Source: Aureitalea marina
GTDB taxonomy: Bacteria; Bacteroidota; Bacteroidia; Flavobacteriales; Flavobacteriaceae
DNA length: 64,000 nucleotides
Reading direction: 5' to 3'
NCBI RefSeq assembly: GCF_002943755.1
Contig: NZ_MQUB01000001.1
Coordinates: 1,910,501 to 1,974,500, forward strand
Both the position numbers and the translations under genes were made by a program. Below are positions 1-64,000 of the stretch, in pieces. The stretch's first letter is position 1. Each line of letters opens with the position of its first letter. Below the pieces are notes generated by a model. The model saw only the letters and a program-made list of their open reading frames with translations, was not told where the DNA came from and ran no database searches.

Positions 1-582
1 GATGGCAAGCAGCGCATCTACTTTGGCCGTTTGGCCCTCAGGAATCCCAATTTTCAAAAGGGTCCCGGAATAAAATGATTCAAACTCCATGGTGGCCTTG
101 TCGGTCTCGATCTCGGCCAGGATATCTCCTTCCTCAATGGAATCTCCTTCTTTTTTTAACCAGCTGGCTACCGTGCCCTCTTCCATAGTGTCACTAAGTC
201 TGGGCATAGTGATGATCTCTACTCCTTCAGGTAATTCAGTAGTAGTTGTTGCCTCCTCTGCAACCGGAGCCACTTTTTCCTCAGTCTCTTCCTCAGCAGC
301 AGCAACTGGTGCATCTCCACTTAACAAGGCACTGATATCTTCTCCTTCCTCACCAATAATGGCCAGTAAGGCATCTACGTTGGCGGTTTCTCCCTCGGCT
401 ATACCGATATGCAGGAGAGTGCCTTCGTAAAAGGACTCAAACTCCATGGTGGCTTTGTCGGTCTCGATCTCGGCCAGGATATCCCCTTCAGCTACCTGAT
501 CTCCGACCTTTTTCAGCCAGGAGGCTACAGTTCCTTCTTCCATGGTGTCGCTTAAGCGCGGCATGGTGATAATTTCCGCCAT
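1..582 (-). CDS. pdhC: Pyruvate dehydrogenase E2, dihydrolipoamide acetyltransferase (N-terminal part, cut by window edge)
   Basis: These are the first 194 codons of the E2 core of the pyruvate dehydrogenase complex, which passes acetyl groups from E1 to CoA on lipoyl arms. Two tandem lipoyl domains are visible, about residues 1-78 and 121-194. Each carries the motif ETDKATMEFES, with the lipoylated lysines near residues 43 and 162. An Ala/Glu/Thr-rich linker joins them. The E1-binding and catalytic domains lie beyond the left edge. The ATG at 582 is 2 nt after the pdhA stop, so the two genes form one operon. LipB (32909-33604) would supply the octanoyl precursor of the lipoyl groups. Confidence 0.95.
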   Translation of the reverse strand, partial: MAEIITMPRLSDTMEEGTVASWLKKVGDQVAEGDILAEIETDKATMEFESFYEGTLLHIGIAEGETANVDALLAIIGEEGEDISALLSGDAPVAAAEEETEEKVAPVAEEATTTTELPEGVEIITMPRLSDTMEEGTVASWLKKEGDSIEEGDILAEIETDKATMEFESFYSGTLLKIGIPEGQTAKVDALLAI

Positions 583-584
583 AG

Positions 585-1583
585 CTATAGTTTATGTGGT
601 AAGAATGGATAGTCTTCTTGTTCGTAGACAGCTTCGTACATGACGTTGAGTTCCGGGTATGGAGAATCTTCCGCAAACTGCTCGCACTCTTTAACCAACT
701 CCTTTACCCGATCGTTGATCGCCCCGATCTCGTCCTCGGTGGCGTATTTCTTTTTGTAGATGATATCCAATACGTAATCGATGGGGTCTTCATCCTTCAT
801 TCTCTCAACCTCTTCCTTTGTTCGGTAATGCTGGGCATCACTCATGGAGTGACCCCTATACCTGTAGGTTCTGATCTCCAGGAAGGTTGGACCACCGCCT
901 TTACGGGCGCGGCTGATCGCCTCGTCCAATTCCTTGGCAACTACTTCCGGTTTCATTCCGTCTACCGGACGACAAGGCATATCGTAACCCAATCCAAGTT
1001 TCCAGATCTCACTATGGTTGGCTGTTCGCTCTACAGATGTCCCCATGGCATATCCGTTGTTCTCTACACAGAATACTACCGGAAGATTCCAAAGCATCGC
1101 CAAGTTAAAGGTCTCATGCAATGATCCTTGCCTGGTCGCCCCATCCCCCATAAAGGTCAAGGTCACCGCATCCCTGCCGAAGTACTTATCGGCGAATGCC
1201 AAACCAGCACCCAAAGGAATTTGTCCTCCAACTATACCGTGACCACCATAAAATCCGTGTTCCTTGGAGAAGATGTGCATAGAGCCTCCAAGTCCCTGAG
1301 ATGTTCCTGTTCCCTTTCCGTACAGTTCCGCCATCACTTTTCTTGGGTCAACCCCCATTCCGATTGGTTGAGGGTGATTTCGGTAGGCAGTGATCATCTT
1401 GTCCTTGGAAAGATCCATGGCGTGCAAGGCTCCCGCCAAAACAGCTTCTTGTCCGTTATAGAGGTGCAGAAATCCCCGTACTTTTTGCTTGATATAAACC
1501 TGGGCCAGCTTGTCCTCAAACTTCCTCCAGAACAACATATCCTCGTACCACTTGAGATAGGTCTGCTTGGTTATTTTCTTCAT
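585..1583 (-). CDS. pdhA: Pyruvate dehydrogenase E1 component, alpha subunit
   Basis: This is the thiamine-diphosphate enzyme that decarboxylates pyruvate and acetylates the E2 lipoyl arm. It has 332 aa, the usual length for a separate E1-alpha. The ThDP motif begins at GDGATRQGS (about residues 146-154) and ends at ENN (about 174-176). The mobile loop YRYRGHSMSD, typical of pyruvate-specific E1-alpha, is present. It starts with ATG (MKKITKQTY) and is followed 2 nt later by pdhC. The E1-beta gene is not next to it and must lie outside the window. A CAAAAATA sequence at 1622-1629 reads TATTTTTG on the minus strand and could be a -7 element. Confidence 0.96.
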   Translation of the reverse strand: MKKITKQTYLKWYEDMLFWRKFEDKLAQVYIKQKVRGFLHLYNGQEAVLAGALHAMDLSKDKMITAYRNHPQPIGMGVDPRKVMAELYGKGTGTSQGLGGSMHIFSKEHGFYGGHGIVGGQIPLGAGLAFADKYFGRDAVTLTFMGDGATRQGSLHETFNLAMLWNLPVVFCVENNGYAMGTSVERTANHSEIWKLGLGYDMPCRPVDGMKPEVVAKELDEAISRARKGGGPTFLEIRTYRYRGHSMSDAQHYRTKEEVERMKDEDPIDYVLDIIYKKKYATEDEIGAINDRVKELVKECEQFAEDSPYPELNVMYEAVYEQEDYPFLPHKL

Positions 1584-1679
1584 CTAGTTGACTATATCCC
1601 CGTTGGGGTTTTTCAGAAAAACAAAAATACTATTTTCTCACCTTCTAAAAAACCACTCAAATTAAAATGTGCGAAAACG

Positions 1680-2162
1680 TTAGAGGTAAGAATCATCGAA
1701 GGTAAATGGCAAGAGATCAGCGACTGAGGAGGCCTTGTAGATCGGCCCCTCCCCTCCCTTAAAGTAGATGGGTATTGCGCAATTCTGTCTCAGTTCATAC
1801 TGAGCGATTGCCTGCCTGCAAACACCGCAGGGTGCTACTGGTTCCGGATTGTCCTTGGACCTGGCTCCACCCACTACCACCAGCGTCTTTATGAGTGGAT
1901 CGGAATAACGGGAAGCGGCTTGATGAATAGTGGTTCTCTCTGCGCACAATCCCACTGGAAAGGAAGCATTCTCCTGATTGTTCCCACTCACGATCTGTCC
2001 ATCACCCAACAAGACAGCGGCACCGACCGTAAAGTCCGAAAATGGGGCATAAGCCCTGTCCCGGGCTTCTCTAGCATGAGTGTATAATTCCTGAATGTCG
2101 ACCGGCAGATCATCCAGCCTCTCATAGATCTCGAATTCTGCTCTGAAAACGAGCTTCTCCAA
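1680..2162 (-). CDS. cdd: Cytidine deaminase
   Basis: The enzyme hydrolyses cytidine and deoxycytidine to uridine and deoxyuridine in pyrimidine salvage. At 160 aa it matches the short tetrameric class. The zinc and catalytic residues are visible as C73-A-E75 (in GLCAERTT) and P-C112-GV-C115 (in APCGVCRQ), so three cysteines would bind zinc and Glu75 would act as proton shuttle. It starts with ATG 5 nt after the porV stop on the same strand, so it is probably co-transcribed with porV. About 96 nt separate it from pdhA. It has no mechanistic link to secretion; its position looks like operon hitch-hiking. Confidence 0.95.
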   Translation of the reverse strand: MEKLVFRAEFEIYERLDDLPVDIQELYTHAREARDRAYAPFSDFTVGAAVLLGDGQIVSGNNQENASFPVGLCAERTTIHQAASRYSDPLIKTLVVVGGARSKDNPEPVAPCGVCRQAIAQYELRQNCAIPIYFKGGEGPIYKASSVADLLPFTFDDSYL

Positions 2163-2167
2163 AGCGC

Positions 2168-3325
2168 CTAGTATTCGCTATACTCTTCCCCAAAGGAGAA
2201 GGTCAGACCAAATCGTAGTGTTCCCTCCAACGGGCTCCTGACCGCCGAAGTCGAAAATAGATAAGAGATATCGAAGTTGATTGTGGTATACCTGAACCCA
2301 GCTCCCAGAGATAGAAACTGACGGGAACCCTTATTGGGATTCTCGTAGAAGTAACCTGTCCTGAAGGCAAAGACATTCTGATACCAGTACTCCGCGCCAA
2401 AGGCCCAGGTCATTTCCTGAAATTCTTCTGAGAAGCCATCTGGGGCATCACCCCAAGAGGAGAAAAGTGCCGAGAACCAGCTTTCATTATACCAGTCGTC
2501 TTCTCGATTGATCACGCCGTCCCCATTGGAGTCACTAGGAGTAGGCACTAAAAGCTTGTTCATTTCTAGGTTAAGACCAATCGTGTTATAACCGTCCAGG
2601 ATGAAGTCAAATCCACCGCCAATGGCAAAGTTGGTCGGCAGGAAATTCTCCTGCCCCAGATCATCATATTTCAATTTCGGTCCAATATTCGAAATGTTGA
2701 ATCCGGCTCTCCAACGACCGTTAAAATCACTGTATGCGATCTCCTCACTTTGATAATATCCTGCAATATCAACCGCAAATGAGTTAGCCGCCGAGGCATC
2801 TTCTATGGCCGCCTGGATCTTAAGATCAGATCGCAGGTATCGACCCGCTACCGCAAGAGAGAACTGATCACTTAATCTTAAGGAATAACTGACGTCAAAA
2901 GTTAGTTCATTAGGGCTTTGCAATAAAGGTTCCTGGTCGATGGTCTCACGAAGTTCGATCTCACCCAAACTGAAATACCTGAAACTGAGTGCAAAGGCAC
3001 TTCGTTCGTTGATTCGATTGTAATAGACCAGGTTACCCAGGAAAATATCGTTAACCAACTGACTTAAATAAGGTGTATATGTTATCCCTATCCCCTGCTG
3101 ATCCAAAGCGAAGGCATACTTTGCTGGATTCCACTGTTGTGAGAAGGCATCTGCAGAACTCGTTACACCGATATCAGCAATCCCGGCCGAACGTGCATCT
3201 GCTGCGATCAATACAAAGGGGACACCTGTGGTGATGACCCGATTATCCACAGATGTACCGTTGTCTTGAGCAACGGCTTGAAAGGCCATAATCAGGGTTA
3301 GAATCGGAATAAAAATCTTCTTCAT
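2168..3325 (-). CDS. porV: Type IX secretion outer-membrane protein PorV (LptO)
   Basis: PorV is a FadL-like outer-membrane beta-barrel of the type IX secretion system that carries cargo from the translocon to the PorU attachment complex. I chose the ATG at 3325 (MKKIFIPILTLIMAFQAVAQ), which gives a standard signal peptide. An in-frame codon 18 nt upstream would add a non-signal extension. The mature protein is rich in alternating aromatic/polar strands and ends in a barrel-type strand (LRFGLTFSFGEEYSEY). It lies downstream of porU, the usual flavobacterial order. A CAAATATA at 3341-3348 reads TATATTTG on the minus strand, 15 nt before the start, and suggests that porV has its own promoter. 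Confidence 0.93.
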   Translation of the reverse strand: MKKIFIPILTLIMAFQAVAQDNGTSVDNRVITTGVPFVLIAADARSAGIADIGVTSSADAFSQQWNPAKYAFALDQQGIGITYTPYLSQLVNDIFLGNLVYYNRINERSAFALSFRYFSLGEIELRETIDQEPLLQSPNELTFDVSYSLRLSDQFSLAVAGRYLRSDLKIQAAIEDASAANSFAVDIAGYYQSEEIAYSDFNGRWRAGFNISNIGPKLKYDDLGQENFLPTNFAIGGGFDFILDGYNTIGLNLEMNKLLVPTPSDSNGDGVINREDDWYNESWFSALFSSWGDAPDGFSEEFQEMTWAFGAEYWYQNVFAFRTGYFYENPNKGSRQFLSLGAGFRYTTINFDISYLFSTSAVRSPLEGTLRFGLTFSFGEEYSEY

Positions 3326-3358
3326 GAGGTCAAATTTGAGCAAATATAAATGTATTTT

Positions 3359-4723
3359 CTAAAGGATTACGAGTTTTTCAAATTTTTCAACTCGCTGGTT
3401 AGTTAACGTAGATTTAACAGTAATCTTGTACACATAAGTACCTTTTCCTATCCGGTCTCCGAAATCGTCCCGACCATCCCAGATAATATCCCTGGAAAGG
3501 AATCCTTCTGTGTTGATCACCTGATTCTTGGTCCAGACCACCTTCCCGGAAATAGTGAAGACCTGTACCTGCACCTCCAGGGGCTCGAATGGACGGTTGT
3601 GATTGAACCAAAACTCGGTGTAATTCACAAAGGGATTTGGATAGTTCAGTACCCGTGTTATCTCTAACTGATCGTCACCAGCCACCACAAATTGTATCTC
3701 TGCTGTACTGGAATTGTTGTACACATCCCAGGCCTTAAAGGTCAGGGTGTGCAATCCCTCTTCCAGGTCTCTCAAATTATAGGTAGCCTTTCCACGTGTA
3801 AAGTCGTCAACCTCTGCCAGATAATACTCATTGAGCACAAATGGATTGGATTCGTCCCCATCCAGGATGGCGATCATATCGTGTCCAATACCTGAAGCAG
3901 TATTGATACCGTTTTCGTCCATCAATCTGGCGATCAGTATAGGAGAATCGTTGGTGATCCCACCATTGACGAAGGTCTCGTCGTTCATGAACAATTCTAT
4001 GGTTGGACCGGTGTTGTCCTCCGGGGCTGTCTCGTCCAGTCCACCGACGATCAGATCCAGGTTGAATCCATTCCTGTCCTCCAGAACATTGTCCTTCTTG
4101 CTGTACAAACTAACCCGGCCATTGCCATAGGGAATCTGAATGTCCCTGGGAACAACAAACTCGAACTCGAACTGACCGTCGCTCACCGTTGCCTGCCCGT
4201 TAAAAAGACCTTCCCCAAGGGTAATGAAATCCATGATCAGCAGGAATCCATCAGATCCCCTGACCCCATCGTTTCCAAGAGTTTGTCTATCTACATTCTT
4301 ATCGAACACCTTTGCCTCCAAAATACCGTTGTAGTCTGTAAGCACATTCCCGGAGGCATCCGTGACTTCTCCTCCCAGGCGTACTCTACTTAGCGCCTTT
4401 AAGGTGTCATTGGCCTGCCCGATTGGTACTCCGTTCAAGGTTGTCAGCCGAATATTGGGTTCGGGGAAGGCCAAACGCATAGCGGGATCTCCTAGATAAA
4501 ATATCACTCTTCGGTTAGAACTGGACTCACCAACCTTTGACAGCCTCAGGGCCTCTGCGGGTGGGACCGGTACTATACGGTCAAAACCAAAAAGCTCTTC
4601 CGCCAGATCCTGATTGAACCTCACCCCTAAACTAACACCAATAGATCGGGTTGTGGTGATCATGGATACTGCTCCCCCAGTGGGATTCCAGTAAGTGATC
4701 TCTCCCGCCGTAATTCGTTGAGG
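3359..4723 (-). CDS. porU: Type IX secretion sortase PorU, C-terminal part (separated by a 1-nt frameshift)
   Basis: This frame continues PorU after the break at 4722-4723. Its first in-frame residues read PQRITAGEITYWNPTGG, the conserved strand that directly follows the catalytic cysteine region of PorU and the gingipain-like C25 peptidases. The rest holds the Ig-like/beta-sandwich region and a C-terminal sorting-type domain (VLNYPNPFVNYTEFWF, then GTYVYKITV near the end). The first ATG in this frame is at 4663, overlapping the upstream stop as ATGA. Starting there would remove a conserved core strand, so independent function is unlikely. I read both parts as one gene of about 1280 codons with one base missing. 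Confidence 0.85.
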   Translation of the reverse strand, partial: PQRITAGEITYWNPTGGAVSMITTTRSIGVSLGVRFNQDLAEELFGFDRIVPVPPAEALRLSKVGESSSNRRVIFYLGDPAMRLAFPEPNIRLTTLNGVPIGQANDTLKALSRVRLGGEVTDASGNVLTDYNGILEAKVFDKNVDRQTLGNDGVRGSDGFLLIMDFITLGEGLFNGQATVSDGQFEFEFVVPRDIQIPYGNGRVSLYSKKDNVLEDRNGFNLDLIVGGLDETAPEDNTGPTIELFMNDETFVNGGITNDSPILIARLMDENGINTASGIGHDMIAILDGDESNPFVLNEYYLAEVDDFTRGKATYNLRDLEEGLHTLTFKAWDVYNNSSTAEIQFVVAGDDQLEITRVLNYPNPFVNYTEFWFNHNRPFEPLEVQVQVFTISGKVVWTKNQVINTEGFLSRDIIWDGRDDFGDRIGKGTYVYKITVKSTLTNQRVEKFEKLVIL

Positions 4724-7200
4724 TCATCAAATTTGGTAAACTCACAGGTCACCGTTACAAAACAAGGAAAGCGATAATCATTGGTCAGGTCGTCAGCCTC
4801 CAGTTTCATGAAGATGGCTTCACTGGCCAGTCCGTCTTCCCCGCCATGACCAAAATAATTGATAACCAGTGCACCAACCTCCAGGGCATTGACAATGGCA
4901 TCATTGACATCGGGATATCGATCTCCTCCCGCAGAGGTTTGTTGCTGATACGAATCGCTATGGATCTTCTTTACATTGATAAAGGGTTTTTCCTGTGAGA
5001 TCTCGTCCCCCAGTGCATCCAGATTGCCTTGCAGATCTTCAAATTCAAATTCCTCGTCCACATCATCCGAAACCAACACAAAATTGTTTCTCCAGTTACC
5101 ATAGGATCGTTCCAGTGCATATCGTTCGATCTTAGTTACCATTTCATTGGCCAGATTGACATCATCCGCCAGGATTCGGCCAACCGCGATGTCCAGTTTA
5201 TCGGAGCCATTGTTATACAGAAACCGTCCTTCTTCGGGATCCATCGCGCCGTAAAAGTCATCGGTCATATAGGAACGGAAGGTACTATTGCTAAATACCG
5301 TATGAAAAACAGGGACTACATTATTATTTCCAGGTATTCTGTTCTTGTAATCGAAGGAAGCCTCTCCAAAAAGGCAGAGGTATTTTATTCGCTTATCGGG
5401 TGAAGAGGCATTCTCATAAATATAACGAACAAAGTTTCGGATAGCCCCAACATCTTGTTTGCCTGAACTGAACTCTTCATAGATCTTATCCGTAGTCACC
5501 ACCTTGACATTGAGACCATCAGCCTGGCTTCGGATATTCGCCAACCGTAAGGCAGGTTGCAAAAGAAAAGGGGCCGTGACGATCAGATAATCAACATCCT
5601 GAAAACCACCCGACCCGCTGAAGATAGTACCCTTGAGGTCCTGGTTAGCAACCCTGGGGTTACTGATCTGTTCCGGGGCAAAATAATCGTCTGCACCATG
5701 AGCGATGTACTCCCTGATCTGACCCAGATTTGCCTTGAAACTTAGGCTAGCAGAACCATCATGTACCTTAAAACCGATATTCGCAGGATCCGTCACATCC
5801 CAAAGCTGAGAAAAACTACCAGCCGAAGAAATGATATACTGTCCGACGCCGCTTGAAGAGGCGGCTTCATTCTTTCTAAAGATCAATTGTCCTTGGGCCC
5901 CGGTAAGCTGCCGGTCGGCCCGGATACGTATGTAATCCAGATAGGCTATGCTGGTAGGATTTCCTCCGTTGCTGTAGGTGAGATCTACTGTAACCGTTTC
6001 CGGTCCCGCATTCACAGCGCCTGTAAAATTACGGGTAGATAATAAGGTCGGATCGTTGATGGGTGGGAATTGAAGTGGATTGACAGAAGTTCCGTTTATG
6101 GAGATTGCCATGGAAGTTGATTGCTCTGAAGCTGCTCCGGCCTTGATCGTAATATCCATGCTGCTCCCACCTACAATATTTGGAAAACTGAGTTCGAACT
6201 GTTGCTCTGGCTCTACATCGAATCGATTTCCAAACCACCTTCTTCCTACTTTGGCCGGACTGATCTCGTCCTGCTCAAAGAACTGATAATCGTCGAAGGT
6301 AGTGAAGCTCAGTTGGGGCGCCCCACCTGGTTCGGCTAGAGGTTGGACCCGGCGTCCAGGGCCTCCATCGGCGGTGATATAATAGAAAGACTCATCGCTG
6401 TAGGGATTGAGGTTACTATCATTCTGATCCTGATAGCCTCGCGTACTCTCACCGTAGAATAGGATATAGTCATCGGCATTGAATCTTCCATCCTCCTCGC
6501 CCACTATTTGTATGGCGTTTTCCCGGAGGTCAAAATACTGGTTGTCCTGATTGACTAGCGGTAAGGTCTTACCGCCGTTGCCGTAAATTTTGAGATTACG
6601 AGGATCTACTTCGTTCATGTTCAACCCCAGATCCCTTAAGAAGTCCCGATCAATGATATGGATGCCATTGTTGGAGACTTTGAACTTGTACCAATTCCCA
6701 GAAGCCAGGACCGAACTGCCCAGTGGAATCCGATTGCGTTGAGGTGCCCGAGTATAGGTATATTCCAATCCAAATGAAACAACTTTAACTACTTGTCCGT
6801 TCTGTCTCAACACCGGAGTTAGCTGTAAGGTAGCCACCTGTTGGTCCCTGGCACGGGTACTTAAAAAGTCAAAGCTCAATTGGGATGGGATGTCGATCTG
6901 AGGCAGTCTGGCCACCTCATTCTGACTTAGGGGCTCATATTGAACATTGACCAGCTGCACGGCAGAAGGATCAACATATCCCTGCTCCAGCCAGGTCACC
7001 GAATAGGTAAGTTGTTCGTTATCCCATTGCAAATTTCCCGAGTCCAGTAAATTGGGATCGGGGACCACGTTTACACTTCTTTCTTGAGTAGCAGAAGTAA
7101 TCGCAGACGTTTCCCAGGAAATCTGAACACGTTTGGTTTGGGCAAAAAGTCCTGAACACAGGGAGAATACGCCCAGGAACAGTAGAATTTTTCTCATCAT
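4660..7200 (-). CDS. porU: Type IX secretion sortase PorU, N-terminal and catalytic part (frameshifted)
   Basis: PorU is the cell-surface C25-family cysteine protease that cleaves type IX C-terminal domains and attaches cargo to lipopolysaccharide. The real start is ATG 7200 or 7197, giving MRKILLFLGVFSLCSGLFAQ, a clean signal peptide. The longer in-frame extension to 7338 is not signal-like. The catalytic His (NYFGHGGEDG) and Cys (VTVTCEFTKFD) both lie near the end of this segment. About 15 residues after the Cys the frame runs into unrelated sequence and a stop at 4660. Adding one C at 4722-4723 restores the family sequence. A CAAATATA at 7215-7222 reads TATATTTG on the minus strand and may be the -7 element. 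Confidence 0.9.
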   Translation of the reverse strand: MMRKILLFLGVFSLCSGLFAQTKRVQISWETSAITSATQERSVNVVPDPNLLDSGNLQWDNEQLTYSVTWLEQGYVDPSAVQLVNVQYEPLSQNEVARLPQIDIPSQLSFDFLSTRARDQQVATLQLTPVLRQNGQVVKVVSFGLEYTYTRAPQRNRIPLGSSVLASGNWYKFKVSNNGIHIIDRDFLRDLGLNMNEVDPRNLKIYGNGGKTLPLVNQDNQYFDLRENAIQIVGEEDGRFNADDYILFYGESTRGYQDQNDSNLNPYSDESFYYITADGGPGRRVQPLAEPGGAPQLSFTTFDDYQFFEQDEISPAKVGRRWFGNRFDVEPEQQFELSFPNIVGGSSMDITIKAGAASEQSTSMAISINGTSVNPLQFPPINDPTLLSTRNFTGAVNAGPETVTVDLTYSNGGNPTSIAYLDYIRIRADRQLTGAQGQLIFRKNEAASSSGVGQYIISSAGSFSQLWDVTDPANIGFKVHDGSASLSFKANLGQIREYIAHGADDYFAPEQISNPRVANQDLKGTIFSGSGGFQDVDYLIVTAPFLLQPALRLANIRSQADGLNVKVVTTDKIYEEFSSGKQDVGAIRNFVRYIYENASSPDKRIKYLCLFGEASFDYKNRIPGNNNVVPVFHTVFSNSTFRSYMTDDFYGAMDPEEGRFLYNNGSDKLDIAVGRILADDVNLANEMVTKIERYALERSYGNWRNNFVLVSDDVDEEFEFEDLQGNLDALGDEISQEKPFINVKKIHSDSYQQQTSAGGDRYPDVNDAIVNALEVGALVINYFGHGGEDGLASEAIFMKLEADDLTNDYRFPCFVTVTCEFTKFDDLNELRRERSLTGIPLGEQYP

Positions 7201-7214
7201 TAGCACTAACGATT

Positions 7215-7241
7215 CAAATATACGCTTAGTATGGCGGACAA
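7215..7241 (-). promoter_or_regulatory. Possible porU promoter
   Basis: On the minus strand a TATATTTG (7222-7215) matches the Bacteroidota -7 consensus TAnnTTTG, with a TTG at 7241-7239 about 16 nt upstream. It ends 15 nt before the porU ATG at 7200. The spacing is slightly short, so this is a motif-level suggestion only. Confidence 0.35.
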
Positions 7242-7412
7242 TTAACTTTTTTCTAAGAAAACTAGGCCCTGGCATAATAAAACCAGAATTGAGCCGTTTT
7301 GTAGGGGTGATAAGGGTTCCCGCGATTTTGGAACCCACTAAAAACCAAAAATTTATTGCATTTTTGAGGTTAATTACTATATTGCAATCCCAATTTTGCT
7401 GAACCTAAAATC

Positions 7413-9086
7413 ATGAACTTAAACAAATTCTTCGTACTACGGCTATGTATTGCCCTCGTCACAGCCGGCGTTTTAGTCGGATGTAACAAGTCAAGAGATT
7501 ACAAGAACAGCTCCCGAGCCACTGGATGGAAGGTGAATGCCAAAGAAGGCGGTCTGCAGTATAACGCGAAAGCGAAAGAGCAGGAAACCGGTCCTGGATT
7601 GGTGTTTATCGAAGGTGGTACCTTTACTATGGGAAAAGTTCAAGACGATCCAATGCACGATTGGAACAATTCCCCCAATCAGCAGCACGTCCAATCTTTT
7701 TATATGGACGAGACCGAGGTGACCAACCTCATGTATCTGGAATATCTGGACTGGCTTAAGCGAGTCTTCCCTCCAGATGACCCTAATTTCAGAAAGATTT
7801 ATGAAGGTGCATTACCTGATACCCTTGTTTGGAGAAACCGCCTGGGTTACAACGAGGTAATGACCAACAACTATTTGCGCCACCCTGCCTATGCAGATTA
7901 CCCTGTTGTGGGTGTTAGCTGGGTACAGGCTGTCGAATTCAGTAACTGGCGTACAGACCGTGTAAATGAATTGATCCTGGAAGAGGAAGGATTCGTTACA
8001 CGCAATGCGCGCTACGAAGTAGGCTCAGGGTCTACCTTTAATACGCAGACCTATTTGAATGCACCTACCATGACCTACGGTGGGAATGACTCCTTAACTC
8101 GAGGTGGTAAGCGTTCTCAAAGTGTTGCCAAGCGAAGCCAGGATAGTACCAATCTTTACGTGCAACGCAAGGACGGTTTGTTATTGCCTTCTTACAGGCT
8201 ACCTACTGAAGCCGAGTGGGAATACGCCGCTCTGGGATTGGTAGGACTGAGAAACTACAACGTATACCGAGGTAGAAAGAAATATCCGTGGGATGGGCAG
8301 TATACCCGCTCTGGAAACAGACGTTCTCGTGGAGATCAACTGGCCAACTTCAAGCAAGGAGATGGTGACTACGGTGGAATTGCCGGATGGAGCGACGATG
8401 GTGCCGATATCACGGCAGAAGTTAAGTCCTATGAAGCCAACGATTATGGTCTGTACGACATGGCCGGAAATGTGGCCGAGTGGGTAGCCGATGTTTACCG
8501 TCCTATAGTTGATGACGAATTTAACGACTTCAACTACTATCGTGGAAACGTATATACTAAAAATGCCATTGGATCTGATGGTAAGGTGAAAATAGTCAAT
8601 GCAGACTCTATTGTATACGACACCCTGAGCAATGGTAAGGTCGTTGCCCGTAACCTGCCAGGTGAGATCCTTCAGGTTCCTGTAGACGAGAACGAAACCT
8701 ATTTGAGAACAAACTTCTCCGATAGTGATAACCGTGACTACCGGGACGGAGATAAGCGATCTACTCGTTATTACCAATCCTTTGGTGATGATGATGAAGA
8801 TGGTGTGAACAAGAGAAAAATGTATAATTCTCCCGAGCATCAAGTTGGATCTGCCGACGACGGAAGCATGAACTTGCAGTACGATAAATCCACCAAGCGA
8901 ACTTCACTGATCAGTAATGAGGTCAGGGTGTATAAAGGAGGTTCTTGGAGAGATCGTGATTACTGGCTGGATCCAGCGCAGAGAAGATTCTTCCCTCAGG
9001 ATATGGCCACGGACTACATCGGTTTCAGATGTGCCATGTCTCGAGTAGGATCTAAAGCAAAAGACAAGAAGAAACCTCGTCATTAA
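7413..9086 (+). CDS. gldJ: Gliding motility lipoprotein GldJ
   Basis: GldJ is an outer-membrane lipoprotein needed for flavobacterial gliding and for stability of type IX secretion components such as GldK. The 557-aa product starts at ATG 7413 with a lipoprotein signal ending in the lipobox VLVGC. It contains a formylglycine-generating-enzyme-like (SUMF1) fold: the N-terminal FIEGGTFTMG, then LPTEAEWEYAA, YDMAGNVAEWVADVY, and the closing KGGSWRDRDYW and IGFRCAMS motifs. It is transcribed away from porU, across a 212-bp intergenic region. A strong hairpin terminator follows at 9110-9140. Length and motif order fit GldJ better than the related GldK. Confidence 0.95.
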   Translation: MNLNKFFVLRLCIALVTAGVLVGCNKSRDYKNSSRATGWKVNAKEGGLQYNAKAKEQETGPGLVFIEGGTFTMGKVQDDPMHDWNNSPNQQHVQSFYMDETEVTNLMYLEYLDWLKRVFPPDDPNFRKIYEGALPDTLVWRNRLGYNEVMTNNYLRHPAYADYPVVGVSWVQAVEFSNWRTDRVNELILEEEGFVTRNARYEVGSGSTFNTQTYLNAPTMTYGGNDSLTRGGKRSQSVAKRSQDSTNLYVQRKDGLLLPSYRLPTEAEWEYAALGLVGLRNYNVYRGRKKYPWDGQYTRSGNRRSRGDQLANFKQGDGDYGGIAGWSDDGADITAEVKSYEANDYGLYDMAGNVAEWVADVYRPIVDDEFNDFNYYRGNVYTKNAIGSDGKVKIVNADSIVYDTLSNGKVVARNLPGEILQVPVDENETYLRTNFSDSDNRDYRDGDKRSTRYYQSFGDDDEDGVNKRKMYNSPEHQVGSADDGSMNLQYDKSTKRTSLISNEVRVYKGGSWRDRDYWLDPAQRRFFPQDMATDYIGFRCAMSRVGSKAKDKKKPRH

Positions 9087-9109
9087 GGCGAATCTACCCC
9101 ATAAACCAA

Positions 9110-9140
9110 CCCTCCAGTACTTCGTGCCGGAGGGTTTTTT
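9110..9140 (+). terminator. Rho-independent terminator after gldJ
   Basis: CCCTCC (9110-9115) pairs with GGAGGG (9129-9134) around a short loop, followed by six T residues. It separates gldJ from murF. Confidence 0.8.
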
Positions 9141-9167
9141 GTTTTGTAAATTTGAAAAAAACTTAGC

Positions 9168-10445
9168 TTGAGGATCGAACAACTTTACGAGGTGTACCGG
9201 CAGAGTTCAGGTATCTGTACAGATACCCGGAAGATCCAGCCTAACTGTCTCTTCGTAGCTCTAAGGGGGCCAAATTTCAACGGGAATGAATACGCCCAGG
9301 AGGCACTTGATAAAGGAGCCTACAAGGTAATCTTAGACGACCTGCGTTTCCACAAGAACACCGGTGAGACCATTTGCCATGGTGATTCTTTAAAGTTACT
9401 TCAGAAACTAGCCACCTATCACCGAGGGCAACTGGGAATTCCAATTATCTCTCTTACGGGGAGTAATGGTAAGACGACAACCAAGGAACTCATTCATCTG
9501 GTGCTGGCTAAGAAATTCAATACCCAAGCGACTCAGGGTAATTTGAACAATCATATCGGCGTTCCGCTTACATTGCTCGCGATGAACGAGAAAACTGAAC
9601 TGGGTGTGGTCGAAATGGGGGCTAATCACCAGGGGGAAATCGCGGCCTTATCAGAGATCGCCCTACCCGATTTTGGATATATCACCAATTTCGGCAAAGC
9701 TCACCTGGAAGGCTTTGGAGGCGAAGAAGGCGTTATCAAGGGAAAGTCTGAACTCTACAGACACTTGGCGGCGCGCAACAAAAAGGTCTTTGTAAATGGG
9801 AATGATCCCAAACAATTAGAATTGACGGAAGGCATGGATCGGTTCGTTTTCGGTCCAGATGACTCAGACTGTCCCATTCAATTGTTAGAGCACCAGCATG
9901 GATTGAAGATCAAATACCGCCAACTATTGATCCAACCTCATCTGACGGGGGTATACAATTTTCACAATATCGCCGCGGCTATCGCCATGGGTCATATACT
10001 TGGTATTGAACCCGAAGCGATTAAAGAGGCTATTGAGACCTATATGCCGGATAACAACAGATCTCAATTAACCGAGATCAAGGGACGCAAGGTATTTAAG
10101 GATGCATACAACGCTAACCCAAGTAGCATGGTGGTTGCAATAGACAACTTCGTTCAGATGACCTCCACACCAAGGATCTTGATACTTGGAGATATGTTCG
10201 AGTTAGGTGAGGATGCTGCGAAAGAACACCAAGAGATCGCCAATAAGGCCGGCAGTTTGAGAGACACTACGGTATTCCTTGTTGGAGAACACTTTGATCG
10301 AGTAAAGGCTGAAGAACATATGCATCAATTTTCCACCTACTCCGACTTGGAAGAGTATTTACAGAATAATGAGCTAGCCCCAGGCCCATTAATGATAAAG
10401 GGATCCCGCGGTATGGCCCTGGAACGAGTGTTGGAGCTGCTCTAG
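9168..10445 (+). CDS. murF: UDP-N-acetylmuramoyl-tripeptide--D-alanyl-D-alanine ligase
   Basis: MurF adds D-Ala-D-Ala to the UDP-MurNAc-tripeptide in the cytoplasm, the last step of peptidoglycan precursor synthesis before the membrane stage. The 425-aa product shows the Mur ligase order: an N-terminal substrate domain (GICTDTRKI), the ATP loop TGSNGKTTTKE (about residues 97-107), a central GVVEMGANHQGE segment, and a C-terminal domain with DAYNANPSSM and LGDMFELGE. The start is TTG at 9168. The N-terminus MRIEQLYEVY then lines up with the family, and no suitable ATG lies nearby. The gldJ-murF order is common in flavobacteria. Confidence 0.94.
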   Translation: MRIEQLYEVYRQSSGICTDTRKIQPNCLFVALRGPNFNGNEYAQEALDKGAYKVILDDLRFHKNTGETICHGDSLKLLQKLATYHRGQLGIPIISLTGSNGKTTTKELIHLVLAKKFNTQATQGNLNNHIGVPLTLLAMNEKTELGVVEMGANHQGEIAALSEIALPDFGYITNFGKAHLEGFGGEEGVIKGKSELYRHLAARNKKVFVNGNDPKQLELTEGMDRFVFGPDDSDCPIQLLEHQHGLKIKYRQLLIQPHLTGVYNFHNIAAAIAMGHILGIEPEAIKEAIETYMPDNNRSQLTEIKGRKVFKDAYNANPSSMVVAIDNFVQMTSTPRILILGDMFELGEDAAKEHQEIANKAGSLRDTTVFLVGEHFDRVKAEEHMHQFSTYSDLEEYLQNNELAPGPLMIKGSRGMALERVLELL

Positions 10446-10521
10446 GGAGTCAATCTTACAATTTAAATTCAACTTAACATCTTTTTGTTTAACGTTATTG
10501 TATTTTTGTTAAACAATTTAG

Positions 10522-10650
10522 ATGAAACGTCCATTAGCTGAAAAGATTTGCCCGGTTTGCAATCGCCCATTCTCCTGGAGAAAGAAATGGGAAAAGAATT
10601 GGGATATGGTAAAATACTGCAGCCAGCGTTGTCGTCGAAATAAGAGTTAA
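10522..10650 (+). CDS. DUF2256 small zinc-ribbon-like protein
   Basis: This is a 42-residue gene. It begins [19 protein letters not shown] and ends in [12 protein letters not shown]. Two cysteine pairs (CPVC and C-x3-C) with Trp/Lys/Arg-rich spacing are the hallmark of DUF2256, a putative zinc-binding peptide of unknown function that often neighbours photolyase genes. It ends 1 nt before the cryptochrome-DASH ATG and is the first gene of the light-repair operon. A TATTTTTG at 10501-10508 lies 13 nt upstream and may be the operon -7 element. A nucleic-acid or flavoprotein partner role is inference only. Confidence 0.85.
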
Positions 10651-10651
10651 G

Positions 10652-11944
10652 ATGAAAACAGCCATCTATTGGTTCAGGAATGACCTGAGAGTAGTTGACA
10701 ACCACCTCCTGAAGCAGGCAACCGAAGAGAACGATCAAATTATTGGCGTTTACATACTGGAGGATCGCCTTCTGAGCTTAGATCGTTATGGTTTTGCTAA
10801 AACTGGGCCATTTAGACTTCAATTTCTCCTGCAGAGCTTACAAGAGCTTAAATCTGCCTTACTGGATCTCAATATCCCTTTGATTGTACTGAGAGGGAGC
10901 GGGGTATCAGAAATGAAATCGCTCATATCTAACAACGAGGTCACAAGTATTTACAACCAACTGGAATGGACTTCTGAAGAGGTTGACACGGAAACCAAAC
11001 TGAGAAATTCAATTAGCGCCTCTGTTCGATGGATCCAATCATACGATCAATTCTTGCTCCATCCCTCGGATCTACCCTTTTCACCAGACCGTACTCCGAG
11101 GGGATTCACTTCCTTCCGAAAAAAGATCGAGAACCGGGTAGATGTTCGTCCCGTGGAAGTTCCGAGCCCCATGAAATCGACACCAGAGATTGAGGCCGAT
11201 GGGATACCCGTGTTGGAGGAATTAATTCAGGACAAAATCACGACGGACGATCGATCTGCTTTCCCATTCAGAGGAGGCCAGACTCAAGCGCTTGATAGAT
11301 TGAGATCCTATATCTGGGAAACTAAAAAAGTTCGGTATTACAAAAAGACCAGAAATGGGCTAGTGGGAACAGATTACAGCAGCAAGTTCTCTCCCTGGTT
11401 GGCAAATGGAAGTCTATCTGCAAGATCGATCTACTGGGAGGTCAGGAAATTTGAAAAAATTCACGGATCTAACGAATCCACCTATTGGCTAATCTTTGAA
11501 TTGATCTGGAGAGATTTTTTCAAATATGTCTCCCTAAAACATCAAAATAAGATCTTCAAGACTGGAGGTATACTCGAGAGGGAGTACTCCTGGTCGCGTG
11601 ACAGAGACAAAATCGAACAGTGGATCAAGGGAGAGACCCCAGAGCCATTTGTCAATGCCAATATGATCGAATTGGCACGAACCGGATGGATGAGTAATCG
11701 GGGCAGGCAGAATGTAGCCTCCTATTTTAGCAAGGACATGGGCTTAGACTGGCGTATAGGAGCAGCCTATTTTGAATCCATGCTGATCGATTATGACGTG
11801 CACAGCAACTATGGGAACTGGATGTATGTTGCTGGGGTGGGTAATGATCCTCGGGATCGAAAATTCAATGTGGCATCTCAGGCAGAACGCTACGACCCGA
11901 ACGGTCGTTTTCAGCGAATCTGGCTCCAAACCACCTTGTTTTGA
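10652..11944 (+). CDS. Cryptochrome-DASH / photolyase family flavoprotein
   Basis: This is a blue-light FAD protein of the cryptochrome-DASH clade; characterised members repair cyclobutane pyrimidine dimers, preferably in single-stranded DNA. The N-terminal antenna domain starts with YWFRNDLRVVDNH. The C-terminal FAD domain carries the DASH signature: ARTGWMSNRGRQNVASYF, then DWRIGAAYFE, DYDVHSNYGNWMY and GNDPRDRKFN. At 430 aa it matches bacterial family members. It starts at ATG 10652, 1 nt after the DUF2256 gene, and its TGA overlaps the next start as TTGA, suggesting coupled translation. The substrate cannot be fixed from sequence alone. Confidence 0.94.
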   Translation: MKTAIYWFRNDLRVVDNHLLKQATEENDQIIGVYILEDRLLSLDRYGFAKTGPFRLQFLLQSLQELKSALLDLNIPLIVLRGSGVSEMKSLISNNEVTSIYNQLEWTSEEVDTETKLRNSISASVRWIQSYDQFLLHPSDLPFSPDRTPRGFTSFRKKIENRVDVRPVEVPSPMKSTPEIEADGIPVLEELIQDKITTDDRSAFPFRGGQTQALDRLRSYIWETKKVRYYKKTRNGLVGTDYSSKFSPWLANGSLSARSIYWEVRKFEKIHGSNESTYWLIFELIWRDFFKYVSLKHQNKIFKTGGILEREYSWSRDRDKIEQWIKGETPEPFVNANMIELARTGWMSNRGRQNVASYFSKDMGLDWRIGAAYFESMLIDYDVHSNYGNWMYVAGVGNDPRDRKFNVASQAERYDPNGRFQRIWLQTTLF

Positions 11945-13479
11945 CAAAAACGCTTAGACTCATACTGGGAGATCAACTAAATAGTTGTCACAGTTGGTTC
12001 CAACAAGTGAACCCTGATGTGACGTATGTTATGATCGAATCCCACCAAGAGCAAGAATACGTCACTCACCATATCCAAAAAATAGTTGGCTTTGTCCTGG
12101 CCATGCGGTCGTTCGGACAAACGCTTACTAATAGAGGACACCAGTTGATCTACATGAGGCTAGACGACCCTCAGAATCGCTCGAGCTTAACAGATACGAT
12201 TAACAGTTTAATCGAGGCGGGTGGATTTGAACGTTTTGAGTACTTACTGCCAGACGAATATCGACTGGACCTCCAACTAATAAATTTTTGCCAGTCCTTG
12301 AAGATAGCAACAGGGTTTCGGGACACGGAACACTTCTACACCCAGAGGGACGAAATGGCCCTGTTTTTTGAAGGCAAAAGTCAATACCTGATGGAGAGCT
12401 TTTACCGATACATGCGGAAAAAGCACGGGGTACTGATGCTTAACGATACCAAACCCATTGCAGGACAATGGAATTTTGACAAGGACAACAGAAACAAGTG
12501 GAAAGGCCAGCCAGCCATACCAGAGTTACCTGATCTGAGGAAACCCGTCGCCCAGCTGATCACTATGATCAATGAACAGGGAATTAAGACCATTGGTGCC
12601 ATAGACCCGGAAGATTTCAATTGGCCTACTAACCGAGCTGAAGGACTAGAACTCTTAGAGTATTTCTGCAACTACCTCCTCCCCCATTTTGGCACCTACC
12701 AAGATGCTATGCACACTGACCAACCTTTTCTTTTTCACAGCCGGCTATCCTTTGCTTTAAACCTAAAGATCCTCAGCCCCAAGGAGGTTGTAGACAGGGT
12801 GATCGACCATTGGGCCGATAGGAAAGAAGATATCGATCTGGCCCAAGTGGAAGGTTTTGTCCGACAAATCATTGGCTGGCGCGAATACATTCGCGGAATG
12901 TATTGGCTACAAATGCCGGACTATGAACGCAAAAACTTCTTTAAGAACGATAATCCCTTGCCCCAGTTCTATTGGAGCGGAGAGACCAAGATGAATTGCA
13001 TGAAACATGCCATTTCCCAGAGTCTGGACTTGGGCTACGCACACCACATTCAACGTCTGATGGTCACAGGAAACTTTGCCTTGCTAAGCGGAGTTAGTCC
13101 AGAAAAGATCGACGCCTGGTATTTAGGTATTTATACAGACGCTATCCAGTGGGTGCAATTACCTAATACAAGAGGGATGAGTCAATTTGCTGATGGAGGT
13201 TTACTGGCGACCAAACCCTATGTAAGCAGCGGGAGCTATATCAATAAAATGAGTAACTATTGCCAAGGTTGTGCGTATAACGTAAAGACCAAGGTAGAAA
13301 AGGATTCCTGCCCATTTAACTCTATGTATTGGAATTTCCTCTATCAACACAGAGACAAATTGGCCAATAACCGCAGAATGTCCATGATGTACAGACAGCT
13401 GGACAAAATGGATGGACAAGTTTTAACTCAAATGGTCCTAAGAGCACAAGACATAATTGAAAATCCGGATGCTTACTGA
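11941..13479 (+). CDS. FeS-type bacterial cryptochrome / (6-4) photolyase (PhrB-like)
   Basis: This 512-aa protein belongs to the photolyase-related family that binds FAD plus a 4Fe-4S cluster; Agrobacterium PhrB repairs (6-4) photoproducts. The N-terminus ([10 protein letters not shown]) is the typical DPRP domain start. The FAD domain includes [14 protein letters not shown] and [15 protein letters not shown]. Four cysteines at about residues 353, 441, 444 and 457 (in [16 protein letters not shown] and DSCPFN) have the same spacing as the four cluster ligands I recall for PhrB (350, 438, 441, 454). The start is TTG 11941, overlapping the upstream TGA. No ATG close by would preserve the N-terminal strand. 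Confidence 0.92.
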
Positions 13480-14950
13480 AAAAAGCGACATAAGCATCAT
13501 GTGGTTCAAGCGCGATCTGCGATTGGAGGATAATCCAGCTTTGGATCAGGCGTTGAAATCAACTAATCCGGTCTTGCTCTTATACTGCTATGAGCCAAGT
13601 TTGATGGAAGACGCTCACTACTCTGACCGTCACTGGAACTTCATTAGACAATCCCTGGAAGAATTACAGGAAGACTTGCAAGGAGTAAATAGCCAAGTGC
13701 TAGTTGTGCGTTCTGAACTAATCCCATTACTGTCCAAGCTACAGCAATTCTGGAACATCAAAGTCCTGTATTCCCACCAGGAGACCGGATTAAAAGTAAC
13801 TTACGAGCGAGACAAACAAGTTGCCCGTTTTTGCAAGAACAACCTGATAAAGTGGACCGAAGTGGTCAATAATGGTGTCTTCAGAGGAAGAAAAGACCGG
13901 TCCAACTGGAAGAATGACTGGTTGGCCTTTATGAAATCTCCGGTTTTGAGATTTAATGCTAGTTCAGAGCAATTTATTCCAACCGTAGATATACAAGAAG
14001 CAAGTACATTCTTTGATAGTTTTAGTCCTAAACCAGCAATAGGTAAGTTCCAGCCCGGTGGAAGAAGCAAAGGTCTAATCTACCTGCAGACTTTTTTACA
14101 GTCGAGGTATCCTGACTACAATAAGAACATTTCTAGTCCGGCTTTGGCTCGCATCAGTTGCAGCCGGCTTTCTCCCTACCTGGCTTGGGGCAACTTATCC
14201 GTGCGGGAGGTATGGCAAGCTGCAAAAGCGCATCGAAAACAGGCACCCGCTAAAAGGGCTTTGGACGCATTCACCAGCAGATTGAGATGGCAGGCACACT
14301 TTATTCAGAAGTTCGAAATGGAGGATACCATGGAATTTGCCAGCGTAAACAAGGGCTACAGAAAACTCAAAAAAAGTATTGCCCAGGATTATCAAAAAGC
14401 CTGGAGAACTGGAATGACTGGTTTTCCATTGATCGATGCCTGCATGCGCTGCCTTCAATCTACCGGTTATCTGAATTTTAGAATGCGAGCCTTGGTGGTC
14501 TCCTTTTTCACCCATACACTGTGGCAGCCCTGGCAGGACGCAACGACTCACTTGAGTCAAGTATTCCTGGATTTTGAACCGGGAATCCATTTCCCGCAAT
14601 TGCAAATGCAGGCCGGGGAAACTGGAATCAACACCATCAGGATCTACAACCCGGTCAAAAACAGCAAGGACCACGACCCAAAGGGAGATTTTATCTGCAA
14701 ATGGGTACCCGAATTGAGAAACGTCCCGGACGAATTTATCCACGAACCATGGACCATGACTCCCATGGAAGAGCAGTTCAACAATTTTACACTTGGGATC
14801 GACTATCCCAAACCCATCGTTGATCTGCCTGCCAGGCGTAAAATAGCCTCTCAAGAACTATGGCGGATGAAAAAGGACCCGGAGGTCCGGGCCGAAAGTA
14901 AACGAATCCTGCGTCGACACACCTTGCAGGACAGAAATCCATTTGATTGA
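13469..14950 (+). CDS. Photolyase/cryptochrome family protein with atypical FAD-site segment
   Basis: This is a 493-aa member of the photolyase/cryptochrome superfamily. The antenna domain opens with [17 protein letters not shown]. The FAD domain has [15 protein letters not shown] and [18 protein letters not shown]. The segment that in class I CPD photolyases reads like DGDLAANNGGWQW is replaced here, near residues 365-385, by [18 protein letters not shown], followed by the familiar IYNP and [10 protein letters not shown]. It therefore belongs to a divergent clade whose chemistry I cannot assign. I chose ATG 13469, 11 nt inside the previous gene; a TTG at 13457 is an alternative. Its TGA overlaps the next ATG by 1 nt. 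Confidence 0.88.
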
Positions 14951-15240
14951 TGAAAGCTCAAAGATTGGACGACCAACAGATTGATCGAGTGATAGAAATG
15001 GCATGGGAGGACCGTACTCCTTTTGACGCCATAAAGGCTCAGTTCGGCCTGGACGAAAAAGGGGTAATCACGCTGATGCGACGCGAAATGAAGCCCAGCA
15101 GTTTCCGACTATGGCGGGCGCGGGTCCAGGGTCGTTCTACCAAGCACCTTAAAAAACGTAACTTTGATCAGGACGATGCGCGATTTAAATGCACGCGCCA
15201 ACGACAGATTAGTAATAATAAAGTTTCAAAACGACGATGA
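14950..15240 (+). CDS. DUF2805 / TIGR03643 family protein
   Basis: This is a 96-aa basic protein of the TIGR03643 (DUF2805) family, function unknown. The conserved N-terminal part DDQQIDRVIEMAWEDRTPFD looks helical, with LMRREMKPSSFRLWRARVQG downstream, and the tail is rich in Lys/Arg/Gln. The pattern resembles a small helix-turn-helix-like DNA-binding protein, but that is inference. The ATG at 14950 overlaps the photolyase TGA (TGATG), and its own TGA overlaps the following ATG. It is therefore embedded in the photolyase operon. Confidence 0.82.
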   Translation: MKAQRLDDQQIDRVIEMAWEDRTPFDAIKAQFGLDEKGVITLMRREMKPSSFRLWRARVQGRSTKHLKKRNFDQDDARFKCTRQRQISNNKVSKRR

Positions 15241-15656
15241 AGGAGAAAAAGCCAGATCAGGTAGTCTATAACGAGGAGTCTGGTCGTTATGAAGCCAGCT
15301 TAAAGCCATATAGCACCAATGTAGGAGCGCCGGCTATTACCACCCCAGACACCACAGCCTGGAAACTGAGAAACATTGACCAGGTGAACAAGCAGGTGGG
15401 AGCGCGCTACGCAGAATTGAAGCTGCAATACGATGCCTTGATGGAGCAGTTCCAGTACAATCAGTTAGTTTACGATGCTCAATTCAATTTTGAACCCTTG
15501 GTGGGTCATACTTATCACCTGTACAAAAAGACGGACCAACAACCCTTTCTTTCTATCATATCGCCCCAGGAATGTAATTTCGAGCACTTAGGATCCTTTC
15601 GGCTAAATGCCGATAAGATGTGGGAGCAGGTTGAGGAGCGTCGTAAGGAAGAATGA
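15237..15656 (+). CDS. DUF2452 domain-containing protein
   Basis: This 139-aa soluble protein of unknown function is recognised as DUF2452 by the central part: a helical segment (KLQYDALMEQFQYNQLVYDA) followed by FEPLVGHTYHLYKK and LSIISPQEC. No signal peptide or membrane segment is visible. It starts at ATG 15237, overlapping the preceding stop as ATGA, and closes the six-gene light-repair operon. The 7-bp tandem repeat begins 5 nt after its stop codon, so no conventional terminator is visible directly behind it. Confidence 0.82.
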   Translation: MKEKKPDQVVYNEESGRYEASLKPYSTNVGAPAITTPDTTAWKLRNIDQVNKQVGARYAELKLQYDALMEQFQYNQLVYDAQFNFEPLVGHTYHLYKKTDQQPFLSIISPQECNFEHLGSFRLNADKMWEQVEERRKEE

Positions 15657-15661
15657 GCCGA

Positions 15662-15744
15662 TAGTCGGTAGTCGGTAGTCGGTAGTCGGTAGTCGGTAGT
15701 CGGTAGTCGGTAGTCGGTAGTCGGTAGTCGGTAGTCGGTAGTCG
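15662..15744. repeat. Tandem 7-bp repeat, unit TAGTCGG, about 12 copies
   Basis: The heptamer TAGTCGG is repeated without interruption for 83 bp. It starts 6 nt after the DUF2452 stop codon and is non-coding on the plus strand. On the minus strand, because 21 nt equals seven codons, it gives a spurious TTDYRLP peptide repeat. Uninterrupted short repeats of this kind are prone to copy-number change. Confidence 0.97.
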
Positions 15745-15914
15745 AAGTTAAAGTCGATTCACGAATAACCATTAACGAATCACGATTTCTACCTTGGGGG
15801 CCCCTAAACCCCGTCCGGGGGTAAATTAGATCAATCCAGATAAAGCTCCTAATTATTGCTTCGGCAGTTTACTGAATTCTTGAATGGGGATACTGGATTA
15901 CTCACTACGTTCGT
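15745..15914. other. Gene-free stretch with hairpin-prone sequence
   Basis: No supportable gene lies here. A G/C-rich palindromic stretch near 15795-15825 alternates GGGGGCCCC and CCCCG...CGGGGG. A GGATTAC...GTGATCC hairpin lies at 15895-15919, the first member of the dispersed hairpin family found around the tRNA genes. Confidence 0.6.
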
Positions 15915-16131
15915 GATCCAGACTAAACCCTCTTCTGAAATTACAAACCCGATCCACTTTGCGGATCACTGGTTATTTTTTAAAGTCACCACACAAGCGA
16001 ATTGAAGTTTATAGGATTATTCCCGCAGGTCATGATCCAGATCAAACCCGCTCCTGCAAATACCAAAACCCCAATCCGTTTTACGGATTGAGGCTTTTCT
16101 TTTTGGAAAAACATCAACATGCGAGCATGAG
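15915..16131. repeat. 217-bp direct repeat, copy A
   Basis: Copy A of a block repeated at 16158-16374 with a constant offset of 243 bp and no indel. It contains a GATCC-type hairpin, the element GGATTATTCC...TCATGATCC, a terminator-like hairpin AATCCG-TTTT-CGGATT (about 16070-16093), and ends at CATGCGAGCATGAG. It is non-coding. Confidence 0.93.
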
Positions 16132-16157
16132 CAAAGAAGATTATTCCCTTCGCTCAT

Positions 16158-16374
16158 GATCCAGACTAAACCCTCTTCTGAAAATACAAACCCGATCCAC
16201 TTTGCGGATCACTGGTTATTTTTTAAAGTCACCACTCAAGCGAATTGAAGTTTATAGGATTATTCCCGCAGGTCATGATCCAGATCAAACCCGCTCCTGC
16301 AAATACCAAAACCCCAATCCGTAAAACGGATTGGGGCTTTTCTTTTTGGAAAAACATCAACATGCGAGCATGAG
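16158..16374. repeat. 217-bp direct repeat, copy B
   Basis: Copy B of the block at 15915-16131, differing at only a few positions. One difference is the terminator-like hairpin loop, AAAA here against TTTT in copy A, around 16312-16338. Unlike copy A, it continues into a complete long hairpin (16341-16390) and the tRNA-Val terminator. Copy A is therefore probably the duplicated, truncated one. Confidence 0.93.
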
Positions 16375-16390
16375 TGTTTTCCCAAAAAGA
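16341..16390 (-). repeat. Long tRNA-linked hairpin, copy B
   Basis: The left arm 16341-16356 and right arm 16375-16390 pair at 15 of 16 positions around an inner CATG-CGAG-CATG. It abuts the terminator of tRNA-Val(GAC) on its 3' side. A second hairpin with different arm sequence but the same inner loop sits at 16830-16881, in the same position behind tRNA-Val(UAC). Confidence 0.85.
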
Positions 16391-16417
16391 AAACCCGCAA
16401 CTTTCGTTGCGGGTTTT
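16390..16417 (-). terminator. Terminator of tRNA-Val(GAC)
   Basis: AAAACCCGCAAC (16390-16401) and GTTGCGGGTTTT (16406-16417) form a perfect 12-bp stem with a 4-nt loop, 11 nt downstream of the tRNA on the minus strand. A/T runs on both sides make it usable in both directions. Confidence 0.85.
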
Positions 16418-16428
16418 GTGTTTGATGT

Positions 16429-16502
16429 GGGTCATACTGGATTCGAACCAGTGACTTCTACCCTGTCAAGGTAACACTCTGAACCAACTGAGTTAATGAC
16501 CC
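16429..16502 (-). tRNA. tRNA-Val (anticodon GAC)
   Basis: This is a 74-nt cloverleaf on the minus strand. The acceptor arms GGGTCAT and ATGACCC pair, D-stem ACTC pairs with GAGT, the anticodon stem TTACC pairs with GGTAG (one G-T) around the loop TTGACAG, and the T-arm is ACTGG-TTCGAAT-CCAGT. The anticodon GAC reads valine GUC. CCA is not encoded. Confidence 0.95.
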
Positions 16503-16618
16503 GAGGGACGGCAAATATAGTCAATATAGACTTAATTGAACCGAGGTATTTTTGCTTTTTACGTTATTTCAAAGCTCTAAACGGGAGAGTATTTCAAGGA
16601 AAGAATAATCCGAAAAGA

Positions 16619-16649
16619 TCAGGGATTACTCCCTCCGGTCGTGATCCCG
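16619..16649. repeat. 31-bp hairpin repeat, copy 1
   Basis: An identical 31-bp sequence occurs at 16746-16776, 127 bp downstream. Its ends GGGAT and ATCCC are inverted, so it can fold. It is related to the GGATTA...TGATCC elements at 15895, 16016, 16139 and 16257. Confidence 0.88.
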
Positions 16650-16745
16650 GACCGAGCGTCTTCGCAGAAGAATCAATGTCCGGTGGACATTGGTTAGCGA
16701 GGGGCCAGCGTTGAGGGGCGGGCAGAGAAAGCCGATTGCGGTTGG

Positions 16746-16776
16746 TCAGGGATTACTCCCTCCGGTCGTGATCCCG
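16746..16776. repeat. 31-bp hairpin repeat, copy 2
   Basis: Identical to 16619-16649. Both copies lie in the gap between the two tRNA-Val genes, which otherwise holds no gene. Confidence 0.88.
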
Positions 16777-16829
16777 AAGCGACCACTACTGCAAATGAAA
16801 AAACCGATCTGCTTCGCAGATCATGGTTG

Positions 16830-16881
16830 TTTTTATCAGAAAAACACCAACATGCGAGCATGAGTGTTTTTCTAATAAAAA
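16830..16881 (-). repeat. Long tRNA-linked hairpin, copy C
   Basis: The left arm 16830-16846 and right arm 16865-16881 pair at 16 of 17 positions around the same CATG-CGAG-CATG centre as the hairpin at 16341-16390. The outer arm sequences differ between the two copies, yet pairing is kept in both. Confidence 0.85.
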
Positions 16882-16909
16882 AACCACATCGTTTCCGATG
16901 TGGTTTTTT
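16878..16909 (-). terminator. Terminator of tRNA-Val(UAC)
   Basis: AAAAAACCACATC (16878-16890) and GATGTGGTTTTTT (16897-16909) form a perfect 13-bp stem with a 6-nt loop, 10 nt behind the tRNA on the minus strand. Confidence 0.85.
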
Positions 16910-16919
16910 CGTTTGATGT

Positions 16920-16993
16920 GGGCGCGAAGGGATTCGAACCCCTGACCCCTTGGGTGTAAACCAAGTGCTCTGAACCAACTGAGCTACGCGCCC
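16920..16993 (-). tRNA. tRNA-Val (anticodon UAC)
   Basis: This is a 74-nt cloverleaf on the minus strand. The acceptor GGGCGCG pairs with CGCGCCC, the D-arm is GCTC/GAGC, the anticodon stem CTTGG pairs with CCAAG around the loop TTTACAC, and the T-arm is AGGGG-TTCGAAT-CCCTT with one G-T pair. The anticodon UAC reads valine GUA. It lies downstream of folC on the same strand. Confidence 0.96.
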
Positions 16994-17055
16994 TCACTTG
17001 AGCGGGGCAAATATAAGGCAGTTTTTATTCATCGCAAATTATTCGAACAAAAAAA

Positions 17056-17715
17056 TCACAGGACTTCCGCCACAACAAAGGTGCTTCCACCAACAAAGAT
17101 GATATCCTCAGGTTTGGCCCTTTGTTTGGCGCTATTCAAGGCTTGATTCACTTCTTCTACCACCTCGCCTGTGAGACCAAATTTATAGGCGGCTTCTTTC
17201 AGTTCATCTGCCGACAAAGCTCTCGGTATATCAGGAGAAGTGAAATAGTAATAAGCATCCTTGGGAAACAGTGGCAAAAGAGTTTGGAGATTCTTATCTG
17301 CTAATGTCCCCAGAACTATATGAAGTTGTTCGTAGTCCTCCTTAAGTAATTGCTGAATGACTAGCTCTAATCCCTCTTTGTTATGGGCGGTGTCACAAAT
17401 GATCTTTGGCGCGGTTCCAAGTATCTGCCAGCGCCCCATTAACCCCGTATTAGTTACGACATTCAGTAGACCTTGCTCAATTTGATTTTGTTCAATATTC
17501 CATTTCCTGTTTTGAAGAATTTCTAAAATGGCTATTGCTGTACGCAGGTTAAATTGCTGGTACGCTCCTTTGAGGTCAGTTTCATAAGTGGTCCTAGTTA
17601 GTTCATCCGCTCGATAGATAGGAGCATCCAATTGATGGGCTATCTTTTGGAATACCGGCCAGGTTTCCGGTTGATATTGCCCAATGACTACTGGCACTCC
17701 GGCTTTGATTATACC
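17056..17715 (-). CDS. folC: Folylpolyglutamate / dihydrofolate synthase FolC, C-terminal part (frameshifted)
   Basis: This frame continues FolC after the break in the C5 run at 17714-17718. It reads GIIKAGVPVVIGQYQPE, the expected continuation of the EK-x-GIIK motif of Mur-ligase-like folate enzymes. It then shows WQILGTAPKIICDTAHN and the C-terminal LGTLADKNLQTLL and GGSTFVVAEVL. The in-frame GTG at 17697 could start a fragment, but such a fragment would lack the ATP loop and could not be a working ligase. It is the last protein gene before the tRNA-Val pair. Confidence 0.88.
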   Translation of the reverse strand, partial: GIIKAGVPVVIGQYQPETWPVFQKIAHQLDAPIYRADELTRTTYETDLKGAYQQFNLRTAIAILEILQNRKWNIEQNQIEQGLLNVVTNTGLMGRWQILGTAPKIICDTAHNKEGLELVIQQLLKEDYEQLHIVLGTLADKNLQTLLPLFPKDAYYYFTSPDIPRALSADELKEAAYKFGLTGEVVEEVNQALNSAKQRAKPEDIIFVGGSTFVVAEVL

Positions 17716-18275
17716 CCCTTTTCTACTGCAATTTCGGGGAGAGTGTTGCCTAAAAACCGCATATGATCAAACCCAATATTGGTAATGGCGCAGACTTCAG
17801 GATTGACCACATTGGTACTGTCCAACCGGCCACCCATTCCAACTTCGACCACCGCAATATCTACCTTGTGTTTTTTAAAATGATCAAAGGCCATACCTAC
17901 GGTCATCTCGAAAAAAGAAAATTGTCCTTCTAGCAAGAACTCTTTGTTCGTTTGTATAAATTCGACCACATCGCTTTCCGCGATCATCTCACCGTTGATC
18001 CGTATGCGCTCTCGGAAATCGGACAAATGAGGAGAAGTATATAATCCGACCTTATAACCAGCCGTCTGCAGGACAGAGGCAACCATATGGCTAACCGATC
18101 CTTTCCCATTGGTCCCTGCAATATGAACTGCGGGAAAGTCATTTTGCGGGTAATTGAGTTGGCTCATCAGGGCCCAGGTATTGGACAGGTCTGCCTTATA
18201 TGCCGCCCCGCCTAATCGCTGGTACATCGGCAATTGCGAAAACAACCAATCCAGGGTTTCCTGATAGGTATTCAT
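17709..18275 (-). CDS. folC: Folylpolyglutamate / dihydrofolate synthase FolC, N-terminal part (frameshifted)
   Basis: FolC adds glutamate to dihydropteroate and to folates in the cytoplasm. This 188-aa segment has the ATP loop HIAGTNGKGSVSHM, SPHLSDFRERIRIN, and the metal-binding VVEVGMGGRLDSTN and ITNIGFDHM. It ends in EIAVEK followed by two stray residues and a stop. One more G in the run at 17714-17718 would restore EK-G-GIIKAG and give about 406 aa, the normal length. ATG 18275 is 3 nt after the preceding gene, so the two are co-transcribed. Confidence 0.9.
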   Translation of the reverse strand: MNTYQETLDWLFSQLPMYQRLGGAAYKADLSNTWALMSQLNYPQNDFPAVHIAGTNGKGSVSHMVASVLQTAGYKVGLYTSPHLSDFRERIRINGEMIAESDVVEFIQTNKEFLLEGQFSFFEMTVGMAFDHFKKHKVDIAVVEVGMGGRLDSTNVVNPEVCAITNIGFDHMRFLGNTLPEIAVEKGV

Positions 18276-18278
18276 GGC

Positions 18279-20756
18279 CTACTTAAGAATAAGCTTAGAG
18301 CTCCAGTTGGGTAGGTTAGTCAATTTTAGAAAATAGACGCCGGATGACAAATCGCTAAGATTAATGCGGCTATTGGTACCCTCCAGAGAGATGCTCTTTA
18401 ATAGTCTTCCTAGCTGATCGTATACTTGCAACTGACGGCCATCTAAACCTTCCGGTAGCTGAATATTGACCATTCCATCTGTTGGATTCGGAAATACTTG
18501 AATGCCATTCACTTGTAAGTCCGGAAGTTCGAGGATATTCGTGCTTATGTCTAGACGATAACTGGAACGCCCATAAGTACCCACATAAAGGAGGTCGTTG
18601 GCCTGATCCAGGTGCATATCCGTAATCACTACCGATGGAAGGTTAGTTCCCACAGGTGCCCAACTATTCCCTTCATCATCAGATCCAATTACCCCGATAT
18701 CGGTCCCCAGGAATAAATTGCCAAAATCATCTTTCACTATATCGTTAACCGGTACATCGGGTAGGCTGGTACCAATATTCGTCCAATTGGCCCCGAGGTT
18801 GGTACTCCGATAAACATGACCGTTGTCCTCACCAAATCGGTATCCAGAAAAGGTCACATAGATGGTGTTACTGTCTTCGGTATCGGTCAACACTTTGGTC
18901 ACCCATCGATCCGGCAAACCCGTTGAAACCGCATTCCAATTTTCTCCTCCATCCTCGGTAACCCAAACCTTTCCGTCATCCGTTCCAACCAGGATCAGGT
19001 CACTGTCTAAAACAGATACATCGATACTTGTGATTGTTCCAAAGGCCAAATTCCCTTCATAGGGTCCATCTGTCAAATCTTCACTGATCGCTGTCCAGTT
19101 GCCGGCAGCATTGGTTGTTCGATAGAGGCGTTGTGTACCGTAATAAAGTGTTTGAGAGTTAGCTGGATCAAAGGCGATGGGTGTATCCCAATTATTCCGA
19201 TCTGAAGGATTGACCCCGTTAAGCGCACCATTAAAGGTGGAGCCATTATTCGTGGATTTTCCCAAATTACCCCTCTGAGATAGCGCATAAATGACATTGG
19301 TATTGTCAGGATCCACAAGGGGTTGAAATCCATCTCCTCCAAAAATGATCTCCCAATCGTCCAGCCCTCCTGTTTGGGTTCGCATGGTGCTGTTGTCTTG
19401 AGTACCTCCATATATTTTATTCCCGTTGGAAGCATCCACATGAAAACGATAGAATTGGGTGATAGGCAGGGTCTCATCTTTAGTCCAGCTACTGCCATCG
19501 TTGCCACTCTTGTAAAAGCCCCCATCATTACCTAACAATACCTCTCCAGCAATATTTTCGTTAAAGGCAAGCGCATGCTGATCCACATGGACATTGGGAA
19601 AGGCGTCGAACCAATTGTTACCACCGTCCGTAGATTTCTGAACGTCAAAATCCACATTATAAATGATATCCTCGTCAGAGGGATCGACGAATATACCGCG
19701 GAACCACCAGTGAAAACCAACATTGTTTAACTGACTGGAGTTCACCTCGACCCAGGTATCGCCTCCATCGGATGTACGATAAACCCCCTGAATTGAACCC
19801 CCTGCTGTAGCGTATCTGGCATAGAGTACATTCGGATTTGAGCGGGATATGTCTATACTAATACGGCCCTTATCATTTGGTGCCGTTGGTAGACCGTTGG
19901 TCATTTCCTGCCAGGTATCACCCCCGTCCAATGATCGGAACAGACCAGATGTCTCTCCACCGTATTGTCGACGGTTTGGTCTACGGATTCGTTCCCAAGC
20001 GGCCGCATACACAATTTCTCCATTACTGGGATGAATGGCCATATCAATGATTCCGGTAGAATCAGAAAGGAATAAGCGTTGCTCCCAATTTTGCCCCCCA
20101 TCGGTACTGCGATAAACTCCTCTGTTGTTGTCATTTCGAAAAAGAGGGCCCATGGCGGCCACGAAAATGGTATTGTCATCGTTCGGATCGATCAGGATCT
20201 TACCAATGCTTCCGGTGTCCGGAAGCCCTTGAGGGGTCCAACTTAATCCCCCATCGGTACTTTTATAGACACCATCTCCATCGTAAGCTAAGGATCCTCC
20301 TCCTGCGTTCACCTCGCCGGTGCCTACCCAGATCAAATTGTTGTTGTTTCTCGAGATCTCAATATCACCAATGGATAACATCTCCTGATCGTCAAAAATG
20401 GGTTGCCAGGCGCTACCTGCATTGGTAGTTTTAAAGATCCCACCAGAGGCGGCACCCACATAATAGGTTTGGGCGTCATTGCTGGGGATCTCTATATCAG
20501 TAATCCGGCCACCTATGTTGACAGGCCCGCTAAATTCCCACAGCACATCAGTGCCTCTTGTATTTCCTAAAGTACGTTTCCACTGAATAGCTTTAGAGTA
20601 AGCCTTGGTATCAATCTGACCAGAGGGGTATGCTCTTTGCGCAAAGAGAAAGTCGGCCGGTAGCTGATCCGGCTCTTCACTTTTGGGTTGATTTAGTGAG
20701 TTCTGGCAAGCAAGCAAACACAGTACTGCCAGAGCGAAGAGAAGTCGTTTTTTCAT
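18279..20756 (-). CDS. Beta-propeller (VPS10/BNR-type repeat) protein with type IX sorting domain
   Basis: This 825-aa exported protein is built of sialidase/VPS10-like repeats with recurring YKSTDGGLSW, YRSTDGGQNWEQ and VTEDGGENW motifs, a multi-bladed propeller pattern. The last 80 or so residues (VFPNPTDGMVNIQLP to GVYFLKLTN) are a type A type IX C-terminal sorting domain, so it is expected to be secreted or surface-bound through PorV/PorU. The N-terminus MKKRLLFALAVLCLLACQN also has a lipobox (LLAC), an odd combination with a sorting domain. No catalytic residues are evident, and the ligand is unknown. It lies 43 nt after tonB and 3 nt before folC. Confidence 0.85.
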   Translation of the reverse strand: MKKRLLFALAVLCLLACQNSLNQPKSEEPDQLPADFLFAQRAYPSGQIDTKAYSKAIQWKRTLGNTRGTDVLWEFSGPVNIGGRITDIEIPSNDAQTYYVGAASGGIFKTTNAGSAWQPIFDDQEMLSIGDIEISRNNNNLIWVGTGEVNAGGGSLAYDGDGVYKSTDGGLSWTPQGLPDTGSIGKILIDPNDDNTIFVAAMGPLFRNDNNRGVYRSTDGGQNWEQRLFLSDSTGIIDMAIHPSNGEIVYAAAWERIRRPNRRQYGGETSGLFRSLDGGDTWQEMTNGLPTAPNDKGRISIDISRSNPNVLYARYATAGGSIQGVYRTSDGGDTWVEVNSSQLNNVGFHWWFRGIFVDPSDEDIIYNVDFDVQKSTDGGNNWFDAFPNVHVDQHALAFNENIAGEVLLGNDGGFYKSGNDGSSWTKDETLPITQFYRFHVDASNGNKIYGGTQDNSTMRTQTGGLDDWEIIFGGDGFQPLVDPDNTNVIYALSQRGNLGKSTNNGSTFNGALNGVNPSDRNNWDTPIAFDPANSQTLYYGTQRLYRTTNAAGNWTAISEDLTDGPYEGNLAFGTITSIDVSVLDSDLILVGTDDGKVWVTEDGGENWNAVSTGLPDRWVTKVLTDTEDSNTIYVTFSGYRFGEDNGHVYRSTNLGANWTNIGTSLPDVPVNDIVKDDFGNLFLGTDIGVIGSDDEGNSWAPVGTNLPSVVITDMHLDQANDLLYVGTYGRSSYRLDISTNILELPDLQVNGIQVFPNPTDGMVNIQLPEGLDGRQLQVYDQLGRLLKSISLEGTNSRINLSDLSSGVYFLKLTNLPNWSSKLILK

Positions 20757-20799
20757 GGCTGATTTTTATCTGATAAAGATAGGGAATCAGCCTCTGAAT

Positions 20800-21258
20800 T
20801 TAATCGGACAGACTGAACTTGTAGATGATCTTTCCGATCTGTTTGGCCGGTGCTTTCTCGTCCGGATTGAATTTGGTCGCCAGGGCTGCTCGTTTGGCTG
20901 GCTCAAGCAGACATTTGGAATTGTTGGTCGTTCCTCGAACCCCTGGTGTAGCACTTATTACTCGGCCACTTCTGTCTACTTCAATACTGACCACAACCGT
21001 TCCCGCCTCGTTACATTCCTGAACGTATTTTTCCTTGTTCAGCGCCTTACGTCCACCCAATAGATAATTACCATCGCCATCAAGGCCTTTTCCGGTTCCG
21101 TAATAGCTGGATGCGTTAGGATCACCATCCGGAGAACCTTTATCACCTGCCTGGTTGTCGTTGCCTTCATTTCCATCTGCCGTCCCTTCATTTTTAGGTC
21201 CGTTTATCAGACTGGATAAGGCATCAGTCGTTGCCTTATCGGGTTTCGGGTCCGGCTT
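20800..21258 (-). CDS. tonB: TonB-family energy transducer, C-terminal part (frameshifted)
   Basis: This frame continues the tonB gene after the break at 21257-21266. It reads KPDPKPDKATTDALSSL, a Gly/Asn/Asp-rich linker, then GGRKALNKEKYVQECNEAGT and VVVSIEVDRSGRVISATPG, which is the TonB C-terminal fold. The closing IGKIIYKFSLSD is the last strand. This domain contacts TonB-dependent outer-membrane receptors. Without the upstream membrane anchor it would not work, so it is the second half of one gene of about 274 codons. Confidence 0.82.
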   Translation of the reverse strand, partial: KPDPKPDKATTDALSSLINGPKNEGTADGNEGNDNQAGDKGSPDGDPNASSYYGTGKGLDGDGNYLLGGRKALNKEKYVQECNEAGTVVVSIEVDRSGRVISATPGVRGTTNNSKCLLEPAKRAALATKFNPDEKAPAKQIGKIIYKFSLSD

Positions 21259-21623
21259 TTTGGGGGTTCTTTTTCTTCGGGCTTCTCCTCAGGGACCTCT
21301 TTTTGTTCCTCTTTCTTTTCCTCTTTCTTGATTACCGGGGCCTCTTCCGAATCCTGGGTAACCACTTCCTCTTTAACTTCGGTCTCTTCCTGAGGTGTTG
21401 GAGGAGGTGTGGTCTGTTTGGGAGCAGTCTTTACGGGTTCTGTTGGCTGATTGTTGTCACTGCCAAAATCCGTGGTGCCAAAATTAACGGCTATCCCACT
21501 TTCCAGCGGCGGATCAAGGTACTTTAGGCCAACCCAGAACAATAGAATCAGGATGATCACGTGGATGACCACCGTAATTCTCATGCTCTTTCGCTTGTGT
21601 TCCGTATCCAACCAACTACTCAT
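21207..21623 (-). CDS. tonB: TonB-family energy transducer, N-terminal part (frameshifted)
   Basis: The product starts MSSWLDTEHKRKSMRITVV with a single inner-membrane helix (about residues 16-36). A long Pro/Glu/Lys-rich periplasm-spanning stretch follows, the classic TonB layout. After EEKEPPK the frame changes into SRTRNPIRQRL and stops. Adding one base in the C5A5 run (21257-21266) restores KKPDPKPDKATTD and joins it to the TonB domain. It lies 7 nt after exbD in an exbB-exbD-tonB operon, so it probably transmits proton-motive force to outer-membrane transporters. Confidence 0.85.
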   Translation of the reverse strand: MSSWLDTEHKRKSMRITVVIHVIILILLFWVGLKYLDPPLESGIAVNFGTTDFGSDNNQPTEPVKTAPKQTTPPPTPQEETEVKEEVVTQDSEEAPVIKKEEKKEEQKEVPEEKPEEKEPPKSRTRNPIRQRLMPYPV

Positions 21624-21630
21624 AGCTCAA

Positions 21631-22023
21631 TTAATTTGGGCGTACGGCTAGAACTACCTTAAAATTATTCTTGTTGGCGATGTCCATTACAAAGACTGCA
21701 TCCTCAATGGGTACACCTTCTTCTGCTCTTAATATGATGGTTGGTTTGTCCTGTCCAGCCAGGACCTTCTGAAGTTCTTTCTCTACCCCGTATTCACTGA
21801 CCCGCTCTTTATTGACATAATATGCACCATTCTTGGTAATACTGACCGAGGCTTTCTGCTGATTGGTCGATTTACCCTTGGCCTTGGGCAATATAAGATC
21901 TAGCGCATCTGGGGTGATCGCGGGAGATGTTAGCAAGAAAAAGACCAATAACAGAAATACGATATCCGTCATCGAACTCATGCTGAATTCGGCCTTCACC
22001 TTATTTCTTCCCCTTAGATTCAT
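21631..22023 (-). CDS. exbD: Biopolymer transport protein ExbD
   Basis: ExbD is the small stator subunit that, with ExbB, uses the proton gradient to energise TonB. The 130-aa product has one N-terminal membrane helix (about residues 16-38, SMTDIVFLLLVFFLLTSPAI) that carries the conserved Asp, and a periplasmic domain ending in the canonical ANKNNFKVVLAVRPN. ATG 22023 overlaps the exbB stop by 4 nt (ATGA), indicating coupled translation. Confidence 0.95.
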   Translation of the reverse strand: MNLRGRNKVKAEFSMSSMTDIVFLLLVFFLLTSPAITPDALDLILPKAKGKSTNQQKASVSITKNGAYYVNKERVSEYGVEKELQKVLAGQDKPTIILRAEEGVPIEDAVFVMDIANKNNFKVVLAVRPN

Positions 22024-22724
22024 TCTGCAGGTTCATTTAACAGGTCTAGGAAATCCACAGCCGTGGCTTCCATTTGGTGAACCACTTTATCCGTTTTCAC
22101 CACCAGGTAGTTGTATCCGATGTAGGCAACGATACCCACGATCAAACCAGCAACGGTTGTGGTCATGGCCGTATATATACCTTCAGCCAGGCTTCCCATT
22201 TCTGCTTGTCCACTACTGGTGGCCAATTGGTGAAAAGCCAAAACCATCCCGATCACCGTCCCCAGGAAACCGATCATAGGAGCAGCACCAGCAATGGTTG
22301 CCAACACACTGACATTCTTTTCCAATTTGTAGACCTCCAGCTTACCGGCATTCTCAATGGCCGTGTTGATATCTTCAAGTGGACTTCCGATCCTGGAGAT
22401 TCCTTTCTCCGTCAGCCGTGAAACCGGAGTGTTTTGTTGGGCACACAGCACTTTGGCTGCCTGGATGTTTCCACTGGCCACATGATCGCGGATCTGATTC
22501 ATGAAGTTCCTGTCTACCTTAGACGAAGCTTTTATCGCAAATAGACGTTCGAAATAAATATAGACCGCAACAAAAAGAAGGACGAACAGAACGGCAATAA
22601 TGATTTGACCTCCCAGACCACCATTCATGAGCAATTCCATGATGGAAAGTGTCTTTTCGGTCGATTCGGCCTCCAGGCCCTCGACTACCTCCTGCTGACC
22701 TTCCTGAAGGAATAGGTTAAGCAT
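22020..22724 (-). CDS. exbB: MotA/TolQ/ExbB proton channel family protein
   Basis: ExbB is the proton-channel subunit of the TonB energising complex in the inner membrane. The 234-aa product has a first membrane helix at about residues 35-57 (GQIIIAVLFVLLFVAVYIYF). A cytoplasmic region follows, then two further helices around ATIAGAAPMIGFLGTVIGM and AMTTTVAGLIVGIVAYIGYN, the conserved MotA/ExbB signature. It starts at ATG 22724 and is followed by exbD and tonB. About 53 nt separate it from nhaD. Confidence 0.94.
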   Translation of the reverse strand: MLNLFLQEGQQEVVEGLEAESTEKTLSIMELLMNGGLGGQIIIAVLFVLLFVAVYIYFERLFAIKASSKVDRNFMNQIRDHVASGNIQAAKVLCAQQNTPVSRLTEKGISRIGSPLEDINTAIENAGKLEVYKLEKNVSVLATIAGAAPMIGFLGTVIGMVLAFHQLATSSGQAEMGSLAEGIYTAMTTTVAGLIVGIVAYIGYNYLVVKTDKVVHQMEATAVDFLDLLNEPAE

Positions 22725-22777
22725 ACAGAAATTTATTTAAACAAATAACGGGATACAACTGGATAAATTGTGACTCC

Positions 22778-22936
22778 CTAGAAAAACATACTCTTGAACG
22801 CCAGGAATACCGCGGCTCCTGCCAGGAATCCGATCAGTGCCAACCAGGCTACCTTTCTAAGGTACCAGATGAAATCGATCTTCTCCATTCCCATAGCGGC
22901 AACACCGGCTGCCGATCCAATAATCAGCATACTACC
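22778..22936 (-). CDS. nhaD: Na+/H+ antiporter NhaD, C-terminal part (frameshifted)
   Basis: These are the last 52 residues of the NhaD transporter in the shifted frame. They read GSMLIIGSAAGVAAMGMEKI, the conserved glycine-rich segment that should directly follow AYSAGTG, then KVAWLALIGFLAGAAVFL, the final membrane helix. It is not a gene of its own; the open frame that runs up to 22969 includes out-of-frame residues. One extra base in the C4 run at 22935-22938 joins it to the upstream segment. Confidence 0.82.
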   Translation of the reverse strand, partial: GSMLIIGSAAGVAAMGMEKIDFIWYLRKVAWLALIGFLAGAAVFLAFKSMFF

Positions 22937-24144
22937 CCGGTTCCAGCCGAGTAGGCAATAAAGTGCCACAGGGCAGAATCAGTTGGTGCATCGTACATTC
23001 CCATTGAAGCTGCCACCAGCGGAACGTTGTCAATGATAGCAGACAATACCCCTAGTAACATAACTACAACATCCTGATTTGGGATGGCTCCCTGTAAAAC
23101 TTCGGCCAGATACCTCAAGGTTCCTACTTCTTCACCGTTGATGGCTCCATAGACCAGGCTCTCTAGCCCGGCGACTGCAAGTAGTATCCCGAGGAAGAAA
23201 AGTATACTCGATATCTCGATACGGGAAAGGGCCTTGTGAGCAGAATACAAATGTCTTCTTTCTTTACTGAAGTCTTCTTCCGGGTGTATATATTCTGATA
23301 CTAACCAGGTCACACCCAAGGCCAACATCATCCCCATATAGGGAGGTAAATGAGTCAAAGTCTTGAAAATGGGAACCGATACGATCATTCCTAGACCCAG
23401 GAATAACATGGTTCTGGAGCTCAACAACCGTTCCGCAGCTTCGTCCGCTGTAGTGTCTACATCGACATATCCCTTGAATGGCTTCATGTAAGAGGCCACC
23501 ATAAATGGCAAAATAAAGCAGGCAATAGATGGAAGAACCACGTATTTGATCAAGCCAAGTGCGCTCACTTTATTGGCGATCCATAACATGGTTGTAGTTA
23601 CATCTCCAATTGGAGACCAGGCTCCCCCGGCATTAGCTGCAATAACCACCATGGCGGCATACCACAAACGATCTCCCTTGTTGTGAATCAGCTTTCTAAG
23701 CAGTGTGACCAGTACAATTGTAGCTGTCAGATTATCGATGATAGCGGAGAGAATGAATGCGAGAATTCCAATGATCCATAAGAGGCGTCTTTTGGAGCGC
23801 GTTCGAACCGCGGATTTAAGTACCTCGAAACCACGGTGCAAGTCGATTATCTCTACGATGGTCATAGCCCCGATCAGGAACACCAGAATCTCGGCAGTCT
23901 TACCGAGATGGTGTAATAGGGTGTTCTCAAATCCGTGAAGGGCTTCATCACCTCCTGATGCGCTGAATACGTTCTCGTAGGTATCCACCACACTGAACCA
24001 ACCACTTTGAAATCCGACTGCTAAAACGGCCCAGATGAGGGCTGCCATAATAAGTGCTGGAACAGTCTTATCTAATCGCAACGGGTGCTCGAGAGTAATG
24101 GAAAGGTACCCGATAACGAAAATCAGGATAATGATGGACTCCAT
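22924..24144 (-). CDS. nhaD: Na+/H+ antiporter NhaD, N-terminal and main part (frameshifted)
   Basis: NhaD exchanges sodium for protons across the inner membrane, useful in a marine or alkaline habitat. This segment has about ten hydrophobic helices. Family motifs include the ion-site regions SAIIDNLTATIVLVTLLRK and ANAGGAWSPIGDVTTTML and a second SAIIDNVPLVAASMGMY. The frame ends at SAGTGVVC. One more base at 22935-22938 gives SAGTG-GSMLIIGSAAG and a 455-aa transporter. ATG 24144 lies 24 nt behind the dehydrogenase gene, so co-transcription is likely. Confidence 0.92.
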   Translation of the reverse strand: MESIIILIFVIGYLSITLEHPLRLDKTVPALIMAALIWAVLAVGFQSGWFSVVDTYENVFSASGGDEALHGFENTLLHHLGKTAEILVFLIGAMTIVEIIDLHRGFEVLKSAVRTRSKRRLLWIIGILAFILSAIIDNLTATIVLVTLLRKLIHNKGDRLWYAAMVVIAANAGGAWSPIGDVTTTMLWIANKVSALGLIKYVVLPSIACFILPFMVASYMKPFKGYVDVDTTADEAAERLLSSRTMLFLGLGMIVSVPIFKTLTHLPPYMGMMLALGVTWLVSEYIHPEEDFSKERRHLYSAHKALSRIEISSILFFLGILLAVAGLESLVYGAINGEEVGTLRYLAEVLQGAIPNQDVVVMLLGVLSAIIDNVPLVAASMGMYDAPTDSALWHFIAYSAGTGVVC

Positions 24145-24168
24145 AAAAAGTTGGATTTTAGTTCTGTC

Positions 24169-25395
24169 CTAAATTAACTGTTTCAACGCAATTTCAAAAG
24201 CTGTTTCACTAATATTCTTTACGCTAGGGTTTTGATCGAAAATTTGACGGATCGATCGTCTGATAGTCTGGGAAGTATCATTGAAAATAGCTTCGTCCGT
24301 CATCTCGACCTTACTCTCCATGAAATAAGCGAACACCCTGGCCATCCCACAATTACTTATGAAATCCGGGATCAAGCTAACCCGTTCGTCTGTAAACTCC
24401 ATGATCGGCCCAAAAAAGATCTCTGGATCGGCAAAAGGCACATTGGCTCCACAACTGATCACTTCTAATCCATTGTCCATCAGGCTGGCGATCTGGTCCT
24501 TGGTGATCAACCTTGAGGCTGCACATGGGGCAAATATATCGGCCCGACAGTTCCAGATCTCTTGGTTGATCTGATCAAAACTCAGCATATTATCAGCCAC
24601 CAAGGTATTTCCATTCTTATTCAGGAACAAGGATCTGATCTCTTCAAAGCTGAAGCCGTCATTGTTAATGATTCCGCCGTCCCGATCGATTATACCCACT
24701 ATGCTGGCACCCATTTGTGCCAGGTAATAGGCAGCGGCCGATCCGACATTTCCGAATCCTTGTACAATAGCTCGCTTGCCCTTTACTTCACCTCCATAGA
24801 TATCGTAATAGTGCTTCACCGCTTCGGCTACGCCAAAGCCGGTGATCATGTCCGCCACAGTATATCGTTTATACACATCGGGAGAGTATTCCGGAGAGTC
24901 GATTACCTTGATCACCCCGTGACGCAACTGCCCGATACGATTGATCTTATCTGCCTCACTAGGCACGAAATGACCGTTAAAAACTCCTTCCTGAGGATGC
25001 CAGACGCCACTTGCCTCTGTCATGGGTATGACCTCATGGATCTCGTCCACATTCAGGTCTCCCCCAGTGCCATAATACGCTTTGAGCAGAGGACTGACTG
25101 CCTTATACCAGCGCTCCAATACTCCTTTTTTCCTTGGATCATGCGGATCAAAATTGATCCCGGATTTGGCTCCACCGATGGGAGGTCCGGAAACGGTGAA
25201 TTTCACCTCCATGGTCTTGGCCAAAGAAAGCACTTCGTTCATATCCAATCCCGGGCGCATCCGTGTTCCTCCTCCCGCAGCACCACCTCTAAGGGAATTG
25301 ATGACAGTCCAGCCTTCGGCCTCGGTCAGGGGATCCTGCCAATGAAAAACAATTTCGGGAGCTTTGTTCTCGTAGGTTTTAAGCAGTTCTTTCAT
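24169..25395 (-). CDS. Glu/Leu/Phe/Val dehydrogenase family protein
   Basis: This is an NAD(P)-dependent amino-acid dehydrogenase that interconverts an L-amino acid and its 2-oxoacid plus ammonia. The 408-aa product has the substrate region RGGAAGGGTRMRPG, the catalytic-lysine loop SGPPIGGAKSGINFDP, and a Rossmann motif GFGNVGSAAAYYLAQMGA near residue 215. The alanine/serine changes in the GGAKSG loop set it apart from typical GdhA, so glutamate specificity is not certain; leucine or valine are possible. A minus-strand promoter-like pair lies at 25446-25413. It precedes nhaD. Confidence 0.88.
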   Translation of the reverse strand: MKELLKTYENKAPEIVFHWQDPLTEAEGWTVINSLRGGAAGGGTRMRPGLDMNEVLSLAKTMEVKFTVSGPPIGGAKSGINFDPHDPRKKGVLERWYKAVSPLLKAYYGTGGDLNVDEIHEVIPMTEASGVWHPQEGVFNGHFVPSEADKINRIGQLRHGVIKVIDSPEYSPDVYKRYTVADMITGFGVAEAVKHYYDIYGGEVKGKRAIVQGFGNVGSAAAYYLAQMGASIVGIIDRDGGIINNDGFSFEEIRSLFLNKNGNTLVADNMLSFDQINQEIWNCRADIFAPCAASRLITKDQIASLMDNGLEVISCGANVPFADPEIFFGPIMEFTDERVSLIPDFISNCGMARVFAYFMESKVEMTDEAIFNDTSQTIRRSIRQIFDQNPSVKNISETAFEIALKQLI

Positions 25396-25412
25396 AGGTT
25401 GTCGTTAAGCGC

Positions 25413-25446
25413 CAAATATAAAAATTTGCCGGCGCTATTCTCCAAA
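25413..25446 (-). promoter_or_regulatory. Promoter-like pair upstream of the amino-acid dehydrogenase
   Basis: On the minus strand TTTG (25446-25443) is followed 22 nt later by TATATTTG (25420-25413), matching the Bacteroidota -33/-7 consensus. It ends 17 nt before the ATG at 25395. Confidence 0.5.
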
Positions 25447-25458
25447 ATTTTCGGGGTT

Positions 25459-26520
25459 TTAGGGGTGAAATATCTTGCCTGAGCTATGATTTTTTTTTGC
25501 ACCGGTAACCGATGCCAAACAGTTGACTTCATTGCGGAATCGCAATACTCCTAATAGTCCAAATATCAGGGCTTCTTTATGCTCTATTAGATTGGCCTGA
25601 GGTATCGTAATCTCTGCCTCGCATTCTTCCCGAATCCTACGGATCAGAAAATCGTTGTAAGCCCCACCCCCTGTGATCAGGACCTTACTCTTAACCGGAA
25701 TGGAACCAGCAATCTGCTCGGCCATATGTTCCACCAGGGTCCTGAGCATATCGCAGTGCGGTAAATCCGTCTCCACTAGAATCGGATCTATTTGCTCACT
25801 AACCCATTCTACTCCTAAGGATTTAGGTGGTGACAATTGGTAATAGGCCAAGTTGTTCAAGCGGGTCAATAAGGATTCATTTACGTTCCCGGAAGCTGCA
25901 AGTCGCCCCTTGTCATCATAGGGATAACCTAACTTTTGAGCATAGCGGTTTAGCACAATATTCACAGGACAGATATCATAAGCCAAACGTTGCCCATCGT
26001 TCTCCATGGAACAATTGGCAAAACCACCCAGATTAAGACAGTATTCATAATCGTGAAACAAGAGTCGATCACCTATAGGAACCAAAGGCGCGCCTTGACC
26101 ACCTAAGGCCACATCCTGAGTTCTAAAATCGCAAACTACGGGTAATTGTAAGGCTGTTGCCAAAACTTGCCCATCCCCAATTTGTCTGGTGTAACCCAGC
26201 TCCGGCCTGTGCCAGACTGTATGCCCATGACTACAGATAGCGTCTGGCCTACCATTCAATTGACCGATAAATTCTCGGAGGATATCTATCAAATGTTGGG
26301 TAAAATCATCTTCCAACTGTTTAACTTCTCCCACCTCCAGTAGACTGCAATCTCGAAGCCGATCCTGCCATTGATGATCGTATTCAAATGTGGTTGTCTT
26401 GAGGAAATTATAGTCCCAATTCCCATCAGGGCTCAAACTGAGTTGGATGTAGGCGCAATCTACTCCATCCAGAGAGGTGCCACTCATCACCCCAACCACC
26501 TTGTATACGTCTTTAAACAT
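25459..26520 (-). CDS. anmK: Anhydro-N-acetylmuramic acid kinase
   Basis: AnmK phosphorylates 1,6-anhydro-MurNAc, hydrolysing the anhydro ring to give MurNAc-6-phosphate in peptidoglycan recycling. I chose ATG 26520 (MFKDVYKVVGVMSGTSLDG), since the longer in-frame extension is not family-like and the glycine-rich ATP loop GVMSGTSLDGVD then sits at the N-terminus as expected. Further motifs are SHGHTVWHRPE, NLGGFANCS, YDICPVNIVLN and LITGGGAYNDFL. The product is about 353 aa, normal length. It is divergent from the acyl-CoA dehydrogenase gene. Confidence 0.94.
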   Translation of the reverse strand: MFKDVYKVVGVMSGTSLDGVDCAYIQLSLSPDGNWDYNFLKTTTFEYDHQWQDRLRDCSLLEVGEVKQLEDDFTQHLIDILREFIGQLNGRPDAICSHGHTVWHRPELGYTRQIGDGQVLATALQLPVVCDFRTQDVALGGQGAPLVPIGDRLLFHDYEYCLNLGGFANCSMENDGQRLAYDICPVNIVLNRYAQKLGYPYDDKGRLAASGNVNESLLTRLNNLAYYQLSPPKSLGVEWVSEQIDPILVETDLPHCDMLRTLVEHMAEQIAGSIPVKSKVLITGGGAYNDFLIRRIREECEAEITIPQANLIEHKEALIFGLLGVLRFRNEVNCLASVTGAKKNHSSGKIFHP

Positions 26521-26543
26521 ATGAGTAAAAGTATTGGGATTTA

Positions 26544-26574
26544 TTGAAAAAATGGCAACTAAGAAGTATCTTTG
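26544..26574 (+). promoter_or_regulatory. Promoter of the acyl-CoA dehydrogenase gene
   Basis: TTG (26544-26546), a 20-nt spacer and TATCTTTG (26567-26574) match the Bacteroidota consensus TTTG-N19/20-TAnnTTTG closely. The ATG follows 38 nt downstream at 26613. Confidence 0.6.
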
Positions 26575-26612
26575 CACCACTTTTCTTGAAAATAATTTAA
26601 CGTATTGCCGCT

Positions 26613-27755
26613 ATGGATTTTAATCTTTCAGAAGAACACCTCATGATTCGGGATGCAGCCCGTGATTTTGCTCGTACGGAATTGCTGCCCGGAGTGATAG
26701 AACGTGACACTCATCAACAATTTCCTGCAGAGCAGGTCAAGAAGATGGGTGAATTAGGATTCCTTGGAATGATGGTGGATCCAAAATATGGCGGTGGCGG
26801 AATGGACACATTGTCTTATGTGCTGGCCATGGAAGAGCTCAGCAAGGTTGATGCCTCCAGTTCGGTGATCGTTTCCGTGAACAACTCCCTGGTGTGTTGG
26901 GGTATCGAAACCTACGGGAGCGAAGAGCAGAAACAGAAATACTTGACCAAACTGGCCACTGGAGAATCTCTTGGAGCATTTTGTCTGAGTGAACCAGAAG
27001 CTGGAAGTGACGCAACATCACAACGCACTACAGCTATCGACATGGGTGATCATTACATCCTGAACGGAACCAAGAACTGGATCACCAACGGTGGAAGCGC
27101 AGATTATTACCTGGTCATCGCCCAAACGGATCGTGAAAAAGGACACCGAGGAATCAATGCCTTTATCGTGGAGAAAAGTTGGGAAGGATTTGAGGTTGGA
27201 CCCAAGGAAGACAAACTAGGTATCCGGGGGAGTGATACCCACACCCTGAACTTCAATGATGTAAAAGTACCTAAGGAGAATAGGATAGGTGAAGATGGAT
27301 TCGGTTTCAAATTTGCCATGAAGACCCTAAGCGGTGGTCGGATCGGAATTGCTGCCCAGGCTCTTGGAATCGCATCAGGCGCTTACGAACTGGCCAAAGA
27401 ATACTCCAAGATCCGTAAAGCTTTTGGCACCGAGATTTGCAACCATCAGGCGATCGCCTTTAAGTTAGCCGACATGTATACCCAGATCACTGCTGCTCGA
27501 CACTTGGTCATGCAAGCAGCCTGGGATAAGGACAATGGCAATAACTACGATCTAAGTGGAGCGGTGGCCAAACTTTACGCCTCACAAGTTGCCATGGAGA
27601 CCACAGTCGAGGCAGTTCAAGTGCATGGAGGAAACGGATACGTAAAAGAATACCACGTAGAGCGATTGATGCGAGATGCGAAGATCACCCAGATCTACGA
27701 AGGGACCAGCGAGATCCAAAAGATCGTGATCTCTCGCAGCGTTCTTAAAGAGTAG
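26613..27755 (+). CDS. Acyl-CoA dehydrogenase
   Basis: This FAD enzyme introduces a trans-2 double bond into acyl-CoA and passes electrons to ETF. The 380-aa product has the signatures GAFCLSEPEAGSDATSQ (FAD/substrate binding) and QVHGGNGYVKEYHVERLMRD. The catalytic Glu is expected in IYEGTSEIQKIVISR, the arrangement of short- and medium-chain enzymes. It has no signal peptide and is cytoplasmic. Specificity (butyryl-, isovaleryl- or another acyl-CoA) cannot be read from the sequence. The branched-chain 2-oxoacid dehydrogenase cluster at the right end could feed such an enzyme. Confidence 0.94.
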   Translation: MDFNLSEEHLMIRDAARDFARTELLPGVIERDTHQQFPAEQVKKMGELGFLGMMVDPKYGGGGMDTLSYVLAMEELSKVDASSSVIVSVNNSLVCWGIETYGSEEQKQKYLTKLATGESLGAFCLSEPEAGSDATSQRTTAIDMGDHYILNGTKNWITNGGSADYYLVIAQTDREKGHRGINAFIVEKSWEGFEVGPKEDKLGIRGSDTHTLNFNDVKVPKENRIGEDGFGFKFAMKTLSGGRIGIAAQALGIASGAYELAKEYSKIRKAFGTEICNHQAIAFKLADMYTQITAARHLVMQAAWDKDNGNNYDLSGAVAKLYASQVAMETTVEAVQVHGGNGYVKEYHVERLMRDAKITQIYEGTSEIQKIVISRSVLKE

Positions 27756-27764
27756 TTCTCTGGT

Positions 27765-29732
27765 CTAAAGCAGGAAGTTCCAAACCAGACCAAACCGGAT
27801 GACCGCGTCCCGGTAGGGATAGCCCGGTGCGGAGAAGTGCTTGTTGGTACTGCTGAAAAGCTGGTTGAAGTGCTCCCATTTAAAGAATATCCTGGTCTGT
27901 TTCACCTTGACATTAAAGAACAGGTCCACTAAGGGGAAGGCTCCTAGTTTTTCATCATTCTGAACGTAGAATTCGGCGATCACAGGATCGTAGGCATTCA
28001 TGTTGTATTCGGTGAAGAATGTGAAGTTAAGGCCCGTTTGGACAAATAGCGCATTTTTAAACCACCTGTCCTCGTAATACAAGGAATTTCGTGTAACGAA
28101 TTCCGGCACATTGAATACCTCTTCTCCGCTCAAGGCCTGTTGAAAGAGGATCGTATTCATTAGGGCAAACTTCCGCCAACGGAACTCCTTTTCAGCTTTT
28201 ACCTTCACATAATCTACCCGCTCCCCAAACTGAGATGGGCTAGGTGTACTATCATTGGACCGTATCTGGTAGTAGGTATAGTCGTCGATACCGGTATAGG
28301 TCACTGTAAGATCCAACCATTTGCTGGAGGCCAGATCCAGCTCAAGCTCCTGGGTCTTGATGTTGTTCAGTTCATTTTGCCAGTTGTAATTGACATAATC
28401 ACTTTGGTACAACAGAAAACCGAAATCCGGGGCCACGGAGTGAATCCTGGCCGTTGCAGTCACCTTGCTTTCTGGTTGTAGCTGATATCCTATCCCTGCC
28501 TCTAAGAAATTGCCGTCAAAATCTCCAGCCAGGTTGATCGCTCCCTTCCCAAAGACCTCAAATCGACGATACTGTTTTTGGTAGGTCGCACCCAGCTCTA
28601 CCAGGTCTCCTTTCAGACGGTTAGTGATCCTTCCCTGATCCAGGATCAACACCGAATTGTACCCGTAATTATAATCCGTGTATTTCACATAACCGCCCAA
28701 CTGTCCGATCACATCGTTTTCCCAGCGGACATAACCACTTCCTTGGAAATCCTCCAGTTTGGTCTTTTTACGCAGGTCAGTTGCCACATAGGCCGGTCCA
28801 AATCCATCATAAGCACTGTTTTGTCTGTACTCGTAGAACTTGTCTTCATACATCCCCCAGCCCCCTAAAGTCACAACATTTTGGGAGGTGCTGTCCACAT
28901 CCTTGATCAGGTCGTACTCTAACTCACCGAAAAAACGCAGCCCTTCCAGTTTATTCTCGGCATTTTCAAAATTCACGTCCAACCGTCCCCTATCCTGGAA
29001 TTCAGGGTCGTTCGCCTCAAATAGGGCAATTGAACTCGGGGTAAGCCCACCATTTTCCTGATTCAGTATATCCTGGGCAGCGATATGCCCCCTGAATCTG
29101 GTTCGTTTATTGGGTGCCACCCAGTTGGAAGTAAAACGAAAGTTCCCGGTGCTAGCCAGTGCATGTTGGTACTTCCCTAGGGATCGCAACCCTTTGTACG
29201 CCACCGAAAAGTTGAAATTCTTTTTGGTGTTAACCGTAAAAAATGCATCCAACTGCTGTCCTTGTTCAAAGGCTGTTTTAAAGTACAATTCCGTTAAAGG
29301 TGTCGGGACATTGAAGTAATTCATGTCTTCCATATCCCGATAATTAAAATGATGGGATTGGGCGACGAATCTCGGTTTCAGATGATTGGAGTCGAAGTTG
29401 TATGCCAGGGTATTGTAGGTCTGTCCGACATTGTTAAATGGCAGCAGCTCAAACCGATCTCGTCTCAGATAATTGAACTTGTATTCTTTCTGAATACTTT
29501 GTGTAGTATCCAGGAAAGTGGTATCCCGATCGTGGGAAATGATCTTATACAGGTCAATGGGTGCCCTTCTGATATTATTCTTATCCAGAAATCCTTGTTC
29601 CTCCTGGTCATTATCCTTGCCCTGACCGACGTTAGGAGGTGGCACATTCTGGTTAATTCTCAGTCCCTTATCTTGGGCCCAACAAACGGTCGAAAAGCCA
29701 ATAAAAACAACAAGGACAAGCCTTTTAAACAT
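27765..29732 (-). CDS. Putative outer-membrane porin (Porin_10-like)
   Basis: This 655-aa outer-membrane beta-barrel resembles the Bacteroidota putative porin family (Porin_10). It has a signal peptide (MFKRLVLVVFIGFSTVCWAQ) and a disordered Asn/Asp/Glu-rich segment after it. Long runs of alternating aromatic/charged strands follow (for example FNYLRRDRFELLPFNN and KVKQTRIFFKWEHFNQLF), and it ends in a typical last strand, DAVIRFGLVWNFLL. Substrate is unknown. It is convergent with the acyl-CoA dehydrogenase (9-nt gap) and divergent from rnhB. A minus-strand TACCTTTG (29760-29753) is a candidate -7 element. Confidence 0.82.
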   Translation of the reverse strand: MFKRLVLVVFIGFSTVCWAQDKGLRINQNVPPPNVGQGKDNDQEEQGFLDKNNIRRAPIDLYKIISHDRDTTFLDTTQSIQKEYKFNYLRRDRFELLPFNNVGQTYNTLAYNFDSNHLKPRFVAQSHHFNYRDMEDMNYFNVPTPLTELYFKTAFEQGQQLDAFFTVNTKKNFNFSVAYKGLRSLGKYQHALASTGNFRFTSNWVAPNKRTRFRGHIAAQDILNQENGGLTPSSIALFEANDPEFQDRGRLDVNFENAENKLEGLRFFGELEYDLIKDVDSTSQNVVTLGGWGMYEDKFYEYRQNSAYDGFGPAYVATDLRKKTKLEDFQGSGYVRWENDVIGQLGGYVKYTDYNYGYNSVLILDQGRITNRLKGDLVELGATYQKQYRRFEVFGKGAINLAGDFDGNFLEAGIGYQLQPESKVTATARIHSVAPDFGFLLYQSDYVNYNWQNELNNIKTQELELDLASSKWLDLTVTYTGIDDYTYYQIRSNDSTPSPSQFGERVDYVKVKAEKEFRWRKFALMNTILFQQALSGEEVFNVPEFVTRNSLYYEDRWFKNALFVQTGLNFTFFTEYNMNAYDPVIAEFYVQNDEKLGAFPLVDLFFNVKVKQTRIFFKWEHFNQLFSSTNKHFSAPGYPYRDAVIRFGLVWNFLL

Positions 29733-29752
29733 ACAGCTGCGGACTTATGCAG

Positions 29753-29768
29753 CAAAGGTATACTTTTG
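29753..29768. promoter_or_regulatory. Back-to-back divergent -7 elements (porin / rnhB)
   Basis: CAAAGGTA (29753-29760; TACCTTTG on the minus strand) directly abuts TACTTTTG (29761-29768) on the plus strand. Both match TAnnTTTG. The two start codons lie 20-25 nt away on either side. No clear -33 elements are visible. Confidence 0.4.
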
Positions 29769-29791
29769 AATGGAATTCCTTAATTTTAATT

Positions 29792-30391
29792 ATGCTGCAG
29801 TCCCGAATCCAGGAAGAGTTGATCGAGTGCGGAACGGACGAGGCCGGTAGAGGTTGCCTGGCCGGACCGGTTACGGCAGCGGCGGTCATCCTTCCTCCGG
29901 ATTACGACCATCCCATCCTGAATGACTCTAAACAACTCAGCACCAAACAACGGAATGCCCTACGAATAGAGATCCAACGGGAAGCCATTTCCTATCAGGT
30001 GTGCCACATTCATCCCAAAGAGATCGATCAGATCAATATTTTAAAGGCCTCTATTCTGGCCATGCAACGGAGCATACTTCAATTGGATCCTCAGCCGGGT
30101 TTCATTGCGGTGGATGGCAACAAGTTTATCGAACTTCCAGGCAAGCAGCACCAATGTGTGATCAAAGGAGATTCACGTTACCTGCATATTGCAGCTGCCT
30201 CCGTATTGGCCAAGACCTATCGGGATGAGTATATGGCCAGGATCGCTTCAGAGTTTCCTCAATACGGCTGGGAGTCCAACAAGGGGTATCCGACAGCGTC
30301 CCATCGAGAAGCCATTTCAGAATTCGGCCCCACCCCTTATCACCGGATGAGCTTTAAACTTCTCCCAACTCAATTAAAACTGGAACTTTAG
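29792..30391 (+). CDS. rnhB: Ribonuclease HII
   Basis: RNase HII removes ribonucleotides misincorporated in DNA and RNA of RNA-DNA hybrids. I chose ATG 29792 (MLQSRIQEELIECGTDEAGRG), which puts the conserved GTDEAGRGCLAGPV near residue 14; the longer in-frame start at 29747 lacks similarity. The acidic active-site residues are D and E of TDEAGRG, the D of LNDSKQL and the D of FIAVDGNKF. The product is 199 aa, normal length. It is followed by a lipoprotein gene on the same strand. Confidence 0.94.
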   Translation: MLQSRIQEELIECGTDEAGRGCLAGPVTAAAVILPPDYDHPILNDSKQLSTKQRNALRIEIQREAISYQVCHIHPKEIDQINILKASILAMQRSILQLDPQPGFIAVDGNKFIELPGKQHQCVIKGDSRYLHIAAASVLAKTYRDEYMARIASEFPQYGWESNKGYPTASHREAISEFGPTPYHRMSFKLLPTQLKLEL

Positions 30392-30468
30392 CGTTAGCTG
30401 TTAAAAAGTAGTCAATAACTGCTGCTTGTAACCGAACCAGCGTGCATGCATCCTTTTTATTTTTACAT

Positions 30469-32901
30469 ATGCGATTGACCTGGACCAGATTATTATTGGG
30501 GATTGGACTTGTTACGCTAATGGCCTGCAATAACAGAGCAGACCAAAATCGTGACCTGTTTACCTATGTCCCCGCGAACGCAGATTATGTCTGGAGATTT
30601 GACAACCTGGATGAGCTCCTGGCAGACCTGACCAACAATGATCTTATTGAGGCTGCGGATCAAGGGTCCATTTATAACAGCTTATTGGACTCCCGTGAAT
30701 TACTCCAATTATTAAAGGTAGACTCCAGATCCTATCTGGCCATGACCAGATTGAACGATAGCCTGAGTCCTATGTTGATCATTACGGATCTCAGGGAAAA
30801 TCCTGAACTTTTAAACTCTGTGGAGGGCTTGCAAGAAAAAGGAATTCCTGCAGAGCAATACATTAGTCAGTTGGTCTTGGGTCAAAACACTTATTACAAA
30901 AGCCTTCAGGATAGTATTTTAATCTTATCCGATTCCCAACTTTGGCTGAAGGAGGGATTGAACAGATCTATCGCTCAGGATTCTCTTCTTGAACGCATAT
31001 TGCAGATTGATGCTGGAGGTGAAGTAGGTATGGCCAGAAGAGCAGATGGCCTCTTTAACAGAGATTCCACCCAGATGGATTTTGCTTCCTGGGTGGCTAT
31101 GGAAACGCGATATCTTCCGGAGGGAATTGAGGCACATGGTGTTGTACTGGCACGTGATAGTACGGATCAATTTGTCAGACTATTCGACGGCTTAAATCCT
31201 CAACCAATTAACAGCTTGTACCGTATTCCCAGAGATGTCGAATCGGTCACAGGGTTTACGTATAGCGACGACGAACGGTTGTTTGAGAACCTGGCCAATT
31301 ACCGATCAGAACGCTTTATCGCAGACAGCATACAAGCCGTCTTTGAGAGTATAAATGAGATTACGGTGATTGACCGAGGTGACCATCAGGCCGTCATCAT
31401 GCACAGTCTGGATATTGACCAGTCCTGGCTGGAAATAGCATCTTTCATGACCCAAAACGAGACTTATCGTGAGATTGAACTCTATGATTTCTCCCAGGCC
31501 AATTGGCTATCTGATTTGCTCCAACCACTGGTTTCTGCCCGGTCGTTAAAACTGGCCTTTCAATTGAATGAACACCTGATCATTTGTTCAAACAGAGGAT
31601 TGGCCGAGTCCATTATATCCTGTAGTCAGCAGAATAATTGCCTGGATAGCTCTTCGGATTTCCAGATCGCCGCAGACCGTATCAGTTCTTCGGCTTCTTA
31701 TTATTTGGTGCAAACCGATGATCCCGGAAAAGCTCCCTTTGCCAATTGGTTTGGACTAGCTCCCACAAATCTTAAGACCTATCCCCTGAATATTATCCAG
31801 ATGAGCTACGATAGGGACTTTGCCCATGTTAACCTGATCGGGCAACAAAGGCAGGCTGAGACCGTAAGTACAAGTGGTAGCGTCTCGGAGATCACACACA
31901 TCAATTTGGATCAGGATATATTAGGTGATCCGGTTTTCTTTAGTAATCATCGTACCGGCGGAAAGGACATCGTCGTCCAGGATGTGACCAATACCCTACA
32001 TCTGATATCCAGCGGCGGGAAGATACTTTGGAGCAAGGCTTTGAGCGAACCCATCCTTGGCAGGGTCAAGGAGGTCGACATCTTACGCAATGGAAAGAAA
32101 CAGTTGGCTTTTACCACTACACGAGGGTTACACGTTCTGGATCGCAATGGAAATGCCGTTGCCCCTTTTCCTAAACAATTCAGGGATGAGATCACTCAAC
32201 CCCTGGCCTTATTTGACTACGACCGCAATAGAAATTACCGTTTCGTGATCGTACAGGGAGAAGAGGTTCATATGTACGACCGTCAAGGTAAAACGGTCAA
32301 AGGTTTTGGATTTGACAGAGCATCCTCCCCCATTGCCTTACCCCCTGTACACATCAGGATGGACCAACGCGATTATCTGCTGTTCGCAGAAGATTCTGGC
32401 AAGCTCAATATTCTGAGTAGAAGAGGTAAAGAAAGGATCAAAGTAGAACAGAACTTCGAATTTGGAGAGAACCCGCTGGAACAAGAAGGCTCCACCTTTG
32501 TGGTTATTACCAAGGACAAGGTTAAGCACAGCATCACCCAAAGTGGAACAGTCCGTTCACAGCCATTGAACGTTTCCAATTCCTATTGGTTCAATATGGA
32601 AGCTAAAGTTAAGGCTACCATGGACGACAACCTGCTGCGGATCAACGGTCGCTTGGTCGAACTGCCTTACGGGATCTACACCTCACCGGGCATCTTCAGT
32701 CGAAACCGGAATTACTTTGTCACCGTAACAGAGACCCAAGACAACAAAGCCTACCTCATCGATCAGCAAGGAAGCGTCATCAATGGATTCCCGGTATTTG
32801 GACAGGGAGCGATAGACTTGGGAGATGCCAACAGGAATGGAAAGCTCAATGCCTTGGTGAAAGGAGGAGATCGAGAGATCATCCTATACCAGATCGATTA
32901 G
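30469..32901 (+). CDS. Large lipoprotein of unknown function with propeller-like C-terminal half
   Basis: The 810-aa product starts at ATG 30469 (MRLTWTRLLLGIGLVTLMACNN) with lipobox LMAC; an upstream in-frame ATG at 30442 adds nine residues and is less likely. The N-terminal half begins FTYVPANADYVWRFDNLDE, a pattern seen in DUF3352-like bacterial proteins. The C-terminal half (from about residue 480) is made of short strand repeats such as VQDVTNTLHLISSGGKILW and LFAEDSGKLNILSRRGKE, suggesting a beta-propeller. I do not recognise a characterised family. It lies 78 nt after rnhB. Confidence 0.7.
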   Translation: MRLTWTRLLLGIGLVTLMACNNRADQNRDLFTYVPANADYVWRFDNLDELLADLTNNDLIEAADQGSIYNSLLDSRELLQLLKVDSRSYLAMTRLNDSLSPMLIITDLRENPELLNSVEGLQEKGIPAEQYISQLVLGQNTYYKSLQDSILILSDSQLWLKEGLNRSIAQDSLLERILQIDAGGEVGMARRADGLFNRDSTQMDFASWVAMETRYLPEGIEAHGVVLARDSTDQFVRLFDGLNPQPINSLYRIPRDVESVTGFTYSDDERLFENLANYRSERFIADSIQAVFESINEITVIDRGDHQAVIMHSLDIDQSWLEIASFMTQNETYREIELYDFSQANWLSDLLQPLVSARSLKLAFQLNEHLIICSNRGLAESIISCSQQNNCLDSSSDFQIAADRISSSASYYLVQTDDPGKAPFANWFGLAPTNLKTYPLNIIQMSYDRDFAHVNLIGQQRQAETVSTSGSVSEITHINLDQDILGDPVFFSNHRTGGKDIVVQDVTNTLHLISSGGKILWSKALSEPILGRVKEVDILRNGKKQLAFTTTRGLHVLDRNGNAVAPFPKQFRDEITQPLALFDYDRNRNYRFVIVQGEEVHMYDRQGKTVKGFGFDRASSPIALPPVHIRMDQRDYLLFAEDSGKLNILSRRGKERIKVEQNFEFGENPLEQEGSTFVVITKDKVKHSITQSGTVRSQPLNVSNSYWFNMEAKVKATMDDNLLRINGRLVELPYGIYTSPGIFSRNRNYFVTVTETQDNKAYLIDQQGSVINGFPVFGQGAIDLGDANRNGKLNALVKGGDREIILYQID

Positions 32902-32908
32902 GCTAGTA

Positions 32909-33604
32909 CTATGACTGAGTTTCGAACAGTTGGTTAAAATGCTCAAGCAGTTTGCCTTTGACCTCTTCCATGGAGACTTTTTCCCTGCCTAACTCTACAT
33001 TTAAAGAGGTAACGGCCTTGTCTTTGATACCACACGGGATCATATGATCGAAATACCCGAGGTCAGCATTGACGTTGAAGGCGAAACCGTGCATGGTCAC
33101 CCAACGACTGGCACGCACACCCATGGCACAGATCTTTCGGGCAAATGGGGTTCCCACATCTAACCAAACACCCGTTTCTCCGGGCGAACGCTGTCCTTTG
33201 ATCCCGTATTCGTCCAAGGTTAGGATGATCATCTCTTCCAAGGTTCGGAGATAGCGATGAATGTCGGTAAAGAAGTTCTCTAGATCCAGGATCGGATAAC
33301 CGACTATCTGACCCGGACCGTGATAGGTGATGTCCCCTCCCCGATTGATCTTGTAGAAACTAGCCCCGATCTCTTGGAGTTTGGCCTCATCAACTAGAAG
33401 ATTATCAAAATCCCCACTCTTACCCAATGTATAGACATGTGGATGTTCTACAAACAAGAAATGATTGGACGTCGGCAGTTCCTTTCCCTGCCTCCGGTTG
33501 GTGATCTTGGTATCCAGTATCTGTTTAAAGAGATCCTCCTGGTAGTCCCAGGTCTCTTTATAATCTCGGTATCCGAGATCCTCTACCTGAACCTGTTTAT
33601 TCAT
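32909..33604 (-). CDS. lipB: Lipoyl(octanoyl) transferase
   Basis: LipB moves an octanoyl group from acyl carrier protein to lipoyl domains, the first step of lipoate attachment. The 231-aa product shows NHFLFVEHPHVYTLGKSGD, RGGDITYHGPGQIVGYPIL and the catalytic Cys/Lys motif HMIPCGIKDKAVTSLNVEL. Substrates within this window are the E2 proteins at 1-582 and 61042-62322. It is convergent with the preceding lipoprotein gene (7-nt gap). It lies 2 nt after the lipoprotein gene at 33607-34347 on the same strand. Confidence 0.95.
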   Translation of the reverse strand: MNKQVQVEDLGYRDYKETWDYQEDLFKQILDTKITNRRQGKELPTSNHFLFVEHPHVYTLGKSGDFDNLLVDEAKLQEIGASFYKINRGGDITYHGPGQIVGYPILDLENFFTDIHRYLRTLEEMIILTLDEYGIKGQRSPGETGVWLDVGTPFARKICAMGVRASRWVTMHGFAFNVNADLGYFDHMIPCGIKDKAVTSLNVELGREKVSMEEVKGKLLEHFNQLFETQS

Positions 33605-33606
33605 GA

Positions 33607-34347
33607 TCAGTCTTCTAGTTCGACCTCTAGATCAAGTATGTCGGGATCTTTAAAATAAGCCAAGAAAGAACGGTCAACCTCAATGGTCTTGCCATCCAGG
33701 CTCAATTTAGCATCCTTTGCAGAGGCATTCTTGATACGCTTTGGGAAGGTATATCTCAAGGTGTATCGCATGCCTTCCAAAAAGCTTTCGGCGGAGGCTA
33801 CGCTGTCCATTTGTTGTTTGTGCTTTTGTGGATCACGAATAAATGCGTCTCGTTTAAAGACACCATTCTTCATACTGAACTTAACCCCGATCAGACCTTC
33901 GGAAGAATCTCCTGCAGATTGACTGTTTTCATCCTGAGAGAAACCACTCATAAAATCTCCACTTTTCTCAAAGGCAGCCATCAGATCCCCAATCTCATCG
34001 ACACGGTCAAACTCCGTAAAGACTTCAATGTCCATCTTTCCACCATCTGGATCCATGTAGGTACGGAAGCTAAAGTCCTCCAATTCCTTTAGACGCTTTT
34101 GTTCCTCAGCAGGTAGCGTTGCGATGCTATCTTTCTTTTGTTCGAGGAAATCCCGCATTCGGATAATGGTATCTGTCTTGGTAAGGGTGCTGTCCTGTGC
34201 CAACTGGCTCAAGGTCATCATCTCGCTCATATCCATGGACACGGCAATTTTACCAGAGCCGTCTTCACGGACTTCCATGGTTTCTACAAACTGACAACTA
34301 CTGGCAACTAAAACAAGGGCTAAAGCGAAAAAGAAACGGTAGATCAA
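33607..34347 (-). CDS. Hypothetical lipoprotein
   Basis: This is a 246-aa predicted lipoprotein with signal MIYRFFFALALVLVASSC (lipobox ASSC). The body alternates polar strands and helices, with MEVREDGSGKIAVSMDMSEM near the N-terminus and YTLRYTFPKRIKNASAKDA near the C-terminus. I recognise no characterised family. The start is TTG at 34347, 3 nt after the Pmp3-like gene; no in-frame ATG exists close enough to keep the signal peptide. It reads straight into lipB (2-nt gap), so the three minus-strand genes look like one operon. Confidence 0.72.
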   Translation of the reverse strand: MIYRFFFALALVLVASSCQFVETMEVREDGSGKIAVSMDMSEMMTLSQLAQDSTLTKTDTIIRMRDFLEQKKDSIATLPAEEQKRLKELEDFSFRTYMDPDGGKMDIEVFTEFDRVDEIGDLMAAFEKSGDFMSGFSQDENSQSAGDSSEGLIGVKFSMKNGVFKRDAFIRDPQKHKQQMDSVASAESFLEGMRYTLRYTFPKRIKNASAKDAKLSLDGKTIEVDRSFLAYFKDPDILDLEVELED

Positions 34348-34350
34348 AAC

Positions 34351-34509
34351 TTATCGATTAGGGTTATTCAAAATAATTAGTGCTGCTATCACTCCGGGTA
34401 TCCAACCACATAATGTTAGGATAAGTACGATCACTATAGAACCGCAACCCTTATCCAAAACCGACAGTGGGGGAAACAAAATGGCTAGCAAAACACGCCA
34501 TATGCTCAT
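34351..34509 (-). CDS. YqaE/Pmp3 family membrane peptide
   Basis: This is a 52-residue proteolipid. It begins MSIWRVLLAILFPPLSVLDK and has two hydrophobic helices. The second contains CGWIPGVIAALIIL, the Pmp3/YqaE hallmark of a short stress-related membrane protein. The charged tail is NNPNR. Members in fungi and plants affect membrane potential and salt tolerance; bacterial function is little known. The ATG at 34509 is divergent from the LuxR-type gene at 34595, and its stop is 3 nt before the next lipoprotein start. Confidence 0.88.
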   Translation of the reverse strand: MSIWRVLLAILFPPLSVLDKGCGSIVIVLILTLCGWIPGVIAALIILNNPNR

Positions 34510-34560
34510 AGACTACAAATTTACGATTAATATCCATGGTATCAGTACAGCTGATCGGGC

Positions 34561-34591
34561 TTTTGTTACATCGGGCAATTAGCTATATTCG
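34561..34591 (+). promoter_or_regulatory. Possible promoter of the LuxR-type gene
   Basis: TTTTG (34561-34565), an 18-nt spacer and TATATTCG (34584-34591, one mismatch to TAnnTTTG) lie just upstream of the ATG at 34595. If used, the leader would be extremely short. Confidence 0.35.
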
Positions 34592-34594
34592 GGT

Positions 34595-35644
34595 ATGAAA
34601 TTGCCCTTGCCCTATCTTCTCATATTGCTTCTTAGCCTTGGAAGCCAGCTAAGGGCGCAGCATGTTTTTTCTGGTCATGTGGACACCACAGGTCAGAGTG
34701 AAATATTTCTTTCGCTGATAGATGACTATCGGAAGATAAGCGGGGTATACCCGGAACAGATCATTGCCAGGGCCGTACCAGACTCCAGTGGTTTCTTTAG
34801 TTTTCAGGGTGACAATCTTCCTAAAGAAGACCGGATCTATCGGATCCATCTCTCGCTATGCCCTGAGGACGAAGACCAGGCTAGTCATTTCAACGGTCAA
34901 TGTGTCAATAGCCGGGAGATTCTGTTTATAGCTAGTAGAAACGACACCCTATCCCTTCCACTTAATTCCGAAGACGAAATTTTCTGCAAGATCTCTTCCG
35001 GCCGCGACGAAAGTTCGATGCTTATGCGGGTTGATTCCCTCAAGAATGACATGCTTTTCGACTTTGGAAGTTATCGCAGTGCGACAAACCAGGAAATGAA
35101 TACGGTGAATTGGTTTGATCGCTTCAGTGAATTTGGACAGCAACTGGGTCATCCACTGGCACAACTCTACATTTACAGCATAGTGAGCGACCGTCGCTCG
35201 CCCTTTTACCAGCATTACTTAGACCATTTGGATGATGCCGGATTTGACCAACTGGCAGACAGATTGGAGCTGCAACTACCGGGAAGTAACTATGGCAAAC
35301 AACTAAGGTCAGAATTGAAAGCAGACCAAGTCACTACAGGTCTGAAGTGGAGTCTTGACAGCTGGATGCTTTGGTCGTTGATAGTAATTCTCCTTATATC
35401 ACTGGGTGTCAATTTCTATCTGATCCGGCAAAAGAACATCACCCCTAAAGGAAAGAGTTTGGTACTTTCGAATCTCTCTCAGCAAGAACGAACCATTTTG
35501 CAGCTCATCGTTGACGACAAGACCAACAAAGAGATTGCCTCGGAATTACACATTAGTCTCAGTACCGTAAAGACGCATATCAACAATCTCTATCGCAAAT
35601 TAGGAGTTGGTTCGCGAGCAGATGTAAAATCCCTCTGGGGATAA
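34595..35644 (+). CDS. Membrane-anchored LuxR-type helix-turn-helix regulator
   Basis: The 349-aa product has an N-terminal signal-like segment (MKLPLPYLLILLLSLGSQL), an exported domain of about 230 residues, one membrane helix near residues 255-276 (WMLWSLIVILLISLGVNFYL), and a cytoplasmic LuxR/GerE helix-turn-helix at about 288-349 (LSQQERTILQLIVDDKTNKE, then HISLSTVKTHINNLYRKLG). It therefore appears to sense something outside the inner membrane and bind DNA directly. The exported part carries three cysteines but no recognised ligand domain. It is divergent from the Pmp3/lipoprotein/lipB genes, which may be targets; this is inference. Confidence 0.82.
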   Translation: MKLPLPYLLILLLSLGSQLRAQHVFSGHVDTTGQSEIFLSLIDDYRKISGVYPEQIIARAVPDSSGFFSFQGDNLPKEDRIYRIHLSLCPEDEDQASHFNGQCVNSREILFIASRNDTLSLPLNSEDEIFCKISSGRDESSMLMRVDSLKNDMLFDFGSYRSATNQEMNTVNWFDRFSEFGQQLGHPLAQLYIYSIVSDRRSPFYQHYLDHLDDAGFDQLADRLELQLPGSNYGKQLRSELKADQVTTGLKWSLDSWMLWSLIVILLISLGVNFYLIRQKNITPKGKSLVLSNLSQQERTILQLIVDDKTNKEIASELHISLSTVKTHINNLYRKLGVGSRADVKSLWG

Positions 35645-35728
35645 ATCCACCGGGGGTCTAGTCCCGATTTCCATCCCCGTTTCCTTGCCCTCCCGGGGCA
35701 TTTGATCCCATATTGCAGAAAAAAAAAC

Positions 35729-36616
35729 ATGAGATCAATACTCCTATTATCCCTGTTCCTAACCGGATCGGCCCTTGTAGCCCAAACAATCAATCAGCAA
35801 ACAACAGACAGCAGAGATCGCGTCATACTTCTAGGTCCCATTGACCAACAAGGACTGTCCGAAGCTCCGTTTTCCAGCTGGTTCCTGGAACGTAAAAGCG
35901 ATTATCAAGCCCAAGCAGAGACCCTCGAAAAACTCCACGGACAACTGGGAGAATACGATTTGACATTATTTATGGGAACCTGGTGCGGCGACAGTAAAAG
36001 AGAAGTGCCTCGCCTTTACAGTTTACTCGAAACTGCCGACTACCCCATGGAGAGAATGACTGCCATTGCGGTAAGTCCGGACTCCGAGACCTACAAACAA
36101 AGTCCGGGAGCAGAAGAGCGGGGACTAAACATTCATCGGGTACCTACCCTGATCCTTTCCAAAGATGGAAAGGAAGTAGGGCGAATAGTCGAGCATCCCC
36201 AACTTAGTCTGGAAGAAGATCTACTCGCGATCTTGGAAGGTAACTACCAATCCCATTATGCAGCAGTCGATCTTCTGGACGCATTGATCGACGATCTGGG
36301 GGTGCAAAAATTTAGGACGCAAATGGAAGACGTCGTCCCAGAATATAGGCAGACACTAGAGTCTGTATATGAGCTCACAACCTATTCCGCCGTTCTGGAA
36401 GCTGCCGGAATGCAGGAAAAGGCCTTGGCCGTGGCCCAATTCAATACCCTGATCTACCCTGAAGAAGCCTATGCCATGCTCAATTTGGGCAAAAGACAAA
36501 AACAGGCAGGTATGCTTGCAGAGGCAAGAAAGACCTTGGAAAATCTGCTCGTACAGCAACCAGAGAACAAACAAGCCAAGAAACTATTGGCCAGCCTGGG
36601 TGAAGAGCAGCGTTAG
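35729..36616 (+). CDS. Thioredoxin-fold exported protein
   Basis: The 295-aa product starts at ATG 35729 (MRSILLLSLFLTGSALVAQ), an exported signal peptide; the in-frame ATG at 35702 adds a non-signal extension. The core has LTLFMGTWCGDSKREVPRLY, a thioredoxin fold whose usual CxxC is C-G-D-S, so the resolving cysteine is lost. RVPTLILSKDGKEVGRIVE gives the cis-proline region. The C-terminal part resembles a tetratricopeptide pair (AMLNLGKRQKQAGMLAEARK). A periplasmic one-cysteine redox or binding protein is likely; partners are unknown. Confidence 0.82.
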   Translation: MRSILLLSLFLTGSALVAQTINQQTTDSRDRVILLGPIDQQGLSEAPFSSWFLERKSDYQAQAETLEKLHGQLGEYDLTLFMGTWCGDSKREVPRLYSLLETADYPMERMTAIAVSPDSETYKQSPGAEERGLNIHRVPTLILSKDGKEVGRIVEHPQLSLEEDLLAILEGNYQSHYAAVDLLDALIDDLGVQKFRTQMEDVVPEYRQTLESVYELTTYSAVLEAAGMQEKALAVAQFNTLIYPEEAYAMLNLGKRQKQAGMLAEARKTLENLLVQQPENKQAKKLLASLGEEQR

Positions 36617-36636
36617 GTACCGGTTTTTAGTTTTCT

Positions 36637-36670
36637 TTTGTAAATATTCCTTGGAAATGGGCTAATTTTG
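36637..36670 (+). promoter_or_regulatory. Promoter of lysS
   Basis: TTTG (36637-36640), a 22-nt spacer and TAATTTTG (36663-36670) match the Bacteroidota promoter consensus. The ATG of lysS follows 20 nt downstream. Confidence 0.5.
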
Positions 36671-36690
36671 CTGACTCAAAACAGCAACCC

Positions 36691-38379
36691 ATGCAACTCA
36701 CCGAACAGGAACGCGTAAGACGAGAGAAATTGGCCCAATTACGAGCCATGGGCATCGATCCGTATCCACCGGAATTGTATCCCGTGGATCAGATGACTTC
36801 CCAGGTCAAGTCCGACTTCCAGGAAGGGCTTCAAGTCAAAATGGCTGGGAGATTGATGTCCAGACGCATTCAGGGAAAAGCGAGTTTCGCCGAACTACAA
36901 GATAGTGAGGGCCGGATACAGGTTTATTTTAACCGGGATGAGATCTGTACTGGAGAGGACAAAACCCTGTACAACGATGTGTACAAGAAGTTGCTGGACA
37001 TCGGTGATTTTATTGGGATAGAGGGTGAACTCTTTACCACTCAGGTAGGCGAACCTACTGTCATGGTGAAGAATTTTACCTTATTGGCGAAATCCCTACG
37101 GCCACTACCCTTACCTAAAACAGATAGTGAAGGAAATGTGCACGATGAATTCAACGATCCGGAACTGAGATACCGGCAGCGGTATGCTGATTTGGTGGTG
37201 AACCCACAAGTAAAGGACACCTTCATCAAAAGGACCAAACTGACCAACACCATCCGCAGGTTCTATAACGACATGGGCTTTTTGGAAGTGGAAACTCCCA
37301 TACTACAGCCTATTCCGGGTGGGGCTGCGGCCAGGCCATTTGTGACTCATCACAACGCCTTGAACATACCTCTGTATTTGAGGATTGCTAACGAGCTTTA
37401 TTTAAAGAGACTGATTGTAGGTGGTTTTGACGGGGTGTATGAGTTTGCCAAGGACTTCCGTAATGAAGGCATGGACCGGACCCACAATCCGGAATTCACC
37501 GTGATGGAGATGTATGCGGCCTACAAAGACTACAACTGGATGATGGATACGACAGAGCAATTACTGGAGACCATCGCCATGGAACTACACGGAACCACTG
37601 AAGTGACCTTTGACGGCAAGAAGATCGATTACAAAGCGCCTTATCAACGGGTCGGAATCCTGGATGCCATTAAGGAACATACCGGACACGATCTCTACCA
37701 GAAAAGCGAGGATGAGGTCCGTGAAGTTTGCGGAAAGCTGGGCATCGAGGTCGATGAGACCTTTGGAATCGGCAAGATGATCGATGAGATCTTTGGCGAA
37801 ACCTGTGAGCATCTGTACGTTCAGCCCACCTTCATCATTGACTACCCGGTAGAGATGAGCCCGCTGACTAAAAAACATAGAACAAAGGAAGGCCTTACAG
37901 AACGTTTTGAACTAATCGTAAACGGAAAAGAACTGGCAAACGCCTATACCGAGCTTAACGATCCAATTGATCAGCGGGAGCGCTTTGAAGATCAACTCAA
38001 ACTATCTGAAAAAGGTGACGACGAAGCCATGTTCATCGACCAGGATTTCCTTCGGGCACTGGAATACGGTATGCCTCCAACCTCGGGAATCGGGATTGGA
38101 ATTGATCGGCTGACCATGTTCATGACAGATAACCAGTCTATACAGGAAGTTCTTTTCTTCCCGCAAATGAAACCGGAGGTAAAGCAAGTCGCACTGAGTG
38201 ATGAGGCGAAGAATGTTCTAGAACTGCTCAAAAATGCCCAGCAGATGTCGCTAAACGACCTAAAGACCCAAGCCGGGCTCTCCAACAAAAAGTGGGATAA
38301 GGCCATCAAAGAACTAACCAAGAACAAGCTAGCGAAAGTCGAAAAGACCGATGAAGGTCTGTTTGTTGAGATGGTTTAA
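36691..38379 (+). CDS. lysS: Lysine--tRNA ligase (class II)
   Basis: LysS charges tRNA-Lys. The 562-aa product has an N-terminal OB-fold anticodon domain (VKMAGRLMSRRIQGKASFAE). The class II core follows, with motif 2 in FAKDFRNEGMDRTHNPEFT and motif 3 in GIGIGIDRLTMFMTD. After the core end (VLFFPQMKPEV) there is a C-terminal extension of about 65 residues, seen in many Bacteroidota LysS proteins, ending GLSNKKWDKAIKELTKNKLA. A diverged copy of this same tail lies at 39508-39615. ATG 36691; a terminator follows at 38426-38457. Confidence 0.96.
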   Translation: MQLTEQERVRREKLAQLRAMGIDPYPPELYPVDQMTSQVKSDFQEGLQVKMAGRLMSRRIQGKASFAELQDSEGRIQVYFNRDEICTGEDKTLYNDVYKKLLDIGDFIGIEGELFTTQVGEPTVMVKNFTLLAKSLRPLPLPKTDSEGNVHDEFNDPELRYRQRYADLVVNPQVKDTFIKRTKLTNTIRRFYNDMGFLEVETPILQPIPGGAAARPFVTHHNALNIPLYLRIANELYLKRLIVGGFDGVYEFAKDFRNEGMDRTHNPEFTVMEMYAAYKDYNWMMDTTEQLLETIAMELHGTTEVTFDGKKIDYKAPYQRVGILDAIKEHTGHDLYQKSEDEVREVCGKLGIEVDETFGIGKMIDEIFGETCEHLYVQPTFIIDYPVEMSPLTKKHRTKEGLTERFELIVNGKELANAYTELNDPIDQRERFEDQLKLSEKGDDEAMFIDQDFLRALEYGMPPTSGIGIGIDRLTMFMTDNQSIQEVLFFPQMKPEVKQVALSDEAKNVLELLKNAQQMSLNDLKTQAGLSNKKWDKAIKELTKNKLAKVEKTDEGLFVEMV

Positions 38380-38425
38380 TATCAAAATGTCTCCCTGAGA
38401 GCGGTCGAAAGATTTCTGATATAAG

Positions 38426-38457
38426 AAAAGGATTTACATACACGTAAATCCTTTTTT
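38426..38457 (+). terminator. Terminator after lysS
   Basis: AAAAGGATTTAC (38426-38437) and GTAAATCCTTTT (38444-38455) form a perfect 12-bp stem with a 6-nt loop followed by T residues. The stretch from here to 38655 holds no gene that I can support. Confidence 0.85.
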
Positions 38458-38655
38458 ATTGCTTTATGGAGCAGACCGCAGCAAATAAACTAGTGTTGAC
38501 AGTCACGGATTGGTCACCATAGAATACATAATGATCTCTTAAAGGATTATATCGTCCGGTTAATTTTAGTTAAGGTTGGTTAACAATCAGTTAAATTACC
38601 CGTAGTTCAGTAACAAATACCTTCCAATGAGAGTCTTCTAGTCAATCAATCAATT

Positions 38656-39336
38656 ATGAATTTAAGACGTACAATCATGACAACCGTAAAACATTTCGTC
38701 CTCGCGATCACTTTACTTGCAGGAACAACTTTATCCGCGAACAACGATCCAGTTGTTAAAGACAAAACATCAACAAGCTGCGAGGAATTTAATAAGTGCC
38801 AGAAAAAAACAGATTGTCTGGTGGGTGCATTAGCGCAAACCGACACAACGCATGAGGAGATAGGAGATTTCGGATATGTTGATATTGAGGAAATGGAATT
38901 GCTGAATCAGGAAATGGAAGCGCTAGGGTTTGAAAAGGCAGGCTCAGACGATCAGGAGATAGGCGATTTCGGGTATGTCGATTTTGAGGAATCGGAATTG
39001 CTAAGAGAGGAAATGGTAGCTCTGGGATTTGAAAAGGAATACTCAGAAAACGAAGAGATCGGCGACTTCGGATATGTCGATTTTGAGGAATCGGTATTGC
39101 TAAGAGAGGAAATGGTAGCTCTAGGTTTCGAAGAGGTAGATTCAGAAAACGAAGAGATAGGCGATTTCGGGTATGTCGATTTTGAGGAATCGGAATTGCT
39201 AAGAGAGGAAATGGTAGCTCTGGGATTTGAAGAGGTAGATTCAGACAATGAGGAGATAGACGATTTCGGTTTTGTTGATTTTGAGGAAATGGAATTGTTG
39301 AGGGACGAAATGAAAGCTTTAGGGATTGAATTATAA
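38656..39336 (+). CDS. Exported acidic protein with five 33-residue repeats
   Basis: The 226-aa product has a signal peptide (TTVKHFVLAITLLAGTTLSA; starts at residue 1 or at M8, 38677) and a short Cys-containing segment (SCEEFNKCQKKTDC). Five tandem repeats follow from residue 68, with unit features EIGDFGYVDFEESELLREEM and VALGFEEVDSENE. Repeats 2-4 are almost identical, also at DNA level (99-bp period); the last is shorter. The repeats are strongly acidic. No family is recognised. It sits between lysS and a decayed lysS 3' end, suggesting insertion next to a duplication. Function unknown. Confidence 0.82.
   Translation: MNLRRTIMTTVKHFVLAITLLAGTTLSANNDPVVKDKTSTSCEEFNKCQKKTDCLVGALAQTDTTHEEIGDFGYVDIEEMELLNQEMEALGFEKAGSDDQEIGDFGYVDFEESELLREEMVALGFEKEYSENEEIGDFGYVDFEESVLLREEMVALGFEEVDSENEEIGDFGYVDFEESELLREEMVALGFEEVDSDNEEIDDFGFVDFEEMELLRDEMKALGIEL
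38857..39333 (+). repeat. In-frame tandem repeat, 99-bp unit, about 4.8 copies
   Basis: Five units start at 38857 and recur every 99 bp within the acidic repeat gene. The unit begins GA(G/A)AT(A/C)GGCGA and keeps the reading frame. The middle copies are nearly identical in nucleotide sequence, indicating recent expansion or gene conversion. Confidence 0.92.
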
Positions 39337-39489
39337 AAAACTTCCGTTATACAGTATATGACCATCAAGGCATAGTTAAAATATTTTCTTTTTGAAACCG
39401 GGTTTATCCCGGTTTCTATTTTACATAACATTTTCCAGTTCATACACCTCTGAACTTGATCCCGGATTGGTCACTTATTTGTCAAGACG

Positions 39490-39615
39490 CTCTAAACTCA
39501 CTTGAACGATCAGGTTGGATTATCCAACAAGAAGTGGAAGAAAGCCATTAAGGAGCTCAGAAAGAACAAGCTGGCTAAAGTCGAGAATACAGATGATGGT
39601 CTGATGGTGGAATAA
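39490..39615 (+). pseudogene. Remnant of a lysS 3' end
   Basis: From 39508 the frame reads DQVGLSNKKWKKAIKELRKN and then KLAKVENTDDGLMVE with a stop. This matches the C-terminal tail of LysS (QAGLSNKKWDKAIKELTKN...), with many synonymous differences from the lysS gene 1.2 kb upstream. A short LND upstream of it also matches. The frame has stops just before, so only a relic of a second copy is present. It lies in the 355-bp gap between the repeat gene and fhs, which otherwise contains nothing recognisable. Confidence 0.8.
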
Positions 39616-39691
39616 ACCGCCTTACCTGTATGATATAACTCATGGTTTCGGTAAATCCGATCGCTATCTTTGAGGAACTAAAATCCTGTCC

Positions 39692-40555
39692 ATGACCGAT
39701 ATTCAGATCGCCCAGCAGATAACACCCAAGCACATACGAAAGATAGCCGAAGGGCTCGCAATACCAGAAGAAGATCTGGAGTATTACGGTCAGGACAAGG
39801 CCAAGCTTCCCCTGTCGCTCATCGACCAGGAAAAAGTGAATGCCAATAACCTCATCCTGGTAACCGCCATTTCTCCCACACCAGCCGGTGAAGGAAAGAC
39901 CACCACGAGTATCGGACTGACTGACGCCCTTAACTTAAGGGGGAAACAATCCATGGTGGTGATTCGGGAACCTAGCTTAGGACCTGTATTTGGAATTAAA
40001 GGAGGAGCGGCTGGCGGAGGTTGGAGTCAGGTGATCCCAATGGAAGATATCAACCTCCATTTTACCGGAGACTTCAATGCCATTGAAAAGGCAAACAATT
40101 TGTTGGCTGCCTTAATTGACAATAATATCCAAAGCAAGACCCGTTCTCTGGGCATAGACCCCAGAACGGTCAGCTGGAAACGCTGTATCGACATGAACGA
40201 CCGGGGGCTCCGAAATATCGTGGCAGCCTTAGGTGGAAAATCCGGTGGCATCCCACGGGAGACCGGGTTTGACATTACAGCTGCATCGGAGATCATGGCT
40301 ATTCTGTGCCTGAGTAGAAATCTGGAAGACCTGACCCGTCGTTGCGGGGATATCTACATCGGTGACACCTGGGACGGAAAGGCGATTCATGCCAGGGATT
40401 TAAACGCCCAAGGAGCAATGGCCGTTCTTTTAAAGGATGCCATTAAGCCAAACCTGGTGCAAACCCTTGAAGGAAACCCAGCCATCATACACGGGGGCCT
40501 TTTGCCAATATCGCCCAGGGAACCAACTCTATTCTCGGAACCAAAATGGGATTGA
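39692..40555 (+). CDS. fhs: Formate--tetrahydrofolate ligase, N-terminal part (frameshifted)
   Basis: Fhs makes 10-formyl-THF from formate, THF and ATP. This segment holds the ATP loop [16 protein letters not shown] (about residues 61-76), [20 protein letters not shown], and [20 protein letters not shown]. After NPAIIHGG the frame changes into [10 protein letters not shown] and stops. One more G in the G5 run at 40493-40497 restores the conserved [17 protein letters not shown] 39692; a TATCTTTG at 39665-39672 is a possible -7 element. The restored gene has 555 codons, the usual length. Confidence 0.92.
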
Positions 40556-41358
40556 GCCTAAGCGAATTCGTGATCACCGAAGCTGGTTTCGGTGCCGACC
40601 TGGGTGCTGAAAAATTCATGAACATCAAATGTCGGGCTGCGGGCTTATCGCCCAAGGCAGTCGTACTGGTAGCTACTATTAGGGCGCTCAAATATCACGG
40701 AGGAAAACCGCTAAGTGAACTGACCGATGAAGATGTGGATGCACTGCAACGGGGATTTGCCAATTTGGACCGACACATAACCAGCTTGAAGAGCTTTGGG
40801 ATTCCTGTTGTGGTCTCTATCAATTCCTTTAGTTCGGACACCGAGGCCGAAAACCAGGCACTTTTGGATCACTGCAAATCACTTCATGTACCGGCTGCCC
40901 TTTCGGAGGGGTGGGCCAAAGGAGGACAGGGTTGCCTGGATCTGGCAGATCTGGTGGTTCAAGCGGCTGCAGAATGCCAAAGATCATTTACTCCGACTTA
41001 CGCTTTGGACGATCCCATTCGACTGAAAATGGAAAAAGTTTGTCAGACCATTTATGGAGCTGAAAACGTGATTTTGACCAACAAGGCGAAACGGCAGTTG
41101 GCCCGTTTCGAAGCCAGGGGCTATGACCAATTGCCGATTTGTATGGCCAAGACGCAAAAAAGTCTCAGTGATGATGAAAAACAACTGGGACGACCAGAAC
41201 ACTTCGATATTCACATCAGGGAGTTCGAGATCGCGACCGGAGCAGGTTTTGTCATTCCCATTGCTGGAAACATCCTGCGCATGCCAGGTCTACCGGGAAC
41301 CCCTGCCGCAGAGCGGATCGAGATCCTGGAAGACGGCCAGATCAGCGGCTTGTTTTAG
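40498..41358 (+). CDS. fhs: Formate--tetrahydrofolate ligase, C-terminal part (frameshifted)
   Basis: This frame continues Fhs: [20 protein letters not shown], then [28 protein letters not shown], and the C-terminal [18 protein letters not shown], all conserved family motifs. The first ATG in this frame is 40546. A protein starting there would lack the ATP loop, so it is only the second half of one gene. The sequence ends normally at the TAG 41356. Confidence 0.9.
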
Positions 41359-41432
41359 GTTAAACTTTTGTGCCTTAGCACCTTTTTTTGAAGAATTTTC
41401 TTACCTTTTCCCGCATTTGTTTAAATAAAGAC

Positions 41433-42215
41433 ATGAGAAGTATACTATTTACCCTATGCCTGATCGCCCTATTGTCCGCCCCACTTTATGGTCAGGAAGA
41501 ACAAAAATCATTCTACGATAATGGTGCCGTTAAGGAGGTATTGACCACCCAGGGCAACGAAAGTAAATTAGTGACCTATTATCCGGATGGTCAGGTCTAT
41601 TCGGAACAACGCCTAAAGAACAATCAGCCCCACGGCAGGTTGACCAGATATTATCAGAACGGTAACAAGGAAAGTGAGATCGATTTTGTTAACGGTCGTC
41701 CCGAAGGGATGGTAGCCAACTATTATGAATCTGGAAACATTCGGGTGAGTCAACCCCATCTAAACGGTAACCCGCACGGAGAGTGTATCGAGTATTTTCC
41801 CGACGGACAAGTAGCCGTTAAAGGGAATTATAACGACGGACGGAAAATTGGTAAATGGGAATCGTTCTATCCCACCAATACATTGAAATCAATTCTGGAA
41901 TTTAATGCTGATGGTGTTGCCACTAGTTCTGTTCTCTATTATGAGAACGGGCAAAAGTTAGAAGAAGGTGACCTTATGCTGGACAACCAGCATGGGGAGT
42001 GGAATTACTATTTTGACAATGGGCAAATGAGTGCCCAGATCATCTGGAACCAAGGTAAGATGGTGAAATCCGTTTCTGCCTTCGATGGTTCAGGAAATCC
42101 TATGGACCCAGGCACCCTGGACAAGGGCAATGGCACAGTTATCTTCTATGGCCCAGATGGAGAAGTCACACAGACCCTGGAAGTGATCCAAGGGATTGCA
42201 CAATACGATAATTGA
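41433..42215 (+). CDS. Exported MORN-repeat protein (YwqK-like)
   Basis: The 260-aa product starts at ATG 41433 (MRSILFTLCLIALLSAPLYGQ), an exported signal peptide. The in-frame ATG at 41388 gives a longer, unlikely N-terminus. The mature part is a run of MORN-type repeats, for example YYPDGQVYSEQRLKNNQPHG, YYESGNIRVSQPHLNGNPHG and YFDNGQMSAQIIW. Databases often label such proteins YwqK-family antitoxins; I see no partner toxin here. A periplasmic or outer-membrane scaffold is more likely. Confidence 0.82.
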   Translation: MRSILFTLCLIALLSAPLYGQEEQKSFYDNGAVKEVLTTQGNESKLVTYYPDGQVYSEQRLKNNQPHGRLTRYYQNGNKESEIDFVNGRPEGMVANYYESGNIRVSQPHLNGNPHGECIEYFPDGQVAVKGNYNDGRKIGKWESFYPTNTLKSILEFNADGVATSSVLYYENGQKLEEGDLMLDNQHGEWNYYFDNGQMSAQIIWNQGKMVKSVSAFDGSGNPMDPGTLDKGNGTVIFYGPDGEVTQTLEVIQGIAQYDN

Positions 42216-42222
42216 TTGTGAT

Positions 42223-43350
42223 TTAATGCAGGACCAAGGCGGCAGGCTCAATCGGTATGTCCGTGGTCTTGATCAGTTGTAGTCCGTAATCCAGATAAGC
42301 CACGGCCCACTGGGCTTCGGTGTTTCCGGCTTCTATGTAGGAATAAGCAAAGACGATCACCTCCTCTTCAGAGTTGATTTCAATTGGTCCTGGATTAAGC
42401 AGATTCTGCCCATTGGATTCCAAATAATCCACAAAGGTGAAGAGATCGAATATGGTGTTGGCCCCCTGGTCAAGGTCATAGTATGCCGGACCCTCGATCA
42501 GTAGATTGGGTTGCGCATACGCAAATCGATAATACAGTCTGTTGCCGACCAACTCGGTATCGAAGAAGCCTCCTCTGTTGATGTTCTCCAGTATTCCCTG
42601 CGGACTACCCAGTTTGCCGATATTGTAATCAAAAATACGGACCACCCCATTCCCGAATAAATAGATAAAGTCTCCAGAGAAGGTATACCCGATCAGGCTG
42701 GTGATATCCGTTTCCAGGACCTTGGTCCGAGAATTCAGGTCGAAGGCTTCCAGGATTAATCGCTGATCCTGGTCTACATAGGTCAGCATGAATTTGTTCC
42801 GGTCAATATGTACCGTAGAAAGTGCTTCTAGAGTCTCGTAAAGTGGCGCCTCTACTCCTTCGGCCATATTGTAGCTATCCATTCTGTAAATATCTTCATT
42901 GAATCGATCCCTATAGAATGTAACAATATGACTTGAGCTTGCCACAGTAGAGATACTTACCGGATCCACCTCCGGCTGAAAAAATTCGTTGAACGGGCTT
43001 GAATCACCTGTCCTTACATCCCGTACCCAAACTCGATTAAAGAAACTTGGGCGGTAAAAGATCAGGTTGGGAGGCTCTGAACGAAAAACTACACCAGTAT
43101 CCATGTTCATGTCCTCATTCAAATTGAGTACAGGACCCTGTATTTCACCTTCGGTAAGAACAACACTGGAATAAACGGCATTAACTGGTCTGGACAGAAC
43201 GGTCAGGTCAAAATTGACGGTTCGATCCGGGTTTTCTCCATTAGTATCTTCGGAATCCTGTTCGGTGTCTGTTGCGGTGGTCGCGTCATCATCGCCCACA
43301 TCACAACCAACAAAGGCAATCAGGAAAGAGAGAATCAAAAATTTCTTCAT
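42223..43350 (-). CDS. Hypothetical lipoprotein with strand-repeat body
   Basis: The product is 375 aa from ATG 43350 (MKKFLILSFLIAFVGCDVGDD), with lipobox FVGC followed by an acidic Asp/Thr/Glu tether. Short strand motifs such as HIVTFYRDRFNEDIYRMDSY, EAFDLNSRTKVLETDITSLI and RIFDYNIGKLG recur, suggesting a beta-propeller. No family is recognised and no catalytic motif is visible. It is convergent with the MORN-repeat gene (7-nt gap) and divergent from the DCC-family gene. Confidence 0.72.
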   Translation of the reverse strand: MKKFLILSFLIAFVGCDVGDDDATTATDTEQDSEDTNGENPDRTVNFDLTVLSRPVNAVYSSVVLTEGEIQGPVLNLNEDMNMDTGVVFRSEPPNLIFYRPSFFNRVWVRDVRTGDSSPFNEFFQPEVDPVSISTVASSSHIVTFYRDRFNEDIYRMDSYNMAEGVEAPLYETLEALSTVHIDRNKFMLTYVDQDQRLILEAFDLNSRTKVLETDITSLIGYTFSGDFIYLFGNGVVRIFDYNIGKLGSPQGILENINRGGFFDTELVGNRLYYRFAYAQPNLLIEGPAYYDLDQGANTIFDLFTFVDYLESNGQNLLNPGPIEINSEEEVIVFAYSYIEAGNTEAQWAVAYLDYGLQLIKTTDIPIEPAALVLH

Positions 43351-43450
43351 CATAGCAGCAGTTAACAAAGTTAATTAAAAGCAAAACAATGAGCCAGTTG
43401 TAATCCAACAAGCGAATGTTCGACTACCTCTTCATCAAGACGCAATCGCA

Positions 43451-43840
43451 ATGTCAAAAACCAAGACGATCATATTTGATGGAGAATGCTCCCTTTGCAA
43501 TGGGATCATCGATTGGTTGTTCCAGCAGCTACCAAGGGATGAGTTTAATTATGTTGCTTTTCAATCGCCAGAGGGACAAGAGTTACTAAAACACTATGGT
43601 TTCAACCTCTATAGGCTGGACACTGTGATCTTGATCGATGATGAAGGCCTTCACCTCCACAGTACAGGTCTGCTAAGAGTACTGAGGCTCACCAACAGAT
43701 GGCATGCCCTCTCATCCTTAGCTCTAAAGTTTCCACGTCCCCTTAGAGACGGAGTCTACAGGATCGCTGCTCGCAATCGAATGCGTTGGTTTGGCGCCTC
43801 TGGCCAATGCCATATTCAGCTACCTCTGGCTAATCATTAA
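43451..43840 (+). CDS. Thiol-disulfide oxidoreductase of the DCC family
   Basis: This 129-aa cytoplasmic protein has the DCC signature IIFDGECSLCNGIIDWLFQQ near the N-terminus, where the two cysteines form a CxxC pair. FNYVAFQSPEGQ and RDGVYRIAARNRMRWFG follow, all typical of DUF393/DCC proteins. The biochemical role of the family is poorly defined. ATG 43451. Its 3' end overlaps the convergent M14 peptidase gene by 11 nt. Confidence 0.9.
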   Translation: MSKTKTIIFDGECSLCNGIIDWLFQQLPRDEFNYVAFQSPEGQELLKHYGFNLYRLDTVILIDDEGLHLHSTGLLRVLRLTNRWHALSSLALKFPRPLRDGVYRIAARNRMRWFGASGQCHIQLPLANH

Positions 43841-46370
43841 CTCGAGGTACACGAATCTGATTCCCTAGGAATAAAGCATTGAGGAACAACCGGTTGGTTC
43901 CAAACCAAGATCCACGGAAATTTGGATTGTCTGCGAAGAGGACCACCCTACCGGCCCCTACAGCACTTACCACTAAGGATGCAGAAGGTTTCAGATAGTT
44001 CTCGTACCGATTTTCCGAGATGTATCCGTCGATGTGTGGATCGGCCGTATACTTGGCCACAGTCGCATATGGATTCTGACTGGGTTGTATGAAGACTTCG
44101 TTGTTCTTGTAGACCGGCAGAGAACGATCCGTATAACCGAAAGCTAGTGGGTGGGTCAGATCCAGATCAACCTCGAAAATAGCACCACCAACTTCTTCTC
44201 TTCCGTTATTCTCCGGAGCATCGACATATGATAGCCTCTCTGAATTTTCGTTCTTAACACTATCCTTGGTTTTGACCGTCAGTTTCTCCTTGACCAATTT
44301 CTTATTTATAGCCCACTTAGAGGCTCCTGCTATGGTGATCAGCGTATTGCCTTTGCTAACCCAATCCTTGATCTTCTTCTGTTTGAGCGAGTCCAACTGT
44401 GAATAGCTTCCAGATACCATTACCAGGGTATTGTATTGGTCAAGTGGAGCAAAATTGAAGGTTCTCAGCTGTAATTTGGTCATGGGCATTTTTACACGAG
44501 TATCCAGCAGATGCCAGACTTCTCCGGCTTCGTAGGAATTGACCCCATCCCCTATTAACATCAAAACCTTAGGAGCTTCTACCTTTCTGAAATTACCGCT
44601 ACCCAGATCGATTCCTTCCAAACTAAATCCGGTGGAAACCGCATAGATATTCACCTTCCATAATTGTTGAGCCTCCTGGATGAATTGATGCAATTGCTGC
44701 GGGGACATGTCCTGCTTGCTCACGGGTATCATGATGGTACCATAATTGAATTCCTTCTGTCCGGCATGCGTATTTGTGGTAAACGGTTTGAAGGCAGAAG
44801 CCGCTTGCACACCGTTCTTCTGTAAGTAGTTCAAGGCTGCCGGTCCGTAATAATCATCCCAATCCAGTAAATAGGCATAATTGGATTGTGGAGCCGTAGT
44901 GATCTGTACCAATTCCGAATTCCCGCTTACCTCCTTGCTGGTATCAACAGAACGTACAGGCTTGTACTTCATATTGTAGAAATTGGCAACACTCCAGGCC
45001 GAGGCATCGTAGAAAACGCTGTCACGGTATTTGTTGTAGGTCTCAAAGAATGACTGAACCATCCGTTGTTGAGGTTGACGAGTAGGCACTACAAATCGAT
45101 CACCTTTTTGGTAAACCTTGATGCGATGCAGTAATAACTTATCGATAAAGGCAATGGTCCGATTGACATCCTTTGGATCTCCAAATTCGTAACCAGCCAC
45201 ATTGGATGGTTTATTGGCAGTAACTGCCGAGTTGAAGAATTTTTGCTGATACTCTCGCAGGGTAACTTTATTTTCTACTGCTGCTTTCACCGTTGCCATA
45301 CTGGAGGTAAACTGATTGCGAATGGTAAATGCAAAAGATATCTCACCATAGTCGGTCTTTTGTAAATGCCCGCGGGAACTTGCTTGCTCAAACAACAGCG
45401 CCAAGGCGCCCTGCAGATCAGGGTAGGAGGATCCATAACCTGGGTAAGTACCATCAAAAGCTTCTTTAGTGAAGTAGAAGGAACCAATATTATCCAAGGC
45501 ACTGGAATAGTATGGCGCGAACAGATTATTGAGATCTTCGTAATTCTCTTTAGGCATTATGGGGTCTTCAGATCCGATCGGTTTCATCGGCTCGAAGAAA
45601 TAGTTGCTGTTGGTCCCCATTTCATGAAAATCGGTTACCACATTGGGATACCATTGATGATACCAGGCTAGTTTACCCCTGCTTTCCGGGTTGATCGCCA
45701 ACAACCAGTCCCTGTTCAGATCAAACCAATAATGATTGGTCCTCCCTCTTGGCCAAGCCTCCCAGTGTTCTGCATCATAATTATCGCTGACTAAAGGGTC
45801 GGCACGAAATTGATTGGCCCATTGGGTATGACGGTCCCTGCCGTCGGGATTAATGGTGGGATCAATGAAAATGACCCCATCAGAACGATACTTAACAATA
45901 TCAGGATGAGATGACGCCACCAGTGTGTAGGCTGTCAATAGAGCAGCTTCAGAACTGGATGGCTCGTTACCGTGTACGTTGTAACCGAGATTGATGAGGA
46001 TAGGCAGAGCATCTGGACTACCCGGATCTTGGTCCGGGTTGGTAAACTTAAGATGTTCCAATCGGATCTGTTCCATGTTCTGAATGTGATCGGGATCCGA
46101 AATTGTGAGCATGACCAGTTTCCGGGCCTCATGGGTCTGTCCGTAATACGTTATGGCTGCCCTGTCCGATAGCCGCGCCAGTAGCTCCATATAACCAACG
46201 ATCAGATCGTGGCGCGTATGCATAGCGCCCACCTGATACCCCAGATACTGTTCTGGGCTGGGAATTTCCGGATCGAATGGACCGTAATCCTGTAAATAGT
46301 AATCTTGGGCCTGTGTTGAGATTCCAGCCAAGGCGAGAAAGCAAAAGAGGAAAATGTTGGTGAATTTCAT
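43830..46370 (-). CDS. Exported M14-family zinc carboxypeptidase-like protein
   Basis: The product is 846 aa from ATG 46370 (MKFTNIFLFCFLALAGISTQ), with a signal peptide. The N-terminal peptidase domain shows zinc ligands H-x-x-E in YNVHGNEPSSSEA (about residues 133-136) and DFHEMG with a histidine, plus the likely catalytic Glu in ALLFEQASSRG. The long C-terminal half (from about residue 460) includes a glutamine-amidotransferase-like segment (VLMLIGDGVNSYEAGEVWHL and NTLVMVSGSYSQL). It probably trims peptides outside the cytoplasm; no sorting domain or lipobox is seen. Confidence 0.9.
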   Translation of the reverse strand: MKFTNIFLFCFLALAGISTQAQDYYLQDYGPFDPEIPSPEQYLGYQVGAMHTRHDLIVGYMELLARLSDRAAITYYGQTHEARKLVMLTISDPDHIQNMEQIRLEHLKFTNPDQDPGSPDALPILINLGYNVHGNEPSSSEAALLTAYTLVASSHPDIVKYRSDGVIFIDPTINPDGRDRHTQWANQFRADPLVSDNYDAEHWEAWPRGRTNHYWFDLNRDWLLAINPESRGKLAWYHQWYPNVVTDFHEMGTNSNYFFEPMKPIGSEDPIMPKENYEDLNNLFAPYYSSALDNIGSFYFTKEAFDGTYPGYGSSYPDLQGALALLFEQASSRGHLQKTDYGEISFAFTIRNQFTSSMATVKAAVENKVTLREYQQKFFNSAVTANKPSNVAGYEFGDPKDVNRTIAFIDKLLLHRIKVYQKGDRFVVPTRQPQQRMVQSFFETYNKYRDSVFYDASAWSVANFYNMKYKPVRSVDTSKEVSGNSELVQITTAPQSNYAYLLDWDDYYGPAALNYLQKNGVQAASAFKPFTTNTHAGQKEFNYGTIMIPVSKQDMSPQQLHQFIQEAQQLWKVNIYAVSTGFSLEGIDLGSGNFRKVEAPKVLMLIGDGVNSYEAGEVWHLLDTRVKMPMTKLQLRTFNFAPLDQYNTLVMVSGSYSQLDSLKQKKIKDWVSKGNTLITIAGASKWAINKKLVKEKLTVKTKDSVKNENSERLSYVDAPENNGREEVGGAIFEVDLDLTHPLAFGYTDRSLPVYKNNEVFIQPSQNPYATVAKYTADPHIDGYISENRYENYLKPSASLVVSAVGAGRVVLFADNPNFRGSWFGTNRLFLNALFLGNQIRVPRVND

Positions 46371-46495
46371 AGGATGGTAATTGATTGTTCTAAAATAAAC
46401 CAATTAGCCCGGATTAACACAACTTTAGTAGCCGCTGGTTAAACCTCTTGTATTCGGTTTAGTCATAAGGACATAACCTTATAAAATTAATAACA

Positions 46496-46939
46496 ATGAA
46501 GACACTAGTTTATTTAGCCCTGGCGTTGACTACCCTTATTGGTTGGTCCCAACCTGTAAGGGGTTCCCACGATAATCGTAACCCTATGAAGGAGAAACTG
46601 GCGGAATTGTCGCCAGAACAGTTAGCGGATCTCAAGACCAAGAAGATGACCTTACAGTTGGACCTGGATGAGAAACAACAACAGCAGATCCACAATTTTC
46701 ACCTGAACCAGATACAAAACAGAAGGCAAGAAATAGAAAATGGCAAAAAACCAAAGGATATGACCGCCTATGAACTCTATGCCTTCAAATCCCAACAGTT
46801 GGACAGACAAATAGCCGCAAAAGATCAATTGAGGTCAATTTTGAGCGAAGAACAATTCGATAAACTGGAAAAGTCAGTTAAACGCGGGAAAGCCATGATG
46901 TTGAAGCGGGCCTCGAGAGATCACGGTCGACGCCCATAA
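46496..46939 (+). CDS. Small exported helical protein (Spy/CpxP-like pattern)
   Basis: The 147-aa product has a signal peptide (MKTLVYLALALTTLIGWSQP). The mature protein is almost wholly charged helix, with LAELSPEQLADLKTKKMTLQ, LDLDEKQQQQIHNF and SILSEEQFDKLEK. The alternation of SPEQ/SEEQ hinges and helices resembles Spy/CpxP periplasmic chaperones, but the LTxxQ motifs are not exact. It is followed 73 nt later by a second, shorter gene of similar pattern. No partner two-component system is nearby. Confidence 0.72.
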   Translation: MKTLVYLALALTTLIGWSQPVRGSHDNRNPMKEKLAELSPEQLADLKTKKMTLQLDLDEKQQQQIHNFHLNQIQNRRQEIENGKKPKDMTAYELYAFKSQQLDRQIAAKDQLRSILSEEQFDKLEKSVKRGKAMMLKRASRDHGRRP

Positions 46940-47012
46940 TGTTAATCTGGCCCGATTCTTGAACACATCTGGAGCAATTGACTACTTTAGTCACATACTT
47001 AATTGATAAATT

Positions 47013-47312
47013 ATGAAAAGATCGATTTGGATTTTGAGTTTTGCCTTACTGCTGCTCGGAGGGATGAACACCTTGAGCGCCCAGGATTTAAAACGAAGTC
47101 AAGACAGGCCGGAAGTAGTTGCCAAGGCCAAGGTCAGTGAACTGAGTCAAACCCTGGATCTAACAGGAGATCAGCAAAGAACGATCTTCCGGGCCATGGT
47201 TAAATATGAAAAGGCCCGGTCCCAAGAAGAGAACTACGATCTGGAAGCAGTGATGAAAAAGACGCTAACGGCAGAACAGTTTGATCAATGGAAGAAAATG
47301 AAGGACAATTAA
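47013..47312 (+). CDS. Small exported helical protein
   Basis: The 99-aa product has a signal peptide (MKRSIWILSFALLLLGGMNT to SAQ) and a helical mature part: VSELSQTLDLTGDQQRTIFR, then YDLEAVMKKTLTAEQFDQWK. The TGDQQ and TAEQFDQW segments echo the gene at 46496-46939 and the Spy-like pattern. No family assignment is certain. A terminator follows at 47332-47357. Confidence 0.72.
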   Translation: MKRSIWILSFALLLLGGMNTLSAQDLKRSQDRPEVVAKAKVSELSQTLDLTGDQQRTIFRAMVKYEKARSQEENYDLEAVMKKTLTAEQFDQWKKMKDN

Positions 47313-47331
47313 TGTCCCTCAAGCATATTGA

Positions 47332-47357
47332 GCCCCGCCATGAAGCGGGGTTTTTTT
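47332..47357 (+). terminator. Rho-independent terminator after the small helical protein gene
   Basis: CCCCGC (47333-47338) pairs with GCGGGG (47345-47350), followed by seven T residues. The T run overlaps the hemL stop codon on the other strand. Confidence 0.85.
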
Positions 47358-48651
47358 ATGACCAATTTTGAAGAATATCCTCGCAGGCGTGAATGGTCTT
47401 ATCGATATCATCGTATGACAATGCATCATTCAGGAACCAACTCTCATAAGCCGATGGCGGCAAATAGATCTCACGTTCCAGCATCCCGTGGAAGAAACGG
47501 GAAAACGAATCACCTCGAGCCGCTAAAGCTGAAGATTCAAAATCGACGACCGGCTGATCACTGAAGTGAACCGAGATCATGGATCCCAATCTGTTAATCT
47601 GGTAGGGAATCTCGGGATGTGCTTTAAAACACGCTTCCAGTCCCTGATGCAAATAAGCTGTTTTCTCATCCAGGGATCGATATACTTCGGGATTATTGTC
47701 CAGCAAGTTCAACATGGTCAAACCGGCGGTCATGGCCAATGGATTACCACTTAAGGTTCCGGCCTGATACACCGGTCCAACGGGAGCAAGGAACTCCATA
47801 ATTTCCTGCCTGGCTGCAAATGCCCCTACAGGAAGCCCACCTCCGATCACTTTACCGAAAGTTACTATATCCGCCTGAACACCAAGCCGCTCCTGGGCTC
47901 CACCCGCTGCCAGTCTGAAGCCTGTCATAACCTCATCAAATATGAGTAAGATGCCGTTCTGATCACAAATTTCACGAAGCCCCTCCAGGAATCCTGGCTG
48001 GGGCAAGATGCACCCCATATTTCCTGCCACCGGTTCGATAATCACAGCGGCGATCTCTCCTTGATTTTGTTCCACCAAATTGGCAACGGAAGCCAGATCG
48101 TTAAACCGGGCTAGTAAAGTATCCTTAGCGGTACCTTGAGTAACGCCCGGGCTGTTAGGTGTCCCAAAGGTAAGAGCACCACTTCCTGCCTGAATCAAAA
48201 AGGCATCACTGTGCCCGTGATAGCAACCCGAGAATTTGATCAGCTTCTCTCTTGCCGTATACCCTCGTGCCAGCCGAACTGCGCTCATGCAGGCCTCAGT
48301 ACCGCTATTGACAAAACGGATCTGGTCAATATTGGGCACCATCTTGACGGCCAACTTGGCGATCTCGGTCTCCAGCTCTGTTGGAGCACCAAAAGAGGTC
48401 CCTTTTTGGGTTCGATCGATCAGTTTTTCGACAACTTCCTGATGAGCATGACCTAATATCATGGGACCCCAGGATGCAATATAATCGATGAGTTGACGAC
48501 CATCTGCATCATAGAGATAGGCTCCTTTCGCCTTCTCAATGAATACGGGATCGCCTCCCACGGCCTGAAATGCCCTAACCGGCGAATTTACCCCTCCGGG
48601 AATGTACTTTTTTGCTTCCTGAAATAGTGCGCTGCTACGGGTGTAGTTCAT
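47356..48651 (-). CDS. hemL: Glutamate-1-semialdehyde 2,1-aminomutase
   Basis: HemL converts glutamate-1-semialdehyde to 5-aminolevulinate with PLP, feeding tetrapyrrole synthesis by the C5 pathway. The 431-aa product shows [50 protein letters not shown] and the PLP-lysine motif [16 protein letters not shown] (Lys267). ATG 48651, 6 nt behind the glucosaminidase gene stop, so the two may be co-transcribed. Heme and corrinoids are the expected products; photolyases themselves need FAD, not tetrapyrroles. Confidence 0.96.
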
Positions 48652-48657
48652 GATGAC

Positions 48658-49497
48658 CTAGCGATTTTCTGTAGGCTGCAAATATAGGGTTTGTCCTACT
48701 GAAATCAGGTTACCATTCAGCTTATTGTAAGCCTTTAACTTATCGACCGTCAAGTTGAATCGACGGGCGATACTGTATAAGGTATCACCAGAACTGACCA
48801 CATAAACTTCTCCGGATGGCGTTGTGGTCACGATATCCTGGGCCGGAGGCTCCCAATTGCCTTTGAGGACCATCTTGTCGAAACGCTCCAGATCATAACG
48901 CTCTATGATCTTGATGAGTTTGGAAGGATATTTCGGATCCGTTGCATAGCCAGCCTTTTTCAAGCCTTTGGCCCATCCTTTGTAATCCGACTGCTTCAAT
49001 TTGAATAAAGAAGCATAACGCGACCTCTTGGTCAGGAACAAGGAGTGATCCCTAAAGGAGTCATCGGGATCTTCATAACGGCGAAAGCATTCCCCTTTTT
49101 CGTCATCGTCGTGGTATACGCGGGCGCCGTTCCAGGTAGTATGACACTTGATTCCGAAGTGATTATTGGATTTACGGGATAGTTGGCCTCTACCGGCGCC
49201 ACTTTCTAAAATCCCCTGTGCCAGGGTAATACTGGCGGGAATTCCATAGATCTCCATTTCTTCCATGGCAATCGCCTGGTAGTTTCTTATATAGATATCT
49301 ACAACTTGGGTGTAAGTGGCATTGGCAGGGATGGGTTCTTTCTCCCGACTGGGTTCTACTCGGGTAGTCTCTGGTTTGGGCCTTTCCTTGCGCTCTTTTC
49401 GTTCTTTTCGGGTTTCGTTCTTGGAGACTGCCTCCTTTCCAGGTTTACAGCCCAGAACAAGACTCAACAATATGATCCCCAGCAGGTATGGTCTCAT
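48658..49497 (-). CDS. Glucosaminidase-domain lipoprotein with LysM
   Basis: The 279-aa product starts MRPYLLGIILLSLVLGC with a lipobox. A Lys/Arg/Glu-rich linker follows, then a GH73-type glucosaminidase domain at about residues 65-200. It contains the catalytic Glu in ITLAQGILESGAGRGQLS and SNNHFGIKCH, then RYEDPDDSFRDHS. One C-terminal LysM (YVVSSGDTLYSIARRFNLTV) binds peptidoglycan. It cleaves GlcNAc-MurNAc links during cell-wall turnover and may feed AnmK recycling. It is 5 nt after the preceding PLP-enzyme gene, so it is probably in an operon with it. Confidence 0.92.
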   Translation of the reverse strand: MRPYLLGIILLSLVLGCKPGKEAVSKNETRKERKERKERPKPETTRVEPSREKEPIPANATYTQVVDIYIRNYQAIAMEEMEIYGIPASITLAQGILESGAGRGQLSRKSNNHFGIKCHTTWNGARVYHDDDEKGECFRRYEDPDDSFRDHSLFLTKRSRYASLFKLKQSDYKGWAKGLKKAGYATDPKYPSKLIKIIERYDLERFDKMVLKGNWEPPAQDIVTTTPSGEVYVVSSGDTLYSIARRFNLTVDKLKAYNKLNGNLISVGQTLYLQPTENR

Positions 49498-49502
49498 GCA
49501 AC

Positions 49503-50429
49503 TTACCGAATTAAGGGTAGTTGTTTTTTGATAAGAATTTGGTTCATAGCAGGAATGCCTTGTAGCCCCCCTGTATGTACGGCTAAAATACGGCTATTTT
49601 TCGGAAAATGTCCATCGCGAATTCGTCCCATGAGTCCCATCATCATTTTTCCGGTATAGATTGGATCAAGACCAATATTGGTCTGTTCCTTAAGCTGGTT
49701 CATAAAAACAATGAGAGAACGATCCATCTTAGCGTATCCGCCTAAGCAAGCTTGGTCAGTAATCTCAAAATTAACCTTGTCCGTATACTTAACGATCTCC
49801 TCTGTCTGAAAAGTGCCTTTCAAAGCAGAAAATCCGATGACCTGCTGATCATTTGCTGAAGATTTGATCAAACCGGCCAGGGTTCCACCAGTGCCCGTTG
49901 CACAGCAGATGTGAGTAAACTCCCTTGTGTGAATTCCCAGAATCTCTTCGCATCCTTTAACCGCTAACTGGTTAGTACCACCCTCAGGGATCAAGAAATG
50001 CCCAGGATATTGTAGGAGTATTTTCCTGATCTCATCTGAGGCTTCCTTTTGCCGATAAGCGGTCCTGCTTACAAAGTAAAGTTTCATCCCGCTTTCCTTG
50101 GCTTTGGCCAGGGTCGGATTCAATGGCTTGGACGCCAATTCCTCTCCGCGGATTATTCCAACCGTAGGGATGTCTGTAATTTTTCCAAGACAAGCCAAGG
50201 AATCGATATGATTTGAGTGCGCTCCTCCAAAACTTACCATACTCCGAAAGCCCTCCGATCTGAAATGTTGATAATTGTATCTCAGCTTCCTGAATTTGTT
50301 CCCCGATACCGGTGAAGGGATCAAATCTTCTCGCAATAAGCTGAGCTCGACTTCTGATGGATTATGACCCAAAATACGGATCGGTTCTATTAGAACTGGG
50401 GGCAATTTAGCAGCATCAAATAAATTCAT
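49503..50429 (-). CDS. PLP-dependent deaminase (ACC deaminase / D-cysteine desulfhydrase family)
   Basis: The 308-aa cytoplasmic protein is a fold-type II PLP enzyme. The cofactor-binding lysine is in SPVSGNKFRKLRYN, the substrate region is FGGAHSNHIDS, and the phosphate-binding glycine loop is ATGTGGTLAGLIKS. The family includes 1-aminocyclopropane-1-carboxylate deaminase and D-cysteine desulfhydrase; many bacterial members act on D-cysteine, which I cannot confirm from sequence. ATG 50429. Upstream lies an AT-rich 270-bp region that holds no gene. Confidence 0.88.
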   Translation of the reverse strand: MNLFDAAKLPPVLIEPIRILGHNPSEVELSLLREDLIPSPVSGNKFRKLRYNYQHFRSEGFRSMVSFGGAHSNHIDSLACLGKITDIPTVGIIRGEELASKPLNPTLAKAKESGMKLYFVSRTAYRQKEASDEIRKILLQYPGHFLIPEGGTNQLAVKGCEEILGIHTREFTHICCATGTGGTLAGLIKSSANDQQVIGFSALKGTFQTEEIVKYTDKVNFEITDQACLGGYAKMDRSLIVFMNQLKEQTNIGLDPIYTGKMMMGLMGRIRDGHFPKNSRILAVHTGGLQGIPAMNQILIKKQLPLIR

Positions 50430-50699
50430 ATAGCTAACTAACTAAATATGAGTCCATATTTAAATTATTGACAAAAATCTAGAGTTCTAAAGTGGTCAAA
50501 TTAAGGTATTGTCAGTATTACGAACAATACGATGCAAATAAATTGGGACTTTTAGGCGTACACTTGAAGTTTATTCCTACAAAATGTTAAGTCAAAACCG
50601 GATAATTGTTAATCTTTAGTGTATTTCATCGATTAATATTGCATTTTATCGATTTATTGTGATATTATTGTTGTGTATTCAATAAGACCCCAAAAGCTT

Positions 50700-53006
50700 A
50701 TGAAAAAATCATTACTTCTTAAGATTTATGTCCTTTTCGTGCTGGTCGTTCTGATCGCCGGAAAGGCGCTTTCACAAGTTGGGATCAATACAACCTCACC
50801 TCAGCCCGGATCTATACTTGATGTTGAGAGTGCAGATAAGGGAATGTTGATTCCCAGAGTAAACATCAATAACCTATCGACTATCGCCCCAATTACAGGT
50901 GGGGCCACCGAAAGTCTTTTGGTTTACAACACCAACAATACCACCGGTCGTGGTTTCCATTACTGGGACGGATCGGTGTGGGTACCCCTGATCAGCGACG
51001 ATTGGCGGGAAGATGGTAACAACGGCACCAATATTGCCACAAATTTTGTGGGTACCACAGATAATGTAGGCCTGCGATTCAGAACGAACAACGTCAACCG
51101 ATTCGAAATGACAACCGATGGACGGCTTTTGGGATTTAGTTCAGGGAATAGCGGTAACCCCATGCTCTCCTGGAGCGGCGATCAAAATACCGGAATCTTC
51201 CAGGCATCGGCAGATAATCTGGGTTTTAGTACCGGTGGGACGGAGCGATTCCGAGTACCTAATGTTAATCAGGTTCATGCCATGGCCCTGGGAACAAACG
51301 TTGCCCCATTCTACAGCTGGAATGCCGACACCGATACTGGACTGTGGAGTAGTCAAGCGGACCGAATGAACCTCAGCGCTGGTGGACTGGAATTCATCGA
51401 ATTGAGAGAGAATGGAAATGACGAACTGATGATCAATGATTCCGGAGTTGATATGAATACCCGAATAGCAACCAATAATAATGCGAATACCTTCTTTGCC
51501 GATGGCGCCAACGACAATATCGGACTGGGAACCGGCACACCGGACACCAGTGCCCAACTTGACCTGGCGGATACGGACAGAGGAATACTGATCAATAGGG
51601 TTGCTCTGGGCGCCACCACAGCTGCAGCACCGGTAACAGCACCTGCAAGCGGACTCATGGTCTACAACACGGCCAGTTCTAATGTGGGAAATGCCAACGA
51701 GGTCACTCCCGGTTTCTACTACTGGAACGGATCTGGTTGGGTTCGTGTGGAGGGTTGGTCAACCACTGGAAATACGGGTACGAACTCCACCAACAATTTC
51801 CTCGGCACCACAGATTTCACGACCCTGGTCTTCCGGACCGATAATACAGAACGCATGTACATTGACCAGGCCGGCACAGTGGGTATAGGAAATACTCCTT
51901 TTCCCAATGTAGCGCTGCGTGTTAACAATGCTGCTCAACCCTATGGGGTCTTGGCCGAAACCAACAGTGCCGGTGGAGTAGCTGTTTATGGAGAGGACAT
52001 CGGATCAGGAGGTTTGGGAATCTATGGAACCTCTGCCAATAATCACGGTATATTCGGTATCACCAGTTACACGGGTAGTGCCTTCCTTATTGGAGGTATG
52101 ATCGGCTGGGGATCCGGTTTCGATGGAGCCAATGGTATGTTAGCAGTTGCGGACCAACAGGCCAGTTCCCGATCCAATATGGGAATCAGAGCCGTATCCG
52201 GTAGCACGACGTCCATCTCGTCCAACCAGATCCTTAACGTGGGGACCAATACCAACGCCACCGATCTTGCCCTTTACGCTTTATCCGAGGGACCTATCAC
52301 AAGTCTGGGTGAATTGGAAGCAGCTCGCTTCCAAACCAATTATACCGGATCTGCCATCACTGCAGACTCCAGGGACCCGCGAGCACAATTGGCCGGGTAC
52401 ACCAACAACAGTCAGCAGGGAGGTGGAAATATGTACTACGGTGGTTACTTCTACAGTGGAGGATCCAATTCCAATTCTTCCTGGGCCTATGCAGGCGCTC
52501 GGTACAACAATACCAATTACAAGATTATTGGGAACGGAAACGTCTCTACCATAGTCGATGGAGCCACCCAGTCTTCCAATCAGAAGATCATGTTTGCTCC
52601 CGAGGCACCAGAGGTCCTTTTCGAAGACTACGGTACAGGACAACTGATCAGTGGAAGGGCTGATATTCAGATAGACCCAATACTCTCCAACAATATTCAC
52701 GTCGATTCAGATCGCCCCCTGAAGGTCTTTATTCAATTAGAGGGTGATTGCAACGGTGTTTTCGTGACCAATAAAACTAAGGACGGTTTTACCGTAGTCG
52801 AATTAAATAAAGGGTCATCCAATGTCAATTTCTCTTGGCATATCGTTGCCAACAGAAAGGATGTAGAGGGTGCTAATGGTGAGGAGCGCGTGGTATACAG
52901 TAGTCTGCGTTTTCCGGATGCACCAACCAAGATCAAGTTGGACGAGCTGGCCGCAACAGAGGCAAAGCAATATGAAAAACCAAAATTTTCTCCAAAAGAA
53001 CAATAA
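50700..53006 (+). CDS. Large exported protein with repeated fibre-like domains
   Basis: The 768-aa product starts at ATG 50700 (MKKSLLLKIYVLFVLVVLIA) with a signal peptide; an in-frame ATG at 50673 is less likely. It is rich in Asn/Gly/Thr. Two similar blocks begin GILINRVALG and GMLIPRVNINN, each followed by VYNT and FHYWDGSVWV/FYYWNGSGWV motifs, resembling repetitive surface or tail-fibre-like proteins. The C-terminal domain (LISGRADIQIDP to VNFSWHIVANRK) recurs in the next gene. No type IX sorting domain is apparent. Function unknown. Confidence 0.78.
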   Translation: MKKSLLLKIYVLFVLVVLIAGKALSQVGINTTSPQPGSILDVESADKGMLIPRVNINNLSTIAPITGGATESLLVYNTNNTTGRGFHYWDGSVWVPLISDDWREDGNNGTNIATNFVGTTDNVGLRFRTNNVNRFEMTTDGRLLGFSSGNSGNPMLSWSGDQNTGIFQASADNLGFSTGGTERFRVPNVNQVHAMALGTNVAPFYSWNADTDTGLWSSQADRMNLSAGGLEFIELRENGNDELMINDSGVDMNTRIATNNNANTFFADGANDNIGLGTGTPDTSAQLDLADTDRGILINRVALGATTAAAPVTAPASGLMVYNTASSNVGNANEVTPGFYYWNGSGWVRVEGWSTTGNTGTNSTNNFLGTTDFTTLVFRTDNTERMYIDQAGTVGIGNTPFPNVALRVNNAAQPYGVLAETNSAGGVAVYGEDIGSGGLGIYGTSANNHGIFGITSYTGSAFLIGGMIGWGSGFDGANGMLAVADQQASSRSNMGIRAVSGSTTSISSNQILNVGTNTNATDLALYALSEGPITSLGELEAARFQTNYTGSAITADSRDPRAQLAGYTNNSQQGGGNMYYGGYFYSGGSNSNSSWAYAGARYNNTNYKIIGNGNVSTIVDGATQSSNQKIMFAPEAPEVLFEDYGTGQLISGRADIQIDPILSNNIHVDSDRPLKVFIQLEGDCNGVFVTNKTKDGFTVVELNKGSSNVNFSWHIVANRKDVEGANGEERVVYSSLRFPDAPTKIKLDELAATEAKQYEKPKFSPKEQ

Positions 53007-53042
53007 TCCCCCGTTCTTATAGTTGATTAGTTAGTTGAGTGA

Positions 53043-53080
53043 GTAAGGTGATGTCCACAAGACGTCACCTTACTTGTTTT
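53043..53080 (+). terminator. Terminator between the two related exported protein genes
   Basis: GTAAGGTGATGTC (53043-53055) pairs with GACGTCACCTTAC (53061-53073), with one T-G pair and a 5-nt loop, then a T-rich tail. The 53081-53267 stretch is AT-rich and holds only the candidate ATCGAT site. Confidence 0.85.
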
Positions 53081-53267
53081 CTTCTTTTTTCACTAACTGA
53101 CCCTTAATCTTGTTAAATACCAGGACTTGAAAATTTATTTGAATTTTTTGTAGTCTTTTTCGCTGTTTTGATGAAAAAAGAACATAATTTGTGCTTTTTA
53201 TCGATTTTATTTGCTTTTTAACGACATACTATTTAAGCTTGTAATCCCCAAATTAACCTTAAGAAGT

Positions 53268-53765
53268 ATGAAATCAACTTTTACTCGACCTACTTATGCC
53301 TGGTTATTCAGCATCTTTAGTTTGCTGATCGTCGGCCAGATGAATGCCCAGATCGCTCTGAGTACGCTAACCAACCCTTTGGTTAACAGCCCAGACACCG
53401 ACCCCATAGAAAATACGATCATACAGATTGGAGGTGAAACTCAACTGATCGATGGCAAAGCTGTAATTCAGGTGGATCCTCAATGGGCTAAGACCTATTC
53501 TGAAGTAGATTACAATTACCAGATCATGATCATGCCAGATGGCGATTGCGAAGGAATCTATATTTCCAACAAGACCACAGACAGCTTTACGGTAAGGGAA
53601 ATCGGTCTTGGAAAGAGTAATCTAAAGTTTTCGTGGAACCTGGTGGCCACACTGAAGCCTACGGAAGGAGGACCTACCATTACCAAACTAAGGGATGCCG
53701 GACCTCGAATTGACGGTTTCCTGCAAAACAGCTATCCCAGAGACCTGGATAAATCTATCCAGTAA
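53268..53765 (+). CDS. Small exported protein sharing a C-terminal domain with the preceding gene
   Basis: The 165-aa product starts at ATG 53268 (MKSTFTRPTYAWLFSIFSLL) with a signal peptide; a longer in-frame start at 53211 is not signal-like. The mature protein is mostly one domain: TQLIDGKAVIQVDP, MPDGDCEGIYISNKT, DSFTVREIGLGKSNLKFSWN. These match the end of the 768-aa neighbour almost motif for motif. No enzyme motif is seen. A terminator follows at 53815-53841. The pair looks functionally linked, possibly through surface assembly. Confidence 0.78.
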   Translation: MKSTFTRPTYAWLFSIFSLLIVGQMNAQIALSTLTNPLVNSPDTDPIENTIIQIGGETQLIDGKAVIQVDPQWAKTYSEVDYNYQIMIMPDGDCEGIYISNKTTDSFTVREIGLGKSNLKFSWNLVATLKPTEGGPTITKLRDAGPRIDGFLQNSYPRDLDKSIQ

Positions 53766-53814
53766 CGACATACCGGACCCTGATCCGAGATACTTAACTC
53801 ACTCAACGCAGACA

Positions 53815-53841
53815 CCCTGTTCCTCTAGGAGCAGGGTTTTT
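53815..53841 (+). terminator. Terminator after the small exported protein gene
   Basis: CCCTGTTCC and GGAGCAGGG (53815-53836) form a hairpin with a TCTA loop, followed by five T residues. Confidence 0.8.
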
Positions 53842-53922
53842 CTATCTAATTCCAACTGACTTAAAGAAATCTTTAGTGTTTTCGATCCGCCACTCTTAGC
53901 GGAATATCGGTACCTTTGTCCT

Positions 53923-54102
53923 ATGTCTTTCTCTAGGAAAAAGATAGAGCTGGAAGAGGGGGATTACTACCTGACTCCAGAGGGGTACAAGTGCTTTACC
54001 GAGCAATACCATTTAAAGCGCGGATACTGCTGTGAAAGCGGTTGCCGTCATTGCCCATATGGTTTCGACCCCAAAACAAACAGTCAATCCCGCAACAAAT
54101 GA
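53923..54102 (+). CDS. DUF5522 domain-containing protein
   Basis: This is a 59-residue gene. It begins MSFSRKKIELEEGDYYLTPE and contains GYCCESGCRHCPYGFDP, the cysteine-rich DUF5522 signature. Four cysteines in C-C-x3-C-x2-C spacing could bind zinc or an iron-sulfur cluster; this is inference. Its stop overlaps the hutU ATG as ATGA, so the two are translationally coupled. TACCTTTG at 53911-53918, 4 nt before the ATG, could be a -7 element. Confidence 0.85.
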   Translation: MSFSRKKIELEEGDYYLTPEGYKCFTEQYHLKRGYCCESGCRHCPYGFDPKTNSQSRNK

Positions 54103-56078
54103 CATTTGCCCAGTCCATCCGAGCAGGAATACCCGATATCCTGCCCGCTGTTAAGGAATACGACCCTGCAGTGAATCACGCTCCTAAGCGCAAGGATATC
54201 TTGAATCCGAAGGAGAAGAAACTTGCCCTGCGTAACGCACTTCGATATTTTGATTCAAAATTACACAAGGAGCTGCTCCCTGAATTCGAGCAGGAATTAG
54301 CTACCTATGGCCGGATATATATGTACCGTTATCGGCCGGATTACGACATGTTTGCCAGGCCATTAGAGGAATATCCAGGAAATAGCCTTCAGGCCAGAGC
54401 CATTATGCTGATGATACAGAACAACCTGGATCCTCAGGTGGCTCAACATCCCCATGAGTTGATCACCTACGGAGGAAACGGAGGAGTATTCCAGAATTGG
54501 GCTCAGTATCTGTTGTGTATGCAATATCTCAGTCAAATGACAGACCAGCAAACCTTGGTTATGTACTCCGGGCATCCTTTAGGTTTGTTTCCCTCTCATC
54601 CTGAGGCACCCAGAGTCGTAGTGACCAATGGGATGATGATCCCCAATTACTCCCAACCCGACGATTGGGAAAAGTTCAATGCACTTGGCGTAACTCAATA
54701 CGGACAAATGACCGCGGGAAGCTATATGTATATCGGGCCGCAAGGCATCGTTCATGGAACGACCATCACGGTATTGAATGGCTTTCGAAAAATTAAAAAA
54801 CCAACTACCAGCGGACTATTCCTGACTTCTGGTCTTGGAGGAATGAGTGGAGCCCAACCAAAAGCAGGTAATATTGCCGGTTGCGTGACCGTTTGTGCGG
54901 AAGTCAATCCCAAGGCCACACGAACCAGGCACAAGCAGGGATGGGTAGACGAGGTCATCGAGGACCTGAACCAATTGACTAAGCGCGTCCGGGCTGCCTG
55001 TGAAGCGGGCGAGACTTTGTCCATAGCATACCAAGGCAATGTAGTGGATGTATGGGAACATTTTGACCGGGAGGGCATCCGTGTTGACCTGGGAAGTGAT
55101 CAGACTTCCCTGCACAACCCTTGGGCTGGCGGATATTATCCCGTTGGTCTTAGTTATGAGGAGTCCAATCAACTGATGGCAGAAGACCCCGCCTCCTTCA
55201 AGCAACACGTGCAGGAGAGTTTAAGACGTCAAGCAGCGGCTATCAATAAGCATACGGCCAAGGGCACCTACTTCTTCGATTATGGGAACGCCTTTTTGCT
55301 GGAAGCCTCTCGGGCCGGAGCGGATATCATGAACGCAAATGACGATGGATTTCGTTATTCCAGTTATGTACAGGATATAATGGGGCCTATGTGTTTTGAT
55401 TACGGATTTGGCCCGTTTCGATGGGTATGTACTTCTGGCAAAGAATCCGACCTGGACCGGACCGATGCGCTTGCCCTGGAAGTTCTGCAGCGATTGATGG
55501 AAGATTCTCCAGAAGAGATCCGCCAGCAGATGGCAGACAACATACAGTGGATCGAAGGTGCTAGGGAGAACAAGCTTGTTGTTGGTTCTCAGGCCAGGAT
55601 ACTTTACGCTGATGCACAAGGACGTATGGAAATTGCTACCGCTTTCAATAAAGCTATAGCGGAGGGTGAGATAGGGCCGGTAGTTTTAGGACGTGATCAT
55701 CACGATGTATCGGGGACGGATTCACCCTACAGGGAAACTTCCAATATTTATGACGGTAGCAGCTTTACAGCTGATATGGCTATCCACAATGTGATAGGTG
55801 ATAGTTTTAGAGGAGCCAGTTGGGTGAGCATTCACAATGGCGGTGGAGTAGGCTGGGGTGAGGTCATCAACGGTGGTTTCGGTATGGTTCTTGATGGTTC
55901 TAAACAAGCACAAAGACGTCTGGAGTCCATGCTACACTGGGATGTAAACAACGGCATCGCACGCAGGAGCTGGGCTCGAAACGAGGAAGCAATCTTTGCA
56001 ATTAAACGGGCTATGGCTCAGGAGCCCTTGCTAAAGGTTACTCTTCCTAACTTAGTAGACGATAGTTTGATGGAATAG
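54099..56078 (+). CDS. hutU: Urocanate hydratase
   Basis: HutU converts urocanate to imidazolone propionate, the second step of histidine degradation, with tightly bound NAD. The 659-aa product fits the family. Motifs include HELITYGGNGGVFQNWAQY, VVTNGMMIPNY, LTSGLGGMSGAQPKA and IHNGGGVGWGEVINGGFGM. ATG 54099 overlaps the DUF5522 stop; the in-frame ATG at 54042 adds a non-conserved extension. The other hut genes are not in this window. Confidence 0.96.
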   Translation: MTFAQSIRAGIPDILPAVKEYDPAVNHAPKRKDILNPKEKKLALRNALRYFDSKLHKELLPEFEQELATYGRIYMYRYRPDYDMFARPLEEYPGNSLQARAIMLMIQNNLDPQVAQHPHELITYGGNGGVFQNWAQYLLCMQYLSQMTDQQTLVMYSGHPLGLFPSHPEAPRVVVTNGMMIPNYSQPDDWEKFNALGVTQYGQMTAGSYMYIGPQGIVHGTTITVLNGFRKIKKPTTSGLFLTSGLGGMSGAQPKAGNIAGCVTVCAEVNPKATRTRHKQGWVDEVIEDLNQLTKRVRAACEAGETLSIAYQGNVVDVWEHFDREGIRVDLGSDQTSLHNPWAGGYYPVGLSYEESNQLMAEDPASFKQHVQESLRRQAAAINKHTAKGTYFFDYGNAFLLEASRAGADIMNANDDGFRYSSYVQDIMGPMCFDYGFGPFRWVCTSGKESDLDRTDALALEVLQRLMEDSPEEIRQQMADNIQWIEGARENKLVVGSQARILYADAQGRMEIATAFNKAIAEGEIGPVVLGRDHHDVSGTDSPYRETSNIYDGSSFTADMAIHNVIGDSFRGASWVSIHNGGGVGWGEVINGGFGMVLDGSKQAQRRLESMLHWDVNNGIARRSWARNEEAIFAIKRAMAQEPLLKVTLPNLVDDSLME

Positions 56079-56129
56079 ATAAAATTCTGGAATGCAAACC
56101 AAGTGACTATTCATTAAAAGATTGCCTCT

Positions 56130-56678
56130 ATGAAAAAAGTACTTCTTCTACTCGCTGTGATCGCCTTGACGATGACCTCTTGTTCTTCCGTACGCGTAGT
56201 GACCGACTACGACAAAGAAGCTCCTTTTGGTCAATACCAAACCTATGCTTTTTACAAGCCGGGAATTGACCAGGCCAAGATCTCCGATCTGGACAAAAAG
56301 CGCATTCTCAGAAATATTGACGCCCAGTTGACTTCAAAGGGGATGATCAAATCAGAGAAAGCGGATCTGCTGGTCAGTATTTTTACTCAGGAAAGAGACC
56401 GGGTAGATGTTTACAACAATGCCGGCTGGGGCTGGGGATGGGGATATCCGTATGGCTGGGGCGGTTACTGGGGCGGCTATTGGGGCCCAACCGTTACCAC
56501 CTCGACAGAAGGAACACTTTATATTGACCTGATCGACGCCAAGACCAATCAGTTGGTCTGGCAGGGAATAGGAACGGGCGACCTGGTTATGCGCAGCATG
56601 GAGAAAAGGGAGCAGCGTATCCAGGAAATGGTGACCAGGATCCTACAAGGATACCCTCCTGGAGCATCATCCAAATAA
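56130..56678 (+). CDS. DUF4136 family lipoprotein
   Basis: This 182-aa lipoprotein has signal MKKVLLLLAVIALTMTSCSS (lipobox MTSC). VRVVTDYDKEAPFGQYQTYA opens the DUF4136 domain. A Gly/Trp/Tyr-rich insert (GWGWGWGYPYGWGG) interrupts it before the closing TLYIDLIDAKTNQLVWQGIG and MEKREQRIQEMVTRILQGYP. Function of the family is unknown. It is followed 42 nt later by an outer-membrane barrel gene on the same strand. Confidence 0.88.
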   Translation: MKKVLLLLAVIALTMTSCSSVRVVTDYDKEAPFGQYQTYAFYKPGIDQAKISDLDKKRILRNIDAQLTSKGMIKSEKADLLVSIFTQERDRVDVYNNAGWGWGWGYPYGWGGYWGGYWGPTVTTSTEGTLYIDLIDAKTNQLVWQGIGTGDLVMRSMEKREQRIQEMVTRILQGYPPGASSK

Positions 56679-56720
56679 GCAAAATTTCATTTACTTTATT
56701 ACTTAATTAAATCAATTGCC

Positions 56721-57848
56721 ATGAAAAGAAACATGCTATTGCTACTGCTAACTGTAATTTGTGGTAGCCTTGTTCAGGCCCAGTCCTTTTATTCTGGGAG
56801 TTTAGAATTATCCAACGGCACTACAATGGAAGGGAGGCTTTACCTAGATCAGCAAAACGAAGCGGTCCGTTTCAAGGGTGGTGGAGACGAGGACTCCTTC
56901 GCCTTTAGTTCTGTTCGATCAGTTCAGATCAAAAAGAGAACCTATACTCCTCTCTCGGCAGGTAGTCAAACCTGGATGGCCGCTTCATTGGATGCCGGAA
57001 AAGCAACCTTATATCATTTAGGAGGAAGAAATTTTTTGGTCTCCAGTCCAAACGGCGCTCAAATGGTTGAGGCCGGAAATGCAGGACAAGGCGGTGGAAG
57101 TCAGAAGATACGAGGTGTCTTGTCCGTGATCTACCAGGATTGCAACAGCATCCGAGAGACCATTAATAACCTGATAGACTTCCGTGAGAGCAACCTTGTC
57201 AATTTGAACCAAGCATACAATAGCTGTGAATACGGAGACTATGCCCCCACAGACCGGGAAGTTCAGAAAGCGGAAAAGTTCAATACTGACATTTTCAGAT
57301 TCTACCTGGGGGCAGGAATAGGTTTGAACAGCGTGAAGTTCTTTGATACAGGCAGTAGCGAGTCCCTGGTATCTCCGCGTTTAAACGCTGGGGTCACCGT
57401 TTCCCCTGCTTTCAACAACAATTTACGTGGAGCCTTGTTCTTTTATTTTAACGGAGCAGTCAATCTTCCTAGTGAGAACGACTTTGGTAACTCCCCTTCA
57501 CCCACCACCATCAAGATAACCAGCTGGCAATTTGACCTCGGAACAGAGTATTTGTTCAATTCCAAAGGAAAAGTCAAGCCCTTGATCGGTATTGGAATAG
57601 GGTTTGCCGCAGATCGATTTAAAGGAAATGTAGCCGGAGAAGGCTTTAATATCGGTGGAGGAAATGTCTTCTTTACGCCAAGGGCAGGAGTCCAATTTGC
57701 CTTGAATAATGGGGGACATCTGGGATTGATCGCCAATTTCATCCCACGATACGACAACGACTTGACTTTCCCCAGAAATGGTCAGATCATTCCGCTTATC
57801 GTAAACAGCCAGTGGACCAACTTTACCTTGGTCTACTACTTCAAATAA
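56721..57848 (+). CDS. Outer-membrane beta-barrel protein
   Basis: The 375-aa product has a signal peptide (MKRNMLLLLLTVICGSLVQA). A soluble N-terminal part of about 170 residues follows (LELSNGTTMEGRLYLDQQNE), then a C-terminal barrel of amphipathic strands from about residue 190 (FRFYLGAGIGLNSVKFF, WQFDLGTEYLFNSKGKVKP) ending QWTNFTLVYYFK. It resembles generic flavobacterial outer-membrane proteins with an 8-strand-type barrel; substrate is unknown. A GGCGCTT/AAGCGCC hairpin with a T-rich tail at 57870-57912 would terminate it and lies inside the end of the convergent E1 gene. Confidence 0.82.
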   Translation: MKRNMLLLLLTVICGSLVQAQSFYSGSLELSNGTTMEGRLYLDQQNEAVRFKGGGDEDSFAFSSVRSVQIKKRTYTPLSAGSQTWMAASLDAGKATLYHLGGRNFLVSSPNGAQMVEAGNAGQGGGSQKIRGVLSVIYQDCNSIRETINNLIDFRESNLVNLNQAYNSCEYGDYAPTDREVQKAEKFNTDIFRFYLGAGIGLNSVKFFDTGSSESLVSPRLNAGVTVSPAFNNNLRGALFFYFNGAVNLPSENDFGNSPSPTTIKITSWQFDLGTEYLFNSKGKVKPLIGIGIGFAADRFKGNVAGEGFNIGGGNVFFTPRAGVQFALNNGGHLGLIANFIPRYDNDLTFPRNGQIIPLIVNSQWTNFTLVYYFK

Positions 57849-57869
57849 TTAATCAGTCCAATCAAAGTG

Positions 57870-57912
57870 GGCGCTTGTGGGTTCAATAATCCAGAAGCGC
57901 CTTTATTTTTTC
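57870..57912 (+). terminator. Terminator after the outer-membrane barrel gene
   Basis: GGCGCTT (57870-57876) pairs with AAGCGCC (57895-57901), followed by TTTATTTTTT. The hairpin overlaps the 3' end of the opposing E1 coding region. Confidence 0.65.
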
Positions 57913-59967
57913 CATGACCTTCTCTACGGAGGGGATCATGGTCTGTTCCAGGGTAGAATTAAGTGGGATAGCCGGCATATTCTCGCTTCCGATCAACATG
58001 ACAGGGGCATCCAAAGATTGGAAACACTCCTCCTGTATACGACCTTGTAAAGCTCGTGAAAAGCTATTCTCCGAGGGTTCCTCGGTCACTACCAGGGCCT
58101 TGCCACATTTCCGGACACTGTCAAATATAGTCTTGTAATCAATTGGATGTAAGGTCCGTAGATCCACGATCTCTATTCGGTCTTGTAGACCCAGACGTTC
58201 TGCCGCATTAACAGCCCAATGGACACCCATGCCATATGTAATTATACTGAGGGTCTCCTGCTCTTCCTGTTTCCAGATCTCCTGCAATACCCAAGCTTTG
58301 CCAAAGGGTAACATGTAGTCTTCTGCAGGCTCCAGGGAAGTTGCCCCCTTGGTTCCCGGAACTTTACTCCAATAAAGTCCTTTATGTTCAAAAATGACCA
58401 CCGGATTCGGGTCATAATATGCAGCCTTAAGCAAGCCCTTCAGATCCGCACCGTTGGATGGGTAGGCGATCTTGATCCCACGTATATTGGAAACCACACT
58501 TTCAACTGAAGAAGAGTGATAAGGTCCTCCACTTCCGTAGGCCCCAATGGGAACTCGTAAGATCATGGAGACCGGCCACTTTCCATTAGATAAATAACAG
58601 CTTCGGCTTACCTCGGTAAATAACTGATTGAGCCCCGGCCAGATGTAATCGGCAAATTGAACCTCAACAATAGGTTTGAGCCCAACGGCACTCATCCCGA
58701 CGGTAGAGCCTACAATAAATGCTTCCTGTATGGGTGTATTGAACACTCGGTTGTCTCCAAATTTCTGGGCTAAGGTTGCCGCTTCTCTAAAGACACCTCC
58801 TAACCGGCCACCCACATCCTGCCCATACAGCAGGCACTCTTTGTGTTTGGCCATCAACTCTTCAATGGCAAAGAGGGCGCAATCCACCATAACGACCCTT
58901 TCTGCTCCTACTGGTTCGCGCTCACCTGACTCCTCGGTTATTGGAGTGGGTGCAAAATCGTGGGTGACCAGATCTTCAGGTTTAGGATCTTCAGCGGCAA
59001 GTGCCAGCTCATATTCCGCACGGACCTTCTCAATACATTCATCCTCTATGGCATGAATCTCATCAAAACTCAGACCGTATTCTTCCTCTAGCAATCGCTG
59101 GAATTTTGGGTATGGATCCCTTGTCCTGGCCTCTTCCAGGTCATCCCTATACCATTCCATTCGCACTCCACTTGTATGATGATTTAGCAACGGAACCCTG
59201 GCATGAACCAGGAAGGGTCGTCTTTCTTCCCGCATGGTCTTAAAGACCTGCTTAATGGTTCGATAGCTCTCCTGAAAATCGGTTCCATCTATGGATATTG
59301 CTTCCAGACCATTGAATCCTCTGGCATAATGAACTGCGTCCTGGGCTCTGGTCTCTTCCGCATTGGCAGAGATATCCCATCCGTTATCCTGTACCAGGTA
59401 TAATATGGGTAGTTTCTTAAGTACAGCCATTTGCATGGCCTCGGCGATCTCCCCTTCGGTCATGGATGCATCTCCCAGAGAACAAACCACTATGGGCAAG
59501 TCTTCCTCTTGGGAAAGACCTTCGGCCTCCTTATACCAAAAACCCATAGCAACCCCGGTGGCTGGGATGGCCTGCATACCCGTTGCTGAGCTTTGGTGAG
59601 GAATCTTGGGTTTGTCATCATCTCTCAAACTGGGATGAGAATAATAGGTGCGGCCTCCGGAGAAAGGATCGTCTCGTTTAGCTAGAACTTGCAGCATTAA
59701 CTGATAAGGCGTCATCCCTAATGCCAAGAGCATGGAATCGTCCCGGTAATAGGGAAAGACATAATCCTGAGGCAGGAGTTGCATGCCAACTGCCGTCTGA
59801 ATAGCCTCATGACCTCTGGAGGTTGCATGTACATACTTGGAGACCACCTTGAAGTTCTCCTCGTACAAGAAGGCCATGGCCTTAGCGGTACACAAATTGG
59901 CGAATGCCGCTTTGACCAACTCTATATCTATGCGATTCTTTTCTGACACTTTACTCACCCAATACAA
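57883..59967 (-). CDS. Fused alpha/beta E1 of a branched-chain-type 2-oxoacid dehydrogenase
   Basis: This is a thiamine-diphosphate E1 that decarboxylates branched-chain 2-oxoacids, with alpha and beta subunits fused in one 694-aa chain. The alpha part has the ThDP motif GDASMTEGEIAEAMQMA to LVQDNGWDIS (about residues 170-215). The beta part begins near residue 360 and has VFNTPIQEAFIVGSTVGMS and PIGAYGSGGPYHSSSVES. No ATG exists near the 5' end: TTG 59967 (4 nt after ilvE), GTG 59958 or GTG 59949 are candidates. Next to ilvE and an E2 gene it fits branched-chain amino-acid catabolism or branched fatty-acid primer supply. Confidence 0.9.
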   Translation of the reverse strand: MYWVSKVSEKNRIDIELVKAAFANLCTAKAMAFLYEENFKVVSKYVHATSRGHEAIQTAVGMQLLPQDYVFPYYRDDSMLLALGMTPYQLMLQVLAKRDDPFSGGRTYYSHPSLRDDDKPKIPHQSSATGMQAIPATGVAMGFWYKEAEGLSQEEDLPIVVCSLGDASMTEGEIAEAMQMAVLKKLPILYLVQDNGWDISANAEETRAQDAVHYARGFNGLEAISIDGTDFQESYRTIKQVFKTMREERRPFLVHARVPLLNHHTSGVRMEWYRDDLEEARTRDPYPKFQRLLEEEYGLSFDEIHAIEDECIEKVRAEYELALAAEDPKPEDLVTHDFAPTPITEESGEREPVGAERVVMVDCALFAIEELMAKHKECLLYGQDVGGRLGGVFREAATLAQKFGDNRVFNTPIQEAFIVGSTVGMSAVGLKPIVEVQFADYIWPGLNQLFTEVSRSCYLSNGKWPVSMILRVPIGAYGSGGPYHSSSVESVVSNIRGIKIAYPSNGADLKGLLKAAYYDPNPVVIFEHKGLYWSKVPGTKGATSLEPAEDYMLPFGKAWVLQEIWKQEEQETLSIITYGMGVHWAVNAAERLGLQDRIEIVDLRTLHPIDYKTIFDSVRKCGKALVVTEEPSENSFSRALQGRIQEECFQSLDAPVMLIGSENMPAIPLNSTLEQTMIPSVEKVMEKIKALLDY

Positions 59968-59971
59968 TACT

Positions 59972-61036
59972 TTATTGACATTTGACCACCCAATTAAAAC
60001 GATCGGGTAATTGTCCGTTCTTGATCTTGTTCAATTCCATGTTGACGCGCTCTCCCAGTGGGTGGGAGTCAGATACTGGAATGATCTCCTCTCCCCAGCC
60101 GATCTCCTTGATGTAAGCAATGCCAACAGCAGTACCTGTTCCAAAGGCTTCTTGCAGTGTACCATCTATTGCGGCCTGATGTACTTCCTCTATGGTAACA
60201 GCACGTTGTGCGACCTCGTATCCGAAATCTACCAGCAATTCGATTACTGACCTGCGTGTAACACCGTCCAAAATGGCTCCATCCAGGGCTGGGGTGACGA
60301 TCTTCCCATCGATCATGAAAAAGATGTTCATAGTACCTACCTCCTGAATAAATCGATGCTCGTGGGCATCCAACCAAAGCACTTGGTCAAACCCTTTATC
60401 CTTTGCGATCTCCGTAGGGCGAATGGCGGCGGCATAATTTCCTGCTGCTTTAGCCTGACCTGTACCTCCTTCCGCTGCACGTATATACTTCTTTTCGGCC
60501 CAAAGACGAATGGGACGGCTAAAGAAAGGCCCTGAAGGGCTGGCAATGATTAGGAATTTATAGGAAGTTGCGGCGCGCATTCCAATAAAGGCTTCGTCTG
60601 CGTACATAAAAGGTCTCAGATAAAGTGCACTCCCTTCCTTCTTTGGTATCCAGTTCTGTTCCAGTTTGACCAAGGCCTTCAAACCCTCTACGAAGAGATC
60701 TTCAGGAAAATCCGGCATACCCAGTCGACGCGCACTAAAGTTCAAACGGGCCGCATTCATTTCCGGTCGAAATAAACGAGGGATACCATCAGCTCCAACC
60801 GTAGCTTTCATCCCTTCAAAGATGGCCTGACCATAGTGCAAGGCCATGGCAGCAGGATGCGTTGGAATGAGTCCCATGGGTTGAATTTGTGGATTCTGCC
60901 ACTGACCGTCGGTATAGTCACAGACGAACATATGGTCCGTAAATGCTGTTCCCAACGGGATATTATCAAAATCCAATTGGTACACTCTGGATTGCTGAAC
61001 CTGTTTGATGGAAATATTGGTATTGGTCTCTGTCAT
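59972..61036 (-). CDS. ilvE: Branched-chain amino acid aminotransferase
   Basis: IlvE is a fold-type IV PLP transaminase interconverting Val/Leu/Ile and their 2-oxoacids. The 354-aa product shows FVCDYTDGQWQNPQIQP, HYGQAIFEGMKA, RPFMYADEAFIGMRAA and the PLP-lysine region GTGQAKAAGNYAAAIRPTE. EVGTMNIFF and LDGVTRRSVIELLVDFGYEV follow. It starts at ATG 61036, 5 nt after the E2 gene. Downstream is the fused E1, so the three enzymes catalyse successive steps. Confidence 0.95.
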   Translation of the reverse strand: MTETNTNISIKQVQQSRVYQLDFDNIPLGTAFTDHMFVCDYTDGQWQNPQIQPMGLIPTHPAAMALHYGQAIFEGMKATVGADGIPRLFRPEMNAARLNFSARRLGMPDFPEDLFVEGLKALVKLEQNWIPKKEGSALYLRPFMYADEAFIGMRAATSYKFLIIASPSGPFFSRPIRLWAEKKYIRAAEGGTGQAKAAGNYAAAIRPTEIAKDKGFDQVLWLDAHEHRFIQEVGTMNIFFMIDGKIVTPALDGAILDGVTRRSVIELLVDFGYEVAQRAVTIEEVHQAAIDGTLQEAFGTGTAVGIAYIKEIGWGEEIIPVSDSHPLGERVNMELNKIKNGQLPDRFNWVVKCQ

Positions 61037-61041
61037 CTCCG

Positions 61042-62322
61042 TTAAAAAGTTTGGGAAGTATCATAGCCTTCCATTTCGTCTGCTATCCGTCTCAAGAAAG
61101 ACCCCGCAAGGTATCCGTCCACGATCCGGTGATCGAAAGACAGGGATAGCATCATCATCTGTCTGATCTCAATGCTGTCTCCTTCTGGTCGTTCCATGAC
61201 CTCGGCTCGTTTCTTGATGATACCCGTGGCCAGAATGGCCGCCTCAGGCTGGTTAATGATAGGGGTCCCCATCAGACTTCCAAAGGTCCCTACATTGCTA
61301 ATGGTGAAAGTACTGCCGGAAGTATCATCTGCACTTAGCTTGCCATCCCTGGCCTTAGAGGCCAATTCGTTGGTTTTTGCGGCGAGCTGATCCAGGCTTA
61401 GTTCGTTTGCCTTTCTTACGACCGGTACGATCAGGTTACCGCTGGGCAAGGCAGTTGCCATACCTATGTTAATGTTCTCCTTCACAATGATCTTATCTCC
61501 GTCCAAAGAGGAATTGATCATTGGAAATGCCGCTATCGCCTTGCTGATGCACTGGATGAATAAGGGCGTAAAGGTCAGTTTTTGATCGTATTTCTTTTGG
61601 AATCCCTCTTTGTTGACGTTTCGCCAATTGACCATTTCGGTCAGGTCAGCTTCCACATAGGCTGTAACATGAGGCGAGGTATGCTTACTAAAGACCATAT
61701 GGTCAGCGATCATCTGCCGCATCCGATCCATTTCTACTACTCTACCTGTCCCTTTGTCAAATTGAAGATCCGGCACCTGAAACCCGTTACTGGCTGCCGG
61801 TTGGGCAAATTGGAAAGGCCTACCATCATCCAGGTATTGCATCACATCACTCTTACGCAGTCTCCCGTCCTTTCCTGTCGCAGGGATGCGGGCCAATTCC
61901 TCGTAAGAAATATGATGAGTTCTGGCGATCTGATCTACCAGCGGACTAACAAATAAATTCTCGTTTACGGACACAGCCGAAGCCATCGCCCGTTTGGCCT
62001 GTTTTTTTTGAGGCCTGGATTCGGTTTTGGTCTCTTTTTTAGTTGGCTTAGATGCCGATTTCACCTCCAAAGGAACCTCACCATCGGTATCCAATCGCGC
62101 AATTACATCGCCTATACCCACTACCTCGTTGGGTTGGAATAAGATCTCGGTAATTGTACCACTTACCGTGGCCGGAACTTCAGAATCCACTTTGTCCGTG
62201 GCAACTTCCAATAAGATCTCATCTATTTCGATATAATCACCAACACTTTTGTGCCATTGTATGATGGCAGCTTCGGTTATGCTCTCGCCCAAACGGGGCA
62301 TTTTAAATTCGTAATTAGCCAT
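61042..62322 (-). CDS. 2-oxoacid dehydrogenase E2, branched-chain type
   Basis: This is a lipoate-bearing acyltransferase of 426 aa. One N-terminal lipoyl domain (about residues 1-78, motif EVATDKVDSEVPAT) is followed by a Lys/Thr-rich linker and a peripheral-subunit-binding domain (ISYEELARIPATGKDGRLRK, about 135-170). The catalytic domain ends in LSFDHRIVDGYLAGSFLRRI with the active-site His and Asp. ATG 62322 overlaps the carbonic-anhydrase-like gene by 8 nt. Its partner E1 is encoded downstream at 57883-59967. Confidence 0.92.
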   Translation of the reverse strand: MANYEFKMPRLGESITEAAIIQWHKSVGDYIEIDEILLEVATDKVDSEVPATVSGTITEILFQPNEVVGIGDVIARLDTDGEVPLEVKSASKPTKKETKTESRPQKKQAKRAMASAVSVNENLFVSPLVDQIARTHHISYEELARIPATGKDGRLRKSDVMQYLDDGRPFQFAQPAASNGFQVPDLQFDKGTGRVVEMDRMRQMIADHMVFSKHTSPHVTAYVEADLTEMVNWRNVNKEGFQKKYDQKLTFTPLFIQCISKAIAAFPMINSSLDGDKIIVKENINIGMATALPSGNLIVPVVRKANELSLDQLAAKTNELASKARDGKLSADDTSGSTFTISNVGTFGSLMGTPIINQPEAAILATGIIKKRAEVMERPEGDSIEIRQMMMLSLSFDHRIVDGYLAGSFLRRIADEMEGYDTSQTF

Positions 62323-62917
62323 GATCTCGCTGATACGATTTCAGGGTTTGATAAAAATCTTTCTGTTCAGGCCTGTTCTCGGGCAGCTCGGTCAAGGGTT
62401 CTACCTCCTTCAGGCTTTGGTGGCAGTCCGCCGGAAGTTGCTGATACAATCGTGTTCCTGCCGTCTTCCAGGCGATCATCTCATCGGACACCTCCTTGAT
62501 CTTCTTAGCGGGATTACCTACGATCAGGCTCCTGGCCTCAAAGCTGGATTCCGCCTTGACAAAACTCATAGCGCCTACTATGCATTCGTCCCCAATCTGG
62601 GCATCGTCCATGATGACCGAATTCATACCGATCAGGCAATTGGCTCCCAGGTTGGCTCCGTGAATCACGGCTCCATGACCCACATGAGCCCCGGATTTCA
62701 ACCGGATGGATTTTCCCGGAAACATATGGACCGTACAATTCTCCTGCACATTGACTCCGTCTTCCAATACGATCTCTCCCCAATCTCCTCGGATCGCTGC
62801 ACCGGGTCCGATATAGCAATCCTTACCAATGATCACGTTACCGGTAACCGCTGCCAGCGGATGAACAAAGCTGGAGGGGTGAACTACGGGTATATGTCCT
62901 TGGAAGGAGTAGATCAT
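62315..62917 (-). CDS. Gamma carbonic anhydrase family protein
   Basis: The 200-aa cytoplasmic protein is a left-handed beta-helix of hexapeptide repeats, with VIIGKDCYIGPGAAIRGDWG, VNVQENCTVHMFPG, GAHVGHGAVIHGANLG and IGMNSVIMDDAQIG. Three histidines in these turns are placed as zinc ligands of the gamma-carbonic anhydrase/PaaY family. A thioesterase-like PaaY role in phenylacetate catabolism is possible given the enoyl-CoA hydratase next door. ATG 62917 overlaps that gene's stop by 4 nt. Confidence 0.9.
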   Translation of the reverse strand: MIYSFQGHIPVVHPSSFVHPLAAVTGNVIIGKDCYIGPGAAIRGDWGEIVLEDGVNVQENCTVHMFPGKSIRLKSGAHVGHGAVIHGANLGANCLIGMNSVIMDDAQIGDECIVGAMSFVKAESSFEARSLIVGNPAKKIKEVSDEMIAWKTAGTRLYQQLPADCHQSLKEVEPLTELPENRPEQKDFYQTLKSYQRDHG

Positions 62918-63666
62918 TTAAAGCGTTTTAAGGTTTCGCGGGTGAAGTCACTGAGCACCAACCGGCCACTGATGGTGGCTCGCTCGGCAAGTAACTCATC
63001 CCAATGCCCGGTTCCTTCCCAGAATATCTTTTTCATTTCCCTCATGGCCTCTGGATTGTATCCACACAGTTTGGTCGCCATTTCCTGAACGGCGGCATCC
63101 AGTTCTTCTGTGCTCTCGTAAACTTGGGCAAACAGCCCTTTTTGACGAGCCCACTCGGCCGGGTAAAAGAAATTGGCATCGATGGCGATCTGGGACATAC
63201 CGGACAGACCTAATTTACGCTCAACGGCAGGTCCGACTACAAAGGGTCCTATCCCTACGTTGAGCTCACTTAGCTTGATAGCTGCGAATTTGGTGGCCAT
63301 ACAGAAGTCTGTTGCCGAAGCTAATCCTACACCTCCGCCCACGGTCTTCCCCTGGATTCGTCCAATGATGAACTTGGGGCATTTCCGCATGGCATTGATT
63401 ACATTGGCAAAACCGCTAAAGAATATCTTTCCCTGGGCCTCGTCCTGGATGTTGACCAATTCCTTAAAGCTGGCGCCGGCACAAAAGGTACGGTCACCAC
63501 CACTCTTTAAGATTACAACTTTTACCTCGGGATCATCTCCTGCCTCAGTAATGGCTTCGGCCAGTAAGGCGAGTATATCTCCCGGTAAGCTGTTATGTGC
63601 CGGGTGAAAGAATTCGATGGTTGCAATGCCATCAGTTTTATCCGTTTTGACGTAGGGTGCTGTCAT
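62914..63666 (-). CDS. Enoyl-CoA hydratase/isomerase family protein
   Basis: This 250-aa crotonase-fold protein has an oxyanion-hole segment DRTFCAGASFKELVNI near residue 60 and GGGVGLASATDFCMATKFAA near residue 110. ELNVGIGPFVVGPAVERKLG lies where hydratases carry one of their glutamates; isomerase or another crotonase chemistry is equally possible. No targeting signal. ATG 63666, 4 nt after the DUF1569 gene stop. It is coupled to the carbonic-anhydrase-like gene through an ATGA overlap. Confidence 0.88.
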   Translation of the reverse strand: MTAPYVKTDKTDGIATIEFFHPAHNSLPGDILALLAEAITEAGDDPEVKVVILKSGGDRTFCAGASFKELVNIQDEAQGKIFFSGFANVINAMRKCPKFIIGRIQGKTVGGGVGLASATDFCMATKFAAIKLSELNVGIGPFVVGPAVERKLGLSGMSQIAIDANFFYPAEWARQKGLFAQVYESTEELDAAVQEMATKLCGYNPEAMREMKKIFWEGTGHWDELLAERATISGRLVLSDFTRETLKRFK

Positions 63667-63670
63667 AGGT

Positions 63671-64000
63671 TTAGATCAATCCAAATTGTTCAAAATGATG
63701 ATTCAGGTGTTTGCGCTCCAGCAAATACCACTCAAAGCGATTCAGTTCACCAAAGACCACATTCTTTGTTCGGGCCTCGGGATTCTCTTTAAAATATTCC
63801 AGGTAGGCATCTCTTGCCTCAAACATCTTTACTTTGGCGGTATCCAGATCAGCATGCTTCACCTCTTTGATCTTAGATCGTGCTGCCAGGGGGAAATCGT
63901 ATCCCTGAGGCATCTTCTCGTAATTATACAAGGTGGCGTGAACCTTTTCCAGGATCTTTTCCGGGGTAGCGATCTCGAAATCCTGGATCTCTCCCGCAGC
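63671..64000 (-). CDS. DUF1569 domain-containing protein (C-terminal part, cut by window edge)
   Basis: The last 109 residues of a protein whose 5' end lies beyond the window are visible. The frame reads from the edge (AAGEIQDFEIATPEKILEKV) through MPQGYDFPLAARSKIKEVKH to FGELNRFEWYLLERKHLNHH and the final FEQFGLI. The latter pattern is the DUF1569 ending, similar to DinB-like four-helix proteins. Function is unknown. It ends 4 nt before the enoyl-CoA hydratase start, so the two are probably in one operon. Confidence 0.82.
   Translation of the reverse strand, partial: AAGEIQDFEIATPEKILEKVHATLYNYEKMPQGYDFPLAARSKIKEVKHADLDTAKVKMFEARDAYLEYFKENPEARTKNVVFGELNRFEWYLLERKHLNHHFEQFGLI

Follow-up and report, generated by a model that had tools for sequence, protein, structure and literature searches.

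REP and BIME sequences are palindromic repeats associated with RAYT (Y1) transposases, and REP elements carry a conserved tetranucleotide at the foot of the hairpin. Rickettsia palindromic elements are likewise palindromic repeats, in this case without a gene. Integrative islands found in tRNA and tmRNA 3' ends use tyrosine integrases, and Ssn is a family of site-specific single-strand nucleases (GIY-YIG, Neisseria).

We analysed a stretch of 64,000 nt, G000:C1:1910501-1974500, from the genome of Aureitalea marina, a member of the Flavobacteriaceae (hereafter the window), in which two tRNA-Val genes are each followed by a long hairpin, designated H. Like REP and BIME, the H elements are short, non-coding and gene-less palindromes that occur in many copies and keep their structure; they differ from both in their association with tRNA/tmRNA 3' ends, for the most part in a single orientation, and in the presence of an inverted copy of the host flank. 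They also differ from the REP elements that go with a RAYT, since their genome gave no match to the Y1 transposase family (PF01797; 0 matches, with 5 of 14 control genomes positive). Their likeness to Rickettsia palindromic elements, drawn from the description of the latter only, lies in being palindromic repeats devoid of a gene. With integrative islands, one of which was seen at a tRNA-Ser gene of this genome, they share the targeting and re-making of the tRNA/tmRNA 3' end, but the units measure about 130-250 nt, and no ORF of integrase size lies between the two tRNA-Val genes. Intrinsic terminators find a counterpart in T1, a hairpin located between tRNA and H, and also in H itself 3' of tRNA-Arg in relatives, where it is accompanied by a T-run; unlike such terminators, the H of the window lack a T-run, have a conserved apex and belong to a multi-arm palindrome.

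Only the two tRNAs reach the gathering cut-off of any Rfam 15 family in the window, and among sub-threshold matches (E up to 5) the lowest E-value is 0.0021, for rox1. No description of the element was found in the titles and abstract beginnings of open-licence literature, which is no proof of its being unpublished, and the Ssn nuclease family was not found in this same part of the literature. Given that no Rfam family beyond tRNA, no Y1 transposase and no literature match was obtained, we regard the element as a variant of the gene-less palindromic repeats. Our preferred reading, to which we assign a probability of roughly one half, is that tRNA/tmRNA 3' ends in Flavobacteriaceae are colonised by a non-autonomous palindromic element, in which we saw no gene, and that each hairpin forms the centre of such an element.

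Organization of the two tRNA-Val loci

The original prediction placed a tRNA, a terminator and a long hairpin in this order at both tRNA-Val genes, and the sequence, the inverted repeats and the folds agree with it. It did not include a broken third copy of the hairpin, the larger palindrome to which each H belongs, or the similar anatomy found at other tRNAs of the genome, where the centre sequences are different. The features identified are the following.

16918..16993, minus strand: tRNA-Val(tac), host of the first element (ARAGORN; Rfam tRNA, 72.9 bits)
16878..16909, minus strand: T1, terminator-like hairpin directly 3' of tRNA-Val(tac) (sequence, inverted repeat, fold)
16830..16881, minus strand: H of the tac locus, the long hairpin originally noticed (inverted repeat; fold z -7.9)
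16806..16822, minus strand: T2 of the tac locus, second hairpin, with a 7-bp stem and a 3-nt loop (sequence, fold)
16792..16916, minus strand: whole cloverleaf of the tac locus (inverted repeat; z -9.6 as RNA, -9.6 as DNA)
16749..16775, minus strand: T-arm-like palindrome of the tac locus, GGGATCAC...TAATCCC on the tRNA strand (sequence, direct repeat, GGATCA..TAATCC motif)
16649..16723, minus strand: core of the tac locus, with the ATGTCCNNNGGACAT palindrome at 16676-16690 (common to other tRNA loci)
16622..16648, minus strand: second copy of the T-arm-like palindrome, past the core of the tac locus (direct repeat)
16427..16502, minus strand: tRNA-Val(gac), host of the second element (ARAGORN; Rfam tRNA)
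16390..16417, minus strand: T1 of the gac locus, terminator-like hairpin (inverted repeat, fold)
16341..16390, minus strand: H of the gac locus, also originally noticed (fold z -5.3)
16308..16340, minus strand: T2 of the gac locus, with a 3-nt loop (inverted repeat, fold)
16296..16425, minus strand: whole palindromic unit of the gac locus (z -9.5 as RNA, -9.6 as DNA)
16257..16281, minus strand: T-arm-like palindrome of the gac locus, GGATCATGACC...AATAATCC (sequence, motif)
15896..16131, no strand assigned: tandem duplicate of 16139-16374 (95% of 236 nt, spacing 243)

The tRNA strand presents, in succession, the tRNA, a flank F, T1, H, T2, F' (the inverted F) and the T-arm-like palindrome, followed 3' of tRNA-Val(tac) by the core and the second T-arm-like palindrome. 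At the tac locus F pairs with F' over 14 nt at 93% (16902-16915 with 16792-16805), so that the unit forms a cloverleaf whose outer stem encloses three arms, namely the apex of T1, H and T2. The outer stem of the gac unit is weak, and its fold leaves the three arms largely side by side. The H of the tac locus has a CTCG loop on the tRNA strand and an inner stem with two unpaired bases on the 3' side. The palindrome of the tac core has the form ATGTCC...GGACAT, and the one at 16749..16775 resembles, by eye, an inverted tRNA T-arm with a substituted loop. Inspection by eye also revealed a T-run at T1 on the tRNA strand, and none 3' of H at the window loci. The truncated third H lies around 16118-16129, inside the 243-nt tandem duplication, and its arms are unpaired. 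Between 15657 and 17055 there is a single ORF of at least 90 aa, which has 94 aa and overlaps a tRNA, and no ORF of integrase size separates the two tRNAs.

The H at 16830-16881 folds with -22.1 kcal/mol and that at 16341-16390 with -20.6 kcal/mol, none of 200 shuffles being as good in either case, as compared with 30 of 200 for the broken third copy (z -1.1). Both H constitute the middle of a palindrome of ~125-130 nt, with the stronger z-scores given above for the whole units. Chance, or the presence of two unrelated terminators, is ruled out by the fold z-scores together with the genome-wide recurrence described below.

The predicted shared centre, CATGCGAGCATG, is indeed present at both hairpins and in the broken copy, i.e. 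three times in the window versus 0.36 expected with one mismatch allowed, and these three occurrences, all within the Val locus, are the only ones in the whole genome. An extended 19-nt centre yielded two matches only in 148 other genomes of the family, with 2 mismatches each and at loci without a tRNA (L005, L006). Since CATGCGAGCATG is private to the Val locus, it is useless as a probe.

Three further features of the window were observed. A perfect 7-nt tandem repeat (TAGTCGG, 11.9 copies; 15662-15744) adjoins the element array, a 99-nt tandem repeat of 4.8 copies, with a unit that is a multiple of three, lies at 38854-39327, possibly within a coding region, and three adjacent ORFs at 10652-14950 look photolyase/cryptochrome-like by eye.

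The same layout behind other tRNA genes and the tmRNA

Of 38 tRNA matches in the genome, 31 terminal, readable ends were used, the seven others either running into masked stretches (3) or having another tRNA next to them (4). The tallies of layouts at these 31 ends (19 and 5) and of the H apex (18/20) come from reading sequences and folds by eye. H with most of the layout was found behind the tmRNA and behind 19 of the 31 tRNA genes: Phe, Met (179354), Arg-tcg, Arg-acg, Leu-cag, Leu-gag, Lys, His, Arg-tct, Pro-tgg, Met (1370630), Pro-ggg, Tyr, both Val, Leu-taa, Leu-caa, Ala and Arg-cct. Behind the tmRNA stand H, T2, the T-arm-like palindrome, the core and, in direct orientation, a short repeat of the tmRNA 3' end. 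A sister form without H, in which the core is combined with tRNA 3' ends repeated in direct orientation, occupies five ends (Leu-tag, two Gln, Met 2508986 and Asn), and neither form was found 3' of the last seven of the 31 (Ser-tga, Trp, Thr, Glu, Ser-gga, Cys and Asp).

The recurrent order is host 3' end, T1, H with a CTYG apex, T2, inverted host flank and disrupted T-arm, some loci having in addition the core and a repeat of the host 3' end in direct orientation. The apex is CTYG in 18 of the 20 loci (19 tRNAs and the tmRNA), the other two having CTGG and TTTA, and the T2 loop comprises 3 nt in 14, 4 nt in 4 and is ambiguous in 2. The parts are variable, as Tyr has no separate T1 and Leu-caa is followed by a single long hairpin, and the H arms are too unequal in length for sequence-based alignment. 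Four H centres stand in tandem behind tRNA-His with a spacing of 133 nt. The ATGTCCNNNGGACAT palindrome has 13 sites in the genome, 12 of them within about 1 kb 3' of a tRNA (hand comparison); the site at 2051476 is the exception.

Copies of the host 3' end in inverted and direct orientation

The reverse complement of each tRNA end plus 24 nt was scored against all loci (31 ends). The inverted flank copy tracks its host: the own locus scored best in 16 of 31 cases, 15 of which fall within the 19 H loci, and the mean score was 20.6 at the own locus versus 13.7 at other loci, while the direct-orientation control placed the own locus first in 3/31. A shuffle version applied to the tRNA ends of relatives, a test that is insensitive, retained 4 of 83 at p<0.01.

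In direct orientation, a copy of the host 3' end accompanies 6 of 32 genes, including Leu-gag, where the copy is simply the next tRNA gene; Leu-tag, the two Gln genes, Met and Asn have up to 3 copies each. Comparison of a gene with another locus gave direct copies in 6 of 992 pairs, all of them neighbours or the twin Gln locus, the two Gln genes having near-identical starts of their downstream sequence. This direct copy, a trait of the GIY-YIG cassettes described below, is seen at five tRNA genes elsewhere in the genome and was not found within 1.4 kb of the two tRNA-Val genes when 3 errors were allowed.

An element that holds an inverted copy of its host's own flank could also be a mutational by-product, in which fold-back copying and template-switch correction of terminator palindromes make or perfect inverted duplications without selection or mobility. 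The long A/T arms, the copy that lost its pairing and the re-made tRNA arm in GIY-YIG cassettes of relatives, where stems by eye are likewise changed and still pairing, are all compatible with such a process, which however predicts neither a single apex class (CTYG in 18/20) nor a near-constant strand orientation, nor T-arm and core motifs that are similar across genera. We consider this origin unlikely.

Distribution in Flavobacteriaceae and in the phylum

Of 397 Flavobacteriaceae genomes, 115 contain CAAGCTYGCTTGA, which is the commonest centre of the present genome; the reversed control of this pattern is non-zero in 13 rows among the matches listed (hand count). The present genome was the sole representative of its genus among those compared, and the folC-like gene neighbouring the Val loci has relatives mostly in Flavobacteriaceae, with up to 56% identity. 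We read 90 loci, 30 from the search (one being from this genome) and 60 hand-picked among the matches listed, with some genomes represented twice; 89 were usable, and one match was retained per locus, the nearest to a sense tRNA where present.

The proposed link to tRNA ends is supported by these loci and extends to the tmRNA: 64 of 89 are preceded on the same strand, at no more than 400 nt, by a tRNA (58) or a tmRNA (6), 58 of the 64 have their host within 60 nt, the median distance from the tRNA is 29 nt, and 44 are at tRNA-Arg. All 97 matches of the 90 loci comprise 67 sense and 1 antisense to a nearby tRNA/tmRNA. This sole antisense match behind a tRNA belongs to a locus whose two matches lie on opposite strands at a distance of 162 nt (L366; G279:C82:21295-22695), and this single case leaves the odds of the various readings unchanged.

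The chief rival explanation bears directly on these figures. It holds that T1-H-T2 is a host RNA feature, i.e. a part of the tRNA/tmRNA transcript acting as a special terminator or as a 3'-trailer fold with an insulating or processing role. The near-fixed sense polarity, the short distance from the tRNA and the prevalent CTYG apex would all be expected, CUYG being a known RNA tetraloop motif, and the case is strongest at tRNA-Arg of relatives, where in many genomes H itself is by eye terminator-like, with an A-run/T-run at its base, and thus also fits a host function. In the window, T1 already stands between the tRNA and an H that is devoid of a T-run on the tRNA strand; moreover, termination requires neither tandem arrays nor direct tRNA 3'-end copies nor a core, and the T-arm-like motif is present 3' of tRNA-Val in 8 of 80 folC loci only. 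A host role of this kind is possible, and we would rate it at little more than one chance in four. Taken together, the CTYG apex and a polarity that hardly varies suggest the reading of one strand, as RNA or as single-strand DNA.

The T-arm-like motif was recovered at 36 of 290 distinct tRNA ends versus 0 for the reversed motif, the 36 corresponding to 32 distinct elements (4 are counted from two neighbouring tRNAs) in a set that includes ends picked by the centre pattern. The likeness of its copies (18 distinct) is only marginally greater within genomes than across them (0.255 vs 0.300; 57/2000 permutations), which does not discriminate. By eye, the layout exists 3' of part of the tRNAs in Altibacter lentus, Flavobacterium sp. 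WG47 and Lutimonas saemankumensis, and the presence of H elements is patchy between genomes. This patchiness, the tandem arrays, the order of parts seen at locus after locus and the copies of the host end, both inverted (host-specific) and direct, all fit the palindromic element that we favour.

In a sample of the phylum, 83 of 395 genomes matched the centre. Among the loci read, 1 of 17 outside Flavobacteriaceae lies behind a tRNA (L334), as compared with 7 of 9 new ones inside the family; the centre alone is therefore weak evidence outside Flavobacteriaceae. The exception, from another family of the class, shows around position 1500 a large palindrome with a CAAGCTTGCTTGA centre 3' of tRNA-Lys, followed by a piece resembling a tRNA 3' end.

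Pairing is kept while the arm sequence changes

As the search relied on the 13-nt centre only, the arms outside this centre provide an independent test of pairing; the search itself sets the inner four pairs, and relatedness is left in by the pairing shuffles. Across 30 loci, one per genome (29 relatives and this genome), 178 of 240 outer-arm cells are paired versus 115.8 (sd 7.4) after re-dealing, with none of 5000 re-dealings as high and 22 distinct 5-nt arms. The claim that pairing persists despite changed arm sequence thus holds well past the two copies on which it was based. The covariation check that had been suggested points the same way: in the 26 distinct rows, cells with two-sided changes amount to 66 versus 29.2 by shuffling, and the covariation score is 0.443 versus 0.161. 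Sliding the partner by one column lowered pairing from 81% to 40-47%. Counted as pairs with a two-sided change, there is no excess (8 vs 7.7 in shuffles; 344/500).

In the larger set of loci, 228 of 312 cells are paired at 39 distinct loci near a tRNA (150.5 by shuffling, sd 7.4), but only 77 of 152 at 19 distinct loci away from one (64.1, sd 6.0). Copies with unpaired arms at random sites had been named as the observation that would count against the prediction; one broken copy exists in the window, and the loci away from tRNAs, taken as a set, pair only slightly above shuffles. Eight of 25 loci without a nearby predicted tRNA still have at least 7 of their 8 positions paired, and some of the loci lacking a predicted tRNA resemble decayed tRNA ends by eye. 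Stem cells with G.T versus A.C, compared as a test for RNA on the tRNA strand, number 8 and 4, respectively, which does not discriminate.

The original prediction had offered selection on the structure or a mobile hairpin targeting tRNA ends. Its pairing and tRNA-end components are supported; movement of the hairpin is a step that we infer from the tRNA association, and we saw no two strains of which one had a filled and the other an empty tRNA end. The two alternatives are not mutually exclusive, and the present data separate neither from the other.

A possible mode of spread

If the hairpins are the centres of palindromic elements, a nuclease or polymerase may act at the T-loop or 3' end of the host gene, after which copying or repair would duplicate the host 3' end in inverted as well as direct orientation and leave the tRNA whole. 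The machinery would recognise a folded single strand, with the result that structure would be kept while sequence drifts. More tentatively, as somewhat under one chance in three, the H elements might represent a new protein-less class, a tRNA/tmRNA 3'-end parasite with site-specific copies of the host end, always inverted and sometimes also direct, around a cloverleaf-like single-strand fold and a strand-specific CTYG apex, spreading from tRNA to tRNA by means of a trans-acting enzyme that reads shape over sequence. Should the preferred reading be true, many free-standing tRNA genes would carry a structured 3' parasite or accessory that is absent from Rfam and has relatives across the family, an enzyme recognising a folded strand at tRNA ends would be predicted, and the loci would offer a clean system for studying the origin and upkeep of palindromes and the way in which tRNA ends turn into integration hot spots.

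GIY-YIG cassettes and the tRNA-Ser island

A GIY-YIG nuclease is one candidate for the helper enzyme. In the folC locus of a Flavobacteriaceae MAG (L055, 5783-6466), tRNA-Val(tac) is followed by a tandem pair of GIY-YIG genes of 82 aa each; the re-made tRNA 3' parts that come next show, by eye, an anticodon stem that is altered and still pairing. Similar cassettes exist in L060 and L069, and at an Altibacter tRNA-Leu a hairpin splits the re-made T-arm. The L055-type protein has matches in 100 of 149 genomes of the family (this genome not counted), and the present genome gave no match at the same threshold. A tRNA lies no more than 400 nt upstream in 15 of 30 GIY-YIG loci, and a tRNA 3'-end copy was found downstream in 14, both being present in the nine best-scoring ones; one of the 30 (L313) gave no re-match. 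Cassettes were also observed 3' of tRNA genes in L292-L300, some in tandem, followed by a re-made tRNA 3' part. A mirror arrangement was noticed in L315 (1130-2120), where three GIY-YIG genes are found upstream of tRNA-Pro, each after a partial copy of the tRNA-Pro 5' part.

These cassettes (L055, L060, L069, L229, L292-L300) and the H elements have a common niche and geometry: tRNA, terminator, cassette and re-made tRNA 3' part with an altered pairing stem, in tandem at some loci. They differ in that the cassettes carry an ORF, and the motifs are hardly shared, H, core and T-arm motifs being missing from 33 of 34 GIY-YIG loci, with one loose core match. A GIY-YIG helper draws no support from shared motifs. 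The near absence weakens the possibility that the H elements are decayed remnants of homing-type GIY-YIG cassettes inserting into tRNA 3' parts: Flavobacteriaceae cassettes directly 3' of tRNAs do re-make the tRNA 3' end, but they hardly share the motifs, and none of the five PF01541 matches in this genome has a tRNA in its ~3-kb locus or lies in the window. We regard this derivation as highly improbable.

An H array that by eye fits tRNA-Ser (G000:C1:837347-837431) is located about 21 kb away from it (L015). The interval between this tRNA and the array (L324; G000:C1:815800-835500) contains a Phage_integrase gene, a C5 methylase, PD-(D/E)XK and Mrr-type genes, and Druantia-like genes with a DruE-like helicase (1541.8 bits) and a weak DruF match (53.8 bits). 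An island with this Druantia-like set may have entered at tRNA-Ser and displaced the H array.
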